Positions 1 to 64,000 of a stretch of 64,000 bases of DNA are shown one piece after another. Source of the stretch: Synechococcus sp. 1G10 (GTDB lineage Bacteria > Cyanobacteriota > Cyanobacteriia > PCC-6307 > Cyanobiaceae); assembly GCF_002252625.1 (NCBI RefSeq), contig NZ_NQKW01000010.1:1-64000 (forward strand), in the 5' to 3' direction. Position 1 is the first letter of the stretch. Every line of letters begins with the position of its first letter. Made by a program: the position numbers and the translations under genes. The notes beneath the pieces were generated by a model. That model was not told the DNA's origin, did not search any database, and worked only from the letters and a program-made list of their open reading frames with translations.

Positions 1-358
1 CAGTCTCTGCCTGAGATGCAATCGGGAATCACGCCGACGTCAAGGGTTCAGCCGTAGCGATGTTCGCTGCGAGCTGTCCTGCCCCCTGAACGCATACAGT
101 TGCTTTTTGCCCTGGCAAACCTTTGGATGGTTCGGGAACGAATACCTGATCCAGCGTAGTACAAGGGTTTAGTGAGTCTTAAAGGTCGACATTCATCCAA
201 ATATCAAAACAAAATGCATGCTGGAAACTGCCTGAACGTCTCTGCAAGGACTGGAGTGAGTGAATGGGGGCAAATTCTGCTCAGCATCGTCTCATTGACG
301 AGAATGAGACTAGGTTTTATGGGTTAAGCCGTCTTGATCAGAGTTTCCTTAAGACGCT
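1..358. other. Leading region without a supported gene
   Basis: No reading frame here has recognisable protein motifs or the strong third-position GC bias of the neighbouring genes. Composition is more A+T-rich than the following genes. An in-frame TAA at 350-352 closes the frame just before the hydrolase remnant starts. It could be the scar of an insertion that removed the hydrolase N-terminus, but no terminal inverted repeat or transposase was recognised. Confidence 0.5.
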
Positions 359-706
359 GGCGTAGCCAGCCTGCTGGTGGATGAGCTGGCTGCCAGTGAT
401 GGGGTGCGCGGCTGCATCTGTCTGGGCTATCCCTTCCACCCGCCCGGCAAGCCACTGCAGCTGCGCACCGAGCACTTGGCCGCCCTGCAGACCCCGACCC
501 TGATCCTGCAGGGGGAACGCGACACGTTCGGCCGCCGCGATGAGGTTGAGACCTACAGCCTCTCGCCGCAGGTGCAGCTGCGCTGGATCCCGAGCGGTGA
601 CCACAGCTTCAAGCCCACCCGCAGCTCCGGCCTCAGCGAGGCGGACAACTGGGCCATGGCGGCGGCCCTGAGCGATCAGTTCCTGCGGCAGCTGCTCAGC
701 TGCTGA
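359..706 (+). pseudogene. Alpha/beta hydrolase, C-terminal fragment
   Basis: About 115 residues resemble the C-terminal half of small alpha/beta hydrolases of the KANL3/Tex30 or dienelactone-hydrolase kind. Recognition starts at GVASLLVDEL, which in intact members follows the nucleophile elbow. The later part keeps the PTLILQGERDTFG strand with the acid residue and GDHSF with the catalytic His. Everything before the elbow, including the Ser nucleophile, is missing, and an in-frame stop lies at 350-352. A GTG at 377 could start a peptide, but it could not be an active hydrolase. I read it as a 5'-truncated remnant. Confidence 0.6.
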
Positions 707-796
707 GCACTGGCTTCCCAGAAGAAGATCATCGTCAGCAAGGGCCAGTTGGGGGTGGTTGTTGCAGCATGAAGTGCCCCTGATCTCGGCCCGTCG

Positions 797-1429
797 ATGC
801 CCGGACCCGAGCCGATTCGCTCCATTGACCCCGGCACCCTGGATAGCGGAGCGCTCTACCGGCTCTGCACCAGCCTGGTGGTGCCGCGGCCGATTGCCTG
901 GGTGAGCACGATCAGCAGCGAGGGGCAAGCCAACCTGGCGCCGTTCAGCTTCTTCAATGCCGTGAGTGATCAGCCGGTGGTGCTGATGGTCTCGATCGGT
1001 GCCCGGCGAGATCGGGAGAAGGACACCCTGCGCAACATCCGCCAGACCCGCTGCTTTGCCGTGCATGTGGTGGATGACCGGCTCGTCGGGGCGATGAACA
1101 TCACTGCCACCGACTACCCGCCTGGCACTGATGAATTTGATGCCGCCGGGCTGGCTGCTGTGCCCTGCAGCCGGATCGCGGCGCCACGTGTGCGGGATGC
1201 TGCCGCCTGCCTCGAGTGTGAGCTGCTCGAGCTGATCCCCGTGCCCGACACCACGTTCACGATGGCTCTGGGCCAGGTGGTGATGGTGCACGTACAGGAG
1301 CGTTGCCTGGGCGCCTCGGGTACTGCTTCGGCGGAAGCACTCCGCCCCTTGGGCAAGTTGGCCTCGAACGACTACACCCGCCTGGGGGAGGTGTTCGAGC
1401 TGGTGCGCCCCAGGATGGGGCAGGCATGA
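797..1429 (+). CDS. Flavin reductase-like FMN-binding split-barrel protein
   Basis: A 210-residue soluble protein of the flavin reductase-like (DIM6/NTAB) family, which binds FMN in a split beta-barrel. Family features are PRPIAWVSTIS near residue 32, NLAPFSFFNAVS near 50, and a KDTLRNIRQT segment followed by FAVHVV. Length is normal and the ATG start precedes a short unstructured leader. Members reduce flavin with NAD(P)H or act as oxidoreductases on unknown substrates; this sequence gives no substrate. The gene stands alone and ends directly at a hairpin, so it is probably monocistronic. Confidence 0.8.
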   Translation: MPGPEPIRSIDPGTLDSGALYRLCTSLVVPRPIAWVSTISSEGQANLAPFSFFNAVSDQPVVLMVSIGARRDREKDTLRNIRQTRCFAVHVVDDRLVGAMNITATDYPPGTDEFDAAGLAAVPCSRIAAPRVRDAAACLECELLELIPVPDTTFTMALGQVVMVHVQERCLGASGTASAEALRPLGKLASNDYTRLGEVFELVRPRMGQA

Positions 1430-1460
1430 CAAAGCCCGGTGACGAGGCCACCGGGCTTTG
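1430..1460. terminator. Bidirectional hairpin terminator
   Basis: A perfect 12-bp stem (CAAAGCCCGGTG pairing with CACCGGGCTTTG) with a 7-nt loop begins at the base after the flavin reductase stop codon. The stem has A/T-rich ends on both sides, so it can act on both strands. The T-run is short, so termination could be partial. Confidence 0.7.
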
Positions 1461-1467
1461 AAGCAAT

Positions 1468-1596
1468 TTAGTTGGTGGGGGCAGAGCTGCTGACGCTGGC
1501 ACCTGGGGCCAGTTGACAAGTGGGACTTCCCGTTTGGTCCTGGGCACCTGAGGCAGAGCCGTTAACGGTGCAATGGACGGCGTTGCAGTAAATCAA
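1468..1596 (-). CDS. Possible small Cys-containing protein (42 aa)
   Basis: An open frame on the minus strand converges on the 1430-1460 hairpin and stops 8 bp before it. It would start at TTG (1596), giving a 42-residue product beginning MIYCNAVHCTVNGSASG, with three cysteines and a Ser/Gly/Ala-rich hydrophilic tail. An in-frame TGA lies four codons upstream. No clear Shine-Dalgarno is visible and I do not recognise the family. The shared convergent terminator and the compositional regularity are the only support; it could also be the 3' remnant of a longer, pilin-like gene. Confidence 0.3.
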   Translation of the reverse strand: MIYCNAVHCTVNGSASGAQDQTGSPTCQLAPGASVSSSAPTN

Positions 1597-1889
1597 ACAG
1601 CCGCGTCACACGCCGGGGAAGTCAGTGATCCGTAGAAAGTGTTGGAGCAGGGACCGGATCGTCAGCGCGCTCCTGGCTGATGCTCAGGTGGGGCGTCTTC
1701 CATGCTTTGGAGCCTCCCGGTGGTCGATGCATTCACAATCGGACGGCCAGCTGCTGCCGGCACGTGCTGCAGCTCGATCGACAACGCTCTTCACCGGGGG
1801 CAACTGGTCTTCATGAAGAGGGCTTCATCGCTCCGCAACTGGCCCACTCGGCAGGCCTGGCAACACTTCCAAGGCTTGCAGGCTGGCGC
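1597..1889. other. Interval without a supported gene
   Basis: Several frames are open, but none has recognisable motifs or consistent codon bias. I see no RNA gene, repeat or insertion element here. Confidence 0.4.
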
Positions 1890-2078
1890 TCATCTCTGGG
1901 TGTCCGTCGGTTCTGGCGGCAGCCGCCGCTCCACCTGCAGAAACACGAGCCAGGCCACCCCGGCGCTGATGCCGCCGGTCCAATCGCTGCGCAGCAGCTC
2001 CACGATCGAGATCGTGCTGGCACCGATGCGGAGGCCGCGCAGCAGAAAGCGGCCCAGCTTCTCAAGGTTTGGGGGCAT
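1890..2078 (-). CDS. Small hypothetical protein with one membrane segment
   Basis: A 62-residue frame starting MPPNLEKLGRFLLRGLRIGA and ending in a hydrophilic RRLPPEPTDTQR tail. A hydrophobic stretch, ISAGVAWLVFLQVE, could form a membrane helix. The frame stays open upstream into the tRNA-Ser gene, so the ATG at 2078 was chosen as the first plausible start after the tRNA. No strong ribosome-binding site is visible. It lies just downstream of a possible coiled-coil microprotein on the same strand. Function unknown. Confidence 0.4.
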   Translation of the reverse strand: MPPNLEKLGRFLLRGLRIGASTISIVELLRSDWTGGISAGVAWLVFLQVERRLPPEPTDTQR

Positions 2079-2101
2079 GGTCAGGGGCTGCGGCTGGAGC
2101 T

Positions 2102-2194
2102 TCAGGTTGGCGGGAGGGTAGATCCCGCCAGCTGCTTGGCGATCAGCACCCCTTGCTGCTCCAGTCGATCGAGGCGTTGCTCCAGGTGCTGCAA
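2102..2194 (-). CDS. Possible coiled-coil microprotein (about 30 aa)
   Basis: This frame reads LQHLEQRLDRLEQQGVL followed by IAKQLAGSTLPPT and a stop at 2102. The leucine heptad spacing is typical of a short coiled coil and is unlikely in a random frame. The start is uncertain: TTG at 2194 or a CTG further upstream. It sits between tRNA-Ser and the 62-aa ORF, 23 nt before that ORF's ATG, suggesting a two-gene unit. Family not recognised. Confidence 0.25.
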   Translation of the reverse strand: MQHLEQRLDRLEQQGVLIAKQLAGSTLPPT

Positions 2195-2285
2195 TGCAGC
2201 CCCGCCGACCCTGATCCCAGCTTGGATCAGGGGAAGTTGTGGGGCGCAACGAGACCTGCCGGGAAGAGCAGTTTTGACCGAAAAA

Positions 2286-2370
2286 CGGAGAGGGTGGGAT
2301 TCGAACCCACGGAAGGTTTCCCTTCAAACGATTTCGAGTCGTTCGCTTTCGACCACTCAGCCACCTCTCC
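2286..2370 (-). tRNA. tRNA-Ser (anticodon CGA)
   Basis: Class II tRNA read on the minus strand: acceptor GGAGAGG pairs with CCTCTCC, the D-arm region reads TGGCTGAGTGG, the anticodon loop CTCGAAA gives CGA, there is a long variable arm, and the T-arm contains GGTTCGAATCC. The discriminator base is G, as expected for serine. The 3' CCA is not encoded. Confidence 0.95.
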
Positions 2371-2460
2371 AGGACCGACCTTCCGTGCCCACAGGCACCG
2401 ATGGCTCAGCCACGCGGCACTCTACGGATTCATCAGCACGAATTCATAAGCGGGTATGTG

Positions 2461-4530
2461 TCAGCCTGCTGCTCCCTCAAGCGATCCACTCGTACCGCTG
2501 GCGCTCCAACCCCTGGGCAGGCCAGGGGCTTCGCCGCTGAGCCACACCTGCCCGGGGCCAGAGGCGCTCAGCAGTTGCTGCTGGCGGGGGCTGGGCCGAA
2601 AACCCAGCCACACTCCCGCCAGCGATTCAGCATTGGGCTGGCCGCGATCGCTCCATGCCTCAAGCGACTGGGGATCGGGCAGCAGCCACCAGCGGTGGCG
2701 GCCGATGCCGAGATGGAGGGCCTGGCTATCGCCGCTGAGGGGAGCAAGGCTGAGGCCGGGGCTTTCCAGGCGCTGACCAGGCTGCAGGCCGCTCTGGCCA
2801 TCGTGACTGGAGACCAGCAGTGAGGTCTGGCCGCTCCAGCAGGCCGGATCGGTCGGAGCGACCGGATCAAGCAGCGTGATCCAGTCGTAGCGCTCCAGGC
2901 CGAGGCCACTGGCGAGCTTGCGGGCATCGGCGCAGCTGAAGTCATCGGCGCGGCCACTCACCAGGGCGCCGCGCCCCCGGTGGCGGGCTACCAGCAGATC
3001 GCCGCTCCAGCGGTGCACCAACAGCAGGGCATCACCGCCGAGCAGGGCCAGATGCACCGTCAACACCAGAGCCAGCCCCGCCGCCCCCAGCCGCCGCGGC
3101 CAGGCGCCGGCACCCGGCAGCAGCCAGGGCAGCAGTGAAAGACCGAAGAGCAGCACCAGGGCGGGCAGGGGGCGGCCCAGCTGCCACTGGGCCATCGGCA
3201 GGGCCGCGAAGCCGCGGGTGATCGCCAGCAACAGGCTGCACAGCGGCAGCAGCGGCCAGGCCAGCAGCGGCAGCAGGGGCGGCAGCAGCACCGCCGTCAG
3301 CGCCATCGCCATGGCGCCGAGTGTGAGCGGGGTGAGCAGGGGCGCCACCACCAGGTTGGCGGGCACGGCATACAGGGGAACGATGCCGAAATGGTGCAAC
3401 TGCAGCGGCAGGGTCCAGAGCGAGGCGGCCACGGGCACCGCCAGCCCCGCCGCCGCCCAGGCCGGCAGGCACCTGGTCAGGGCCGCCTCCAGGGGGCTAG
3501 CGGTGAGGATCAGTCCGGCGGTCGCCGCCACCGAGAGCTGGAAGCCCACGTCCTGAAGCCACCAGGGCTCCACCAGCAGCATCAGCAGAACGCTCAGCAG
3601 GAGCACCCCCAGGGGCCGGCTGCGGCCGCCGCTCTCAAGCACCGCAAATGCCACCCCACCCATCAGCACTGCTCGCACCACCGAGGGCTGGGGGCCCGCC
3701 AGCAGCAGGAACAGCAGCATCGCCCCCAGGGCCAGGAGGCAGCGGGGCAGCCGCGGCAGCCGTCGACCCAGGGTCATCACCGCCCCGAGCAGCACCGTGA
3801 GGTGGAAGCCGGAGGCGGCCAGGGCGTGGGAGAGGCCGGCGGCGCGGAAGCTGGCGCCCACATCCGCCGGCAATGGCACCACGGCGCTGCCAAGTACGAG
3901 GGCCGCGAGAATGCCCCCCTTGCGCTCCCCGCCCTGCTGGATCAGGGCGGCGGCCATGCGGCGGCGTAGATCGGCGATGGGGGTGGCCGGGCGCGCCAGC
4001 ACCCTCAGATCCGTGGCGGCCCCCAGGCGCAGCTGGCTCCAGATGCCGCGGCGGGCGAGGCGTTCCGCCGGACCGCTCAGCAGCGGATGGGGGCCGCTGA
4101 CCGGCCGCCGCAGGCTGCCGCTGGCCTCCACCAGCCAGCCCTGGCGCAGGGGCGGGCAGGGTTCCAGCAGCAGCTCAGTGTGGCCACCGGCCGTGCGCAG
4201 GGGCAACGAGCAGCCCCCCGCATCGCCCCGAGGGCGGGGATCGCTGGCGAGCTGACCGCGCAGCACCTGCTCACGGCCACTCTCGCCCTCCAGCAGCTGC
4301 ACCGGATCGCCCGGGCCTGGCTGGGGCTGGCGCCAGAGCGACCAGAGCAGCAGCGACGGGGCAATCACCAGCAGGGCCAGCGTCGGCAGCGGCCTGGCCC
4401 CCAGCTGCCGTGCCCGCCAGCAGCCGGTAGCCCCGAGCAGGAACAGGATGACCAGCCGGGACATGGCTGCCAGGGGCACGGTGCCGAGCGCCAGCCCCGC
4501 CAGGGCGAGTGACACCACCAGAAAGGGCAT
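2461..4530 (-). CDS. comEC: ComEC/Rec2-family DNA uptake channel
   Basis: A 689-residue integral membrane protein of the ComEC/Rec2 family, the inner-membrane channel that takes single-stranded DNA into the cytoplasm during transformation. Two hydrophobic segments and an OB-like soluble region (about residues 75-170) precede the competence core, recognised by GLSHALAASGFHLTVL near 233 and GPQPSVVRAVLMGG near 280, followed by many membrane helices to about 490. The C-terminal soluble part sits where many homologues carry a metallo-beta-lactamase-like domain, but no HxHxDH motif is visible, so metal binding is probably lost. It is the last gene of a glyQ, small ORF, comEC run. Confidence 0.85.
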   Translation of the reverse strand: MPFLVVSLALAGLALGTVPLAAMSRLVILFLLGATGCWRARQLGARPLPTLALLVIAPSLLLWSLWRQPQPGPGDPVQLLEGESGREQVLRGQLASDPRPRGDAGGCSLPLRTAGGHTELLLEPCPPLRQGWLVEASGSLRRPVSGPHPLLSGPAERLARRGIWSQLRLGAATDLRVLARPATPIADLRRRMAAALIQQGGERKGGILAALVLGSAVVPLPADVGASFRAAGLSHALAASGFHLTVLLGAVMTLGRRLPRLPRCLLALGAMLLFLLLAGPQPSVVRAVLMGGVAFAVLESGGRSRPLGVLLLSVLLMLLVEPWWLQDVGFQLSVAATAGLILTASPLEAALTRCLPAWAAAGLAVPVAASLWTLPLQLHHFGIVPLYAVPANLVVAPLLTPLTLGAMAMALTAVLLPPLLPLLAWPLLPLCSLLLAITRGFAALPMAQWQLGRPLPALVLLFGLSLLPWLLPGAGAWPRRLGAAGLALVLTVHLALLGGDALLLVHRWSGDLLVARHRGRGALVSGRADDFSCADARKLASGLGLERYDWITLLDPVAPTDPACWSGQTSLLVSSHDGQSGLQPGQRLESPGLSLAPLSGDSQALHLGIGRHRWWLLPDPQSLEAWSDRGQPNAESLAGVWLGFRPSPRQQQLLSASGPGQVWLSGEAPGLPRGWSASGTSGSLEGAAG

Positions 4531-4619
4531 GGAACCAGCGCCAGTCCCCGAAGGATTCCCAGCTCAAGCAACTCTGGTCGTCATCAGGTCGTCATCTATG
4601 CGTCATCTGGTCGCCAGCG

Positions 4620-4799
4620 TCAGCCGGGCAGGCTGAGCATCAGCTCACAGAGCTGGGGGCTGGGCAACTCCTGACCCAGCAGCGGAGCCACCAGGGCCGC
4701 CAGCGGCCTCAGCCGGCAGGGCCAGATCGCCCGCTCGGTGAGCCGGCCCGCCTGGTAACTGCCAGCGATCAGCACCAGCGCCAGCAGGTTGCGTTTCAT
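4620..4799 (-). CDS. Small hypothetical protein (59 aa) between glyQ and comEC
   Basis: A frame of 59 codons starts MKRNLLALVLIAGSYQAG and ends CELMLSLPG. The N-terminus resembles a short signal or membrane anchor (KR followed by a hydrophobic run). There are two cysteines, one mid-protein and one near the end. An AGGGAGG Shine-Dalgarno lies at proper spacing before the ATG, the best evidence that it is translated. It begins 24 bp after the glyQ stop on the same strand and ends 89 bp before comEC. Function unknown. Confidence 0.6.
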   Translation of the reverse strand: MKRNLLALVLIAGSYQAGRLTERAIWPCRLRPLAALVAPLLGQELPSPQLCELMLSLPG

Positions 4800-4823
4800 C
4801 AGCGGAGCCTCCCTGAAGTGACC

Positions 4824-5756
4824 TCAGGCCAGAGCCGGTTCAGCCGCCAGGGCGCGGCGCTGGTCGTCGCTGAGCAGGGGAAAGCCCAGGGCCTGCCGTT
4901 CCTGCAGCCAGGCCTCGGCCACCTGGCGCGCCAGATGGCGGATGCGGCCGATGGTGGCGGTGCGCTCCGTGACCGAGATCACGCCGCGGGCCTCCAGCAG
5001 ATTGAAGGTGTGGCTGCACTTGAGCACGTAATCCAGTGCCGGGGCGGGCAGACCAGCCGCCACCAGATCGCTGGCTTCCGCCTCATAAAGAGCAAAGAGC
5101 TGCTGCAGACGTGCGGGCTTGGAGGCCTCGAAGTTGTAGGTGCACTGGCCCTTCTCCGAGGCCAGCCAGAGATCGCCGTAGCTGCGCTGGCCGTTCCAGC
5201 TCAGGTCCCAGATGCTCTCCACATCCTGGAGGTACATGGCAAGGCGTTCGAGCCCGTAGGTGATCTCGATCGACACCGGCCGGCAGTCGAGGCCGCCGCA
5301 CTGCTGGAAATAGGTGAACTGGGTGACTTCCATGCCATCGAGCCACACCTCCCAGCCCACACCCCAGGCACCGAGGGTGGGCGACTCCCAGTTGTCCTCC
5401 ACGAAGCGGATGTCGTGGTCGCGCTGGCGGATGCCGAGGGCTTCGAGGGAGGCCAGGTAGGTCTCCTGGATGCCGTCGGGGGAGGGCTTGATCAGCACCT
5501 GGTACTGAAAATAGTGCTGGGCGCGGTTGGGGTTGTCGCCGTAGCGGCCGTCGGTGGGGCGGCGGCAGGGTTCGGGGTAAGCCACGGCCCAGGGCTCGGG
5601 GCCGATTGCCCGCAGCACCGTGTGGGGGCTCATCGTGCCGGCGCCCTTTTCCGTGTCATAGGGCTGCAGCAACAGGCAGCCCTGGTCGGCCCAGAAGCTG
5701 TTCAGGGCGGCGATGATGTCCTGGAAGTGCACGCTGCCGCTCGCCGATGGCGCCAT
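4824..5756 (-). CDS. glyQ: Glycyl-tRNA synthetase alpha subunit
   Basis: A 310-residue catalytic subunit of the bacterial (alpha2beta2-type) glycyl-tRNA synthetase, which activates glycine and charges tRNA-Gly in the cytoplasm. Family signatures include [33 protein letters not shown], the [19 protein letters not shown] segment and [17 protein letters not shown]. Length is normal. The beta subunit (glyS) is not in the window, as is common in cyanobacteria where the two genes are unlinked. Confidence 0.97.
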
Positions 5757-5790
5757 GGGTTCGGGCCATTGTGGGACCGCAGCCGCACCC

Positions 5791-6255
5791 TCACCCTTTG
5801 GGAATGCGCAGCTTCTGGCCAGGGAAGATGAGGTCGGGGTCCTCGATCACCTCCTTATTGGCGGCGAAGATCTCGGTGTAACGGGCCCCGTTGGCGTAGG
5901 CGCGCTCGGCGATGCCCCAGAGGGTGTCACCCTCCTCCACCAGCACGAAAGTGGAAGGCTCCGCCGGTTTGGCGGTGGCGGCTGGAGCGGGCACCTTCAG
6001 GTCGGCAGCCTCCACCTTGCTGACCCCCTCCACATTGCCGGCGATCAGCACGGCCTTCTCGAAAGCCGCCTGGTCCTTGGCGTTGCCGGAGACCGTGGCT
6101 GCGCCGTTGGCGACGGACACCTTCAGGTCGGTGAGGCCAGGGTTGTTCTTCTCGATGTGCTGCTTGAGCTTCTCGCCGGTCTTGGCGGGATCTTCGCCAT
6201 GGTTGAAGACTTTCTTGCCGATGTTGGCGGCGAAATCGAAGAGTGGAACGCCCAT
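5791..6255 (-). CDS. BON and LysM domain protein
   Basis: A 154-residue protein resembling the YgaU/Kbp group. An N-terminal helical segment is followed by a BON domain (about residues 25-85; [18 protein letters not shown]) and a C-terminal LysM domain (about 103-152; [15 protein letters not shown] through [13 protein letters not shown]). No signal peptide is visible, so a cytoplasmic role is possible. E. coli Kbp binds potassium, but that function is not certain here. It lies between glyQ and menG on the same strand. Confidence 0.85.
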
Positions 6256-6282
6256 GACGCAGCAGGCAACTGACTGACCCAG

Positions 6283-6996
6283 TTAAGCCACCAGAGCGAG
6301 CAGCCCCATCAGGCCGCCGGCCAGCGGACGGTGCCGTGCCCAGGCGAAACCGGCCTCGTGAGCCAGGTTCTCCTGCTCGCCGCCGCGGGGAAAGCGCTCC
6401 AGGCTGGCTTCGAGGTAGGCGTACTGCTCGGGCAGATCGAATAATCGCGCTGTGGGCACCACCAGCCGGCGCAGATAGAGGCGCTGGAAGGCCGCCGCCA
6501 TTGCCCCTGTGGGGGAGCTGGGGTCGGGGCGGTTGAAATCCAGCAAAGCCGCCCGCCCTCCCGGGCGCAGCAGCCGGCGCAGCTCCCTGAAGCCCTCGGC
6601 TGGATCAGCCAGATTGCGCAGTCCGTAGGCCATCACCGCCCCATCGAACGACTGGGGCGGCAGCCCTGTGGCCAGGGCATCGCCCTGGTGCCACTGCAGC
6701 GGCAGCCAGGGCTGGCGGGCGCCGCGGGCGGCGGCCACCTGCAGGGGAGCATTGGCGGCATCCAGGCCGATCACCTGCCCACCTGGCCGCACCTTCGTGG
6801 CCAGCACCAGTGCCAGATCACCGGTGCCACAGCAGAGATCAATCAGGCGCTGTCCCGGCCGCGGGCGCAGCCACAGCACCGCCTGACGTTTCCAGAGGCG
6901 GTGAAGCCCGAAGGAAAGCAAGTCATTGAGCTGGTCGTAGCGAGGGGCGATGGCCTCGAACAGCTCTCGCACCGCCTGGGGATCACCGGGCTTCAA
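6283..6996 (-). CDS. menG: Demethylphylloquinone/demethylmenaquinone methyltransferase
   Basis: A 237-residue class I SAM-dependent C-methyltransferase of the UbiE/MenG family. In cyanobacteria this enzyme adds the ring methyl group in the last step of phylloquinone (photosystem I quinone) synthesis. Signatures: FEAIAPRYDQLNDLLSFGLH at residues 13-32, the SAM-binding DLCCGTGDLAL near 53, and AYGLRNLADPAEGFRE near 128. The substrate assignment rests on the cyanobacterial context. Confidence 0.92.
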   Translation of the reverse strand: MKPGDPQAVRELFEAIAPRYDQLNDLLSFGLHRLWKRQAVLWLRPRPGQRLIDLCCGTGDLALVLATKVRPGGQVIGLDAANAPLQVAAARGARQPWLPLQWHQGDALATGLPPQSFDGAVMAYGLRNLADPAEGFRELRRLLRPGGRAALLDFNRPDPSSPTGAMAAAFQRLYLRRLVVPTARLFDLPEQYAYLEASLERFPRGGEQENLAHEAGFAWARHRPLAGGLMGLLALVA

Positions 6997-7020
6997 CGGC
7001 GGAGATGGAGCGGGGGACGC

Positions 7021-7410
7021 TCAAGACGATCGCAGGGCGGAGCAACGGCTGGGATCCACCAGGCAATCAAGGGATCCATCCCAGGGGAGCTTGACCGAAT
7101 CGAGGCTGACGCCTGGATCCTCAATGGGCTGGGGCAACCAAAGTGCGCGGCCGGCGAGGCGATTTGGACCTGTGAGGGTGAGCACCATCACAGTGGCCAG
7201 CCCGACGGCGGCCGAGCAGACCATGCAACCGGCGAGCATCAGCGAAAACTCGCGGCGGTCACTTGCCGACTGCATCAACTGAAGAGCCCAGGCAACCAAA
7301 GCAACCACCACAAACACCATCAGTAGGCCGAGGGCTGTGGAAAGAGGTGGCTGCAGGGCCGGCACGGGGAGAAAGGCGAGTGAGAGCCTAAATGAAGGCG
7401 TTTTAATCAA
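7021..7410 (-). CDS. Conserved-looking small membrane protein
   Basis: Up to 129 residues with two hydrophobic segments (about 27-46 and 55-80) and a polar C-terminus containing two cysteines. The longest start is a TTG whose last two bases overlap the hisF stop codon (TTGA), suggesting translational coupling; an ATG within the first membrane segment is less likely. It lies between hisF and menG on the same strand. I do not recognise a functional family. Confidence 0.6.
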
Positions 7411-8270
7411 TGTAACGAGAGTTTGCGATCGGCTGTGATTGCATCACCTCCGCCGGCCAGGGAAGGGCACTCAGCTTCCAGCGACCAAGCCTGCAGCGAT
7501 TCAGCCTCCAGCGGCCGCAGCTCCAGGCCCCGCGCCAGCAGCTCGCTCTTGATCGCCTGCACCGTGAGCACGCCGTCGTGGAGCAGGGAGGCCAGCAGCG
7601 CCGCTGAGGCCTGGCCCTCATCAAGGGCGGCGGCGATGTGATCGATGCTGCCGGCACCACCCGAGGCGATCACCGGCACCTCCACCGCCTCAGCCACGGC
7701 ACGGGTGAGGACCAGGTCGTAGCCGGCCTGGGTGCCATCGCCATCCATGGAGGTGAGCAGGATCTCACCGGCACCGAGGGCCACGGCGCGCTTCGCCCAG
7801 GCCACGGCATCGAGGCCGGTGTTATGCCGCCCGCCCTTGACATACACGTCCCAGCCGCTGCCATCCGGGCGGCGCCGGGCATCGATCGCCACCACGATGC
7901 ACTGGCAACCGAACTGGCGGGCCCCTTCGCTGATCAGCTCCGGCCGCGCCACCGCCGAGGAGTTGAGGCTCACCTTGTCGGCGCCGGCCCGCAACAGCTC
8001 GGTGATGCCCTCCACAGCGCTGATGCCGCCACCCACGGTGAAGGGAATGGTGACGGCCTCGGCGGTGCGGCACACCAGGTCAACGAGGGTGCGGCGACCC
8101 TGGTGACTGGCGGCGATATCGAGGAAGACCAGCTCATCGGCACCGGCGACGTCGTAGCGGCAGGCGAGCTCCACCGGATCACCGGCATCGCGCAGACCGA
8201 TGAAATTGACCCCTTTGACCACCCGGCCGTCGGCCACGTCAAGACAGGGAATGATGCGCCGGGCCACCAT
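7407..8270 (-). CDS. hisF: Imidazole glycerol phosphate synthase, cyclase subunit
   Basis: HisF forms the (beta/alpha)8 cyclase of the HisFH complex, making IGP and AICAR in histidine synthesis. The start [20 protein letters not shown] carries the catalytic Asp. FTVGGGIS near residue 78 and [12 protein letters not shown] near 218 bind phosphate. At 287 residues it is about 30 longer than usual; the extra C-terminal segment is low-complexity (repeated [13 protein letters not shown]) and follows the normal end of the fold, so it is probably a harmless tail. Confidence 0.96.
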
Positions 8271-8315
8271 GGTCTCGCTGTTAAGGTTGCGCCACCCGAT
8301 CCAGTCGCGCCGGTC

Positions 8316-8549
8316 ATGTCCCAGGCTGCCACCTCAGGCCCCTCGAGCGCCGTAGTGATCGGTTCGAAGGTCAGGATCACGCGGGTGCGTGACCAGATCC
8401 CCGCCGAGCTGGTCGAAATGCTTCAGAGCGATGCCACCGGCACCGTCCGCGATTTCAAGATGACCGATGGCAGCGGCATCGGGGTGGTGGTGGAACTCGC
8501 CAACGGCAGCACCGGCTGGTTCTTCGACGACGAAATCGCTGCGGTCTGA
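8316..8549 (+). CDS. petP: PetP-like cytochrome b6f-associated protein (DUF2862)
   Basis: A 77-residue SH3-like protein with the cyanobacterial DUF2862 pattern: [37 protein letters not shown] and a WFFDDEI ending. From memory of the family, the Synechocystis member (Ssr2998, PetP) associates with the cytochrome b6f complex at the stromal side and affects linear electron flow. The ATG at 8316 follows hisF divergently by 45 bp and gives the usual length. The stop lies 1 bp before the chlG start, suggesting cotranscription. The symbol is by similarity. Confidence 0.75.
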
Positions 8550-8550
8550 T

Positions 8551-9534
8551 TTGAGCGACGCCCCCGAGACCAGCAACAGTGGCGGCGGCGCCCGTCAGCT
8601 GCTTGGCATGAAAGGTGCCAGCGGCACCAGCTCCATCTGGAAGCTGCGCCTTCAGCTGATGAAGCCGGTCACCTGGATCCCCCTGATCTGGGGTGTGATC
8701 TGCGGTGCGGCGGCTTCCGGCAATTTCCACTGGACCCTGCCGGAAGTAGGCGCGTCCCTGGCCTGCATGGTGATGAGCGGGCCGCTGCTGGCCGGCTACA
8801 CCCAGACGATCAACGATTACTACGACCGCGAAATCGACGCGATCAACGAGCCCTACCGGCCGATCCCATCGGGCGCCATCTCCCTGCCCCAGGTGAAAGT
8901 GCAGATCTGGTTGCTGCTGATCGCCGGCCTGGCGGTGGCCTGGGGCCTGGACCTCTGGGCCGGCCACACCACCCCGGTGGTGCTGCTGCTGGCGCTCGGT
9001 GGCTCACTGGTGAGCTTCATCTATTCAGCACCGCCGCTGAAGCTGAAGCAGAACGGCTGGCTGGGCAACTACGCCCTCGGCGCCAGCTACATCGCCCTGC
9101 CCTGGTGGGCCGGTCAGGCCCTGTTCGGCCAGCTCACCTGGACCACGGCCCTGCTGACCCTGGCCTACAGCCTGGCGGGCCTCGGCATCGCCGTGGTGAA
9201 CGATTTCAAGAGCGTGGAGGGCGACCGGGCCCTGGGGCTGCAGAGCCTGCCGGTGGTATTCGGGATCAAGCGGGCCAGCTGGATCAGCGCCGGAATGATC
9301 GATCTGTTTCAGCTGGCGATGGTGGCCGTGCTGATCGTCATCGGTCAGAACTTTTCGGCCGTACTGCTGGTGCTGCTGATCATTCCCCAGATCACCTTCC
9401 AGGACATCTGGCTGCTCCGCGATCCAGTGGCCTTCGATGTGAAGTACCAGGCAAGCGCCCAGCCGTTCCTGGTGCTGGGGATGCTGGTCACGGCGCTGGC
9501 GATCGGGCACAGCAGCCTGACCGTGGTGATGTGA
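8551..9534 (+). CDS. chlG: Chlorophyll synthase
   Basis: A 327-residue polytopic prenyltransferase that esterifies chlorophyllide a with geranylgeranyl or phytyl diphosphate in the thylakoid membrane. The UbiA-type Asp-rich motif NDYYDREIDAINEPYRPIPSG identifies the chlorophyll-synthase branch, with a second motif at NDFKSVEGDRALGLQSLPV. I chose the TTG start at 8551 because the N-terminus then reads (M)SDAPETSNSGGGARQLLGMKG, matching the layout of known ChlG proteins; an ATG at 8608 would remove this conserved leader. Confidence 0.95.
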   Translation: MSDAPETSNSGGGARQLLGMKGASGTSSIWKLRLQLMKPVTWIPLIWGVICGAAASGNFHWTLPEVGASLACMVMSGPLLAGYTQTINDYYDREIDAINEPYRPIPSGAISLPQVKVQIWLLLIAGLAVAWGLDLWAGHTTPVVLLLALGGSLVSFIYSAPPLKLKQNGWLGNYALGASYIALPWWAGQALFGQLTWTTALLTLAYSLAGLGIAVVNDFKSVEGDRALGLQSLPVVFGIKRASWISAGMIDLFQLAMVAVLIVIGQNFSAVLLVLLIIPQITFQDIWLLRDPVAFDVKYQASAQPFLVLGMLVTALAIGHSSLTVVM

Positions 9535-9541
9535 GGGACCT

Positions 9542-11668
9542 GTGAGCAAACGCAGGCGGCGCTTGCTGTTGGTCGCTGCCTTCGCAGTCACCGCTGGAGG
9601 CGCCACGGCCCTGGGGGTGAACGCCCTGGTCAAGGGGATGGACAGCCTGTTGCCCGACGCTCGCCGGATCAGCACCTTCAACCGTCCGGGCACGGTGACG
9701 ATCCTCTCGGCCGACGGGGAGGTGCTGCAGAAACTGGGCCCGGCCACGCGCGAGAAGGTGGCCAGCGGCAAGATGCCAGAGCTGGTGAAGGAGGCCTTCA
9801 TCGCCGCCGAAGACCGCCGCTTCTATCAGCACGAAGGCATCGACCCCACCGGCATCGCCCGGGCGATGCTGCGCAACCTGCGCCGGGGCTCGGTGGAGGA
9901 GGGGGCGAGCACGATCACCCAGCAGCTGGCGCGCACGGTGTTCCTCAGCCAGGACCGCACGCTGATCCGGAAGCTGAAGGAAGCGGCCCTGGCCGGAAAG
10001 CTGGAGCGGCAGCTGAGCAAGCAGCAGATCCTCGAGCAATACCTCAACTATGTGTATCTGGGCTCCAGCGCCTACGGCGTGGCCGATGCCGCCTGGATCT
10101 ACTTCTCCAAGACCCCCGACCAGCTGACCCTGCCGGAGGTGGCCATGATCGCGGGGCTGCCGCCAGCGCCCTCGGTGTATTCGCCACTGGTGAACCCGGA
10201 GCTGGCTCTGCAGCGTCGCAGCGTGGTGCTGGAGCGGATGGCCCAGGCCGGCTTCATCGATGCCGGGGAGCTGGCCGACGCCAAGGCCACACCGCTGCAG
10301 CTGAAGCCGGCCCTGCCTAAGTACTGGAACAGCCGCGCCCCCTTCTTCACCGGCTGGGTGGCACAGGAGCTGCCCAAGGTGCTGAGCGCCGAGCAGCTGG
10401 AAGTGGGCGGACTGACGATCCGCAGCAGCCTGAATCAGGCCTGGCAGGAGGAAGGCCAGAAGGTGATCGATTCCAGCGCCTACGGCGGCCTGGAGGGGGC
10501 GCTGGTGACGGTGGAGCCGGGCACCGGTCTGGTGCGGGCGATGGTGGGCGGCAAGGACTTCAACAAGAGCCAGTTCAACCGCGCCACCCAGGCGCTGCGC
10601 TCACCCGGCTCCACCTTCAAGCTGTTCGTGTATCTCTCTGCCCTCAAGGCCGGCATGAAGCCGGAAGACACGGTGCTGGATGCCAAGCGCTGCTTCGCGG
10701 GGTACTGCCCCAAGAACTTCAGCGACCGCTACCTGGGCAGGGTCTCACTGGCGACGGCGCTGCAGAACTCGCTCAACACCGTGGCCGTGAGCCTGTTGCA
10801 GCAGGTGGGCTTCGACAAGGTGATCGCCACGGCCCAGAGCCTGGGCATCACGCGGGAGCTGGGGCGCTTTTACCCGATGGCCCTCGGCGCCTATGAGCAG
10901 ACCGTGCTCGACATGACCACGGCCTATGCGGCGGTGATCAACCGCGGGGTGTACGTGCCGGCCACCCCGTTCGAGGAGATCAACGGACCGAATGGTGAGC
11001 TGCTCTGGAGCCGGCGCGTGGATGGCGACAAGGGGCGGCGGGCGGTGGACAGCGACATCGCCGATGCCATGGTGTGGATGCTGGAGAGGGTGGTGAGCGG
11101 CGGCACCGGCGGCGCGGCCTCCCTTTCAGGGCGTCCCGTGGCGGGCAAGACCGGCACCTCCGAGGGGGCGCGCGACCTCTGGTTCATCGGCGGCATTCCC
11201 CAGCTCACCACCGGCGTCTGGCTGGGCTACGACAACAACCGCAAGACCGGCAGCGACAGCGGTTCGGCCGCCGCAGCCTGGGGCCGCTACATGTCGGTGG
11301 TGGTGAAGGACCTGCCCGTGAAGCAGTTCGCGCCCAAGCCCGTGCTCACCGGCACGTTCAAGCCCACCAGGGCGGCCAGATCAACCTTCCAGCAGGGCCG
11401 TCCCAGCGACCTGCCCACCCCCGGCGAAGACCGCGACCGGACAGAACCATCGCAGACGCCGCCACCGAGCGAGCGCGGCAGCGACCTGCCTCCCCTTCCC
11501 GATCTACCCACGCTGCCGCCGCCGAGCCAGCCACCCCAGGAGCGTCAACCAAGCCCCGAACCCCTGCCCGCTCCGGAGCCCGCACCAGCCCCGATTGCGC
11601 CCTCTTTCCCGGTGGCACCCCCGCCCGTGGCACCGCCTCCCCCGGTGGCACCTCCTCCCGTTCCCTGA
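9542..11668 (+). CDS. Class A penicillin-binding protein (PBP1A-like)
   Basis: A 708-residue bifunctional peptidoglycan synthase. After a basic N-terminus and one membrane anchor (about residues 7-28), the GT51 glycosyltransferase shows EAFIAAEDRRFYQHEGID near 80 and GASTITQQLARTVFL near 120. The transpeptidase domain has SPGSTFKLF (SxxK) near 354, the SxN motif in QNSLNTVAV near 407 and KTGTS near 537. Residues after about 600 form a Pro-rich, disordered tail ending in PVAPPP-type repeats. GTG start, 7 bp after chlG. Confidence 0.95.
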   Translation: MSKRRRRLLLVAAFAVTAGGATALGVNALVKGMDSLLPDARRISTFNRPGTVTILSADGEVLQKLGPATREKVASGKMPELVKEAFIAAEDRRFYQHEGIDPTGIARAMLRNLRRGSVEEGASTITQQLARTVFLSQDRTLIRKLKEAALAGKLERQLSKQQILEQYLNYVYLGSSAYGVADAAWIYFSKTPDQLTLPEVAMIAGLPPAPSVYSPLVNPELALQRRSVVLERMAQAGFIDAGELADAKATPLQLKPALPKYWNSRAPFFTGWVAQELPKVLSAEQLEVGGLTIRSSLNQAWQEEGQKVIDSSAYGGLEGALVTVEPGTGLVRAMVGGKDFNKSQFNRATQALRSPGSTFKLFVYLSALKAGMKPEDTVLDAKRCFAGYCPKNFSDRYLGRVSLATALQNSLNTVAVSLLQQVGFDKVIATAQSLGITRELGRFYPMALGAYEQTVLDMTTAYAAVINRGVYVPATPFEEINGPNGELLWSRRVDGDKGRRAVDSDIADAMVWMLERVVSGGTGGAASLSGRPVAGKTGTSEGARDLWFIGGIPQLTTGVWLGYDNNRKTGSDSGSAAAAWGRYMSVVVKDLPVKQFAPKPVLTGTFKPTRAARSTFQQGRPSDLPTPGEDRDRTEPSQTPPPSERGSDLPPLPDLPTLPPPSQPPQERQPSPEPLPAPEPAPAPIAPSFPVAPPPVAPPPPVAPPPVP

Positions 11669-11687
11669 ACCGGCTCGCCCGCGTGCT

Positions 11688-13082
11688 TCAGCCGGGCGCC
11701 TGCAGCACTGCGGCATAGAAGCCATCTCCACCCTGGGGACCAGGCCAATGCTGCTGTTGCGACAGCAGCCGCCAGCCAGGATGGTGTTCCAGGAAAGCGG
11801 CGATCAGGTCGCCATTTTCGCTCGGGTGCACGGTGCAGGTGGCGTACACCAGGCGGCCGCCGGGGACCAGCAGCGGCAGCATCGCCTCCAGCAGGTTGCG
11901 CTGCAGGTCCACCAGCTCGCGGATGCCCCCTGGGGTCATGCGCCAGCGAGCATCAGGGTGGCGCGCCAGAGTGCCCAGCCCCGAGCAGGGGGCATCGAGC
12001 AGGATGCGATCGAAGGGTGGTCCGGGGAGGGCGCCGGAGAGGGCGGCATCGGCGGTGAGCGGCTCGATCGCGCTGAGCCCCAAGCGGCGGGCGTTGTCGC
12101 GCAGGCGGCGGAGACGGCCCTCGGAGCGATCCACCGCCAGCACGGTGCCGGCATCACCGATCAATTCGGCCAGGTGGGTGCTCTTGCCGCCGGGGGCGGC
12201 GCAGGCATCGAGCAGGCGCTCCCCGGGCTGGGGGTCGAGCAGGGGGGCGATCACCTGGGCGGTGCGGTCCTGCACGCTCCAGTGGCCTTCGGCATAGCCG
12301 GGCAGGGCACGCAGATCACCGCTGCGGCCGCCGAGGCTGAGGCCCCAGGGCAGATCCGGCAGGGGTTCGGCGTTCACGCCAGCAGCGGCGAGGGCCTCGA
12401 TCACCCCCTCGCGAGTGGCGCGCAGGCGGTTCACGCGCAGATCGAGGGCGGGCGGCTGGTTGGCAGCCAGGGCGAAGGCCTCGGCGCCCGCGCTGGGCAG
12501 CCACTTCAGCAGCCCATCAGCCAGCCAGGGGGGCAGGGAACCGCGCAAGGCCAGGCTGGCGGCGGGATCAGCGGGAAGGGGCAGGGGCTCCCAGGCGGCG
12601 GCAGTGGGGGGGAGGGCCTGCCGGCGGCGCAGACAGGCCCGCAGCAGCCCATTCACCACCGGCGCCAGGCGGACGAGGCCGTCGCGCTTGGCCAGCTCCA
12701 CCGTTGTGCTCACCGCCGCCGAGGCCGGCACCCGGGCGGTGAACAGGAGCTGATAGAGACCGAGGTGCAGCAACCAGCGCAACGGCGGCGGCTGGCGCTC
12801 AGCGCGCACCTTGCCGAGGGCGTCGATCCAGCCGTCAAGCAGGCCTCGCTGGCGGATGGCACCGCAGGCCAGCTCGGTGGCCAGGGCGCGATCGGCCGGC
12901 GCCAGGGGGGAGCGGCGCAGCTCCCGCTCCAGAGCCAGATCGGTGTAAGCGCCGGCCGCCACGGCCTGCAGCACCCGCCAGGCCACGCGCCGGGCCTCGA
13001 GCCCGATGGCGCCCTGGTCTGGTGCCGGCGGGGCTGGGGTGGCGGGGGAGGCGCTCAAACGGCAGGGGGCGGCGGCCTCCAC
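11688..13082 (-). CDS. rsmB: 16S rRNA (cytosine-967-C5)-methyltransferase
   Basis: A 464-residue RsmB/Sun protein that methylates C967 of 16S rRNA. A NusB-like N-terminal RNA-binding domain (about 25-160, with ATELACGAIRQRGLLDGWID) is followed by the SAM domain with DACAAPGGKSTHLAEL, LLDAPCSGLGTLARHPD and the catalytic-Cys region YATCTVHPSENGDLIAAFL. GTG start; the first 28 bases overlap the 3' end of the upstream alkyltransferase-like gene. The PBP gene converges on its 3' end with a 19-bp gap. Confidence 0.95.
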   Translation of the reverse strand: MEAAAPCRLSASPATPAPPAPDQGAIGLEARRVAWRVLQAVAAGAYTDLALERELRRSPLAPADRALATELACGAIRQRGLLDGWIDALGKVRAERQPPPLRWLLHLGLYQLLFTARVPASAAVSTTVELAKRDGLVRLAPVVNGLLRACLRRRQALPPTAAAWEPLPLPADPAASLALRGSLPPWLADGLLKWLPSAGAEAFALAANQPPALDLRVNRLRATREGVIEALAAAGVNAEPLPDLPWGLSLGGRSGDLRALPGYAEGHWSVQDRTAQVIAPLLDPQPGERLLDACAAPGGKSTHLAELIGDAGTVLAVDRSEGRLRRLRDNARRLGLSAIEPLTADAALSGALPGPPFDRILLDAPCSGLGTLARHPDARWRMTPGGIRELVDLQRNLLEAMLPLLVPGGRLVYATCTVHPSENGDLIAAFLEHHPGWRLLSQQQHWPGPQGGDGFYAAVLQAPG

Positions 13083-13393
13083 AGATAGCGCCGCAGGGGC
13101 AGCCGGCCCTGCTCGTCCACGGGGATGCCCTCAGCGAGCAGCAGCTGGCGCTGCATCCAGTCGCTGCCTTCGCGCGCCAGGCTGAGGCTGATGCAGCCGC
13201 GGGCATTGACGATCCGATGCCAGGGCACCTCCGAGGGCAGGGGCAGACGGCGCAGCGCCCAGCCCACCTGACGGGCGCAGCCGTAGGCACCGATCAGCTC
13301 AGCGATCTGCCCGTAGGTGGCCAGCCGGCCGGCGGGAACCAGACCAACCGCCGCCCACACCCGCTGATCGAAGCCGGGAGTGCCATCAACCAT
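13055..13393 (-). CDS. Alkyltransferase-like protein (MGMT family, no acceptor Cys)
   Basis: A 112-residue protein with the DNA-binding C-terminal domain of O6-alkylguanine alkyltransferases: GRLATYGQIAELIG, ARQVGWALRR and PSEVPWHRIVNARG. Real transferases have PCHR at the active site; here it is PWHR, the hallmark of alkyltransferase-like (ATL) proteins, which bind alkylated guanine and recruit nucleotide-excision repair. The ATG at 13393 gives the normal ATL length. Overlaps rsmB by 28 bp on the same strand. Confidence 0.85.
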   Translation of the reverse strand: MVDGTPGFDQRVWAAVGLVPAGRLATYGQIAELIGAYGCARQVGWALRRLPLPSEVPWHRIVNARGCISLSLAREGSDWMQRQLLLAEGIPVDEQGRLPLRRYLWRPPPPAV

Positions 13394-13525
13394 GACAAGG
13401 GCTGACCGGAAGCAGCGGCAGAAAGATCCTGTCATCAGCGCTGGCGGAAAGCCGATCGAAGCCGACAAATCGCGGCCATAGAACGGAGTTCACAACTCCT
13501 TTGAGCCCCCCAACGGGCCACCACG

Positions 13526-14671
13526 ATGCGAAGCACCAGCAGGATCAAGAGGGCCGCCTGGGGGCTGACGGCAGGGGCCGCCGGCCTGGCGCTCACGCTC
13601 AGTGGCTGCGGCCTGGTGCGCGCCACTGCCGAGGCACCGTCGGCACGGGCCGCGGCCGCCACCCTGCCGGCTCCAGTCGCCAGAGCGGATGCTGCAGATT
13701 CTGATGCAGCCAGTGCCTGTGCAACAGGCCGACAGAGCGCCGAGGAGGTGTTCCGCTCGGCCCGGGAGGGGGTGGCGGTGGTGTCCACGGGCAGCGGCAT
13801 GGGCAGCGCCTTCGTAGTGGCCCAGCAGAACGGCCTCACCTACCTGGCCACCAATGCCCATGTGGTGGATGGCAGCGAGGTGGTGCAGCTGAAGTGGGTG
13901 GATGGCAGCAGCGACCGGGCCAGGGTGGTAGCGCGCGGATCAGGGGAGGAGCCCACCAGCGACCTGGCCCTGCTGGCGGTCGAGGGCACGCGGGGCAAGG
14001 TGCTGCGCCTGCGCGATCAGGCCTCTGCCGTGGGTCAGGAGGTGTTCGTGATCGGCGCCCCGAAGGGCCTGGAGTTCAGCCTCAGCCGCGGAGTGGTGAG
14101 CAGCCTGCGCGGCAACGAGCAGATCCTGCAGATCGACGCGGCGGTGAATCCCGGCAACTCCGGCGGCCCGGTGCTGGATGCGGGCCAGTGCGTTGCTGGT
14201 ATCGCCACCTTCAAATTCGGCGACAGCGAGGGGTTGAATTTCGCGGTGTCATCGCAGGTGGTGCGCGAGTTCCTGGCGCAGCTGCCGGCCGCTGGCCAGC
14301 CTGCGGCGGAGCCTCCTGGCCAACGCCAGGCCCGGCGGCCGCAGCTGCCGCAGCCGCCTGATCTGAAACCCAGTCAGGATGGGCTCTGCCTGTTCCGCGC
14401 CGCCGGTGGCAGCGATGAACAGATCCCCTGCCGCATCAGCCGCGTGCGTGGCCGCAGCGGCGGCACCCTCTACGACCTGGCCTGGGCCGACGGCTCCCGC
14501 AACGCCTATGCCTTCTTCGCCGATGGGCGCGTGGCGATTCGCGCCGAGGACGGCAGCGGCCAGACCCAGGAGGACGAGGGCAGCTTCCGGCGGTTGCAGG
14601 GTGGGGTGGCGGTGCTCAGCAGCGGCAACAGCCTCGCCTTCATCCCCGGACTGGATCCGGTGCTGAACTGA
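13526..14671 (+). CDS. Lipoprotein trypsin-like serine protease (Deg/HtrA-type catalytic domain)
   Basis: A 381-residue protein with a lipoprotein signal peptide (lipobox LSGC, Cys28), placing it on the periplasmic side of a membrane. The S1C-type catalytic triad is visible: His112 in ATNAHVVDGS, Asp146 in PTSDLALLAV and Ser212 in NPGNSGGPV. There is no PDZ domain; a Pro/Gln-rich linker (about 255-290) leads to a C-terminal domain of about 90 residues with two cysteines that I do not recognise. Substrate unknown. Confidence 0.85.
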   Translation: MRSTSRIKRAAWGLTAGAAGLALTLSGCGLVRATAEAPSARAAAATLPAPVARADAADSDAASACATGRQSAEEVFRSAREGVAVVSTGSGMGSAFVVAQQNGLTYLATNAHVVDGSEVVQLKWVDGSSDRARVVARGSGEEPTSDLALLAVEGTRGKVLRLRDQASAVGQEVFVIGAPKGLEFSLSRGVVSSLRGNEQILQIDAAVNPGNSGGPVLDAGQCVAGIATFKFGDSEGLNFAVSSQVVREFLAQLPAAGQPAAEPPGQRQARRPQLPQPPDLKPSQDGLCLFRAAGGSDEQIPCRISRVRGRSGGTLYDLAWADGSRNAYAFFADGRVAIRAEDGSGQTQEDEGSFRRLQGGVAVLSSGNSLAFIPGLDPVLN

Positions 14672-14714
14672 GGCGCGGCAGGCGGCCTACGGTCGCCCTT
14701 GCCGCGCCGCGCCC

Positions 14715-15404
14715 ATGCCCCTGCTGCCCCGCCGCTTCGAGCGGATCCGCTCCGTGCTCGATCGGCGCATGGCCGATCTCAGCGTGGTGCTGGAGGCGGT
14801 GGACAAGCCCCACAACCTCTCGGCGATCCTGCGCAGCTGCGATGCGGTGGGGGTGCTGGAAGCCCATGTGGTGAGCCTGAAGGGCCGTCCGCGCACGTTC
14901 AACAGCACGGCCCAGGGCAGCCAGAAGTGGGTGCCCCTGCGTCCCCACGACACGGTGGAGGAGGTGCTGGGCCAGCTGAAGCAGCAGGGCTTCCGGCTCT
15001 ATGGCACCCAGCTGGGCACAAGCGCCGTGGATTACCGCCAGTGCGACTTCCGCGGCCCCACAGCCTTCGTGCTGGGGGCTGAGAAATGGGGCCTGAGCGA
15101 GGCGGCGGCGGCGATGGTGGATCAGGCCCTGTTCATCCCCACCGGCGGCATGGTGCAGTCGCTGAATGTGTCGGTGGCGGCGGCGGTGCTGCTGTTCGAG
15201 GCGCTGCGGCAGCGTCAGGCGGCGGTTCTGGTGCCGCAGGCCGGCGAAGGCTTGCCGAAAGGAGCGCGCGACAAGCTGCTGTTCGAGTGGTCCTACCCCC
15301 AGGTGGCGGAGTGGTGCCGTCGCCAGGGGCGCCCCTACCCAGCGCTCACAACGGAGGGGGAAATCAGCGAAGAGCTGCCGCGAACCCTGAAACTGCGCTA
15401 CTGA
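14715..15404 (+). CDS. trmH: tRNA (guanosine-18-2'-O)-methyltransferase
   Basis: A 229-residue SPOUT methyltransferase. Motifs: EAVDKPHNLSAILRSCDAVG near residue 28 (motif 1), FVLGAEKWGLSE near 117 (motif 2) and QSLNVSVAAAVLLFEALRQ near 150 (motif 3). The C-terminal extension, which in TrmH helps bind tRNA, is present. ATG start 43 bp after the protease gene. Confidence 0.93.
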   Translation: MPLLPRRFERIRSVLDRRMADLSVVLEAVDKPHNLSAILRSCDAVGVLEAHVVSLKGRPRTFNSTAQGSQKWVPLRPHDTVEEVLGQLKQQGFRLYGTQLGTSAVDYRQCDFRGPTAFVLGAEKWGLSEAAAAMVDQALFIPTGGMVQSLNVSVAAAVLLFEALRQRQAAVLVPQAGEGLPKGARDKLLFEWSYPQVAEWCRRQGRPYPALTTEGEISEELPRTLKLRY

Positions 15405-15467
15405 ACTATTGAGCTACTGAGCCCGCCCAGGATTCAGATAAGCAAGATGCTCACAGGAATGGAATCT

Positions 15468-15728
15468 TCAGAGGAACGGGATCAGCACGTCGTTGTGGTT
15501 CGGCAGCGGCGGAGGCGCCTGGCCGCTGCGGGCCCTCGGTAACCAGAGGGCCAGGCCCACCCCGAGAACTTCCAGCAGCACGGGCCGTGCCACCAACAAG
15601 ACCACGGCCAGCGCCCCAAGGGCCAATATGCGCTCAAGCAGGCCGATCACGTCGTCGCTGTTGGCCGTGCCCAGCAACCAGAGCAGCGCTGAAGCTGCCA
15701 GCAGGAGTGTCATGACCCAGATGGGCAT
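15468..15728 (-). CDS. Small hypothetical membrane protein (86 aa)
   Basis: The sequence starts MPIWVMTLLLAASALLWLLG and has a second hydrophobic segment at about 34-60 (ILALGALAVVLLVARPVLLEVLGVG), so two helices with a short loop are likely, followed by a Pro-rich cytosolic or lumenal tail. It converges on trmH. No family recognised. Confidence 0.5.
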   Translation of the reverse strand: MPIWVMTLLLAASALLWLLGTANSDDVIGLLERILALGALAVVLLVARPVLLEVLGVGLALWLPRARSGQAPPPLPNHNDVLIPFL

Positions 15729-16161
15729 TAAAGGGGGCAGAACTGTTAATCAGTCTTACTAAGAACCGGAGCCCCACGCAGCGGGCCAGCAGGGTTGGCC
15801 AGGAAACCAACAAATCAGGCCGCTTGGCGAGGCCCAGGAGCTTGTCAGCGGTTGCTGAGCAGCGCGTGAGGAGCTTTTCAAGGCAAATATGACGATGAAG
15901 GGTCCGTCTTGCCTGGAAAAGAGCGGGCAAAGCATTAGAACTTCATTAAAGAATAATTAAAGCTTGACAAGGAACACCCTTTTGGGGCACGAGCTGACCC
16001 TTGTCCACGCCAAGGCTAAGAAAGCAGCAAACACATTGCTACGAGCAGAGTTTGCCTTGAAAGCCATAAAACGCAATGGCTTATGTGAAGAGATTGCAGC
16101 CAAGCGGCCCATGACCGCCAAGAGGGGAACGCTCATAGGCGTCAACTTGAAATCTCTGACC
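15729..16161. other. A+T-richer region upstream of the pilin gene
   Basis: No gene is supported in this stretch. The pilin frame is open back to 15964, but the extra about 66 residues lack a prepilin-leader pattern, so they are treated as 5' untranslated or non-coding. A TTGACA hexamer lies near 15964, but no good -10 box follows at normal spacing. Confidence 0.4.
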
Positions 16162-16605
16162 ATGAGCACCAACATGAAAATCGCCATCATCCGACAGCTG
16201 AGACAGCATCAGGCCAGTGCCAACAGGTTCACCAAGGGATTCACTCTGGTGGAGCTGATGATTGTGGTTGCTGTTATCGGCATTCTCTCCGCTGTGGCAC
16301 TCCCGCAGTACCTGCAAGCCCGCAACGCAGCCCAAGCAGGAGCAGCCATTGGTGAAGCCCTTGGACTGGCTAAGGAGTGTGCGACATTTGCCGCCTCGGA
16401 CATTGGCGGCGCACCTAATCCACCTGCCGCTGCTGGAGTTGAAAATCCAAAACCCTGTGAGGCTGCTACCGGGGGAACGTATACCGCCAAGTGGACAGCA
16501 GGTCCGGTAGGCATTCGTTGTCTTGCTGGAACTTCAACCTCAGCAAACACCACGGCAACGATCACTATCGACGGGAATGGGACCATTGGCTGTGCCTTGT
16601 CCTGA
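16162..16605 (+). CDS. Type IV major-pilin-like protein
   Basis: A 147-residue prepilin with a basic leader ending in FTKG, cleaved before FTLVELMIVVAVIGILSAVALPQY; the Glu at mature position 5 is present. The rest is a small globular domain with four cysteines (two possible disulfides) and a Thr/Gly-rich C-terminus, typical of cyanobacterial PilA. Start is uncertain between ATG 16162 and ATG 16174; neither has a clear Shine-Dalgarno. A+T-richer than its neighbours. PilA forms pili for motility and DNA uptake, which would fit with comEC in the window. Confidence 0.88.
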   Translation: MSTNMKIAIIRQLRQHQASANRFTKGFTLVELMIVVAVIGILSAVALPQYLQARNAAQAGAAIGEALGLAKECATFAASDIGGAPNPPAAAGVENPKPCEAATGGTYTAKWTAGPVGIRCLAGTSTSANTTATITIDGNGTIGCALS

Positions 16606-16659
16606 CATGGAGCAAGCCATCTCCACCTCCCTTATTTGCGGGCATGACGTGAGGACCCG

Positions 16660-17541
16660 TCACCCTCCGCGTCCTCCATCCCCTCCACTCACCCAGGCCT
16701 CCAGCCCTTCCCCCAAGAACGAAAGCCCCAGCACCAGCACGAACATCGCCAGGCCGGGGTAGAGGGCGGTCCACCAGATGCCGGTGGGTAGGGCGGTGAG
16801 AGCCTGCTGGAGATCGCCGCCCCATTCCGGAATCGTTTCCGGCAATCCGAGACCAAGAAAACCCAGACCGCCGAGCACCAGCACCGCATCGGCGGCATTG
16901 AGGGTGAGCAGCACCGGCACCGAGGTGATCACATTGCGGAAGAGATAACGGCGCAGGATCCAGATTGGCCCGGCCCCCAGGGTGCGGGCGGCCTCCACGT
17001 AGAGCTCGGCCTTCACCTGCGCCGTCTGGTTGCGCACCACCCGGAAGTACTGTGGGATGTACACCACGCAGAGGGCGGCAGCGGCATTGGGCAGGCCGCG
17101 GCCGAGCAGGAAGGCCAGCACCACCGAGAGCAGCAGCACCGGCAGGGTGTAGAGCGTGTCCATCAGCAGCACCAGCACCCGGTCGAACCAGCCGCCGAGG
17201 TAGCCGCTGAGCATCCCCAGGGGCACCCCGATCACCAGGGCCACCACCAGTGCCAGCAGCACCACCTGCAGGGCCACGCCAGCGCCTGAGAGGGTGCGAA
17301 CGCACACATCACGCCCGAGGCGGTCGGTGCCGCACCAGTGCTGCAGCGACGGGGTTGAGTAGATCGGATTCTCCAGGCCGGTGTTGGGGTCGGCCAGCAG
17401 GCCCAGATGGATCAGCAGCGGCGTTAGCAGGGCGATCAGCCCGTAGATCAGCACGATCACCAGCCCCCAGCGGGCCATGCGGCCGGAGAGGTCGGTGGGG
17501 CGCCAGCGGCGCAGCAGCCCGGAGCGCGGCAGGGTGGTCAT
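16660..17541 (-). CDS. DppC-type ABC transporter permease
   Basis: A 293-residue inner-membrane permease of the oligopeptide/dipeptide/nickel ABC family. The N-terminal hydrophobic helix is followed by HWCGTDRLGRDVCVRTLSGAG, a family hallmark, then five or so helices; the EAA loop that contacts the ATPase is EAARTLGAGPIWILRRYLFRN. The ATG at 17541 gives normal length. No partner permease (DppB), ATPase or binding protein is adjacent, so it must work with subunits encoded elsewhere. Substrate cannot be inferred. Confidence 0.88.
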   Translation of the reverse strand: MTTLPRSGLLRRWRPTDLSGRMARWGLVIVLIYGLIALLTPLLIHLGLLADPNTGLENPIYSTPSLQHWCGTDRLGRDVCVRTLSGAGVALQVVLLALVVALVIGVPLGMLSGYLGGWFDRVLVLLMDTLYTLPVLLLSVVLAFLLGRGLPNAAAALCVVYIPQYFRVVRNQTAQVKAELYVEAARTLGAGPIWILRRYLFRNVITSVPVLLTLNAADAVLVLGGLGFLGLGLPETIPEWGGDLQQALTALPTGIWWTALYPGLAMFVLVLGLSFLGEGLEAWVSGGDGGRGG

Positions 17542-17695
17542 GGGCGGCGGGGGCTCGGCGCGTCCAGTTTGGGGCAAGCGTCTGTGGTCCGCAGGGGGAC
17601 CGCTGATGCGCCGCGAGAGCCGGCCCCTTGACGCGCTCCCCACTGCGACCCGAGATCGGTTCGATCGAGAGAATGCTGCTGGGCAAGGAGTGGCG

Positions 17696-17887
17696 ATGAA
17701 GCTGGGGCTGACGCTGGATGCGGGGCTTGACGCCAGGGCACTGCTGGCGCTGGTGCTGCTGCTGGATCCATTGGGGTCGCTGCCGGCGCCGGAGGATCGG
17801 GCGGCCGAAACGGGGCAGAGCGCCGATATCGATCCAGGCGGCATCGCTTGGCTGGCCGACAACGACGCCCCGCTTCTGCGTCGGTAG
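17696..17887 (+). CDS. Hypothetical ORF, doubtful
   Basis: A 63-residue frame starting MKLGLTLDAGLDARALLALV. A GGAG precedes the ATG at workable spacing. It has a Leu-rich stretch and an acidic C-terminus. It overlaps nothing else credible and could be the 5' part of a gene whose later part continues in the next frame at 17922. No family recognised. Confidence 0.3.
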   Translation: MKLGLTLDAGLDARALLALVLLLDPLGSLPAPEDRAAETGQSADIDPGGIAWLADNDAPLLRR

Positions 17888-17921
17888 CTGGCAACGGGGC
17901 GAGCGGTCACTGGAAGAGGAC

Positions 17922-18265
17922 ATGACCCCGTTTCCGCCGGAAGAGGATCCGTCAACCCAGCTGTGGCTGATCGAGCCGAGCCGGTTCGCGGCTGTGCTTG
18001 GGGATGGGACCTCACGGGCTCCGGCCAGCGGAGATGAGTCCCTGCGGCTGCCCCCCGGCGGCGATCTGCTGTTGCCGAGGCAGGCTGCAGCGGCGCAACC
18101 GGCGCTGGCCACCGATAGTGACTTGGCTGATGCGGAGATCGCCCACAGCTGCCGTTGGCTCGGCGGTGAGGTACTTGCCACCTTCGATCGCAAGGCTGCA
18201 GCGCTGCTTCCTCACTACAGCCTTCAGCTTGGGGTGCCTTGGCATTTCTACTTGGCGATCGTCAG
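17922..18265 (+). pseudogene. Hypothetical gene, 3' end lost at transposase remnant
   Basis: A frame with good high-GC codon bias begins MTPFPPEEDPSTQLWLIEPS and includes DSDLADAEIAHSCRWLGGE and ATFDRKAAALLPHYS. The frame continues to 18347, but the last part is the antisense of a transposase remnant, so the original C-terminus appears replaced. It may once have been joined to the preceding ORF by a frameshift. Function unknown. Confidence 0.35.
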
Positions 18266-18960
18266 GAAGCTGGCACGAGCTTTTTCACGGTTGCAATGGA
18301 GGCTATGGCAACCAAATCCTGGGACTGTAGGCAAAGATCATCGATGATACTTTAGGTGCTTTGCCTCGGCTCATTGAGTAACTTCCAATCCGTGGGGGAG
18401 TCGATATCTGCCGAGTTGCAGGAAGCATCAATGCTGACGGCTCCCCAGTTCTTGCCCTCTCGCCAGCCAGCAGGCTTGACAATTGAGTCAAGTGAGAGCT
18501 GCTCGACACCGTCTCCATCGGGATCACCTGCTTCTTCGTTATCATCCAGCCCGGCAGCTACGGCCTCAACCAGCATCTCTTTGCCTCGCGATACGATCAG
18601 CTCATTGATTGCGCGCAGCTCTTCATCTGATAGACGCTCACGAAACCGGGCATTCATTGATGGGTCGAACAATGCTTTACTTGAGTGGCAAGAGAATCCA
18701 AGAGAGCAAGGCATAAAGGCATTCTTCTGAAACTGCCTGACGGCCTCATCATCACTCAGCCCAAGTCTCTGCTTGATGCAAAGGGCGCAAAATGCCAAGC
18801 GCACCGATTGTGCAAGAGCTCCGATCGTGGCACTGAATTGTAGCGTTTAGGACATCTCAAGCTGCTCCCACGGCATCAACCGCGAAAGGATCACCTAGCG
18901 CTGTTACGGATCAAGTGTGCCACCACAAGGAAGACGGGATTCCTCGATGCAGAGTCATCC
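18265..18960 (-). pseudogene. Degenerate IS5/IS1182-like transposase, N-terminal part
   Basis: Reading on the minus strand gives a typical DUF772-containing transposase N-terminus: LPCGGTLDP, LSRLMPWEQLE, VRLAFCALCIKQRLGLSDDEAV, SSKALFDPSMNARFRERLSDEEL, then IDASCNSADIDSPTDWKLLNE. The frame is broken by stops before VILSRL, inside EMS-stop-TLQFS, and again after EPRQST, where it resumes as SIIDDLCLQSQD and then fades. No catalytic DDE C-terminal domain or terminal repeats remain. An inactive insertion-sequence relic; exact IS family uncertain. Confidence 0.8.
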
Positions 18961-19091
18961 ATTCATAGACACGATGTAGAGCAAGGACTCGCCGGTTTTG
19001 CGCACGCTTAGCAGATTTTCACGGCACAAACCAGCTGCGATTGAATGGATTTGGGATATTTCATGAAGCCATAATTAGTGAGCGCATCCCC

Positions 19092-19763
19092 TCACCCCAT
19101 CCCAGCCACCGCCTCGCTGCGCACACGCCGCGCCGGGCCGTTGGCCACAGCCGAGCTTTGCTCCAGCCGCATCGCCACCAGCCCGCTCACCGGATCAAGG
19201 CAGGCTGAGAAGGGCAGCGCCGCGGAGCTGTTCAGCACCTGGCCGCCACTCAGCTGGCCGCAGCCGCTCCAGGGGGTGGGGTCGCCAGCGAGGCCATCGA
19301 GCACCACCAGGCTCTGGAAGGTGCTGGCTGGGTTCACCGATCCATCGAGCCGATAGGCCGGTCCGCAGCGCATCAGCACCCGGCCCCGCCAGATGCCGCT
19401 TGGCGCTGCTCCCACCGAGTAGGTGATCGTGGCCACACCCGTGCTCACCGGCACCCGCAGCTGCAGCACCGGCGTGCGCCCCGCCAGACCGCAGCTCACC
19501 GCATCCGGCGCCACTCCCGCGCCCACCACCGCCGTAGCCCGCTCCAGATCGTCGCGGATCAGCGCCATTGCCCGCCGCTGGTGCGCCCGCTCCCGCACCA
19601 TCCAGCTGAAGCGCTGGGCGTTCTGCCCCTCCCCCACCAGCGCCTGGATCATGCCGCCGCAGACCATCAGCCCCAGAACCATCGCCAGCAGCAGTTCCAC
19701 CAGTCCGAAACCTGCCGCAGAGGGTGGCGCCGATCGCCACAGTTGCCGTGCCATCGCTCTCAT
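19092..19763 (-). CDS. Minor pilin, PilW-like
   Basis: A 223-residue protein with a prepilin leader ending SAAG, cleaved before FGLVELLLAMVLGLMVCGGM (Glu5 present). The mature domain carries several cysteines (CGLAG, RCGPAY, GCGQL, SACLDP) that could form disulfides. Last gene of a four-gene minor-pilin operon reading 21248 to 19092; its start overlaps the previous gene by 4 bp. Minor pilins of this type prime pilus assembly. The PilW name is by position and size, not close similarity. Confidence 0.8.
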   Translation of the reverse strand: MRAMARQLWRSAPPSAAGFGLVELLLAMVLGLMVCGGMIQALVGEGQNAQRFSWMVRERAHQRRAMALIRDDLERATAVVGAGVAPDAVSCGLAGRTPVLQLRVPVSTGVATITYSVGAAPSGIWRGRVLMRCGPAYRLDGSVNPASTFQSLVVLDGLAGDPTPWSGCGQLSGGQVLNSSAALPFSACLDPVSGLVAMRLEQSSAVANGPARRVRSEAVAGMG

Positions 19764-20299
19764 AACGCAAGGTCCGGGCGGCAGGCGCTGCTATCGGGTG
19801 CCCCAACCTCGGCGCCTCCGTAGCGGCCCAGCCGCACCACCCCCAGCGGCAGGGCCATCACCAGGCAGCGGCGCAGCTCGGTGCCCTCACTGCTGAGCAC
19901 CACCGTGCCGCCATCCAGCACCAGGCCGTTGCTGCTGAAGCGCAGCGCCGCCGGCAGGTTGTGGCGCACCTGCACCGATCCGCTGTCCACTCCATCATCA
20001 AGGCGGCGCAGGCCCTCGCCGCAGGCGGGTGGCGCTCCGCCGCTGCCCGGCGCCTCCCAGCCCGTGGCACCCAGGCTCATCGCGCAGGGCTGCCCCTGCT
20101 CCGCCGCCTGGGCACGTCCCCGCTCGATCCCCTGCGCCAGCCTCCGCGTGGCGGCCTCCAGCCGCTGGATCGCCAGGTTTTCGCCCCAGGCCATCAGCGC
20201 CATCGCCGCCAGAACCCCCAGCACCGTGATCCCCACCAGCAGCTCCGGCAGCGTGAAGCCAGCTCCAGGGCTGGGGTGGCAGGCATTCAGGCTCCTCAT
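19760..20299 (-). CDS. Minor pilin, GspH/FimT-like
   Basis: A 179-residue prepilin-like protein. The leader ends GAG before FTLPELLVGITVLGVLAAMALM (Glu5 present). The C-terminal domain shows the GspH/FimT layout: helix with LAQGIERGRAQAAEQG, then CAMSLGATGWE, FSSNGLVLDGGTVVLSS and a terminal strand. ATG at 20299 overlaps the preceding gene by 4 bp. FimT-like pilins have been linked to DNA binding in transformation. Confidence 0.82.
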   Translation of the reverse strand: MRSLNACHPSPGAGFTLPELLVGITVLGVLAAMALMAWGENLAIQRLEAATRRLAQGIERGRAQAAEQGQPCAMSLGATGWEAPGSGGAPPACGEGLRRLDDGVDSGSVQVRHNLPAALRFSSNGLVLDGGTVVLSSEGTELRRCLVMALPLGVVRLGRYGGAEVGAPDSSACRPDLAL

Positions 20300-20721
20300 G
20301 CCCCCACCTCCGTTTCGGTGGCTGGCGGCTGGCACAGCCCATGGGCCGCCGCCATGAACAACCGCCGCCGCTCGATCGCTTGATGCTCGCTGCGAAGCAC
20401 CAACCAGAGTCCGCCGGCCGCGTTGTTCTGTTCGCGCTGCAGCGTGGCCGTCACCTCCGCCGGCAGCTCCGTGGCAGCCGCCTGCAGCTGGGCCTCCATC
20501 CAATCGCCCGCCACCGCGCAATCCTTTGCTGGTGCCACCGCCAGAGTCGCTCGGCGCAATCCATTCTCCCGCCGCAGCAGGTCGGCATCGAGGCGGCGCA
20601 ACAGCTCCTGCCGCTGCTCGGCGCGCTGGCTCCAGAGCGCACTCGACGCCCACAACTGGGCCGAGGCATTGGCCGCGAGGCCGAACACCACCGCCGCCAC
20701 CATCACTTCCACCAGATTCAT
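20296..20721 (-). CDS. Minor pilin-like protein without a leader (PilV/GspI-like)
   Basis: A 141-residue protein starting directly with MNLVEVMVAAVVFGLAANASAQLW, the hydrophobic N-terminal helix of a mature pilin with the conserved Glu. There is no basic leader or Gly cleavage site in front of it, and no alternative in-frame ATG, GTG or TTG just upstream; the upstream sequence belongs to the preceding gene, which overlaps by 4 bp. Two cysteines follow. It may be used unprocessed, or the leader may have been lost. Confidence 0.7.
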   Translation of the reverse strand: MNLVEVMVAAVVFGLAANASAQLWASSALWSQRAEQRQELLRRLDADLLRRENGLRRATLAVAPAKDCAVAGDWMEAQLQAAATELPAEVTATLQREQNNAAGGLWLVLRSEHQAIERRRLFMAAAHGLCQPPATETEVGA

Positions 20722-21248
20722 CGCCCCAGCCCCCGCACACTGCGCACCAGCGGCGCCCCGTCGCCGGGCACCACCGCCAGGGCATAGAGCCGCTGGCTGC
20801 CTGCATCGCTCAGCTGCAGCCGCAGCTGACCGGGCCGGGCCGCCTCGCCATCCAGAGCCGGTGTCCAGCCCACCACCCGGTAGTCGTTCTCTCCCACCTT
20901 GCCCGCCGCCACCATCGCCGGATTCAGCCCCGGCGCACAGCCAGCCACCGGCATCACCCAGGCCGCGGAAGCCTGCGGCAGCAGACAGGCATAGGCGCCG
21001 CTCAGCTGGGCCGCCACCCGCTGCGCCGCTGAATCCAGCGCATCCTCCTGCTGGCGTTGCTTCAGCTCCGCCGCCGCCAGGGCCGATCCCTGCAGCGCCG
21101 CCGTCTGCACCGACAGGCTCGTGAGCAGCAGCACCAACGCCGCGCCGACCGATAGCGGCAGGACAAAGCCAGCGGCAGACGCCGGGCCTCTCGTCCGGGC
21201 AACCGGCACCGCCCCCAGGCGGCACCACAAAACAGATCGAGGCACCAT
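20718..21248 (-). CDS. Pilus-associated protein, PilX-like
   Basis: A 176-residue protein with a hydrophobic N-terminal helix preceded by Gly (ASAAG then FVLPLSVGAALVLLLTSLSV), resembling PilX/GspK-like pilins but lacking Glu5 (Leu-Ser instead). The rest includes a helical AAELKQRQQEDALDSAAQRV stretch and two cysteines. First gene of the minor-pilin operon. Assigned mostly from context and the N-terminal helix. Confidence 0.65.
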   Translation of the reverse strand: MVPRSVLWCRLGAVPVARTRGPASAAGFVLPLSVGAALVLLLTSLSVQTAALQGSALAAAELKQRQQEDALDSAAQRVAAQLSGAYACLLPQASAAWVMPVAGCAPGLNPAMVAAGKVGENDYRVVGWTPALDGEAARPGQLRLQLSDAGSQRLYALAVVPGDGAPLVRSVRGLGR

Positions 21249-21284
21249 TGGCGGCCCCCTTCAGCAACAACTCCCCCAGCGTTC

Positions 21285-21510
21285 CCAGCCAGTGAGTGAT
21301 TACCTCCCGATTCCAACGGCCCTGGGCGATGGCTTCAACAAACTTTGCGTGGGCTCAGAGCAGCGCCTCTGAATTGAGAAGATCGAGTCAGAGCGCCTCC
21401 GCCTGGGTCTGGGTTTGGCGCAGCCAGGTTGACTTCCCATTCCGGTGCGGCCCGAACAGGAAGAAACTGCCAGCTGGCTCCTTGAAGAAATCGCCCTATC
21501 GCCGCCAAAA
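21285..21510 (-). pseudogene. P-loop ATPase (AAA/DUF4143-type) remnant
   Basis: Minus-strand translation shows EPAGSFFLFGPHRNGKSTWLRQ, a Walker A motif in the typical start of DUF4143-type AAA ATPases, followed by LDLLNSEALL and AHAKFVEAIAQG. Two in-frame TGA stops interrupt it, and the frame ends in the minor-pilin operon promoter region. Only the first about 75 residues remain. Inactive relic. Confidence 0.65.
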
Positions 21511-21607
21511 ACGCAGGCAATCTGGCGCTTGCGTCGCCATTTCTGCATGCTTTGGAGGTCTCCTCAGGTCTGGCGGCGCCGGCGGGGCTCAGCAGCGCCA
21601 TTAATCG

Positions 21608-21619
21608 CATCATCTGATG
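21608..21619. promoter_or_regulatory. Possible antitoxin operator
   Basis: A short inverted repeat, CATCA-TC-TGATG, lies 38 bp before the vapB start. VapB proteins often autoregulate by binding palindromes at their promoters. Short enough to occur by chance. Confidence 0.25.
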
Positions 21620-21657
21620 ACAGAATTGATGCCACACCAGCCTGGACTGAATCGAGC

Positions 21658-21855
21658 ATGCGCACCACCCTCAACCTCGACGACGATCTCCTCAGCCAGG
21701 CCCAGCAGCTCAGTGGCATCAACGAGCGTCCAACGCTGATCCGCGAAGCGCTCAAAGCTCTCGTGCAACGTGAAAGCGCCCGCCGCCTAGCCGCTCTGGG
21801 TGGCTCTGAGCCCCAGCTCCAGTCCATCCCCCGGCGCCGCAGCGATCCGGCGTGA
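21658..21855 (+). CDS. vapB: VapB-type antitoxin
   Basis: A 65-residue antitoxin with the ribbon-helix-helix start MRTTLNLDDDLLSQAQQLSG, then INERPTLIREALKALVQRES. This pattern is typical of VapB antitoxins paired with PIN toxins. The C-terminal toxin-binding tail is polar (IPRRRSDPA). The ATG at 21658 was chosen over the longer frame because it starts the conserved domain. It overlaps the toxin gene by 4 bp (GTGA), giving translational coupling. Confidence 0.88.
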   Translation: MRTTLNLDDDLLSQAQQLSGINERPTLIREALKALVQRESARRLAALGGSEPQLQSIPRRRSDPA

Positions 21856-22208
21856 TCCTTGTCGACACCTCGGTCTGGATCGAGCACCTCCGCGGAACTC
21901 TGCCGGAGCTGTCGCAGTGCCTTGAGCAAGGGACGATCGCCATCCACCCCTGGGTGATCGGGGAGTTGGCATGCGGCAATCTCCAGAACCGCCAGCTCGT
22001 GCTGGATCTGCTCAAGGCCTTGCCTCCCGTGGCGATCGCGACGGATCATGAGATTCTGCTCATGATCGAGAGCCGGCAGCTGATGGGACGGGGGATCGGA
22101 TACATCGATGCCCACCTGATCACCTCCGCCCTGCTCAGCCAGGCCATCCTCTGGACACGAGACCGACGATTGGCCGCCGTGGCCGGTGAACTCCACCTCT
22201 CCTACTGA
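21852..22208 (+). CDS. vapC: VapC-type PIN-domain toxin ribonuclease
   Basis: A 118-residue PIN-domain RNase. Acidic residues for Mg2+ are present: Asp5 in MILVDTSVWIEHL, Glu in VIGELACGNL, Asp in GYIDAHLITSA and Asp in LWTRDRRLAA. VapC toxins cleave RNA when freed from VapB. GTG start overlaps the antitoxin stop. Complete pair. Confidence 0.9.
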   Translation: MILVDTSVWIEHLRGTLPELSQCLEQGTIAIHPWVIGELACGNLQNRQLVLDLLKALPPVAIATDHEILLMIESRQLMGRGIGYIDAHLITSALLSQAILWTRDRRLAAVAGELHLSY

Positions 22209-22591
22209 TTCAGCTTCGCCTCCAGCGGCGACGGAGCGATCAGCCAGCGCAGGTCGCGATCAAGCGTTGCCGCCAGCTTCGGGTTCCACTGGGGGAGGCT
22301 TTCCCACTCCCGGCGGCTGTAGACGAGCAGATCGGTGGCCAGCGGAAGATCGGCCGTGTCCCAGGGGCGCAGGCGCTCCCAGATCGGCAGCTCGCACTGA
22401 CGCAGCACCAGCAGCAGATCCAGGTCGCTGCCCACACCGGCATCGCCGCGCCCGTAGGAGCGGAACACACCCACCGCCTCCAGCTCCGGTTGGGCCGCCG
22501 CCTGGCGCTGGGCCCACTGCCCTGCCGCCTCAAGCACGCTCTCGGAACTGGGCCAGCGCAGCACGGACCCATTCAATGATCGCTGTGGCAC
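22202..22591 (-). CDS. Nucleotidyltransferase-domain protein (MntA-like)
   Basis: A 129-residue protein with the minimal nucleotidyltransferase motif GVFRSYGRGDAGVGSDLDLLLVL (G-S-Y-x-RG then SDLDL). The first Gly-Ser of the family is Arg-Ser here. GTG start 13 bp after the upstream Uma2 gene on the same strand. Such proteins often pair with HEPN antitoxins or toxins; no HEPN gene is adjacent. Converges on vapC with 7-bp overlap. Confidence 0.7.
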   Translation of the reverse strand: MPQRSLNGSVLRWPSSESVLEAAGQWAQRQAAAQPELEAVGVFRSYGRGDAGVGSDLDLLLVLRQCELPIWERLRPWDTADLPLATDLLVYSRREWESLPQWNPKLAATLDRDLRWLIAPSPLEAKLNQ

Positions 22592-22604
22592 GAAACAGGC
22601 CCTC

Positions 22605-23234
22605 TCAAACGTCCCAGATCGGAGCCAGATCCAACACCAGGCCCGCGAACAGCTCGCCACCATCGAGCTCCTTGGCGTCGTCGTGGCGCTCAGGGGTGGC
22701 GGCGGCCCCAGCGCGCCAGACCTCCACGGCTCTCTCCTCGGACAGCAACAACCAGCCCAGCTGCGCCCCGTTGGCCTGATAGGTGTCCATCTTCTGGCGG
22801 AGTGCACTCACGCCACGGGGCCCTTCGTCGGACGCGCTGGCCATTTCCACCACCAGATCGGGGCAGAGGGGCGCGAACCCACGGCGCTGCTCCGGGCTGA
22901 GAGCCTGCCAGCGATCCAGGCGCACCAGGGAGGCATCAGGGCTCAGCACCGAGCCATCCGGCAGCCGAAATCCGCTGGAGCTGTCGAACCCCTTCAAGGG
23001 CAGGCCACTCCGGCGAACCGCCCACCACAGCAATGCACCAAGGGCCTGGTTGCGGGCGCCGGCTTCGCTGCCGGTGGGGGTCATGGCAATCACCTGGCCA
23101 TCGGCCGCCAGTTCGAGCACCGCATCGGGATTGGCCTGGCACACCAGCTCGAACTGATCAGCGTTGAGCCGTAGGTCCCAGGGCAGCTGCAGCGGCTGCA
23201 CGCCAGGCGTTGGGCTTGGAGGTGCCAGCGTCAT
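22605..23234 (-). CDS. Uma2-family (DUF820) putative endonuclease
   Basis: A 209-residue protein of the Uma2 family, very abundant in cyanobacteria, with a PD-(D/E)xK-like fold. Recognisable: DQFELVCQANPDAVLELAADGQVI, the MTPTGSEAGARNQAL segment, GSVLSPDASLV (catalytic Asp), CPDLVVEMASASD (Glu/Asp) and KMDTYQANGAQLGWLL. The ATG at 23234 yields the usual length. Cellular role of the family is unknown. Confidence 0.9.
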   Translation of the reverse strand: MTLAPPSPTPGVQPLQLPWDLRLNADQFELVCQANPDAVLELAADGQVIAMTPTGSEAGARNQALGALLWWAVRRSGLPLKGFDSSSGFRLPDGSVLSPDASLVRLDRWQALSPEQRRGFAPLCPDLVVEMASASDEGPRGVSALRQKMDTYQANGAQLGWLLLSEERAVEVWRAGAAATPERHDDAKELDGGELFAGLVLDLAPIWDV

Positions 23235-23300
23235 CGACCTTCCGCCTGCTGAACTCCACCGTAACGAGATCACTCAGGCCAGGCCGCAAGCCCTGCTGAT

Positions 23301-23702
23301 TCAGGTGGTGGCCTGATGCAGGGGATATGCCAGATCAGGGAAAGCTCTCAGCACAGCGCGATCCGCCGTGATCAGCGGTATGCCCAGCTGTTGAGCAGCG
23401 ACCACGAATTCACAGTCGTAAGCGCTGCAGCCACTGGTGGCCGCCAGCCGGAGCACAGCGTCAGAACACACCGGTTCCTCATGGCGAATCACCAGGTCTT
23501 CTGCCTGCTGCTGCAGGCTGAGCACTTGATCGAGGCTCAGGTCGCCGCGTCGCAGGTATCCGCTCAGCACGTTGCGCCATTCGCTGCGCCACAACGGCGG
23601 AGACGCCCAGTTGGGTTGATCCATCAGCAAGGCTTCCGCCAGTGCTGTCTGCGGGCCGGGCAGCAGCAGATAGGTCACCACGTTGGTGTCCACAGCGATC
23701 AC
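23301..23702 (-). CDS. PIN-domain toxin (VapC-like)
   Basis: A 133-residue PIN-domain protein: Asp5 in MIAVDTNVVTYLLLPG, Glu in WRSEWRNVLSGYLRRG, Asp in CSAYDCEFVVAAQQ and Asp in LITADRAVLRAFP. GTG start overlaps the stop of the matching antitoxin frame. All key acids are kept, so it should be active, although its antitoxin appears frameshifted. Confidence 0.88.
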   Translation of the reverse strand: MIAVDTNVVTYLLLPGPQTALAEALLMDQPNWASPPLWRSEWRNVLSGYLRRGDLSLDQVLSLQQQAEDLVIRHEEPVCSDAVLRLAATSGCSAYDCEFVVAAQQLGIPLITADRAVLRAFPDLAYPLHQATT

Positions 23703-23934
23703 GGGCGGCCCTCACGCTTGAAAGCGTCGCTGTCGGCGGGGGCAAAACTGGTGCGCGGCAAGGTCTCGCGTAGGCCGTCAGGCGTTCCTCCGCCCCGGCT
23801 GGTGCCAGCATCAGCCCAGCTTCCAGGCACACGATCGCCTCGCTGTTGAGGCTGCGGCGATGCTGCCTGGCCGCAGCGCTCAGTCGGGCGTGGAGTGCGT
23901 CCGGCAGGTTCTTGAGGGTGAGGCTCTTGGCCAC
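23699..23934 (-). pseudogene. Frameshifted FitA/Arc-type antitoxin
   Basis: The frame from GTG 23934 reads (M)AKSLTLKNLPDALHARLSAA, a ribbon-helix-helix antitoxin, through CLEAGLMLAPAGAEERLTA. Near 23770-23782 the meaningful frame shifts: a second frame reads LRETLPRTSFAPADSDAFK and ends REGRP-stop, with its TGA overlapping the toxin GTG by 4 bp, exactly as expected for an intact pair. The first frame continues instead as nonsense into the toxin gene. A one- or two-base indel would explain it; sequencing error or programmed slippage remain possible. Confidence 0.65.
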
Positions 23935-24188
23935 GGCAGCCACCAGTTCATCAACGCGGCATCCATTCTGCAACCGTTTTGGTTTCTGTGAGCTTCGCTG
24001 GCGAGGTTCTGGGCAATTTCCCTGATCTCCGCAATCCAGTGTTCAGGGGTCTTCGATGCGTTCAGGGGAGCATCGGGGCTCAGCAGGACGAATCTCTCCG
24101 CCACGAGCTTGCTCACCTGCGGGCCACCACACCAGCTGCAGGCCGCAGCCTTGACGTCGCGGCCCTGATCCAAGAGGAACGGATTCAA
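23935..24188 (-). CDS. Doubtful ORF downstream of the oxygenase gene
   Basis: A TTG overlapping the stop of the 2OG-oxygenase gene opens a frame with a soluble helical-looking stretch LNASKTPEHWIAEIREIAQNL and a CSWCGG pair. The frame runs on into the antitoxin coding region, so any true C-terminus is unclear. Not recognised; it may be a remnant. Coordinates give the part not overlapping the antitoxin. Confidence 0.25.
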
Positions 24189-25084
24189 GGTTGTTCAGAA
24201 CGTCTCATTCCAAAACATCCAACCACGCTTCTAGATGCCGGTGGGCATAACAACCTGCGTCCATGCATAACGCGCGTGTTGTCGACGACGAGGATCTCGC
24301 CAGTGCGCCAGGGTGGCGCCATCACACAGCGCTCGTGGGCAGCAATCAACTGACGGAGATAGCTCGCATTCATCAATTCGCCAGAACCCCAGAATACTTT
24401 GTTTGTAGGGTGGCAGTAAGTCTGCTGGGCAGCAAGCTCAGCATCGGGGATGGAAGGGAGGTGGGCAAGAATGCCGTTTGCAAACGCTTCCTTGCCGTTC
24501 GACCAGGATTTAAGAAACGGAGACGTTCGCCAGCGAAGGGACAGGCGATCTCCTTCCAGGCGAAAAAACACCTCGCAAACAGACTTCAAAAGCGAGATAA
24601 GTTCATCCCGACTGGTGACATCAAACTCCTGTCGCCATCTGTCAGGCCCCCATTCCATGGTGTAGATCACACCCTCGTTACGAAAGCGCGCCAACAACCT
24701 GGGCGGGATCTCCCCCATCAGCCGTTGTCCATCCACAAGGGTGGTTGCACCACCATCAGACTCGCAAGCAGGTGCTTCCAGGCAGAGGAAGAGGGCGTAG
24801 TCTGGTAGTGGTCTGCAGGGACGATAGGCCCGCTCGGAATGACCCAGCAACGTGAAGTTTCCTGCAGGAGTGTGGTGAACCGCATCCAACGGCAGGCCTT
24901 CACCATCCTGCTGCAGTGCCTCACGACCAATACTGGGAATAAACTCCACGCATAGGCCCTTGCACAGAGTCTGAAAGGTCTGAAGAGCAGACGCACGTGG
25001 TGGCAAGATCCGTGCAAATCCATTCAAACGAACGGCTTCACGAACCTCCTTCAGCAAGCTGGTCAACCCCATCGACAACTGCAA
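24185..25084 (-). CDS. Fe(II)/2-oxoglutarate oxygenase, TauD/SyrP-like
   Basis: A 299-residue TauD/TfdA-fold oxygenase. Iron ligands appear as His82-x-Glu84 (GHSERAYRP) and His274 (NTRVMHGRR), with Arg285 placed to bind 2-oxoglutarate. The HxE instead of HxD, and the segment LFLCLEAP followed by GGATTLVDGQRL, resemble SyrP-like amino-acid hydroxylases from peptide natural-product pathways. Last of four tightly linked, A+T-richer genes; it begins 5 bp after the P450 stop. Likely role: hydroxylation or desaturation of an amino-acid-derived product. Substrate unknown. Confidence 0.85.
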   Translation of the reverse strand: MQLSMGLTSLLKEVREAVRLNGFARILPPRASALQTFQTLCKGLCVEFIPSIGREALQQDGEGLPLDAVHHTPAGNFTLLGHSERAYRPCRPLPDYALFLCLEAPACESDGGATTLVDGQRLMGEIPPRLLARFRNEGVIYTMEWGPDRWRQEFDVTSRDELISLLKSVCEVFFRLEGDRLSLRWRTSPFLKSWSNGKEAFANGILAHLPSIPDAELAAQQTYCHPTNKVFWGSGELMNASYLRQLIAAHERCVMAPPWRTGEILVVDNTRVMHGRRLLCPPASRSVVGCFGMRRSEQP

Positions 25085-25089
25085 ACCGC

Positions 25090-26295
25090 CTACGCTTCCA
25101 GCACCACTGGCAGGGAAGCGAGGCAGCGGAAGAAGCCGTTCCGATGCCAGTGGGGGGAATCAGCAAGCCCTGCTGCGGGATAACGATCAAAGAAACGCTG
25201 CACGGCAATCCGAGCTTCCAGCCGAGCCAGGTGGCGGCCAAGGCAATGGTGCCGACCGATGCCAAAGGCCAGATGCGGGTTGGGTTGCCTGGTGATCAGA
25301 AACTCATCGGCACGGTCGAACACTATGCCATCTCGGTTGGCAGAACCGAGAATGACAGACAGCTGTTCCCCCTGCTCGAAACGATGGCCGCAGATCTCGA
25401 TCACATCCGTCGTGATCCGAAACGTGCTTCTCTGCTCCGGACTTTCAAACCGCAGAACTTCCTCCACGGCTCCATCAATCAAGCCGGGTTCTAGCCGCAG
25501 TTTCTGCATCTGCAGGGGATGGGTGATGAATAGCAAAATCGCGCTGCCGATCAGAGAAATCGTGGTTTCATGGCCGGCAAACATCAACAGGAACAGCATG
25601 CTGATCGCTTCTTCAGAGTTGATCACAGAACTGGCCTGCGCCCTCTGCAGATGACCGAGCAGAGTATCCGCTGGCAAGAGCTCAGCTGAAGCGAGGGAAT
25701 GAGCGATGAACTCATGCATCTGCCGGTATCCATCCAGCCTGGCAACAATCTCACCTGTCGAGACCACAACATCATCTGCCGCAGCGGCAATCATCAGGGA
25801 CCACTCACGTATCTGTGCCATGCTGGTCATCGGCAAACCCATCAACGCCGCCAATACCCTCAGAGGTATGGCTTCGGCATAGTGGCTTATCAGGTCTGCG
25901 TTGCCATAAGGCTGAAGGTTGCTGAGAAGCTCGGAAGCTGCATCATCAATAAGACTCTGATAGCGTTGAACAGTCTGAACCCTGAAGAAATCAGCCACAA
26001 TGGATCGAAGGCGACGATGATCCGGTTCATCCTGAAACAACATGCTGAGATCAAAGCCCATCGCACGTCCCCCCGGTCTCGTCAGATCGCTGCGCTTGGA
26101 GATCGCGGTGGGCTGACGCAGAAGAGCAACGGCTTGCTCATACGTACTCAACAGCCACTTGCCTTGCGAACGATTGGGTTCATCCGGATGGTGGGCAAGA
26201 TAGATGGGCTCCTTTCGCAGCCGTAGGGCGGCATAGGCGGTATAGGGATCATCCCTCAACAATTGGTACAGCCGATCCGTAGAGTTGGTGGTCAT
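25090..26295 (-). CDS. Cytochrome P450
   Basis: A 401-residue soluble bacterial P450. I-helix oxygen-binding motif FAGHETT at 239-245, ExxR as EEVLR at 278-282, and heme-ligand loop FGIGRHHCLGRHLA with Cys351. There is no membrane anchor, and size and motifs fit class I enzymes such as the CYP107 group that oxidise natural products using ferredoxin; no dedicated ferredoxin gene is adjacent. Overlaps the upstream gene by 4 bp, so it is translationally coupled. Confidence 0.95.
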   Translation of the reverse strand: MTTNSTDRLYQLLRDDPYTAYAALRLRKEPIYLAHHPDEPNRSQGKWLLSTYEQAVALLRQPTAISKRSDLTRPGGRAMGFDLSMLFQDEPDHRRLRSIVADFFRVQTVQRYQSLIDDAASELLSNLQPYGNADLISHYAEAIPLRVLAALMGLPMTSMAQIREWSLMIAAAADDVVVSTGEIVARLDGYRQMHEFIAHSLASAELLPADTLLGHLQRAQASSVINSEEAISMLFLLMFAGHETTISLIGSAILLFITHPLQMQKLRLEPGLIDGAVEEVLRFESPEQRSTFRITTDVIEICGHRFEQGEQLSVILGSANRDGIVFDRADEFLITRQPNPHLAFGIGRHHCLGRHLARLEARIAVQRFFDRYPAAGLADSPHWHRNGFFRCLASLPVVLEA

Positions 26296-26780
26296 GAGGT
26301 AAGCTCTCCTCGCTGAATCCGGAAGAAACCCTTCAGTTCGATCTCAAACAAACCGTCCATCGCATCGGTAACATGGAATTCACCATGGCAGTAGGCGGTT
26401 CCCTGAATGAAGCGAAATGATCTGGCCCGCATCTCCACGGAGATCCCCTCATAGGTCCTGATCGGTCGGATCAGGTGGCATTGGCACTCCTTCATCCAGG
26501 CTTCCTCTGCCTTCAAGGGCAATGCCAACGTAGTATATGCATGAACGAGAATAACTTCCGAACAGAACTCCATCGCAGTATAGACAGAGAGATGAAAAGT
26601 GCGCTGATCTGTAGGCGAGAGAAAGGGATTTTGAATGTCTACCAAAGCACTGGAATGATCGCCTTGGACTGTGATCCGCGGGATACTCCAGATCTCACGA
26701 GCCTTACCCCCATGCAGATAGACTGACTGAAAAGGACTGAGTTCAGCTCCGCAGTAGGTCCGAGGACTGGCATCACCCAT
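26292..26780 (-). CDS. Small protein of uncertain fold, possibly hotdog-like
   Basis: A 162-residue protein without clear named motifs. Alternating beta-strand patterns (SALVDIQNPFLS, SVEMRARSFRFIQGTAYCHGEFHV) and a central hydrophobic helix (YTAMEFCSEVILVHAYTTLALP) recall hotdog-fold thioesterases or dehydratases, for example FcoT-like proteins, but this is a weak structural guess. The ATG at 26780 gives an 8-bp overlap with the ligase gene; a longer start at 26834 would add 18 residues. Position between an ATP-grasp ligase and a P450 suggests a step in the same pathway, perhaps substrate binding or release. Confidence 0.6.
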   Translation of the reverse strand: MGDASPRTYCGAELSPFQSVYLHGGKAREIWSIPRITVQGDHSSALVDIQNPFLSPTDQRTFHLSVYTAMEFCSEVILVHAYTTLALPLKAEEAWMKECQCHLIRPIRTYEGISVEMRARSFRFIQGTAYCHGEFHVTDAMDGLFEIELKGFFRIQRGELTS

Positions 26781-28737
26781 GACGGTGCTCAATGGAGCAA
26801 ATATTTGCTGCCATGATATCAGCAAGTTGCTCATAGTGATCCAATCGCTTGAATCGACCAGCCGTTCGCTTCAGCTGAGCCTCAAAAGCAGCTGAATTGC
26901 GAGGCGAATAACAGTAGATCTCAGGCTTGCAAAGACGAGCCAGCAACTGTGCCATGCGCAGCAGAGAAGTTGATTCAGAAGCTGCATTCGGTCCCGCTTC
27001 GGAAGCCTCGGCAATAAAAAGCCTTTCAAATCGATCCACAGGAGAACCACGACCAAGAAAGCTGCTGTCCCACGGGGCAATCACAACACGGCGAAGTTCA
27101 TGATTGGCCAGGAGGTGTAGCGTGGTTGAGAAACTGTCGCTGACGATATTCTCGATCTTCCGTGACCCGAGAAACACGCCGTCAGCCCCCACCAGTCCAA
27201 CCCCTTCTTCCAAGGCAACGCCACGCTTCTGAAGAGCCTCTGAAAGTGCAGCGACACCAGGTAAGCCCAGCACGATGTCGACAGGAATCCGACCCTGATC
27301 AACCAACAGCTGACTGAGAACGTGATGCTGAAGATGACCCGACATCTGTGGCTGGGCATTCACCTCGCAGATCACGGCTCCAATGTCCAGCCAAGATATT
27401 CCAATATCGGCAATCAGCAGATCAATGCCAGCAATATTGAGCGAGAAAGTATCGGCGGCACGAATAGCCAAGTCAATGTTGTCTGGATGGACCTTCTCCA
27501 TAACCGGCATGGGCACCCCTCCAAGACTCACGTTGGCGGCACGTCGCAGCCGAACGAATCTGCCCGCAACAGGCACATCCGATGGCAACAGCCCCTGCTC
27601 ATGGAGAAGCCTCTGTGCTTCTTCATCCAATGGAATCCGTGCCAGTGGTCGACCACTGCCTTTGACACCACGATCGGGGTCACGATTGAGCTCGTCGAGA
27701 AGCTCGTTCACATTTCTGGTGCCATCCCCCGTGATCCCACCAGGCACCCGCTCAACAGCCCAGTAGACCTGCCGGTTAAGCACTTGAAGTCGATAGTCTC
27801 TGGCCTCAACATACTTCTCCACCAGAATGCCCCTGGAACGCGAAAGCACCGCCTCTGCGGCCTTCCGTACCTCTGATTCGGTTGTCAGAAAGACATGCAC
27901 TTCTATTCCACCTTCGGTATCCACAGGCTTCACAACGACCGGCACACCGAGCTTGGTCGCCGCCGGCCAGGCCTGCTCCGCCGCCGATACGAGCAGCCCC
28001 GGTGTTATGGGCAGACCGGCAGTAGCAAGCATTTGCTTGGCATACAGCTTATGGCGCGCGAACTTACAGCCTATCGCGCTGGTGGCGTCACTCATCGAGC
28101 TGTCGAGCAACAGGGAACGGCAACCCCAGCCAAAGCGATAGAGATTGGCCACGACTCTTCGGCATGGCACTTGCAGGGTATCGGCAGCCTGAATGAATTT
28201 GATTGTATTCACTCCAAAAGGCACCGCCGCCTTCAGGCTTATCATGGACTGTTGAAGGACATCAACCTGTGCCTCAATCAGCTCAGGAAAACCCACCCCT
28301 GCCATGACCTTTATCCAGGCGCTAAGTGCAGAACTCAATGGCTTCACCGCCAGGTCGGTGGATGGAATAATCAATCTGAAGGTGTCGCTGGCGATGCGGC
28401 GATGACTGCCCTTTCCGAAGATCGGCAATCTCAGCTGCGCCTGCATCTCGGTTAGCAGTAGCAAGTACTGCTGGCTCCAATAAACTGGTGCATCCGGTAG
28501 ATTGCAATGATTGGAACCGGGGCCTGTGGTCAGTGGCCCCAGGCCAAGCCGCTGCCAGACGTTGTCAAGAGTTTCCTGCCAGTGGCTGCAACTGGGGAGG
28601 AATTCTGGATAAATACGGAGATCGCAGATCAGGGAATAGGGCAGCACGCCTGGTAGATAGCCCTCAATCACCGCTTGCATCAGCAATGAACAGGGCCCAG
28701 CAGACGGAGATGCCAGGGGGGTGGACTCAGTCTTCAT
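26773..28737 (-). CDS. Cyanophycin-synthetase-like ATP-grasp ligase with degenerate Mur domain
   Basis: A 654-residue amide ligase. Residues 1-210 match the N-terminal part of cyanophycin synthetase only loosely. Residues about 220-470 are an ATP-grasp domain very like the CphA G domain: ATP lysine in VPVVVKPVDTEGG (Lys270), VEKYVEARDYRLQVL, GDGTRNVNELLDELNRDP and metal ligands in GIDLL (Asp439) and CEVNAQPQ (Glu458, Asn460). Residues about 480-575 align with the start of the CphA Mur-ligase domain, but the P-loop GTNGKTT position reads LGLPGVAAL, and the rest of the Mur domain is absent. So one ligase site is probably active. First of four coupled genes, 8 bp after lepA. Substrates unknown. 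Confidence 0.85.
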   Translation of the reverse strand: MKTESTPLASPSAGPCSLLMQAVIEGYLPGVLPYSLICDLRIYPEFLPSCSHWQETLDNVWQRLGLGPLTTGPGSNHCNLPDAPVYWSQQYLLLLTEMQAQLRLPIFGKGSHRRIASDTFRLIIPSTDLAVKPLSSALSAWIKVMAGVGFPELIEAQVDVLQQSMISLKAAVPFGVNTIKFIQAADTLQVPCRRVVANLYRFGWGCRSLLLDSSMSDATSAIGCKFARHKLYAKQMLATAGLPITPGLLVSAAEQAWPAATKLGVPVVVKPVDTEGGIEVHVFLTTESEVRKAAEAVLSRSRGILVEKYVEARDYRLQVLNRQVYWAVERVPGGITGDGTRNVNELLDELNRDPDRGVKGSGRPLARIPLDEEAQRLLHEQGLLPSDVPVAGRFVRLRRAANVSLGGVPMPVMEKVHPDNIDLAIRAADTFSLNIAGIDLLIADIGISWLDIGAVICEVNAQPQMSGHLQHHVLSQLLVDQGRIPVDIVLGLPGVAALSEALQKRGVALEEGVGLVGADGVFLGSRKIENIVSDSFSTTLHLLANHELRRVVIAPWDSSFLGRGSPVDRFERLFIAEASEAGPNAASESTSLLRMAQLLARLCKPEIYCYSPRNSAAFEAQLKRTAGRFKRLDHYEQLADIMAANICSIEHRHG

Positions 28738-28745
28738 ATTGAAAC

Positions 28746-30554
28746 CTACTGATTCAGCTTCAGCACCGCCATGAAGGCCTCCTGGGGCACATCCACCTTG
28801 CCCATGGCCTTCATGCGCTTCTTGCCCTTGGCTTGCTTTTTAAGGAGCTTCTTCTTGCGGGAAATGTCGCCGCCGTAGCACTTGGCCAGCACATCCTTGC
28901 GGATGGCGCTGATGCTTTCGCTGGCGATTATGCGGCTGCCGATCGAGGCCTGGATCGGAATCTTGAACTGCTGCCTGGGAATCAGCTCCTTCAGCTTCTC
29001 CACCAGGCCCTTGCCCACGTTGTAGGCCTTGTCGCGATGCACGATCGTAGTGAGCGGATCGGCCTTCTCGCTGTTGATCAGCACATCGAGGCGCACCAAT
29101 TCATTCTTGCGGTAGCCGATCAGGCTGTATTCCATCGAGGCATAACCCTTGGTGCGGCTCTTCATCTGATCAAAGAAATCCGTCACCACTTCCGCCAGTG
29201 GCATCTCGTAGTGCAGCGTCACCCGGTCAGTGGTGATGTACTTCATGTCGATGAACTCACCTCGCCGTTCCTGGCACAGCTCCATCAGGGCACCGTTGTA
29301 GCTGTTGGGCGTGTAGATCTCCAGCTTCACATAGGGCTCCTCGATCGATTCACGCTTCTGCGGATCCGGCAGGGTGGCGGGATTGTCCACCATCAAGGTG
29401 CTGCCGTCGATCATGTTCACCTGATAGATCACTGACGGCGCCGTCACGATCAGGTCGAGGTCGTACTCGCGCTCCAGACGCTCCTGCACGATCTCCATGT
29501 GCAGCAACCCGAGGAAGCCACAGCGGAAGCCGAAGCCCATGGCACTGCTGGTTTCCGGCTCATACTTCAGCGCCGCATCGGAGAGCTGCAGCTTGTCGAG
29601 CGCGTCGCGCAGATCGGGGTACTGATCGGCGTCGGTGGGGAACAGGCCGCAGAACACCATCGGCTTGGCTTCGGCGTAACCCGGCAGCGGCTCCGCCGCC
29701 GGATTGGCGGCAAGGGTGATCGTGTCGCCCACCCGCGCATCAGCCACCGCCTTGATCGAGGCCGCCATGTAGCCGACCTCACCGGCATGCAGGCTGGGCA
29801 CCTGGCGCTGGTCGGGCGCCATCACGCCCACCTCATCGAGCTCCACGGTCTTGCCGCTGGCCATCAGCAGCACCTTGTCCTTGCGGGCGATCACACCGCT
29901 GATCACCCGGAAATAGACGATCACACCCCGGTAGGGGTCGTAATAGGAATCGAAGATCAGCGCCCGCAGTGGTTCGTCCACTTGGTCCGCCGGCGGCGGC
30001 ACCCGCTCCACCACCGCTTCGAGGATCTCGGGAATGCCCAGGCCGGTCTTGGCGGAGCAGGCGATCGCTTTGGAGGTGTCGAGGCCGATGATCGCTTCGA
30101 TCTCTTCCTTGATGCGCTCGGGATCGGCGCCGGGCAGATCGATCTTGTTCAGCACCGGGATGATCTCCAGATCATTCTCCAGCGCCAGGTACACATTCGC
30201 CAGCGTCTGCGCCTCCACCCCCTGGCTGGCATCCACCACCAGCAACGCACCTTCACAGGCCTGCAGGCTGCGGCTCACCTCATAGGAAAAGTCCACATGG
30301 CCCGGCGTGTCGATCAGGTTGAGGATGTACTTCTCTCCATCGGCGGCCGTGTACTCCATGCGGGCGGCCTGGAGCTTGATCGTGATCCCCCGCTCCCGCT
30401 CAAGTTCCATGTTGTCGAGGAACTGGGCCTGCATGTCGCGCGCCGCCACGGTGCCGGTGTCCTGCAGCAACCGATCGGCCAGGGTCGATTTGCCGTGGTC
30501 GATGTGGGCAATGATGCAGAAGTTGCGGATCCGTGAAACGGGAACGTCGGTCAT
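28746..30554 (-). CDS. lepA: Elongation factor 4 (LepA) GTPase
   Basis: A 602-residue translational GTPase. G motifs: AHIDHGKST near residue 16, [22 protein letters not shown] and CSAKTGLG. Domain order G, II, III, V and the C-terminal domain ending [22 protein letters not shown] matches LepA. It acts on ribosomes under stress or during initiation. Its stop lies 8 bp before the ATP-grasp gene, so that gene may be read from the lepA transcript. Confidence 0.97.
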
Positions 30555-30720
30555 CGGGGCTGGGGATCTGGCGGCGCGGTGGGCCCGGCCGGATCCCGGG
30601 GGCCTGGCAGGTCAGGCGATCCTAAGGAGAGACGGCCTGCGCGCCACGACCTGGGCTCCTCAGTGCACGGGCCAGCGGCGGCAATGTTCCTACACTCCGA
30701 GAGAACGCGCCGGGGAACCT

Positions 30721-31086
30721 ATGCAGGCCTTCACGATCCGCCAGCTCAAGAGCAATCCCTCCACGGTGATCCGCGCGGCTGAGGCGGATGCCATGGCCGT
30801 TGTCACCAACAGGGATCAGCCCACGGCGCTGGTGGTCGCCCTCGATCGACTCGGGGTGGCCGACACTGCCGCCGTCCGCTCCGGCCTCGCCCTCACACTG
30901 ATCCAGTCCGGTTCGATCTCCACCGCCGCGGCAGCGCGCATCGCCGGCCTCGAGCTGCCGCGCTTCCTCGAACTGCTCTCCAGCCTGAAGATTCCCCTCA
31001 CCTCCAGCGATCCGGCCGACACCAGCTCCGACCTGGAGGCCGCCCGGCGTTGGCTCGGGCTCGACGCCGCACCCGCCAACGCTTGA
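30721..31086 (+). CDS. Antitoxin with Phd-like N-terminus and UPF0175 C-terminus
   Basis: A 121-residue protein. Residues 1-50 resemble Phd/YefM antitoxins (FTIRQLKSNPSTVIRAAEAD, VTNRDQPTALVVAL). Residues about 58-95 match the UPF0175 helix-turn-helix pattern: LALTLIQSGSISTAAAARIAGL then PRFLELLSSLKIPL. UPF0175 proteins are the usual antitoxins of DUF3368 PIN toxins, the next gene. ATG chosen because it begins the Phd pattern; stop and toxin start overlap (TGATG). Confidence 0.8.
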   Translation: MQAFTIRQLKSNPSTVIRAAEADAMAVVTNRDQPTALVVALDRLGVADTAAVRSGLALTLIQSGSISTAAAARIAGLELPRFLELLSSLKIPLTSSDPADTSSDLEAARRWLGLDAAPANA

Positions 31087-31610
31087 TGCCAGCGGTGATC
31101 GCCGATGCCGGACCGTTGATCGGACTCTCCCGGATCGGTCGGCTCGCTTTGCTGTGCGAGGTGTTCGGGCAAATCCTTATCACCCCTGCCGTAGCGGCGG
31201 AACTGCGGATCACTGGGCACAACTCAGGACTTGTTGCTTATGACGGCCAGGAGGCACTCGCCGAGGCCATGGTGGAGGGATGGCTCCGCCTCAGCGAACC
31301 GGCGAACCCAGGCGATTACAGACCACTCAACCCAGGTGTCGATGCAGGCGAAGCCAGCTGCATAGCCCTGGCGCTCTCATTGAGGCAGCGGGGGCTGGCG
31401 TCACTGCTGATCCTCGACGATCGCGCCGGGCGTGCGGAAGCCCGCCGGCTGGATCTCGAGCTCACGGGTACGGCAGCGGTAGTGGCGATGGCCCGCCTGC
31501 GCGGACTGATCCCCGCGGCCGGCCCGGTTCTGCACGACTTGCGCAGCAACGGCTACTTCCTCAGCGAGGCCACGATCGACACCGTGCTGCTGGCCCTGAG
31601 TGAAGGCTGA
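31086..31610 (+). CDS. DUF3368 PIN-like toxin
   Basis: A 174-residue PIN-like nuclease: [23 protein letters not shown] with the first Asp, [12 protein letters not shown] with Glu, [15 protein letters not shown] with Asp/Glu, and [16 protein letters not shown] with Asp-Asp. C-terminal helix packs as in DUF3368 toxins ([20 protein letters not shown]). Expected to cleave RNA when released from the upstream antitoxin. Complete pair; translationally coupled. Confidence 0.85.
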
Positions 31611-31690
31611 TCGCCCCTGAACTACCTCAACTGAACCCAGGCGCTCCCCTGACCGCATCCCTAAGCTCAATCCATAGTCCTGAGCCCTCC

Positions 31691-31948
31691 ATGAGCACCG
31701 ACACCGTCAACGACCCCCGCGCCCTCACGATCGAGAACGTCGAGCGGGTGCTCGATGAACTGCGCCCCTATCTGATGGCCGATGGCGGCAACGTCGAGAT
31801 CGTCGAGATCGACGGCCCCACCGTCAAGGTGCGTCTGCAGGGAGCCTGCGGCAGCTGCCCCAGCAGCACCATGACTCTCAAGATGGGCATCGAGCGCAAG
31901 CTGCGCGAGGCCATCCCCGAGGTGAACGAAGTCGTGCAGGTGCTCTGA
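31691..31948 (+). CDS. nfu: NifU-like iron-sulfur scaffold/carrier
   Basis: An 85-residue protein made only of the Nfu domain, with [20 protein letters not shown] and the cluster-binding CGSCPSS (CxxC). It binds a 4Fe-4S cluster between two monomers and passes it to targets; in cyanobacteria the homologous protein is important for photosystem I cluster assembly. Normal length. Might also serve the Fe-S-rich hydrogenase and NifJ enzymes elsewhere in the window (inference). Confidence 0.95.
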
Positions 31949-32013
31949 GCCCTTCCCACGCGGCCTGCTCCAGCATCAGTCCGTAGGCTGCACGCGCCTT
32001 TGCACCTGGAGCC

Positions 32014-33306
32014 GTGCTGGATCAGCGCCTGCTGCGCGACAACCCCGAGCTGATCGTCGAGCAGCTCGGGCGTCGAGGCATGGCTCTCGATCTCACGGCC
32101 CTGCAGTTGATTGCCCGCCAGGAGCGTGATCTCGAGCAGCAGCGCAGCGATCTGCAGGCCGAGGGCAACCGCATCGGCCGCCAGGTGGGCGAGCTGATCC
32201 GAGCCGGGGAGGCCCCCCACAGTCCCGAAGTTCAGACCCTGCGCGACCGGGGCAACACCATCAAGCACCAGGTGTCTGTGCTCGAAGAGGAGGAGAAAGC
32301 CCTCGAAGCACGCCTGCGCGAGCAACTGCTTGCCTTCCCCAATCTCCCCTCCCCCCTCTGCCCAGCGGGTGCCGGCGAAGCCGAGAACGTGGAGCGACGC
32401 CGCTGGGGCACGCCCCGGGTGCCGGTTGCCGATGAAGCGCCGCTCGAGGAGCACTGGCAGATCGCCGAACGTCTCGGCCTGATCGACAGCGAGCGCTCGG
32501 TGCGCATCGCCCAGAGCCGCTTCGTGACCCTGCTCGGAGCGGGCGCCCGGCTCGAGCGCGCCCTGATCAGCTTCATGCTCGATCAGCACAGCCGCCGCGG
32601 CTACCGCGAAGTGCTGCCGCCGATCCTGGTGAACAGCGCCAGCCTCACCGCCTCCGGCCAACTGCCCAAGTTCGCCGAAGAAAGCTTCCGCTGCGCCGAC
32701 GACGACCTCTGGCTCACCCCCACCGCCGAGGTGCCGATCACCTCCTTTCACCGCGATGAGCTGATCCCCGCCGAGCAGCTGCCCCTGCGCTACGCCGCCT
32801 ACACCCCCTGCTTCCGCCGTGAGGCCGGCTCCTACGGCCGCGACACCCGCGGCCTGATCCGCCTGCACCAGTTCAACAAGGTGGAGCTGTACTGGTTCTG
32901 CCACCCCGATCAATCGGACGCGGCCCACGCCCAGCTCACCGCCGACGCTGAAGCGGTGCTGCAGGCTCTGGAGCTGCCCTACCGGGTGATCGAGCTCTGC
33001 ACCGGTGATCTCGGCTTCTCGGCCGCACGCACCTTCGATCTGGAGGTGTGGCTGCCGGGTGCCGGCGCCTATCGGGAGATCTCCAGCTGCAGCACCTGCG
33101 GCGATTTCCAGGCGCGGCGCTCCTCGATCCGCTTCAAGGAGGGCAAGAAAACCCGCCTGCTGCATACCCTCAACGGCAGCGGCCTGGCGGTGGGCCGCAC
33201 CATGGCCGCCCTGCTCGAAACCGGCCAGCAGGCCGACGGCAGCGTGCGCCTGCCCCAGGCCCTGGTGCCCTACATGGGCTGCGATCGCCTCATCAGCGAA
33301 TCCTGA
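32014..33306 (+). CDS. serS: Seryl-tRNA synthetase
   Basis: A 430-residue class II synthetase charging tRNA-Ser. The N-terminal coiled-coil arm (about 30-105) precedes the catalytic core with LPPILVNSASL, LTPTAEVPITSFHRDE, PLRYAAYTPCFRREAGSYG (motif 2), EISSCSTCGDFQARRSSIRF and the motif 3 segment TLNGSGLAVGRTMAALLE. GTG start gives MLDQRLLRDNPELI, the usual N-terminus. Confidence 0.97.
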   Translation: MLDQRLLRDNPELIVEQLGRRGMALDLTALQLIARQERDLEQQRSDLQAEGNRIGRQVGELIRAGEAPHSPEVQTLRDRGNTIKHQVSVLEEEEKALEARLREQLLAFPNLPSPLCPAGAGEAENVERRRWGTPRVPVADEAPLEEHWQIAERLGLIDSERSVRIAQSRFVTLLGAGARLERALISFMLDQHSRRGYREVLPPILVNSASLTASGQLPKFAEESFRCADDDLWLTPTAEVPITSFHRDELIPAEQLPLRYAAYTPCFRREAGSYGRDTRGLIRLHQFNKVELYWFCHPDQSDAAHAQLTADAEAVLQALELPYRVIELCTGDLGFSAARTFDLEVWLPGAGAYREISSCSTCGDFQARRSSIRFKEGKKTRLLHTLNGSGLAVGRTMAALLETGQQADGSVRLPQALVPYMGCDRLISES

Positions 33307-33374
33307 GCGCCGCTTGAAGGAAACGCCCCACGGCTGAAAGCCCCAGAATGGGTGTCTTGCGCAACACAGCCTGA

Positions 33375-34463
33375 ATGGGCGTTCTCACCGCACTGGCGAT
33401 CCTGGCGGGCCTGATCGTGGTGCACGAAGCCGGCCACTTCTTAGCGGCCACCTGGCAGGGCATCCGCGTCAGCGGCTTCTCGATCGGCTTCGGGCCGGCC
33501 CTGCTGCAACGCCAGCGCCGCGGCGTGCAGTTCGCCCTTAGGGCGATCCCGCTCGGCGGCTATGTGTCCTTCCCCGACGACGACGAGGACAGCGGCATCC
33601 CCAGCGACGATCCCGACCTGCTGCGCAACCGGCCCCTGCCCCAGCGCGCCCTGGTGATCGCCGCCGGGGTGATCGCCAACCTGCTGCTGGCCTGGGCCGT
33701 GCTGTTCGGCCAGGGCTTGGTGGTGGGCGTGCCCGCCGGCTTCAGCGCAACCCCCGGCGTGCTGGTGGCCGCGGTGCAGCCGGGCCAGGCCGCCGCCGCC
33801 TCCGGCCTGATCGCCGGTGATCGCATCCTCAGCCTCGGGGGTGTGCCGGTCGGTGGTGGCTCCCAGGCCGTGGTCGATCTGGTGGCCGACATCCAGCAGG
33901 CACCCGAGCGCACCCTGCTGATCGAAGCCGAGCGCGGCGGTGAAGCCCTCAGCCTGCGGCTCACCCCCTCCGAGCGCGACGGCATCGGCCGCATCGGCGC
34001 CCAGCTCCAGCCCAACGGCAGCGAAGTGTTCCGCCCCGCCAAAGGGCCCCTGGAACTGCTCGGTCAGACCAATCGCGTCTTCGTGCAGCTGATCCGCCGC
34101 ACCGTCGATGGCTTCGTGGCCCTGGTCACCCACTTCGGTGAAACCGCTCCCCAGGTGTCGGGGCCGGTGAAGATCGTCGAGATGGGCGCCAGCCTGGCCC
34201 GCCAGGGCGGCAGCAGCCTGTTCGTCTTCGCCGCGCTGATCTCGATCAACCTGGCGGTGCTCAATGCCCTGCCCCTGCCCCTGCTCGATGGCGGTCAGTT
34301 CGCCCTGCTCCTGCTCGAAGGCCTGCGTGGCCGCCCCCTGCCCGACCGCCTGCAGCTGGCCTTCATGCAATCTGGCTTCCTGTTGCTGATGGGGCTGAGC
34401 GTGGTGCTGATCGTCAAGGACACCAGCCAGCTCTCGGTGGTGCAGCAACTGCTCGGCCGCTGA
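33375..34463 (+). CDS. rseP: RseP-type intramembrane site-2 metalloprotease
   Basis: A 362-residue S2P protease. Zinc motif HEAGH at residues 17-21 in the first membrane helix, one periplasmic PDZ domain (about 120-205; ASGLIAGDRILSLGGVPVGG) and the second metal ligand in LNALPLPLLDGGQ (LDG motif). It cuts membrane-anchored regulators within the bilayer. The single PDZ is usual in cyanobacteria. Confidence 0.95.
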   Translation: MGVLTALAILAGLIVVHEAGHFLAATWQGIRVSGFSIGFGPALLQRQRRGVQFALRAIPLGGYVSFPDDDEDSGIPSDDPDLLRNRPLPQRALVIAAGVIANLLLAWAVLFGQGLVVGVPAGFSATPGVLVAAVQPGQAAAASGLIAGDRILSLGGVPVGGGSQAVVDLVADIQQAPERTLLIEAERGGEALSLRLTPSERDGIGRIGAQLQPNGSEVFRPAKGPLELLGQTNRVFVQLIRRTVDGFVALVTHFGETAPQVSGPVKIVEMGASLARQGGSSLFVFAALISINLAVLNALPLPLLDGGQFALLLLEGLRGRPLPDRLQLAFMQSGFLLLMGLSVVLIVKDTSQLSVVQQLLGR

Positions 34464-34464
34464 G

Positions 34465-35151
34465 GTGCCCCGGTTTGCCACAGCCCGCCAGCGGACTCCC
34501 CTGATCCTGGAGCGCCTCGAGCTCCACTACCCACACGCCACCTGTTCCCTCAACTGGCGCACCCCCTGGGAGCTGCTGGTGGCCACCATGCTCTCGGCCC
34601 AGTGCACCGACGAGCGGGTCAACCTGGTCACCCCGGCCCTGTTCGAGCGCTTCCCCGATGCCGCCGCCGCCGCCGCGGTCAGCTCCAGCGAGGTGGAGCC
34701 CTACGTGAAATCCACGGGCTTCTTCCGCAACAAGGCGAAGAACATTGTTTCTGCCTCACAGCTGTTGATCGAGCGCCATGGCGGCGCGGTGCCGGCCTCG
34801 ATGGAGGAGCTGCTGGAGCTGCCGGGGGTGGCGCGCAAGACGGCCAACGTGGTGCTGGCCCATGCGTTCGGCATCAACGCCGGCGTCACGGTCGACACCC
34901 ATGTGCGGCGGCTGAGCAACCGGCTCGGGCTAACCCGCCAGAGCGAACCGCGCCAGATCGAGCCCGACCTGATGAAGCTCGTGCCCCAGCCGGAATGGGA
35001 GAACTTCTCGATCCGGCTGATCTTCCACGGCCGCGCCATCTGCAACGCCCGCAAGCCCCTGTGCGCGGGCTGCCCCCTCGCCGATCTCTGCCCCAGCCAT
35101 CCCGACCACGGCCCCAGCGGCCGGCGGAGAGCTCCACCCTTCACGCGCTAA
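34465..35151 (+). CDS. nth: Endonuclease III
   Basis: A 228-residue base-excision DNA glycosylase/AP lyase for oxidised pyrimidines. Helix-hairpin-helix [17 protein letters not shown] with catalytic Lys, [14 protein letters not shown] with catalytic Asp, and a C-terminal 4Fe-4S loop, [20 protein letters not shown] start 1 bp after rseP. The C-terminus has an extra basic tail (GRRRAPP). Confidence 0.96.
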
Positions 35152-35185
35152 GCTTGTCCCTCACCGAAAGAAGTGCAGCAGCCGC

Positions 35186-35488
35186 ATGGCGAAGAAGTCG
35201 ATGATCGCGCGCGATGTGAAGCGCAAAAAAATCGTGGCTCGCTTCGCCGACAAGCGCGCTGCCCTCAAGGCCGCCTTCGAAGCTGCTGCCGATCCGATGC
35301 AGCGCCTGGAGATCCACCGCAAGATCCAGGGCCTGCCCCGCAACAGCGCCCCCACCCGCGTGCGCAACCGCTGCTGGGCCACCGGCAAGCCCCGCGGCGT
35401 CTACCGCGATTTCGGTCTCTGCCGCAACCAGCTGCGCGAGCGCGCCCACAAGGGTCTGCTGCCAGGCGTCACCAAATCCAGCTGGTAA
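35186..35488 (+). CDS. rpsN: 30S ribosomal protein S14
   Basis: A 100-residue S14 of the long, zinc-free type: [39 protein letters not shown] and a KSSW C-terminus. ATG start, with a strong terminator after the stop. Confidence 0.98.
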
Positions 35489-35519
35489 GCCTGCCTGGCT
35501 CAGGTCTGCAGCATCGCGA

Positions 35520-35544
35520 GGGTGGCCAGGCGCCACCCTTTTTT
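35520..35544 (+). terminator. Rho-independent terminator after rpsN
   Basis: Seven-base stem GGGTGGC/GCCACCC with a 5-nt loop followed by six T residues, 31 bp after the rpsN stop. Confidence 0.9.
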
Positions 35545-35611
35545 GTGCATTCAGGCCCCCGCAGGCCCGAATGCGAGAATGGATGGTGATAAAAAACGGA
35601 CATAAGACGAC

Positions 35612-37735
35612 GTGCCAGGAAAGATTCAGACGATCTCCTTCGATGGTCGGGAGATCAAGCTGACCACAGGCTTGTATGCCCCCCAGGCCGGGGGTTCGGT
35701 ATTGGTCGAATGCGGTGACACCGCCGTGCTGGTCACGGCCACCCGCGCCAAGGGCCGCGAAGGCATCGACTTCCTGCCCCTCACCTGTGACTACGAAGAG
35801 CGCCTCTACGCCGCCGGCCGCATCCCCGGCAGCTTCTTCCGCCGTGAAGGCCGCCCCCCCGAGCGGGCCATCCTCACCACCCGCCTGATCGATCGCCCCC
35901 TGCGGCCCCTGTTCCCTTCCTGGCTGCGCGACGACCTGCAGGTGGTGGCCACCTGTCTGTCGCTGGATGAACGGGTACCGCCCGATGTGCTGGCGGTCAC
36001 CGGCGCCTCGATCGCCACCCTGCTCGCCAGGATCCCCTTCAACGGCCCGATGGCCGCAGTGCGCGTCGGCCTGCTCGGCGACGACTTCGTGCTGAACCCC
36101 AGCTACCGCGAGATCGAGCGCAGCGAGCTCGACCTGATAGTGGCCGGCACCCCCTCCGGTGTGGTGATGGTGGAAGCGGGCGCCAACCAGCTGCCCGAGC
36201 AGGACGTGATCGAAGCGATCGACTTCGGCTACGAAGCCGTGGGTGAACTGATCAAGGCCCAGCTGACGCTGCTGGCCGAACTGGGCATCGAGCAGGTGTT
36301 CCCGGAAGCACCGGTGCAGGACCCCGCCCTGCCGTCATTCCTGGAGCAGGAATGCGGCGCCGGCATCGGTGAAGTGCTCAAGCAGTTCTCCCTCACCAAG
36401 GCCGAGCGCGACAGTCAGCTCGATGCGATCAAGGCAGAGGTGGCAGGCAAGATCGCCGCCCTCTCCGACGACGACCCCATTCGCGTGGCCGCCGCCGGCA
36501 AGGCCCTGGGCAACACCTACAAGGGCATCACCAAGAAGCTGATGCGCGCCCAGATCCTCACCGAGGGCAAGCGGGTCGATGGCCGCAACCTGGATGAGGT
36601 GCGCCCGATCAGCGCTGCCGTGGGCGTGCTACCCAAGCGGGTGCATGGCTCGGGCCTGTTCCAGCGCGGGCTCACCCAGGTGCTCTCCACCGCCACCCTC
36701 GGCACCCCCAGTGATGCCCAGGAGATGGACGATCTCAACCCCATGGGCGAGAAGACCTACCTGCACCACTACAACTTCCCCCCCTACTCCGTCGGTGAAA
36801 CCCGGCCGATGCGCTCCCCCGGCCGCCGCGAGGTGGGCCACGGCGCCCTGGCCGAGCGGGCGATCATTCCCGTGCTTCCCCCCAAGGAATCCTTCCCCTA
36901 CGTCCTGCGGGTGGTCTCGGAGTGCCTCAGCTCCAACGGCTCCACCTCGATGGGCTCGGTCTGCGGCAGCACCCTGGCCCTGATGGATGCCGGCGTGCCC
37001 CTCAAGGCTCCCGTGAGCGGCGCCGCCATGGGCCTGATCAAGGAGGGCGATGAAGTGCGCATCCTCACCGACATCCAGGGCATCGAGGATTTCCTCGGTG
37101 ACATGGACTTCAAGGTAGCCGGCACCGAGAAGGGCATCACCGCTCTGCAGATGGACATGAAGATCAGCGGTCTGGCGGTGAGCACCATCGCTGAGGCCGT
37201 TAACCAGGCCCGCCCCGCCCGGCTGCACATCCTCGAGAAGATGCTCGAAGCGATCGACAAGCCCCGTGACGTGCTCTCCCCCCATGCCCCACGCCTGCTC
37301 AGCTTCCGCATCGACCCGGAACTTATCGGCACCGTGATCGGTCCCGGCGGCCGCACGATCAAAGGCATCACCGAGCGCACCAACACCAAGATCGACATCG
37401 CCGATGGCGGCATCGTCACGATCGCCAGCCATGACGGCGCCGCCGCCGAGGAAGCCCAGCAGATCATTGAGGGGCTCACCCGCCGCATCAGCGAGGGCGA
37501 GATGTTCAACGGCTCCGTCACCCGGATCATCCCGATCGGTGCCTTCGTGGAGATCCTCCCCGGCAAGGAGGGCATGATCCACATCTCCCAGCTCTCCGAA
37601 GCCCGGGTCGAGAAGGTGGAAGATGTGATCAAGGTGGGCGATGCCGTGACCGTGCGAGTGCGCGAAATCGACAACCGCGGCCGCATCAACCTCACCCTGC
37701 GTGGCGTCGCCCAGGAAACCGTGCCGGTGGCCTGA
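35612..37735 (+). CDS. pnp: Polyribonucleotide nucleotidyltransferase (PNPase)
   Basis: A 707-residue 3'-5' phosphorolytic exoribonuclease. Two RNase PH domains (first with [28 protein letters not shown]; second with TTLG-like [13 protein letters not shown] and [21 protein letters not shown]) flank a helical domain; then a KH domain ([18 protein letters not shown]) and an S1 domain ([28 protein letters not shown]). GTG start, reading [15 protein letters not shown]. Confidence 0.98.
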
Positions 37736-38005
37736 TCCACCCATTAACGATTAACGCTCAAACCGCTTTCAGCTGAGCTGAAGGCGGTTTTTTTTATGGA
37801 CTGAACATCCGCCGTTTTGAGCCGGTAGCTATCACTGCTGGTTTCGAGGTGATGGCTGGGGGAGGTGGAATGATCAGGCGAAAAAGAAACGCGTAATAGG
37901 CCATGGAAAGCCCTCGGTCATTGAATAAACCGTAATCACCCGCTTACCAACAGGCGGTCTCACTTGCTGCAGGCAAGCTTGCTTTTATTCATCCGCAGGC
38001 GAGCT
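37736..38005. other. Intergenic region between pnp and cysQ
   Basis: Holds the pnp terminator. The remaining about 200 bp is A+T-richer and contains a GCAAGC/GCTTGC-type inverted repeat near 37964-37985 that could slow transcription from cysQ, without a clean T-run. No gene seen. Confidence 0.4.
37761..37795 (+). terminator. Rho-independent terminator after pnp
   Basis: A stem of AACCGC, TTCAGCT and their complements around a short loop, followed by eight T residues. It starts 26 bp after the pnp stop. Confidence 0.92.
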
Positions 38006-38941
38006 TCACACCACGAAGCCCGGATCGATCCGCGCCATGGCGGCAACAGCCCGTTCACACAGTTCTGAGTGGGACAGGCCATGGCTGGCGATCAGGCAGC
38101 CCGCCTGCAGTCCGTCGCCGTTGTTGTAGCGGAGGGGGCGGCCATCGGCATGGCTGAACGCACCGCCTGCCGCCCGCAGCACCGCCTCCGGCGCCGCCAT
38201 GTCCCAGTCCTTGGGGGCGCTGCGGCCGGAGAGAGAGAGGTAGAGGTCGGTTTCACCGCGCAGAATTGTGGCCACCTTGCAGCCCACACTGCCCACCGCC
38301 AGCGAGGAGCCCAGGTTCAGGGCCTGAATCAACTGCTCCAGCCGCTGATCGCGGTGGTTGCGGCTGGCCACCAGCACCAGCTCAGCCGGTTCGCGGCGCT
38401 CGCTCAGCTGGGGCGCAAAGCGCTCACCGGCTGGATTCTCCCGCCAGGCACCCCCGATCAGCTCCTCAGCCGCCGCCCCCACCAGGCCGAACCAGAGCTC
38501 CTCCTTCTCGGGCAGCAGCACCACGCCGAGCACCGGCTGGCGCTGGTGCACCAGCGCCAGATGCACCGCATATTCGCCGGTGCCCTGCAGAAAATCCCTT
38601 GTGCCATCGAGCGGGTCAAGGATCCAGAGCCAGTCGGCTTCCAGGGGAACCCCCGCGCTGAGCTGCTCCTTGGCGGTCTCCTCACTCAGCAGAGTCCAGG
38701 GGGCGTCGGGGAAGGCCTTGGCGAGGCCATCGAGCAGGTGCTGGTTCACCGCCAGATCGGCCGCCGTCACCGGCCCCTCGCCCCCCTCATCCACGCTCAG
38801 CGCCGCTCCGTAGCCGAAGGGGGGCTGTTCACCGCGCGCGTAGGCCCTCAGAATCGCTGCCGACTCCCAGCACAGGCGCCGCAACTGCGTCAGCAGCTCC
38901 TCCAGATCCAGGCCGGCGGGCAGGCAGGGGGCAGCCATCAT
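38006..38941 (-). CDS. cysQ: 3'(2'),5'-bisphosphate nucleotidase (CysQ-like inositol phosphatase family)
   Basis: A 311-residue Mg2+-dependent phosphatase. Motifs: GPVTAADLAVNQHLLDGL near 60, LLSEE near 85, WILDPLDGTRDFLQGTGEYAVHLAL near 107 (the D-P-(I/L)-D-G-T signature) and KDWDMAAPEAVLRAAGGAFSH near 246. CysQ removes 3'-phosphoadenosine 5'-phosphate from sulfate assimilation. Start ATG at 38941 or the next ATG codon; it faces rsmI so closely that their start codons overlap. Confidence 0.88.
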   Translation of the reverse strand: MMAAPCLPAGLDLEELLTQLRRLCWESAAILRAYARGEQPPFGYGAALSVDEGGEGPVTAADLAVNQHLLDGLAKAFPDAPWTLLSEETAKEQLSAGVPLEADWLWILDPLDGTRDFLQGTGEYAVHLALVHQRQPVLGVVLLPEKEELWFGLVGAAAEELIGGAWRENPAGERFAPQLSERREPAELVLVASRNHRDQRLEQLIQALNLGSSLAVGSVGCKVATILRGETDLYLSLSGRSAPKDWDMAAPEAVLRAAGGAFSHADGRPLRYNNGDGLQAGCLIASHGLSHSELCERAVAAMARIDPGFVV

Positions 38942-39824
38942 GGACACGGCCAGGGTCAGACAGAGCCGCATTGTGGAGCAAGCCAGCGAGCCCGCCGCCG
39001 GGGTGCTGTATCTGGTGGGAACACCGATCGGCAACCTCGGCGATCTCTCCCCCCGGGCACGGCGGGTGCTGGAGGGGGTCGACCGGATCGCCTGCGAAGA
39101 CACCCGCCACAGCGGCCAGCTGCTCGCCGGCCTGGGCATCCGCAGCCGCCTGCTCAGCTTTCACCAGCACAATCAGACCGCCCGCATCCCCGAACTGCTC
39201 GCCGCCCTGGCCGCAGGGGAAAGCCTGGCGGTGATCAGCGATGCGGGTCTGCCGGGCATCTCCGATCCGGGCGAGGCCCTGGTGGCGGCCGCCCGCGCCG
39301 GCGGCCATGCGGTGATCTGCGTGCCCGGCCCCTGCGCCGTGACCACGGCCCTGGTGAGCAGCGGCCTGCCCAGCGGCCGCTTCTGCTTCGAGGGGTTCCT
39401 GCCGGCCAAGGCCGGCCTGCGCCGCCAGCGGCTTCAGGAGCTCGCGGCAGAGCAGCGCACCCTGGTGCTCTTCGAGGCACCTCACCGGCTGATCGAGCTG
39501 CTCGACGACCTGCTCAGCACCCTGGGCGACAGGCCGTTGCAGGTGGCGCGGGAGCTGACCAAACGCCATGAGCAGCAGATCGGGCCCAGCGTCAGCGCCG
39601 CCCTCGAGCACTTCCGGCGGGTGCCGCCACGGGGCGAGTGCACCCTGGTGCTGGGCGGCGCGGCACCGGAGCAACCGCCCCTGCTCAGTGACGCCGAGCT
39701 GACCCAGGAGTTGCGCGAGAAAGTGGCCTCAGGCCTGAGCGCCAGTGATGCGGCCCGCCAGCTCGCTGCTGAAACCGGCCTCTCCCGCCGCAGCCTCTAC
39801 GCCCTGCTGCACCAGCCGGAGTGA
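38940..39824 (+). CDS. rsmI: 16S rRNA (cytidine-1402-2'-O)-methyltransferase
   Basis: A 294-residue tetrapyrrole-methylase-fold enzyme. Signatures: LYLVGTPIGNLGDLSPRA near 20, CEDTRHSGQLL near 47, VISDAGLPGISDPGEALV near 90 and GFLPAKAGLRRQRL near 150. ATG 38940 overlaps the divergent cysQ start; a GTG at 38973 would give a start nearer the conserved core (EQASEPAAGVLYLVG) and may be the true one. Confidence 0.92.
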   Translation: MDTARVRQSRIVEQASEPAAGVLYLVGTPIGNLGDLSPRARRVLEGVDRIACEDTRHSGQLLAGLGIRSRLLSFHQHNQTARIPELLAALAAGESLAVISDAGLPGISDPGEALVAAARAGGHAVICVPGPCAVTTALVSSGLPSGRFCFEGFLPAKAGLRRQRLQELAAEQRTLVLFEAPHRLIELLDDLLSTLGDRPLQVARELTKRHEQQIGPSVSAALEHFRRVPPRGECTLVLGGAAPEQPPLLSDAELTQELREKVASGLSASDAARQLAAETGLSRRSLYALLHQPE

Positions 39825-39905
39825 GAGCGGGCGCCGCCTGCGCTGGGCCTGCCCTGAATGGTTCATGCTGAAGGCCGAGCTGCCCCACTCCCCTCCGCCT
39901 TGGCC

Positions 39906-40148
39906 ATGCTGCTGCGCCTGCGCCTGTTGCTCACCAGCCTCGGCGGCGGGCTGCTGATGCTGCTGATCCTCTGCCTCGGCGCCCAGAACCTGGAGGAGCG
40001 CCCCAGCCTGCGGCTGGGCATCGGCCGCAGCGCGCCCCTGCCTAGCGGCTTCCTGGTGGGGCTGGCCCTGGCGGTGGGGGTGATCAGCGGCGGCAGCGCC
40101 ACCGCCCTGCTGCTGCCCCGCAGGGATCAGCCGCCGGGGAGGGCGTAG
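39906..40148 (+). CDS. Small hypothetical membrane protein, LapA-like layout
   Basis: An 80-residue protein with two hydrophobic helices (MLLRLRLLLTSLGGGLLMLLILC and FLVGLALAVGVISGGSATALLL) joined by a polar loop containing GAQNLEERPSLRLG. This layout is like LapA/DUF1049 proteins but no firm motif confirms it. The 3' end overlaps the converging HTH gene by 22 bp. Confidence 0.55.
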   Translation: MLLRLRLLLTSLGGGLLMLLILCLGAQNLEERPSLRLGIGRSAPLPSGFLVGLALAVGVISGGSATALLLPRRDQPPGRA

Positions 40149-40954
40149 AGCGCCCCTTCCAGCACCACACGGGTGATGCCCTGCCCCACCAGAAAGGTGG
40201 CCGTGCGCTGAATCACCTGGCTGTCAGGCATCTTGATCACCCGCTGGGTGCGGCCGCACTGACGCTTGGCCTGGCGTGGATTGGCAAACACCACCAGGGC
40301 CTGGCGCGCCTGCTCGTCGTCGGGGAGGGCGCCGAGCTCGGGGAAATCACTGAGGGGGCGAGCCTGCAGCTCCACCGTCTTGTCCACCAGCATGTACAGG
40401 CTGGCGGGCAGGGGAGCGCTCTCCAGCGGTTGGCAGACCACTGCCGCACCTTCCTGCACCCCCGAGCTGAGGTTCACGCCTGCCATCACCGGCACCATGG
40501 TGAAGACATTGCCTTCGGCGTCGGTGTCATCACCGTCGCCGTCGTCGCTATCGCCGTCGTCAGACTCGACGTCGTCGCCCTCGGCCTCCTCACCGAAATC
40601 ATCAGCGTCATCGATCGCCAGCACACCGGGGCCGGAGCCGTCCTCGTCAGTGTCGGGCTCTATCTCCACCAGTTCGAAGTCGGCTTCCGCCTCAAACAGC
40701 TCAGCCTCTGAAAGTTCGGCGGCGTCAGGCTCCAGGGGCAGGGGCATCTCCTGCTGATCCAGCAGCTCCACGGGGCGGCCGCGCTCCTTTTTGAGCTGCT
40801 CGTAGAGCTCGGGGGTGAAGGCACCCTTCACCACCCGAGTCACCGTGTTGGGGCTGCAGCCGAAGCTGTCGGCGAGGGCCGCGCTGGACTCACCAGCCCG
40901 CCACCGCTGCACCAGCTCCTGTTTCTGGGCGTCACTGAGCCGGGAGGCCGCCAT
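40127..40954 (-). CDS. Cyanobacterial helix-turn-helix protein with acidic linker
   Basis: A 275-residue protein. The first 45 residues form a helix-turn-helix (LSDAQKQELVQRWRAGESSA, LADSFGCSPNTVTRVVKGAF) resembling resolvase- or transposase-type DNA-binding domains. A long very acidic linker (about 75-160, DDGDSDDGDGDDTD) leads to a conserved C-terminal domain (VPVMAGVNLSSGVQEGAAVV through LVGQGITRVVLEGALYALP). Probably DNA-binding; role unknown. Start at ATG 40954 avoids an unlikely Cys-rich extension. Confidence 0.75.
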   Translation of the reverse strand: MAASRLSDAQKQELVQRWRAGESSAALADSFGCSPNTVTRVVKGAFTPELYEQLKKERGRPVELLDQQEMPLPLEPDAAELSEAELFEAEADFELVEIEPDTDEDGSGPGVLAIDDADDFGEEAEGDDVESDDGDSDDGDGDDTDAEGNVFTMVPVMAGVNLSSGVQEGAAVVCQPLESAPLPASLYMLVDKTVELQARPLSDFPELGALPDDEQARQALVVFANPRQAKRQCGRTQRVIKMPDSQVIQRTATFLVGQGITRVVLEGALYALPGG

Positions 40955-40994
40955 CGAGCAAGTTGCGCAGCAGCCCAATCTAGGCTGATGCAGT

Positions 40995-41068
40995 GGGCCG
41001 TTAGCTCAGCTGGATAGAGCATGCGACTTCTAATCGCACGGTCGCTGGTTCGAATCCAGCACGGCCCG
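40995..41068 (+). tRNA. tRNA-Arg (anticodon TCT)
   Basis: Cloverleaf with acceptor GGGCCGT/ACGGCCC, D-loop AGCTCAGCTGGATAGAGC, anticodon loop CTTCTAA (UCU) closed by a TGCGA/TCGCA stem, and T-arm GCTGGTTCGAATCCAGC. Discriminator G; CCA not encoded. Confidence 0.96.
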
Positions 41069-41211
41069 TTCCCCAACCCAACGGCTTCTGGGGCTCCAGA
41101 AGCCACACCAGCATTCCCTGACCGGATCCCATTTCGGTAGCAGCAGCGCCGACCGCTCCGGCGATTTGTCAACAATCTTGACAAATCCATTGAATCCGAG
41201 AGGCCGGCCCC

Positions 41212-41700
41212 ATGGCCCTCACACGACGCGTCGAACTGGTGCCGCTGCAGCGCACTTCCTCAGGCAATGCCCTCTTCAGCCAGGCCCAGCCCAGCGACGA
41301 AACCCTGATCGCCGATCTGGCCCCCCATCAGCCCGTCTCGCTCTTCTGCCACCGCCGCCAGACCGATCAGCTGATCCTCCTGCGCGGTTCGCTCGAGCTG
41401 GTGGTGCTGGAGGACGGCCGACTCGTGCGCATTCCCCTGCGGGAAGACGAACCCCTGCTGGTGCGCATCCCGCCTGGCGTTCCCCACGGGGCAGTCAACA
41501 GCAGCCGCCACTACGCCACGGTGGTGAATGCCGTACTGCGTCACGGCCCTCCCGACCCACGCGACTACAGGCCGCGGCCACTGCCCCACAGCCTGCGGGC
41601 TCAGTGGCAGCAACTCATGGGCGTGCCCGCGCCAGCAGATCCTCCGCAGGCGGCAGGCGCAGCCGATCTGCCCAGCCCAGGCGCTCGAGGCCGCGGATGA
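41212..41700 (+). CDS. Cupin-fold protein
   Basis: A 162-residue protein with a single cupin barrel: FCHRRQTDQLILLRGSLELVVL and VRIPPGVPHGAVNSS, in which the last His of the second motif is conserved. The first motif is poor in His, so metal binding is doubtful. It resembles sugar-epimerase-like cupins of cyanobacteria, but no substrate is evident. Its 3' end overlaps the converging desaturase gene by 86 bp, unusual, so the C-terminus (after about residue 135) may be shorter. Confidence 0.7.
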   Translation: MALTRRVELVPLQRTSSGNALFSQAQPSDETLIADLAPHQPVSLFCHRRQTDQLILLRGSLELVVLEDGRLVRIPLREDEPLLVRIPPGVPHGAVNSSRHYATVVNAVLRHGPPDPRDYRPRPLPHSLRAQWQQLMGVPAPADPPQAAGAADLPSPGARGRG

Positions 41701-42415
41701 AAACGTAGGTGGGATCGGGCAGCTGCCTGATGCGGCCCCCTCGCACCCCGTAGCCCTGCCGCACCGACCACTGGCAGGCGTGATGCAGGTTGTGCCAGCC
41801 CTCACCGAGGGTTATCAGCGCCACCCAGCCGTTGTTGCGGCTCATGTCGTCGGTGATGAACGGCCGCTCCCCGGCCAGGTGGGCCAGAGAATTCACCGTG
41901 GCCACCCCGTGGAAGAGCACGGTGGTGCTCAGGAAGAAGGACGCCAGCCACTCCGGTCCGCCCAGGGCATAGGACAACCCGCCCAGGGCCAGCAGCGGCA
42001 CGAAATGCAGGCGATCGATCAGCCTGAGCACCGGATCGGCCTCCACGTCGGCGGGCAACCGCTCCGGGAAGAACGAGGGCGCCAGCAGCCAGCCCACCTG
42101 CGAGCGCCAGAACCCACCCAGGCCCGCCTGGGGCTTCAAGGGCGAATGGGGATCGAAGTCGGTGTCCACATGGCGATGGTGGGCCAGGTGATGGGCCTTC
42201 CACCAGCTCGGTCCCATCTGCCCCGCCGAGGCCCCCACCAGGGAACCGATCCAGTGCACCGGCCTGGGCGCCCGATAGCTGCCATGGGTGATCAGGCGGT
42301 GATAGATAGCGGTGATGGCCAGCATCCGGATCATGTAGAGCGCCAAGGCCCAGGCCGCGGCCGCCAGGCTCAGCCCGGTGACCAGCAGCAGCAGGCAACC
42401 GAGGTGCGACACCAC
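41615..42415 (-). CDS. Membrane fatty-acid desaturase (DesC/acyl-CoA desaturase type)
   Basis: A 266-residue diiron desaturase. Three His boxes: HRLITH at 39-44, HHLAHHRH at 75-82 and HNLHH near 208. With four hydrophobic stretches it fits the delta-9 family, acting on membrane lipids with ferredoxin. The frame is open about 30 codons further upstream (PFQKFPLNSGRTRFLYALGP), which looks like a natural desaturase N-terminus, but only a non-ATG/GTG codon could start it; the GTG at 42415 is the first standard start. Confidence 0.88.
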   Translation of the reverse strand: MVSHLGCLLLLVTGLSLAAAAWALALYMIRMLAITAIYHRLITHGSYRAPRPVHWIGSLVGASAGQMGPSWWKAHHLAHHRHVDTDFDPHSPLKPQAGLGGFWRSQVGWLLAPSFFPERLPADVEADPVLRLIDRLHFVPLLALGGLSYALGGPEWLASFFLSTTVLFHGVATVNSLAHLAGERPFITDDMSRNNGWVALITLGEGWHNLHHACQWSVRQGYGVRGGRIRQLPDPTYVFIRGLERLGWADRLRLPPAEDLLARARP

Positions 42416-42520
42416 GATGAAGGCCGGCCCCAGTGCATAGAGAAAGCGAGTACGACCGCTGTTCAGGGGGAACTTCTGAAAAGGAACTTCACACTAAGTG
42501 CTGGCCCCTGCGTCGGAGGC

Positions 42521-43294
42521 TCAGGCTGCCAGAGCTGCGGCCACCACAGGGTTGCTGTACCAGCTGCGCACACCCTCACGCACCGGGACCAAGCCCAGTT
42601 CGGCGCGCAACTCCTCGAGGTCCTGCCCCATGCGCTCCTCCCAGATCACCGGGAAGAGTCGCTGGGCGGCGGCACCGGTATCGAGGCCATCCACGATCAA
42701 CCGCAGAATGGCCCTGGCCGTGCGTGCCTGGTCCTCAACGGTACTGAGTTCGGCAGCGGGGGTGCTGCCCAACAGCCAGCTGAGCATCAACGACACCAGA
42801 TCGGTGAAGCCCAGACCGGGGTGGTTGAACTGGCCCACGCTGATGCTGATCACCCCGATCTCCCCGTAGTTGTCGAGGCTGTAGCCGCTTATGATGTGGT
42901 GCAGATCGTGGGTGGCGAACACCCGGTAATTGATGTAATCGGCTTCGGTCTCAAGGTTGTTGTAAAAGGCCGGATCAGGGAAGAAGTTGATGTCGTAGCC
43001 GTGGGCGTTCAGCACCGTGGCGTAGGTGTGCCCGAGCGTGCCCTTGGGCAGGGCGGCCAGGGCCTCCACGTCGTAGGGGCCGCAGAGCCGGCGTTCCTTG
43101 ATCAGGGCGGCGGAGGCCGGGTCCTGCTCCAGGATCCGGGTGCACAGCTTCATCGGATTCGACTCCCGCAACCGGTGCGACAGCAGAAACACATTCCCCG
43201 CGTCCTTGCCGCCCCCCACCGCCAGGTCGACGAGTTCGAGGAAGTCCTGCAGGTTGTGCTGGGCGGCGATCGAGTTGAGGTAGCGGAAACCCAT
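42521..43294 (-). CDS. Coq4-family protein
   Basis: A 257-residue member of the Coq4 family. The family metal motif HDxxH-(x11)-E is intact: His129, Asp130, His133 and Glu145 in ATHDLHHIISGYSLDNYGE. Eukaryotic Coq4 takes part in ubiquinone synthesis; cyanobacteria make plastoquinone, so a role in quinone or other isoprenoid metabolism is inference. ATG chosen at the start of the conserved domain (MGFRYLNSIAAQ). Divergent from the hox operon. Confidence 0.85.
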   Translation of the reverse strand: MGFRYLNSIAAQHNLQDFLELVDLAVGGGKDAGNVFLLSHRLRESNPMKLCTRILEQDPASAALIKERRLCGPYDVEALAALPKGTLGHTYATVLNAHGYDINFFPDPAFYNNLETEADYINYRVFATHDLHHIISGYSLDNYGEIGVISISVGQFNHPGLGFTDLVSLMLSWLLGSTPAAELSTVEDQARTARAILRLIVDGLDTGAAAQRLFPVIWEERMGQDLEELRAELGLVPVREGVRSWYSNPVVAAALAA

Positions 43295-43318
43295 GGCGTG
43301 TGGCCGAATGTGGAACTT

Positions 43319-43346
43319 TGAAGCTGTTGAACTGTGAAGCTGTTGA
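43319..43346. repeat. 12-bp tandem direct repeat upstream of coq4
   Basis: TGAAGCTGTTGA occurs at 43319-43330 and again at 43335-43346, 16 bp centre to centre, 24 bp before the coq4 start in the coq4-hoxE divergent region. The spacing is about 1.5 helical turns. It could be a regulator site or a slippage product. Confidence 0.5.
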
Positions 43347-43556
43347 GCTTTAGAGCAGGCCGGCGGTCGTGGCGAGCACGCCTGGTGTGGAGATGACGGC
43401 CTGATCTGGCCTACCAGTCGCGATCCTGATCGATAGGGTTGCGGCCGGTAGCGCGGGCGGCATCGGGCCGATGTCAGCAATCCCCCGCACGCCCCTCCGG
43501 CCGAATGCCTGCGGCCGAAACCGTGGCTAACAAAGGGTTGGAGTGCGGAAAAGCGC

Positions 43557-44105
43557 ATGACCGCAACCAGCCCGGCCCGACCCGCCGCATCCAAGCCATC
43601 TCCTTCGGCCGAGGAGATCGCCAACCGCAAGATCGCCCAGGTCATCCGCCGGCATGGGGCCCAGCCCGATGCCCTGATCGAGGTGCTCCACCAGGTCCAG
43701 GAGATCCATGGCTATCTCCCGAAGCAAGCTCTCGACCAGGTGGCCCGCCAGCTGCGAATGCCCCTGAGCCGGGTCTACGGGGTGGCCAGCTTTTATCACC
43801 TCTTCACGCTGGAGCCGCCCACCCCCCACCGTTGCGCCGTCTGCCTGGGTACAGCCTGTTTCGTCAAAGGGGGGGCCGACGTCGCGGCCCGCCTCGAGCA
43901 ACGGCTCGGGGTCAAACTCGATGACGCGGCCGGCAACGGCACCTGGGCTGTCCAGCATGTGAGCTGCCTTGGTGCCTGCGGCCAGGCGCCGGTGCTGGTT
44001 GTCGACGGTGTGCTGCTCACGAAGCTGCCGATCGATCAGCCTGAGGCCCTCGATGCCGTGTTCGAGAGCGCGGGCATGCCGTCAGCAGGAGCGGTGCCCG
44101 CATGA
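43557..44105 (+). CDS. hoxE: Bidirectional [NiFe] hydrogenase, diaphorase subunit HoxE
   Basis: A 182-residue thioredoxin-like [2Fe-2S] protein, homologous to NuoE. Helical N-terminal part (IAQVIRRHGAQPDALIEVLHQVQEIHGYLP) is followed by the cluster cysteines in CLGTACFVKG and CLGACGQAP. HoxE joins HoxFU and is thought to relay electrons to ferredoxin or NAD(P). ATG start follows a 262-bp divergent promoter region; stop overlaps hoxF by 4 bp. Confidence 0.96.
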   Translation: MTATSPARPAASKPSPSAEEIANRKIAQVIRRHGAQPDALIEVLHQVQEIHGYLPKQALDQVARQLRMPLSRVYGVASFYHLFTLEPPTPHRCAVCLGTACFVKGGADVAARLEQRLGVKLDDAAGNGTWAVQHVSCLGACGQAPVLVVDGVLLTKLPIDQPEALDAVFESAGMPSAGAVPA

Positions 44106-45709
44106 GCAGCTCAGCCCAGACCAAACCTGCCCGTCAGCTGCGCTGCTGCGGGGCCAGCGGCTGCCGCAGCGCCGGCAGCGAGGAGCTGCAGGCCGCCCTG
44201 GAGGCGGCCCGGGATGCCGCAGGCCACACGGCCCAGGAGCTTGCGATCAAACCGGTGGGCTGCCTGCGGCTGTGCGGCAGGGGGCCACTGGTGGCCTGCG
44301 ACGGCCCCGGCGGCACCACCCTCTATGGCGCTGTTCCACCCACCGAAGCCGGCGCCCTGATCGAGGCCACCCGCAACTACGACCACGCCAGCGACACGCT
44401 TCAGGCCAGCCGGCTTGACCCCCAGCTGCCTTTCTTCGCTCTGCAATCGTCCGTGGTGCTGGAGGGGTGCGGCCAGGTGGACCCCGAATCGATCGACGAT
44501 GCGATCGCCTTCGGGACCTACAGCCAGCTGCGCCGCTGCCTGCACGAACTCACCCCTGAGGAGGTCCGGGAGCAGGTGAAGCGCAGCGGTCTGCGCGGAC
44601 GGGGAGGCGGGGGTTACCCCACGGGCCTGAAGTGGGACACGGTGGCCCTGCAGCCGCCCGGTCCCCGTTATGTGGTCTGCAACGCAGACGAAGGCGATCC
44701 CGGTGCCTTCATGGATCGCAGTGTGCTCGAGAGCGACCCTCACCGGCTGCTGGAGGGTCTGGCCATCGCCGCCTACGCCGTCGGTGCCGACCGGGGCTAC
44801 GTCTATGTCCGCGCTGAATACCCCCTGGCGGTCGAGCGGCTGCGCAAGGCCCTGCAGCAGGCCCGGCGCGCCGGGCTGCTCGGCAGCGGCATCGACGGCA
44901 CCTCCTTCGCTCTGACGATCGAGGTGCGCGTCGGCGCCGGCGCCTACGTCTGCGGCGAAGAAACCGCCCTGCTGCAGTCGATCCAGGGGCAGCGAGGCAT
45001 GCCCAGGCCCCGCCCCCCCTACCCGGCCCAGTCCGGGCTATGGGGCGCGCCCACCCTGATCAACAACGTCGAGACGTTCGCGGCCGTGCCGGTGATCCTG
45101 CGCGAGGGCGGCGACTGGTACGCCTCGATGGGAACGGCCGGCAGCAAGGGCACCAAGGTGTTCGCGCTCTCCGGCGCCGTGACCAACACCGGCCTGGTGG
45201 AGGTGCCGATGGGGACCACTCTGCGCAGTGTCGTGGAGGTGATCGGCGGCGGCGTCCCCGACGGCACGCCGATCAAGGCGGTGCAGACCGGCGGCCCCTC
45301 CGGGGGCTGCATCCCCGCCGAGCTGCTCGATACACCGGTCGACTACGAAAGCCTGCTGGAACTGGGTTCGATGATGGGCTCGGGCGGCATGGTGGTGATG
45401 GGAGAAACCACCTCGATGCCGGAAGTGGCGCGCCACTTCATGCGCTTCAGCGTCAACGAAAGCTGCGGCAAATGCGTGCCGTGCCGCGCCGGCACCGTGC
45501 AGCTCGCCCAGCTGCTCGAGCGATTCGTCGAGCGTCGCGCCAGCCCCGCCGACATGGCGAAGCTCGATGCGCTGTGCCGCATGGTGAAGGCCACCAGCCT
45601 CTGCGGCCTCGGGCAGTCAGCTCCCAATCCGGTGCTCAGCACCCTCCGCTACTTCCGCCACGAGTACGAAGCGGCCTGCCGTCAGCCCGCCCTGTGTGAC
45701 CGGCCATGA
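44102..45709 (+). CDS. hoxF: Bidirectional hydrogenase diaphorase subunit HoxF
   Basis: A 535-residue NuoF homologue that binds FMN, NAD(P)H and a 4Fe-4S cluster. It starts with a thioredoxin-like [2Fe-2S] domain (CCGASGCRSAG and CLRLCGRGP), then the NAD/FMN site GRGGGGYPTGLKW near 166, CNADEGDPGAFMDR and GAGAYVCGEETALLQSI, and the cluster motif ESCGKCVPCRAG near 452. Normal length. ATG overlaps the hoxE stop. Confidence 0.97.
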   Translation: MSSSAQTKPARQLRCCGASGCRSAGSEELQAALEAARDAAGHTAQELAIKPVGCLRLCGRGPLVACDGPGGTTLYGAVPPTEAGALIEATRNYDHASDTLQASRLDPQLPFFALQSSVVLEGCGQVDPESIDDAIAFGTYSQLRRCLHELTPEEVREQVKRSGLRGRGGGGYPTGLKWDTVALQPPGPRYVVCNADEGDPGAFMDRSVLESDPHRLLEGLAIAAYAVGADRGYVYVRAEYPLAVERLRKALQQARRAGLLGSGIDGTSFALTIEVRVGAGAYVCGEETALLQSIQGQRGMPRPRPPYPAQSGLWGAPTLINNVETFAAVPVILREGGDWYASMGTAGSKGTKVFALSGAVTNTGLVEVPMGTTLRSVVEVIGGGVPDGTPIKAVQTGGPSGGCIPAELLDTPVDYESLLELGSMMGSGGMVVMGETTSMPEVARHFMRFSVNESCGKCVPCRAGTVQLAQLLERFVERRASPADMAKLDALCRMVKATSLCGLGQSAPNPVLSTLRYFRHEYEAACRQPALCDRP

Positions 45710-46425
45710 GCGTCATCACTCTCAGCGTGAACGGCAAGGACGTCGCCATCCCTGAGGGAGGCAGCCTCCTGGAGGCCACCCGGGCCGCCGGGGTGGAGAT
45801 TCCCCTGCTCTGCCACCTCGACGGGCTCGAGCCGGTGGGGGCCTGCCGGCTGTGTCTGGTGGAGGTGGAGGGAAGCAACCGGCTCATGCCCGCCTGCACC
45901 ACCGCCGCCAGCGAGGGGATGGCGATCCACACCCACACCCACCAGCTGCTCGACTACCGCCGCATGGCCGTGGAACTGTTCTTCGCGGAAGGCAACCACA
46001 TCTGCGCCTTCTGCGTGGCCAACGGCAACTGCGAACTGCAGAACGTGGCCGTGCAGGTGGGCATGGACCACTCCCGCTTCCCCTATCAATACCCCCAGCG
46101 CGTCGTCGACGCCTCCCATCCGCTGTTCGCCATCGACCACAACCGCTGCATCCTCTGTACCCGCTGCGTGCGGGTCTGCGATGAGATCGAAGGGGCGCAT
46201 GTCTGGGACGTGGGCAGCCGCGGCAGCCATTGCCACATCGTGGCCGGGCTGGATCAGCCCTGGGGAGAGGTGGACGCCTGCACCAACTGCGGCAAGTGCG
46301 TCGACGTGTGTCCCACCGGGGCCATCTTCCACAAGGAAGACACCACCGCCGAGAAGCTGCGCCACAGCGACCGCCCCGCCCTGCTCAAGGCCGCCCGCGA
46401 CGAGCACGTGTGGAGAAACCAATGA
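45706..46425 (+). CDS. hoxU: Bidirectional hydrogenase diaphorase subunit HoxU
   Basis: A 239-residue NuoG-N-terminal-like electron-transfer subunit. A [2Fe-2S] plant-ferredoxin domain ([24 protein letters not shown], later CTT) precedes the His/Cys 4Fe-4S site ([15 protein letters not shown]) and two 4Fe-4S motifs ([13 protein letters not shown] and [14 protein letters not shown]). It links HoxF to HoxYH. ATGA overlaps on both sides. Confidence 0.97.
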
Positions 46426-47054
46426 CCACACCCGAGCAATCCACGCCTGAGCCAGCCGCGCCCGAGACCTCCGCCGCAGGGCTCCCGGATCGACCCAAGC
46501 TGCGGCTGGCCACGGTCTGGCTGGCGGGCTGCTCGGGCTGCCACATGTCGTTTCTGGATCTCGACGAATTTCTCTTCGATCTGGCCGCTGTGGCCGATGT
46601 GGTCTTTTCACCCGTGGGGATCGACACCAAGACCTACCCAGAGAACGTCGATGTGTGCCTGGTGGAGGGCGCGGTAGCCAACGTGGACAATCTCGAGCTG
46701 GCCCGCATCGTGCGCCAGCGCACGCGGCTGGTGATCTCGTTCGGTGACTGCGCCGTCACCGCGAACGTGCCGGGTCTGCGCAACCTCTGCGCCAGCCCCA
46801 ATGGCAGCAGTCAGCAGGCGGTTCTGGAGCGGGGCTATCTCGAACTGGCTGACACCGGAGCCCAGCTCCCCTTCGCCCCCGGCATCGTGCCCGAGCTGCT
46901 GCCACGGGTGCTGCCCCTGCATGAGGTGATCGCCGTCGACCTGTTCCTGCCCGGCTGTCCGCCCTCGGCCCAGCGGATCAAGGAGGCGATCGCCCCGCTG
47001 CTGGCCGGAGAGCGGCCGGTGATGGAAGGGGCCGAGATGATCCGATTCGGCTGA
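46422..47054 (+). CDS. hoxY: [NiFe] hydrogenase small subunit HoxY
   Basis: A 210-residue small subunit carrying the proximal 4Fe-4S cluster. Cys37 and Cys40 in [17 protein letters not shown], then [14 protein letters not shown] and [16 protein letters not shown] supply the remaining ligands. About 25 residues longer than common HoxY because of a Pro/Ala/Glu-rich N-terminus; the ATG overlaps the hoxU stop, supporting it. Confidence 0.96.
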
Positions 47055-48523
47055 TGGCGTCCCGTCCCCCCGCTGCTGCTGCCATGACCCGCACCGTCGT
47101 CATCGATCCGGTCACCCGCATCGAAGGGCACGCCAAGATCACCCTCCACCTCGATGCCGCCGGCCACCTGATCGACACCCGCTTCCACGTGGTGGAATAT
47201 CGCGGCTTCGAGAAGTTCTGCGAGGGCCGCCCGTTCACCGAGATGGCGGGCATCACCGCCCGCATCTGCGGCATCTGCCCGGTGAGCCACCTGCTCTGCG
47301 CCGCCAAGACCGGCGACAAGCTCCTGGCGGTGGAGATTCCCCCGGCCGCCGACAAGCTGCGGCGCCTGCTCAACTTGGCTCAGCTCACCCAGAGCCACGC
47401 CCTCTCCTTCTTCCATCTCAGCAGCCCCGACTTCCTGCTGGGCTGGGAGAGCGATCCGGCGAAGCGCAATGTCTTCGGTCTGATGGCGGCCGATCCCAAT
47501 CTGGCCCGGGCCGGCATCCGCCTGCGGCAGTTCGGCCAGCAGATCCTGGAACTGCTCGGCGGCCGCAAGATCCACGCCGCCTGGGCGGTTCCCGGCGGCG
47601 TGCGCACGCCCCTCAGTGTTGAAGCGAGGGACTGGATCCTGGATCGCCTCCCCGAAGCGAAGGCCACCATCACCCTGGCGCTCGGTCTCTACAAGACCCT
47701 CCTGGATGGCCCGTTGCGGAAGGAGCAGCGGGTGTTCGGTGATTTCCCCAGCCTGTTCATGGGTCTGGTCACCCCCGATGGCAGCTGGGAACACATCGAT
47801 GGGATGCTCCGCTTCCGCGCTCCGGACGGCACGATCGTGGCGGATGGCCTCAGCGAGGACGACTACGCCTCCTTTCTGGGGGAAGCGGTGGAACCCTGGA
47901 GCTACCTCAAGTTCCCCTACTACAAACCCCTGGGATACCCGGATGGGATCTACCGGGTGGGCCCCCTGGCCCGGCTCAATGTCTGCGATTCGATCGGCAC
48001 CCCCTGGGCCGACAGGGAACTCGAGGAGTTGCGCGACCGCAGCGGCCGGGTGGCAACCAGCTCCTTCGCCTATCACCATGCCCGGTTGGTGGAGATCGTG
48101 GCCTGCCTCGAAGCGATCGAGCAGCTGGTGAATGATCCGGAGTGCAGAAAGAGCCGGGTCCGGTCCCGCGCCAGCCTCAACCGCAACGAGGCGGTGGGGG
48201 TGAGTGAGGCGCCGCGCGGCACCCTCTTTCACCACTACCAGGTGAACGACGACGGCCTGCTGACCCGGGTCAACCTGATCATTGCCACCGGCCAGAACAA
48301 TCTGGCGATGAACAAGACCGTCCACCAGATCGCCAGGGAGTACATCCCTGATCCGGTGCCGGCCGGCACCGAGATTCCCGAGGCGATGCTCAATCGGGTC
48401 GAGGCGGGCATCCGCTGCTTCGACCCCTGCCTCTCCTGCTCAACCCATGCGGCGGGGCAGATGCCCCTGCACCTGCAGCTCCTGGCCGCCGACGGGCAGA
48501 TCCTGGCCGAACGCCGGCGTTGA
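47054..48523 (+). CDS. hoxH: [NiFe] hydrogenase large subunit HoxH
   Basis: A 489-residue catalytic subunit. The four Ni-Fe cysteines are present: Cys72 and Cys75 in [10 protein letters not shown] and Cys459 and Cys462 in [10 protein letters not shown]. Twenty-four residues follow His465 and should be removed by HoxW after metal insertion. An inner ATG at 47084 ([16 protein letters not shown]) may be the true start; the first ATG overlaps the hoxY stop (TGATG). Confidence 0.97.
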
Positions 48524-48993
48524 GCAGGCTGGTGATCGGCATAGGCAACCCCCTCCGCGGCGACGATGGCGTGGGCTGGCACCTGGCGGAATCGCTGGCT
48601 GATCATTCCGATCTGGTTGAACACTCCGATCTGACCGTCGCGATGGTGCATCAGCTCACGCCGGAGCTGGCCGCCGACCTGGTTGACCGCAGCGGCGTGC
48701 TGTTCATCGATGCCTGGCTGGCTGCCGCGGCGGACCCAGCGGAGGCTGCCCGACCGCAGCTGTGTCCGCTGGCCTCCGCAGCCACGGGGCCTGGCAGCAG
48801 CAGCCATCACCTGGAGCCGGGCGCCCTGGTGGCGCTGGCCGACCTGCTGTTCGGCAGCCGGCCTGCAGCCACGATCCTGCTGGTGCCGGCCTTCGCGTTT
48901 CCCCATGGAACGGCGATGAGTGCCTCCCAGGCAGCCCTGCTGCCCGAGGCCCGGCGCCTGCTCCGCACCTGGCTGGACCACTCCCTTGCATGA
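48520..48993 (+). CDS. hoxW: Hydrogenase maturation protease HoxW
   Basis: A 157-residue endopeptidase that trims the HoxH C-terminus. [18 protein letters not shown] contains the Ni-sensing Asp, VLFIDAW a second acid residue, and [19 protein letters not shown] the conserved His region. It starts at TTG, whose last two bases overlap the hoxH stop. An inner near-repeat ([11 protein letters not shown]) looks like a short duplication. Confidence 0.92.
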
Positions 48994-49351
48994 ACTGAGC
49001 CTGATGGAAGCGGTGCGTGATCTCGCTCTCGAGCAGGCGGGGGAGCATCACGCCCGCCGCATCAGCACCATCACCCTGCGGATCGGCAGCCTGGCGGGCG
49101 TGGAGCCCGACGCACTTCGTTTCGCCTTCGACGTGGTCATGGCGGGAACGCTTGGGGAGGGGGCCGCCCTGGTGATCGAAGACGTCCAGGCCCACGCTTT
49201 CTGCGACGTCTGCCAGCAGACGTTCCCGGCCCATGACGGGGTCTGTGAATGTCCTGACTGCGGCGCGATCAGCCGCGACCTGGTTCAGGGTCGGGAGCTG
49301 CAGCTCGCCTCGCTGGATCTCGACTGCGACGACGATCCGCTTCAGTCATGA
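48986..49351 (+). CDS. hypA: Hydrogenase nickel-incorporation protein HypA
   Basis: A 121-residue Ni/Zn metallochaperone. The conserved N-terminus [10 protein letters not shown] supplies the Ni-binding His2; here the start codon is TTG (48986), which overlaps hoxW by 8 bp. The zinc finger uses CDVCQQTFP and CECPDCGAIS. Acts with HypB to insert Ni into HoxH. Confidence 0.93.
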   Translation: MHELSLMEAVRDLALEQAGEHHARRISTITLRIGSLAGVEPDALRFAFDVVMAGTLGEGAALVIEDVQAHAFCDVCQQTFPAHDGVCECPDCGAISRDLVQGRELQLASLDLDCDDDPLQS

Positions 49352-49473
49352 GGTCGCACCGCGATGGCACTTCCTCAGTGAATGGCAGCTCCTGCATGCG
49401 CTGACTAGCGTCTGATCAGGCTCTGTATCGCTGCGAGCCCTTCACCGTCCGCCGCCTGGGGAGTCCGCCGCCG

Positions 49474-50192
<719 letters not shown>

Positions 50193-50196
<4 letters not shown>

Positions 50197-52700
50197 AGCC
50201 AAGGGCACGGCTTCAGCTGCGCTGCAGCGGGATCGTGCAGGGGGTCGGCTTCCGTCCTTTCGTCCACCGACTGGCCATGGCTCTGGAGCTGGCCGGTGAG
50301 GTGGAGAACGTACGCGGTTCGGTGCGCATCGATCTGGAGGGCGAGCGGGATCGGCTGGAGTCTTTCCTGGAGCGGCTGCCCCGCGAGGTCCCCCCGCCGG
50401 CACAACTGGAGCCGCTGGAGCCGTGCTGGTTGCCAGCCACAGCCATCACCCCTGCCGCGACGGTGCGGATCACCGCAGGCGCCGCCACCCCTTTGGGCAT
50501 CGGCTTGGTGGCGCCATCGCTGGCGGCCGATCGGGCGCCCTGCGCAGCCTGCCTGGCGGAGCTCAGCAACCCTGCCGATCACCGCTTCGGCTACCCCTTC
50601 ATCAGCTGCTGCAGCTGCGGACCTCGTTTCAGCATTGCCACCGCCGAGCCGTTCGCCCGCGCCCACACCAGCCTGGCCAGCTTCGTGCTGTGCCCGAGCT
50701 GTACAGACGACTTCAACGATCCCCACAACCGCCGCTTCCACGCCGAAACGATCGGCTGTCCCGCCTGCGGCCCCCGTCTGAGCCTGCGGATCGGGGCGCA
50801 GGCAGCCCAGCCCCCAACCTCAAGGAGTCCGCGAAGAGAGGACAGCGCGACCCTGATCCAGCGCGCCTGCGAACTGCTCGGCGACGGCCGGATCGTGGCC
50901 CTGCAGGGGATCGGCGGCTTCCAGCTGCTGGTCGACGCCGGCAATGCCGCTGCCGTGGCCCGGTTGCGGCGACGCAAGCAGCGACCCGCCAAGCCCTTCG
51001 CACTGCTGGTCGGCGATCCCGCCTGGATCTCAGCCCACTGCCTGCTCGATGCCGACGAACTGGAGGCCCTGCAGCATCCCGCCGCGCCGATCGTGCTCCT
51101 GCGGCGGCGAGCGCCAGTGGCGGAGGCGGAGTCCTTCCCCGGTGTCGCCCCAGGCAGTCCGGCCCTGGGGGTGATGCTGTCGGCCTCGCCCCTGCACCAC
51201 CTGCTGATCCGCGCCTTCGGCCGGCCGCTGGTGGCCACCAGCGGCAACCGCAGCGGCGAAACGCTCTGCACCGATCCGGCCGAAGCGCTCGAACGCCTGG
51301 CGGGAATCGCCGATGCCTGGCTCTGCCACAACCGCCCGATCGCCCGCCCCCTCGATGACTCGGTGCTGCAGGTGATCGACGGCAGACCGGCCCTGATCCG
51401 CCGGGCGCGGGGCCTGGCACCCGAGGCCCTGCCCCTGCCGAGCGGGCCTGGCGCCGAAGCCACCAGCTCGGAGTTGGCGCAGCAAGTGGTGGTGGCGCTC
51501 GGCGGCGATCTGAAAAGTGCTCCTGCCCTAGCGATCGGGGGCCGGGTCTGGCTGGCCCCCCACCTCGGCGACCTGGCCGAGGGGCCGTGCCAGCAACGGC
51601 TGGTGGAGGGGGTCGCGGAGCTGCTGGAACGCCATGGAGGTGGCGGCGCCCTGCTCGTCAGCGACGCCCATCCGGGCTATCTCAGCCATCAACTGGCCGC
51701 CACCCAGCCGTTTGAACACCGTGAGGTGCCCCACCACCTCGCCCACGCCCTGGCGGTGATGGCGGAGCACCGGCTAGCCGCTCCTGTGCTGGCCTTCTGC
51801 TTCGACGGACTGGGCTACGGCCGCGACCCCGTGGCGCCCCTCTGGGGCGGGGAACTGCTGCAGATCGATGGCGACGGCTGGCGCCGACTGGCCAGCCTGC
51901 GCCCATTTCCACTACCGGGGGCCGAGCGCGCCATGGCCGAACCGCGTCGCGCCGCCCTGGGCCTGCTGGCCGCGGCCGGATCCGCCGTGCTCCACCATCC
52001 GGGCGCCCGCCACACGCTGGCTGCTTTCTCCCAGGACGAACGACACCTCCTCCTGCAGGCGATCGCCAGTCGCTGCAACAGCCCGCTGACCTCCAGCGTC
52101 GGACGACTGTTCGATGCGGTGGCCTCGCTGCTGGGTCTCGCTCAGGTGCTCAGCCACGAAGGCCAGGGAGGCCTGCTGCTGGAGGGGGCCGCAGCGCAGG
52201 CCCCTGCTGATGCCGGGGCCTATCCGTTGCCGCTCAGGATGGCGGCCGCCAAGGGAAAGGACGGACTGCCGGCGATGGGCCGGCTCGACTGGCAGCCACT
52301 GATCGAGGCGTTGCTGGCCGACCGGAACGCAGGAGTCCCCACCTCGGTCTGCGCCGCCAGATTCCACAACGGCCTGAGCCAGGCCATCCAGGCGCTGGCC
52401 GTGTCGGCATCCCGGCACACAGGAGCGGCCAGGGTGGTCCTGGCAGGCGGGTGCTTTCAGAACCGGATCCTGCTCGAAGGCGCCATCGGTGCCCTTCGGG
52501 CCGGCGGTCTCACCCCCTTCTGGGGCGAGAGGGTGCCCGCAAACGACGGCGGACTGGCCCTCGGCCAGGTCTGGGCGGTTCGTTGCAGCCTGCCTATAAA
52601 CCAGAGGGAAGACCTTCCATCCCAGAGTCCGCTCCATGTGCCTGGCCGTTCCCGGTCTCATCCTCTCGATCACGAGCCGGCCACCGCAATCGGCGCCTGA
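50193..52700 (+). CDS. hypF: Carbamoyltransferase HypF
   Basis: An 835-residue enzyme that makes the CN ligand precursor from carbamoyl phosphate. Domains: acylphosphatase (residues 5-90, CSGIVQGVGFRPFVHRL), two zinc fingers (about 110-190, CAACLAEL, CCSCGPRFS, CPSCTDDF, CPACGPRLS), YrdC-like (about 215-390, KQRPAKPFALLVGD) and the Kae1-like domain (VPHHLAHALAV, FCFDGLGYGRD, GGCFQNRILLE). It is longer than usual at the C-terminus, where the last 21 codons overlap hypC. GTG start overlaps hypB. Confidence 0.96.
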
Positions 52701-52868
52701 GCAAAGCGGCCAAGGCGACTGCAACGACGACATCTGGCGCATGGCCGATGTCGACTTCGGCGGCGTTCGCCAGCAGGTGAGCCTGGCCTGCCTCCCGGAC
52801 GCCCAGGTGGGCGATCAGGTGCTGGTGCACGTGGGGATGGCGCTGAGCCTGGTCGAGGAGGAAGAGGC

Positions 52869-52872
<4 letters not shown>
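52636..52872 (+). CDS. hypC: Hydrogenase assembly chaperone HypC
   Basis: A 78-residue chaperone starting MCLAVPG; Cys2 binds the Fe(CN)2CO unit and HoxH. It ends with the typical VGDQVLVHVGMALSLVEEEE pattern. It overlaps hypF by 65 bp in another frame, and the nifJ start overlaps its stop. Confidence 0.94.
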
Positions 52873-56467
<3,595 letters not shown>

Positions 56468-56471
<4 letters not shown>

Positions 56472-57523
56472 GCCCCGATCTGTCCACCACTTACCTCGGC
56501 CTGGAGCTGCGCTCTCCCCTGGTGGTGGGCGCCGCGGCACCCCTGAGTGAGGACATCGACCAGCTGGTGGCACTGGAGCAGGCGGGGGCCGCCGCCGTGG
56601 TGCTTCATTCGCTCTTCGAGGAGCAGATCGAGCGCGACCAGCTCGATCTGCATCAGATGGGGATGCAGGGCGCCGAGAGCTACGGCGAAGCTCTCAGCTA
56701 CGTACCGGAGCAGGCCCTGTTCCATGTGGGATACGAGCTCTATCTCAACCACGTCAGCGAAGCCCGTGAACGTCTGTCGATTCCGGTGATCGCCAGCCTG
56801 AACGGCACCAGTCCCGGCAGCTGGGTGCGTTGCGCCCGCCAGCTGGAGGACGCCGGTGCCCAGGCCATCGAACTGAATCTCTATGCGATCCCCACCGATC
56901 CGGACCTCTCCAGCGCCGCGATCGAGAACCAGGTGGAGGAGGTGGTGGCTGAAGTGCGGGCCGAGGTGAAGCTGCCCCTGGCGGTGAAGCTCAGTCCCTT
57001 CTTCACCAACTTCAGCGCCATGGCACGGCGGCTTGCGGCTGCCGGGGCGGATGGTCTTGTGCTCTTCAACCGCTTCTACCAGCCGGACATCGACATCGAG
57101 ACGCTCGAGGTCCGCCCCAACCTGCTGCTCTCCACCCCCCACGACCTGCGCCTGCCGCTGCGCTGGATCGCCCTGCTGCACGGCCGCCATCCCCTCGACC
57201 TGGCGGCCACCAGCGGCGTCCAGAGAGGAACCGACGTGGTGCGTCTGCTGATGGCCGGAGCCTGCGTGACCCAGATCGTGGCAGCCCTGCTGCGCCATGG
57301 CCCCCAGCGTCTAGCCGTGATCGAAGCCGAGCTGAGCCAGTGGCTGGCGGATCACGACCACGCCACGGCGCGGGAGCTGATCGGCTGCATGAGCCAGCAA
57401 CGCTGTCCTGATCCAAGCGAATACGAGCGTGCTCAATACATGCGCGCCATCCAGACCTTCCACCCCATTGGCGAGGCCGACCGGCCCGACGGGGAGCTGA
57501 TCACCACGGCTCCGCTGCCATGA
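56468..57523 (+). CDS. Dihydroorotate dehydrogenase-like flavoprotein
   Basis: A 351-residue TIM-barrel protein similar to the dihydroorotate dehydrogenase/PreA group: YLGLELRSPLVVGAAAPLSED, IPVIASLNGTSPGSWV, AIELNLYAIPTDPD, KLSPFFTNFSAMARRLAAAGADGLVLFNRF and an FMN phosphate-like SGVQRGTDVVRLLMAGA. The Asn-Cys/Ser active-site pattern of true PyrD is not obvious, so pyrimidine synthesis is doubtful. In several cyanobacteria I recall it next to nifJ, suggesting a redox role linked to PFOR; that is inference. Confidence 0.85.
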
Positions 57524-58590
57524 CCGGCGGGGTGAATGGGCTGGCGACCCGGCTGGCCGCCATCACCACCAGACCCTGGACCCTGATGGAGGTCTGCGGT
57601 GGCCAGACCCACGCCATCGTGCGCTGGGGTCTCGACCAGCTGCTGCCTCCCGGTCTGCGCCTCATCCATGGCCCCGGCTGTCCGGTGTGCGTGACACCGG
57701 CGGCCACGATCGATGCCGCCCTGCAACTGGCCCGGCGGCCGGAGGTGATCCTCTGCTCCTATGGCGACATGCTGCGGGTTCCCGGCAGCGGCAGCGACGA
57801 CCTGCTGGGGGTGCGGGCGGCCGGCGGCGACGTGCGCCTGCTCACCTCGCCCCTGCAGGCGCTGGAGCTGGCGCGCAGCAATCCCCAGCGCACCGTGGTC
57901 TTTCTTGCGGTGGGCTTCGAGACCACCGCTCCGGCCACCGCCCTGCTCGCCCGCCAGGCCCTGCGCAGCGGGGTGCGGAACCTTTTGCTGCTCACGGCCC
58001 ATGTGCGAGTGCCCCCGGCGATGGAGGCGATCCTCAGCGCCGATGGCAACCAGGTGCAGGGCTTCCTGGCGGCGGGGCACGTCTGCACCGTGATGGGCAC
58101 CGGTGAACTGAACGAGCTGGTGCAACGGCATCGTGTGCCGGTGGTGGTGACGGGTTTTGAGCCGATCGATCTGATGCGTGGCCTGCTGCGCTGTGTGGAG
58201 CTCCTCGAGGCCGGACAACCCCAGCTGGCGAATGCCTATCCAAGGGTGGTGAAGCCGGAGGGCAATCCGGCGGCACGGGCGCTGCTTGAAGAGGTGTTCG
58301 CTGTGGTGGATCAGCCCTGGCGTGGCTTCGGGATGATCCCTGGCGGCGGGCTTGCCCTGCGCGAGGCCTACGCCAGCCTCGATGTCCGGCGCCACGTCTC
58401 CCTGGGCGGCAGCACAGCCGGCGATCCCGGCAACCCCTGCATCAGCGGCCTGATCCTGCAGGGCCGACGCAGTCCGCGGGATTGTCCGGCGTTCGGCACT
58501 TCCTGCACACCCGAGCATCCTCTGGGGGCGCCGATGGTGTCGAGCGAGGGAGCCTGCGCCGCTTACCACCTCTACCGCCGCCATGACTGA
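57520..58590 (+). CDS. hypD: Hydrogenase maturation protein HypD
   Basis: A 356-residue Fe-S protein that scaffolds Fe(CN)2CO assembly with HypC. Motifs: MEVCGGQTHAIVRWG near 20, HGPGCPVCVTPA near 50, FLAVGFETTAPATA near 127 and the C-terminal cluster cysteines around GNPCISG, CPAFGTSCTPEHPLGAPMVSSEGACAAYH. ATG overlaps the previous stop. Confidence 0.97.
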   Translation: MTGGVNGLATRLAAITTRPWTLMEVCGGQTHAIVRWGLDQLLPPGLRLIHGPGCPVCVTPAATIDAALQLARRPEVILCSYGDMLRVPGSGSDDLLGVRAAGGDVRLLTSPLQALELARSNPQRTVVFLAVGFETTAPATALLARQALRSGVRNLLLLTAHVRVPPAMEAILSADGNQVQGFLAAGHVCTVMGTGELNELVQRHRVPVVVTGFEPIDLMRGLLRCVELLEAGQPQLANAYPRVVKPEGNPAARALLEEVFAVVDQPWRGFGMIPGGGLALREAYASLDVRRHVSLGGSTAGDPGNPCISGLILQGRRSPRDCPAFGTSCTPEHPLGAPMVSSEGACAAYHLYRRHD

Positions 58591-59587
58591 AGCGACGGCC
58601 GGAGCGCGGATCCGGCTGGCCCATGGCGGCGGCGGCACGCTGATGCAGCAGCTGATCGACCAGGAGCTGCGCCCCCTCTACAGCGATCCCACCCAGGTGC
58701 TCCACGACGCGGCTCGCCTGAAGCTGCCCCATGGCGATCTGGCCTTCACGACCGACAGTTATGTGGTGCAGCCCCTGGAATTCCCCGGAGGAGACATCGG
58801 CAGCCTTGCTGTCACCGGGACCGCCAACGACCTCGCCATGGCCGGCGCCCGCCCCCTTCACCTCAGCGTGGGACTGATCCTGGAGGAGGGGCTGGAGCTG
58901 GCCGTTCTCCGGCGCCTGGTCGTGTCACTGGCGAACACGGCGCGGCAGTGCGGCGTCACGATCGTGACGGGCGACACGAAGGTGGTGGAGAGGGGCAAGG
59001 GTGACGGGGTGTTCATCAACACCAGCGGCATCGGCCTGCTGGCGACCGACCTGGCCATCGATCCGCTGGCGATCGAGCCGGGCGATCAGATCTTCGTCAG
59101 CGGCGATCTCGGTCGCCACGGCGTGGCGATCCTGGCGGCCCGCCATGGCCTGGATCTGCACCCCCCCCTGGCCAGCGACTGTGCGCCGCTGTGGCCCGTG
59201 GTGGAGTCCCTGCTGACGGCGGGGGTGCAGCTTCACTGTCTGAGGGATCTCACCCGGGGCGGGCTGGCCAGCGCCCTCGCAGAACTATCCGGCGCGAGCA
59301 GACTGGAGTTCCTGGTTGAGGAGGAGGCGATCCCAGTGGCGCCGCCGGTGGCCCGCACCTGCGAGCTGCTTGGCTTCGAGCCCCTGCATCTGGCCAACGA
59401 GGGACGGTTGGTGGCGGTGGTGCCTGAACGGTCAGCCGCGGCGACCCTGCAGATCCTGGAACCTCTCGGTGGAGCTTTGATCGGGGAGGTCCGGGCTAAT
59501 GCCGCTCGGGTCCTGCTGCGCACTCGCTTCGGCAGTGAGCGGGTGCTGGTGCCACTGAGCGGCGAACTGCTGCCGCGCATCTGCTGA
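58583..59587 (+). CDS. hypE: Hydrogenase maturation protein HypE
   Basis: A 334-residue PurM-like enzyme that dehydrates the carbamoyl group on its C-terminal Cys to thiocyanate. LAHGGGGTLMQQLI near residue 12, FTTDSYVVQPLEFPGGDIG near 54, GDTKVVERGKGDGVFINTSGIG near 129, and the terminal PRIC with Cys334 complete the signature. Last gene of the hydrogenase island; overlaps hypD by 8 bp. Confidence 0.97.
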   Translation: MTEATAGARIRLAHGGGGTLMQQLIDQELRPLYSDPTQVLHDAARLKLPHGDLAFTTDSYVVQPLEFPGGDIGSLAVTGTANDLAMAGARPLHLSVGLILEEGLELAVLRRLVVSLANTARQCGVTIVTGDTKVVERGKGDGVFINTSGIGLLATDLAIDPLAIEPGDQIFVSGDLGRHGVAILAARHGLDLHPPLASDCAPLWPVVESLLTAGVQLHCLRDLTRGGLASALAELSGASRLEFLVEEEAIPVAPPVARTCELLGFEPLHLANEGRLVAVVPERSAAATLQILEPLGGALIGEVRANAARVLLRTRFGSERVLVPLSGELLPRIC

Positions 59588-59640
59588 GGGCCAGGGCACC
59601 TGGGGGCAGGGATGATGGGATCTGTTCCCTTGATGCAGTC

Positions 59641-59757
59641 ATGTACACCGACTGGACCTCCGTGATCCTGCTGCTGTTGACCGCCTTGCCGCTGGGGGTG
59701 GTGGTGGCCACGGCGGCCTTCTTCATCTGGCGCCAGAAAAAGCTCAAGCAGCGCTGA
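59641..59757 (+). CDS. Single-pass membrane microprotein (38 aa)
   Basis: MYTDWTSVILLLLTALPLGV continues with VVATAAFFIWRQKKLKQR: one membrane helix with a strongly basic C-terminus. The layout is like photosystem or cytochrome b6f microsubunits, but it does not match any I can name (PsbM, PsbN, PsbT, PetG, PetL, PetN compared from memory). 53 bp after hypE, with no obvious Shine-Dalgarno. It may belong to the hyp transcript. Confidence 0.5.
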   Translation: MYTDWTSVILLLLTALPLGVVVATAAFFIWRQKKLKQR

Positions 59758-59887
59758 TGTCGCGGCGGGCAGCCCCATGATCAACAAGGCTGCCCTGGCC
59801 GAGGCATTCAAGGCAGGTGCGGAAGCTGTTGGAACCCATGCGCAGAACACCGCTGCCTCCGCAGTGGCTGCAGCGCTTCAGACCCAT
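59744..59887 (-). CDS. Small zinc-knuckle-like protein
   Basis: A 47-residue frame MGLKRCSHCGGSGVLRMGS then FRTCLECLGQG: two CxxCxGxG motifs as in the DnaJ cysteine-rich repeat, likely binding one zinc ion. The longer frame upstream lacks such patterning, so ATG 59887 is chosen. Its last 14 bases overlap the converging membrane microprotein gene. Confidence 0.65.
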   Translation of the reverse strand: MGLKRCSHCGGSGVLRMGSNSFRTCLECLGQGSLVDHGAARRDISAA

Positions 59888-60161
59888 CTGTGCTGAGCCC
59901 CTCACCGATGGCGACAAACGAGCTGGATGGGTGAGAACGTGGGGATATCTAGAAGAAGTTGAGAGCTCAGGATCTGTTTCAAGGGCGCTGGGGAACGACA
60001 CCACAACCCGAGATGACTCTCCATCACGGGTCGAGCGGTACTGACTTATCAATCGTTCGGTGCTGGAGCTGGACACGTGGAGATGCTCCAGGGGTTCGTC
60101 TTGAAGTCTGAACCGAAAGGCAGACCTTGATCCCGAAACCTTCCTTAAGAGATCCCGGGGC
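59888..60161. other. Region without a supported gene
   Basis: A+T-richer sequence between the zinc-knuckle gene and gluQ. A minus-strand frame is open across most of it but shows no motifs. No terminator with a proper T-run was found. Confidence 0.4.
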
Positions 60162-61121
60162 TCAACTCCATCGTCGCAACTGAGTCTTAAGGCGCGACAG
60201 ATCCAGATCCTGCAGCAGCTCCGTCGCGCTCAGGCGGCTGCCGGCGGGCACCAGATCCAGGCTGGCCGCCATCCGGCCGATCACCGCAGCCGCATCCAGT
60301 CCCGCCTGCCGCAAGGGTTCAAGCCCAATGGCATCCTGCCGCTTGGCCAGCCGCTCCCCAGCCTCATCCAGCCAGAGGGGCACATGCCAGGTATCAGCAA
60401 ACGGTCGCCCCAACCGCTCGCTCACCGCCAGCTGCGGTGCCGTTGAGCGCCAGAGGTCGGCTCCTCGCACCACGGTGGTCACCGCCAGCAACAGGTCGTC
60501 CACGGCTGAGGTCAGGTGGTAGGCGAGCAAACCATCGGCGCGGCGCAGCACCACATCGCCCACCTCGGTGGCAGCGTCCAGGCAGCCCTCCGGACCGATC
60601 TCCTCACGCCAACGCAAGGTCCCAGGCTCGAGCCTCAGCCGCCAGCTGGGCAGCCGCCCCTGCTGGGGCCCCCAGCCCATGGCCTGATCACGGCAGGTCC
60701 CCGGATAGAGCGGCCAGCCGCCGTGGGGAGCTGAGAGATCCGCCAGCATCCGGCGGCTGCAGCGGCAGGGATAGAGGGCCCCGCCGCGGCGCAACGCCGA
60801 GAGCACCGAGCCGTACAGGCCCCTGCGCTCGCTCTGGCGCAGGGACGGGCCATCCCAGCTGAGGCCCAGCCAGACCAGGTCTGCCTCGATGGCCTCGATG
60901 GCCCCCGGCCGCTGACGCGGGCCATCGAGATCGTCGTGGCGCAACAGAAAACGCCCGTTGCTGAGGCGTGCCTGCAGCCAGGCCAGCAGAGCTGTGCGCA
61001 GATTGCCCAGATGGAGCGGGCCGCTCGGGGAGGGGGCGAATCGCCCCGTGGGCCCCTCGAGCCGACGTCGATCGGCCGACTCGATCAGCCGCTCCAGCTG
61101 GGCGGGGAGGGGAAGCCCCAG
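60162..61121 (-). CDS. gluQ: Glutamyl-Q tRNA(Asp) synthetase
   Basis: A GluRS paralogue without the anticodon-binding domain; it puts glutamate on the queuosine of tRNA-Asp. HIGH-like motif in GRFAPSPSGPLHLGNLRTALL, then RHDDLDGPRQRPGAIEAIEADL, CRCSRRML and CRDQAM (zinc cysteines), VDDLLLAVTTVVRGADL and the KMSK-like KRQDAI. The complete conserved N-terminus lies upstream of any ATG, GTG or TTG: the frame is closed by the hup stop at 61125-61127, and only CTG codons (first at 61121) could start it. I give that CTG with low certainty; a start further downstream would lose the ATP site. Confidence 0.88.
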   Translation of the reverse strand: MGLPLPAQLERLIESADRRRLEGPTGRFAPSPSGPLHLGNLRTALLAWLQARLSNGRFLLRHDDLDGPRQRPGAIEAIEADLVWLGLSWDGPSLRQSERRGLYGSVLSALRRGGALYPCRCSRRMLADLSAPHGGWPLYPGTCRDQAMGWGPQQGRLPSWRLRLEPGTLRWREEIGPEGCLDAATEVGDVVLRRADGLLAYHLTSAVDDLLLAVTTVVRGADLWRSTAPQLAVSERLGRPFADTWHVPLWLDEAGERLAKRQDAIGLEPLRQAGLDAAAVIGRMAASLDLVPAGSRLSATELLQDLDLSRLKTQLRRWS

Positions 61122-61124
61122 GGC

Positions 61125-61400
61125 TCAGCTCTGGACCTTGTCCTTGAACTGCTTACCGGCAGTGAAGGCAGGTACCCGCTTGGCCGGGATCTTGATTTTT
61201 TCGCCGGTCTTGGGATTGAGGCCCTGACGGGCGGAGCGCTCGCGGGGCTCGAAGGAGCCGAAGCCCAGGATCGAGACCTTCTTCCCTTCAACAACGGAAT
61301 CCACGATCGTCTCGATCGCGGCGTCGACGACCTTAGATACTTCGGTCTTGGTCAGTTCGGTGCGAACCGCAACGAGGTTGACGAGATCAGCTTTGTTCAT
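61125..61400 (-). CDS. hup: Histone-like DNA-binding protein HU
   Basis: A 91-residue HU: MNKADLVNLVAVRTELTKTEVSKVVDAAI, the FGSFEPRERSARQGLNPKTGE arm and KIPAKRVPAFTAGKQFKD. Normal size; binds and bends DNA as a dimer. It ends 3 bp before the presumed start of gluQ. Confidence 0.98.
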   Translation of the reverse strand: MNKADLVNLVAVRTELTKTEVSKVVDAAIETIVDSVVEGKKVSILGFGSFEPRERSARQGLNPKTGEKIKIPAKRVPAFTAGKQFKDKVQS

Positions 61401-61487
61401 CGGAGGCGAAAACCTTCAGGAGAATGCGGGAGCTGGACGGAGCGGAAAAACACCCTCTCGCCGGCGCCGGAACGGTACAGCGCGCCA

Positions 61488-61516
61488 ATCGTATGGGGGA
61501 AGGGCGGTTCGGGCAA
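61488..61516 (-). promoter_or_regulatory. Putative sigma70-type promoter of hup
   Basis: On the minus strand TTGCCC (61511-61516) and TACGAT (61488-61493) are separated by 17 bp, near-consensus -35 and -10 boxes about 80 bp ahead of the hup ATG. Confidence 0.5.
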
Positions 61517-61602
61517 CCAAAAACCCCTGCTGAACAATGGTTTGGAGCCGAATCGGCCCCGATCCCGCCCGATCCTGACTCCATGGGCCGCCCACCGAAG
61601 CC

Positions 61603-62298
61603 TCAGGGAGGATCGAGCAGACCATCCTGGAAACCATCCACCAGGTCATCGAGCAGACCGCGGCCGCCGTCGATCAGCTTCTCCCCTTGCAGTGCCCCCA
61701 GACCCGCTCCGCTGGCGATCCAGCGGGGAGAACCGGGCGGCAGCCAGCGGTGCAGGGCTTTGAGGCTGCGCCGCTGCCGGTCCCAGTGAAAAGTGCGGGT
61801 CGTGCGCAGCGGACGGGCCTCCCCCCGCGCGGTCGGCACCAGCAGGCGCCCGCAGAAGAGCACGTCGAGTTCCCCGGCCGCATGGACCACGCAGGCCCCT
61901 GGGGTCGGCCCCGGTGTCCAGAGCGCCCGCAGGCCCCCACCCAGATCAAGTTCATCGCCGAACGGGGCCAGCTCCGCCACGCCGGGCAGGAGATAGGCCT
62001 CCTGCTCCTGCACCCGCACCGGCCAGCCCAGCGCCTCCTGCCAGCGGCGGCAACGCCCATGGCCCTCCCGGCTGGTGAGCAGGATCATGCCGCCACCGGC
62101 ACCCCGCAGAGCGGCGAGATTGGCGGCGGTGTAGGCCGGCATATCGATCAGCAGCGGCGCCTGATCCCGGGGCGCCAGCAGCCAGGAGGTCCCTCCCATG
62201 CTGTCGCGGTTGGGGGCGAACACCCACAGTCCGGGGAGCACGGGCGTGGGCGGTCGCCCAGCCTCCATGGTCGTCTCGCCACTCTCCTCAACCGGCAT
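61603..62298 (-). CDS. MBL-fold protein with altered metal site
   Basis: A 231-residue metallo-beta-lactamase-fold protein: LPGLWVFAPNRDSMGGTSWLL, APLLIDMPAY, then GAGGGMILLTSREGHGRCRRW where normal enzymes have THxHxDH, and LRALWTPGPTPGACVVH, ELDVLFCGRLLV. Most zinc ligands of the first motif are replaced, so hydrolase activity is uncertain. Divergent from glgX with a 63-bp gap. Confidence 0.8.
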   Translation of the reverse strand: MPVEESGETTMEAGRPPTPVLPGLWVFAPNRDSMGGTSWLLAPRDQAPLLIDMPAYTAANLAALRGAGGGMILLTSREGHGRCRRWQEALGWPVRVQEQEAYLLPGVAELAPFGDELDLGGGLRALWTPGPTPGACVVHAAGELDVLFCGRLLVPTARGEARPLRTTRTFHWDRQRRSLKALHRWLPPGSPRWIASGAGLGALQGEKLIDGGRGLLDDLVDGFQDGLLDPP

Positions 62299-62361
62299 CG
62301 AGCCTCCCGAGGGCCAACGCCCCGCACAGCACTAGCTTGTAGCGACGGGTGACCCGAGTCC

Positions 62362-64000
62362 TTGTCTTCGATCCAGCTCGGACATCCCTGGCCCCTCGGG
62401 GCAGCGATCACCGCCCGGGGAGTGAATTTCTCCCTGGTGGCACCAGCAGCCACCAGGGTGGAGCTCCTGCTGTTCGCCCGCGGCAGCTCGCCTGAACCCT
62501 TCCGGATCATTCCGCTGGATGCGCGCCATCGCTCCGGCGACCACTGGCATGTGGAAGTGGAGGGCATCGGCGAGGGCACCTGCTACGGCTACCGGGTATA
62601 TGGGCCATTGATGCCCGGGGGACACGGCTTCACCCCCTCCAAGGTGCTGCTTGATCCCTGCGCCAGGGCGATCAGCGGCTGGGATGTCTACCGCCGCCGT
62701 GATGCCATCGGCGCCATCCCAAACACGGCCAGCTGCTTGAAGGGAGTGGTCACGGAGCGGGATCGCTTCGATTTCGTGGCCGCGCCGAGGCCCCGCCACA
62801 GCTGGCAGACCACGGTGATCTACGAGCTGCACGTGGGCGGGCTCAGCCGGGGCCAGGGCAGCCCCGTTGCAGCCGAGCACCAGGGCAGCCTGCTGGGCGT
62901 GATCGACGCCCTGCCCTATCTGCGCAGCCTGGGTGTCACCGCGCTGGAGCTGCTGCCGGTGATGGCCTTCGATCCCCAGGACGCCCCCCACGGGCGACAG
63001 AACTACTGGGGCTACAGCCCCCTGAGCTGGATGGCTCCCCACCAGGGCTATCTGGTGGGCGACGACCCGCTGGCGGGGCGCCAGCAAGTGCGGCAGCTGG
63101 TCACCGCCTGCCACCAGGCCGGAATGGAGGTGCTGCTCGATGTGGTCTACAACCACACCAGCGAAGGCAACCAGGACGGGCCGACCCTGAGCTGGCGCGG
63201 CCTGGCCGACCACCTTTATTACCACCAGAACAGCCGTGGCGACTACCAGGACGTCACCGGCTGCGGCAACACCATCGCCGCCAACCGCCCCCTGGTGAGG
63301 AGGCTGCTGCTGGAGTCGATGCGCTGCTGGGCCCTGGAGCTGGGCATCGACGGCTTCCGCTTCGATCTCGGCATCGCCCTCAGCCGTGGCGAGGAGCTGG
63401 CCCCACTCGACCAGCCGCCGCTGTTCGAGGAGATCGAGGCCGACCCTGAGCTGAGCGACCTCAAGCTGGTGAGCGAACCCTGGGATTGCGGCGGTCTCTA
63501 CCGGCTCCATGATTTTCCGGCGCGCCGCATGGGCACCTGGAACGGCCGCTTCCGCGACGACGTGCGCCGCTTCTGGAAAGGGGACGACAGCCTCTGCTGG
63601 TCGATGGCCCAGCGGCTATCAGGAAGCCCCGATCTCTATGGCGGCAAGCCGGCAAAGGCTGGCCGCAGCATCACCTTCATCACCGCCCACGACGGCTTCA
63701 CCCTCGCCGATCTGGTCAGCTACGGCGTCAAGCACAACCTGGCTAACGGCGAGGACAACCGCGACGGCGACAACCACAACAACAGCTGGAACCACGGGGT
63801 GGAGGGGCCCTGCAGCGATCCGCAGATCAGCGAGCTGCGCAACCGCCAGATCCGCAACCTGCTGGGCACCCTGCTGCTGGCGCCCGGGGTGCCGATGCTG
63901 CTGATGGGCGATGAAGTGCGCCGCAGTCAGGGGGGCAACAACAACACCTGGTGCCAGAACAATCCCCTGGGCTGGATGCACTGGCGCCCCGACGATGACG
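62362..64000 (+). CDS. glgX: Glycogen debranching enzyme (isoamylase type), 3' end beyond window
   Basis: At least 546 residues of a GH13 debranching enzyme acting on alpha-1,6 bonds of glycogen. The N-terminal CBM48 (GHPWPLGAAITARGVNFSLVAP, GYRVYGP) leads to the barrel: VVYNHTSEG, GIDGFRFDLG (nucleophile Asp), LVSEPWD (acid Glu) and FITAHDGFTLADL. TTG start at 62362 (MSSIQLGHP) is the first plausible one. The gene is still open at base 64000, about 100-150 residues short of the usual end. Confidence 0.95.
   Translation, partial: MSSIQLGHPWPLGAAITARGVNFSLVAPAATRVELLLFARGSSPEPFRIIPLDARHRSGDHWHVEVEGIGEGTCYGYRVYGPLMPGGHGFTPSKVLLDPCARAISGWDVYRRRDAIGAIPNTASCLKGVVTERDRFDFVAAPRPRHSWQTTVIYELHVGGLSRGQGSPVAAEHQGSLLGVIDALPYLRSLGVTALELLPVMAFDPQDAPHGRQNYWGYSPLSWMAPHQGYLVGDDPLAGRQQVRQLVTACHQAGMEVLLDVVYNHTSEGNQDGPTLSWRGLADHLYYHQNSRGDYQDVTGCGNTIAANRPLVRRLLLESMRCWALELGIDGFRFDLGIALSRGEELAPLDQPPLFEEIEADPELSDLKLVSEPWDCGGLYRLHDFPARRMGTWNGRFRDDVRRFWKGDDSLCWSMAQRLSGSPDLYGGKPAKAGRSITFITAHDGFTLADLVSYGVKHNLANGEDNRDGDNHNNSWNHGVEGPCSDPQISELRNRQIRNLLGTLLLAPGVPMLLMGDEVRRSQGGNNNTWCQNNPLGWMHWRPDDD

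Follow-up and report, generated by a model that had tools for sequence, protein, structure and literature searches.

The window analysed here is a stretch of 64,000 nucleotides from Synechococcus sp. 1G10 (contig NZ_NQKW01000010.1), and the genes of the locus lie on its minus strand. The open frame at 26773-28737, named P0001, starts with an ATG 8 nt past the stop of its upstream neighbour, which was named lepA by eye (28746-30554, minus strand; GC3 0.85). By homology and alignment it encodes a CphA2-like single-site ATP-grasp ligase of 654 aa, and it is the first gene of a tight four-gene operon. It is followed by the genes of a hotdog-fold protein (180 aa as listed; 26292-26834), a cytochrome P450 (401 aa; 25090-26295), whose start codon (ATG) overlaps the hotdog stop codon, and a TauD/clavaminate-synthase-like Fe(II)/2-oxoglutarate (Fe/2OG) oxygenase (299 aa; 24185-25084). 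The hotdog gene more probably begins at an internal ATG, at 26780. The heme-binding FGxGxHxCLG motif and the AGHETT motif of the P450 are intact, and the H82-x-E84 ... H274 residues of the oxygenase were invariant in the four aligned members.

An earlier note on this DNA had described P0001 as a relative of cyanophycin synthetase (CphA), and both the frame and the relationship were confirmed. The NCBIfam model PRK14016 (cyanophycin synthetase) matched residues 162-567 with an E value of 7e-83, so the likeness is not due to chance; the score of 279.2 bits is far below the curated cut-off of 877 bits, and the TIGR02068 score (246.9 bits against a curated cut-off of 850) is also below that of CphA1 membership. 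The best PDB match was the CphA1 structure 7lgm (E 3e-52). N-acetylglutaminylglutamine synthetase (TIGR03103, E 7e-39) and the GshF module (PRK02471, E 2e-41), related ATP-grasp enzymes that form one amide bond, matched the ATP-grasp part only and far below their curated cut-offs. An N part of low similarity (residues 1 to ~160) precedes the ATP-grasp core (~173-470), a Mur relic without P-loop (~476-580), and a tail to residue 654. The structure predicted from a five-row alignment had a mean pLDDT of 36 and a pTM of 0.26, and the fold of residues 480-654 was argued from profiles only.

Among 400 genomes of the family, the operon was detected in five, belonging to three genera. The same four genes occur in the same order in G031 and L042, while two copies are damaged: in L040 the ligase is cut by the contig start, and in L041 the ligase/hotdog junction and the oxygenase frames are broken. 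L040, L041, and L042 correspond to the MAG contigs G696, G586, and G671, as contig numbers, lengths, or coordinates agree, and each was counted once. The G031 P450 row of one comparison, read in a wrong frame, was set aside, as were hypergeometric values from it, which take no account of relatedness. The GC3 of the operon in the window was 0.56-0.61 compared to 0.85-0.90 in three neighbours, and it was low in all three loci measured. This low GC3, together with the sparse occurrence, suggests that the operon moved horizontally as a unit. Moreover, a divergent CphA1, named picoA1, was detected in 7 of 390 genomes (full-length in six and interrupted in one), among them the five operon genomes; at most two candidates were scored per genome, and at most three in a companion genome scoring, so further copies can be missed. 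It lies directly after the operon in three genomes, and since these are MAGs of one genus, the adjacency does not represent three independent events. It keeps the P-loop GSxGKTT and both ligase domains. A single cyanophycinase profile found no match in any of the seven picoA1 genomes, two of which are 64 and 85% complete, and the same profile did match in G419, which carries an ordinary CphA1.

A PGA_cap (capsule) gene adjoins picoA1 in the genome of the window. This neighbour, the intact P-loop and ligase domains of picoA1, and its co-occurrence with the operon would fit joint synthesis, by picoA1 and P0001, of an unusual polymer of amino acids or a capsule-like peptide, which the P450, the oxygenase, and the hotdog protein would decorate. 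However, P450s and Fe/2OG oxygenases usually take small or carrier-bound substrates, and inspection by eye showed no CapA-like gene beside picoA1 in L034, L038, and L042. We consider such a polymer possible but rather unlikely.

ATP-grasp ligases are marked by two Lys for ATP, Asp, Glu, and Asn for Mg, and Arg for the acyl phosphate. By alignment, this carboxylate-amine ligase set is present in P0001 (K230, K270, D439, E458, N460, R316, and R330). Lys270, Asp439, Glu458, and Asn460, which had been listed earlier as kept, indeed align with Lys261, Asp431, Glu450, and the asparagine of the EVN motif in CphA1. The residue alignment took 11 of the 21 full-length CphA1 loci, four operon ligases, and five CphA2-type rows, among which L043 was checked against 8fxh and the rest were named by resemblance. 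Eight of the 11 ATP-grasp residues with known CphA1 roles, as given in an excerpt of PMC9427784, were retained in P0001, and CphA1 K220, K261, R309, R323, D431, E450, N394, and S396 were conserved in all four operon ligases.

The differences were found at other positions. Residue 215 of CphA1, an acidic residue that contacts the Arg side chain according to the same excerpt (PMC9427784), was E or D in 11/11 CphA1 and D in 5/5 CphA2-type rows, compared to K or N in 4/4 operon ligases, and picoA1 likewise lacks the acidic residue. Arg458 of CphA1 was absent from the operon ligases and also from the CphA2-type rows. The lid His267 was lost in P0001; the mutation H267A inactivates the G domain in one CphA1 (excerpt of PMC9262961), but this loss is not decisive against activity, because the CphA2-type and picoA1 rows have no His at that column either. 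The lid loop of the operon ligases reads GGxEVHV versus GHKGIG, and the N-domain motif Cx19HxxEH was present in 10 of 11 CphA1 rows and in none of the four operon rows. Since CphA enzymes form oligomers and P0001 co-occurs with picoA1, the three lost residues (His267, Arg458, and acidic 215) could also point to a non-catalytic scaffold or regulator of picoA1. We regard this as very improbable: all four operon ligases retain the residues that bind metal and ATP, although identity between genera is only 37-43%, and a single comparison over the 459 codons leading up to the EVN motif gave a dN/dS of 0.27.

The Mur (M-domain) relic and tail (~residues 480-654; 26773-27300, minus strand) carry the conserved pattern GRIPVDxVLG...GLxGxDGVFxG. 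The alignment with the start of the CphA Mur domain claimed in the earlier note was reproduced, with GRIPVDIVLGLPGVAALSEAL...VGADGVFLGS pairing with CphA1 RIPI..VTGTNGKTTTTRL...TTDGxYIG. The P-loop is lost, as had also been claimed, with LGLPGVAAL in its place, and neither a DHxG motif nor a lid was found downstream. In hhalign comparisons, residues ~465-590 of P0001 matched the relics of shortB (E 7.5e-6, probability 84%) and CphA2 (E 2e-5, probability 77%), and the P0001 relic against the M domains of picoA1 and CphA1 gave E 0.013-0.017 with a probability of about 3%; two negative controls gave E 0.67 and 0.4, and the positive control (CphA2 relic against CphA1) gave 8e-9. Profile comparison thus gives a weak direct link between the relic and an intact M domain; the case is carried by the collinear alignment and by CphA2 as an intermediate. 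The dN/dS of the relic was 0.19, 0.31, and 0.42 in three comparisons, which indicated purifying selection; the L040 ligase was used only in such C-terminal comparisons. The "dead, truncated" Mur domain is therefore a non-catalytic remnant without P-loop, but it is conserved and constrained rather than decaying. A pseudogene was rejected because of the dN/dS values and the conservation.

The proposal that a two-ligase synthase had become a single ligase stands as far as the single site and the Mur remnant are concerned, but this is not new in itself, because CphA2 is a known single-site cyanophycin synthetase with the same architecture. In CphA2 the M domain has no P-loop or lid, and the enzyme polymerises beta-Asp-Arg (excerpts of PMC9427784 and PMC10206079), and the five CphA2-type sequences in our alignment show the same loss. 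P0001 likewise has a single ATP-grasp site, about 630-650 aa, and a Mur relic with a RIP start and without P-loop and lid. Its size and domain plan match those of 8fxh (642 aa) and 7ta5 (629 aa); these entries and 8fxi, which carry other names in the PDB, we take to be CphA2. CphA1 (7lg5, 7lgm, and 7wac) shares the ATP-grasp core and the eight role-bearing residues with P0001, but unlike P0001 has the Mur P-loop and lid, Cx19HxxEH, Arg458, His267, and the acidic residue 215.

The phylogeny of the ATP-grasp domains gave a divided answer. A clade of operon ligases and CphA2 alone was rejected (p-AU 0.014), whereas operon ligases with shortB and CphA2 were not rejected (p-AU 0.17), nor were operon ligases with shortB and picoA1 (p-AU 0.21). 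The initial tree was built without L048 and L049, which are not of this type; the AU-tested tree was additionally without the long-branch rows L025, L027, L029, and L032_shortC. The genus grouping put to test was picked after the initial tree was seen. Since the clade with shortB and CphA2 was not rejected, CphA2-like substrates for P0001 are possible. The shortB ligase is accompanied by a phosphodiesterase-like protein and a glycosyltransferase, and other short ligases by methyltransferases.

P0001 could be a divergent CphA2 that links beta-Asp-Arg, or something close to it, back into cyanophycin, with incidental neighbours. The size and domain plan, the CphA2 and shortB relics as nearest relatives of its own, the clade with shortB and CphA2 that was not rejected, and the shared absence of Arg458 are consistent with this. 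On the other hand, the clade with CphA2 alone was rejected, residue 215 and the lid loop differ, no cyanophycinase match was found that would supply beta-Asp-Arg, and P0001, unlike CphA2, belongs to a conserved operon that also encodes the hotdog protein and the two oxygenases. We judge this explanation improbable.

For the hotdog protein, the model had a pLDDT of 59.5 and its Foldseek matches were hotdog folds. SAV606 and Rv0098 took ranks 1-4 in VIA-align with this low-confidence model (Z 12.2-13.4), and the best FabZ (12.1) was only 1.3 Z lower; the protein may thus be FcoT/SAV606-like by fold only, at low confidence. It had no Pfam match, FcoT (PF10862) was not hit up to E 10 in four members, profile searches against the PDB gave no SAV606/FcoT sequence match, and no plasmid homologue was found. 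PF10862 was also without a match in the own genome, in sets of 60 and 291 cyanobacterial genomes, and in three actinobacterial plasmids, but since 14 control genomes were silent as well, the absence of FcoT from these genomes is not established. One sub-threshold PF10862 match of 63 positions, with stops, was seen in G212. SAV606, CmiS1, and Rv0098 are hotdog enzymes that add Gly to enoyl thioesters in routes to beta-amino and isonitrile acids. In isonitrile pathways, the SAV606-type enzyme is partnered by an Fe/2OG oxygenase (excerpt of PMC11284099).

Plasmid homologues of the oxygenase were found in 74 records, and the four inspected had 24-28% identity; H21 and H23 adjoin adenylation/NRPS genes, H26 lies near methyltransferase and amidinotransferase genes, and H25 is without annotation. 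No ScoE structure was among the 22 profile matches of the oxygenase, and its triad is HxE, compared to HxD in ScoE. An acyl carrier protein, an adenylating enzyme, and a transporter were not noticed by eye among the listed ORFs of at least 80 aa, a point against the pathway favoured below.

Because P0001 sits in an apparently transferred gene set with two oxygenases and an acyl enzyme, it probably joins small-molecule building blocks rather than making cyanophycin. We favour, with somewhat better than even confidence, a role in a small pathway of specialised metabolism, in which P0001, descended from CphA and partnered with picoA1, would act as an amide ligase independently of an NRPS. The observed basis is the homology, the kept ATP and metal residues, the lost Mur P-loop, the conserved operon, the co-occurrence of picoA1, and the lack of a cyanophycinase match; from it we infer the activity, the order of steps, the substrates, and the product. 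Like the G domain of CphA, P0001 would activate a carboxylate with ATP to give an acyl phosphate for attack by an amine. The hotdog protein may prepare or release the acyl unit, the P450 and the Fe/2OG oxygenase may oxidise it or an attached amino acid, and P0001 and/or picoA1 would form amide bonds without an NRPS. picoA1 would act with the operon both where its gene is adjacent and where it lies at another place in the genome, and the Mur relic would be retained as a structural part, as in CphA2. The short peptide or amide suggested in the earlier note is the best supported product on these sequence comparisons. Alternatively, the substrates of the oxygenases could have nothing to do with P0001.

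A broader and much more speculative idea is that paired CphA-derived ligases, picoA1 and a one-site partner, replace NRPS in some picocyanobacteria, with swappable tailoring genes. The operon-type hotdog protein would then form, by SAV606 chemistry, an adduct of glycine or a beta-amino acyl unit, and the Fe/2OG oxygenase would oxidise it, possibly to an isonitrile, before ATP-grasp coupling.

Among the open-licence papers listed, none was relevant to biosynthetic clusters with a ligase of the CphA type or to a CphA-like family, and in the CphA papers cited here the enzymes serve nitrogen storage. The new element is the setting, a conserved operon and a divergent CphA1 partner that lie outside the gene described earlier. 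picoA1 is a reason to question the label "cyanophycin synthetase" that automatic annotation gives to such genes, and the operon points to specific small gene sets that could be expressed whole and read by mass spectrometry. If the favoured reading is true, the CphA ligase fold would have been put to use in specialised metabolism, in genomes without a cyanophycinase match.

The ligase gene of the operon, P0001, is a single minus-strand open frame of 654 aa (28737 to 26773) and starts 8 nt past the lepA stop. Three genes follow 3' of the ligase on the same strand, encoding a protein of 180 aa, a P450 and an Fe/2OG oxygenase of TauD-like type. The 180-aa gene overlaps the end of the ligase, its own stop is overlapped by the P450 start, and the oxygenase starts 5 nt past the P450. 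The centre of P0001 (residues 173-470) is a CphA-type ATP-grasp domain, with the cyanophycin synthetase CphA1 7lgm as the best PDB match (E 3e-52). Further matches were 8fxh and 7ta5, which we take to be CphA2 under other PDB names; the protein taken as CphA2 here (L043) matched 8fxh at E 2e-275. Against the NCBIfam cyanophycin-synthetase models P0001 scored 247-279 bits, where the cut-offs are 850-877. A cluster of small genes adjoins the operon (21852-23702), and a PIN-domain protein at 23301-23702 resembles half of a toxin-antitoxin pair.

P0001 was aligned with 35 relatives, with CphA1 numbering fixed on 7wac and residue roles as described for Trichodesmium CphA1 (PMC9427784). Eight of the 11 residues with a known CphA1 role were conserved in all four operon ligases: K220, K261, R309, R323, D431, E450, N394 and S396, corresponding to K230, K270, R316, R330, D439, E458, N402 and S404 of P0001. 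The ATP-grasp site is present, and so are its residues for ATP and metal. The acidic residue 215, described as touching the Arg side chain at the chain end (PMC9427784), was E/D in 11/11 CphA1 and D in 5/5 CphA2-type rows; in the operon ligases it was K or N. Moreover, lid-loop His267 was missing; the loop reads GGxEVHV in all four operon ligases and in no other aligned row. Since H267A abolishes G domain activity in a CphA1 (PMC9262961), this loss makes activity of P0001 less likely, but the argument is tempered because the CphA2-type and picoA1 (divergent CphA1-like) rows also lack His in this column. Arg458, reported to grip the alpha-carboxylate of the incoming Asp (PMC9427784), was gone as well (EVNAQPQ vs EVNAxPGxRMH), and was also missing from the CphA2-type rows. 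The N-domain motif Cx19HxxEH occurred in 10/11 CphA1 rows and was missing from all operon (0/4), CphA2-type (0/5) and picoA1 (0/6) rows.

In the alignment, residues 476-580 were collinear with the start of the CphA1 Mur-ligase (M) domain. The P-loop was absent from this segment, and the motif check found no lid or DHxG downstream. The observation of the earlier note, ATP-grasp residues followed by an M-domain start without P-loop, was right, and P0001 retains a non-catalytic Mur piece. In profile comparisons the nearest segments were the relics of shortB, a one-site CphA relative (E 7.5e-6, probability 84%), and of CphA2 (E 2e-5, probability 77%); matches to the M domains of CphA1 (0.017) and picoA1 (0.013) were weak, with probability of about 3%. 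Of the controls, two negatives gave 0.67 and 0.4; for the CphA2 relic against CphA1, the positive control, E was 8e-9. The dN/dS of the relic segment was 0.19-0.42 in three comparisons, and that of the 459 codons before it was 0.27 in one comparison. The relic values indicate that the Mur piece is maintained, as in CphA2. The single-ligase state proposed in the earlier note was borne out, but it is not novel: a CphA2 M domain without P-loop and lid has been published (PMC9427784), and CphA2 activity is described in PMC10206079.

The operon ligases were monophyletic in both trees (100/99). Their sister was shortB of the genomes G002 and G007 (92/93 in the first tree, 97/94 in the second), with CphA2 separate. 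Clades joining the operon ligases with CphA2 (p-AU 0.014) or with picoA1 (p-AU 0.038) were rejected. No rejection was obtained for operon ligases and shortB together with CphA2 (p-AU 0.17) or with picoA1 (p-AU 0.21). All one-site enzymes may share a single origin, which is compatible with these tests.

Within this family of genomes, one-site CphA relatives are diverse, since the neighbour genes of the short ligases vary. A second CphA-type gene set of the window's genome is flanked by photolyase and DegT (contig C69, L032 4128-14156) and comprises a 617-aa short ligase beside DUF3326 and two methyltransferase genes, picoA1 and a PGA_cap capsule gene; the contig also has a 680-aa CphA relative (L033 5551-7593). 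A methyltransferase-like gene adjoins a short ligase in G554, G586 (below the Pfam cut-off) and, by eye, G671; an autotransporter-type gene does so in L080, and a gene without Pfam match in L036. In G002 and G007, picoA1 is followed by shortB (L034 4186-11736 and L035 6713-11185), next to which G002 has a phosphodiesterase-like protein (slightly below the Pfam cut-off) and a glycosyltransferase. The photolyase/DegT interval (L032, L038, L042, L081) is an apparent hotspot where CphA-type genes vary by genome.

The operon is conserved. G031, of a different genus, has the identical gene order, with identities of 37% (ligase), 46% (hotdog, the 180-aa protein), 48% (P450) and 41% (oxygenase). The order is also identical in the MAG contigs L042 and L040, the latter with the ligase truncated at the contig start. 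In L041 the operon is present with the ligase/hotdog junction and oxygenase frame broken; the damage to the hotdog frame and the oxygenase, at 8001-10278 of this MAG contig, may be assembly error or decay. The 180-aa profile found 1/388 class genomes, 5/400 family genomes and three loci in a species-representative contig collection; all searches combined gave five distinct carrier genomes in three genera. GC3 of the operon was 0.56-0.61 in the window, where lepA, serS and rseP (named by eye) had 0.85-0.90. It was 0.46-0.58 in G031 (three correctly framed genes) and 0.51-0.62 in L042, while five non-CphA genes measured near these two operons had 0.76-0.86. Because GC3 is low relative to neighbours in all three, the pattern fits transfer of the operon as a unit.

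PicoA1 is the partner of the operon by presence. It occurred in 7/390 family genomes, six full-length and one interrupted (G586, with the last part matching on another contig), and in 5/5 operon genomes; the remaining two carriers are G002 and G007, with shortB adjoining. G451 has a C-terminal remnant, adjoined by a shortB-like gene; this set (L078 3390-9538) looks comparable by eye, and the remnant adjoins transposase-looking genes. In L040, L041 and L042 picoA1 directly follows the oxygenase. Photolyase and DegT aminotransferase flank the whole in L042; contig ends leave only the photolyase side in L041 and neither in L040. The same two genes flank picoA1 in G031, about 80 kb from the operon, and in the window's genome, where the operon sits on a different contig. 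In the picoA1 tree, this last copy grouped with operon carriers of other genera (91/98), apart from its genus mates G002 and G007, and a genus constraint was rejected (p-AU 0.021). PicoA1 is also distinct from ordinary CphA1, because residue 215 is Q/K/R and the Asp of the M-domain DH pair is N or A (6/6 aligned in each case). Cyanophycinase was matched in 0/8 genomes with picoA1 or its remnant, two of them only 64% and 85% complete. A match was found in G419, where an ordinary CphA1 is adjoined by cyanophycinase (L086 5115-8656), so genuine cyanophycin genes occur in the family.

For the 180-aa protein, the family search gave no convincing match. Its AlphaFold model (three sequences, pLDDT 59.5, pTM 0.59) had hotdog topology; for FabZ and thioesterases Foldseek gave E of about 1e-4. 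With the same pLDDT 59.5 model, a second aligner placed SAV606 with N-carboxymethyl-3-aminobutyrate on top (Z 13.4), then Rv0098 (13.1); the best FabZ reached 12.1. SAV606-type enzymes are described as adding glycine to enoyl thioesters and supplying beta-amino-acid and isonitrile routes, the latter using an Fe/2OG oxygenase (PMC11284099). The H-x-E...H triad of the oxygenase was invariant in the four members aligned; its profile gave broad, uniformly weak TauD-type matches, including clavaminate synthase, asparagine and arginine hydroxylases and PvcB, and ScoE was not among them. Matches of the P450 to solved structures were unspecific: a biotin-biosynthesis-type P450 ranked first and PksS ranked third.

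We infer that P0001 would convert a carboxylate to an acyl phosphate captured by an amine, that the hotdog protein would ready the acyl unit and that the P450 and oxygenase would carry out oxidation; cyanophycin would probably not be made. The short peptide or amide guessed earlier as the product is plausible. The novelty lies in the operon and the paired-ligase pattern.
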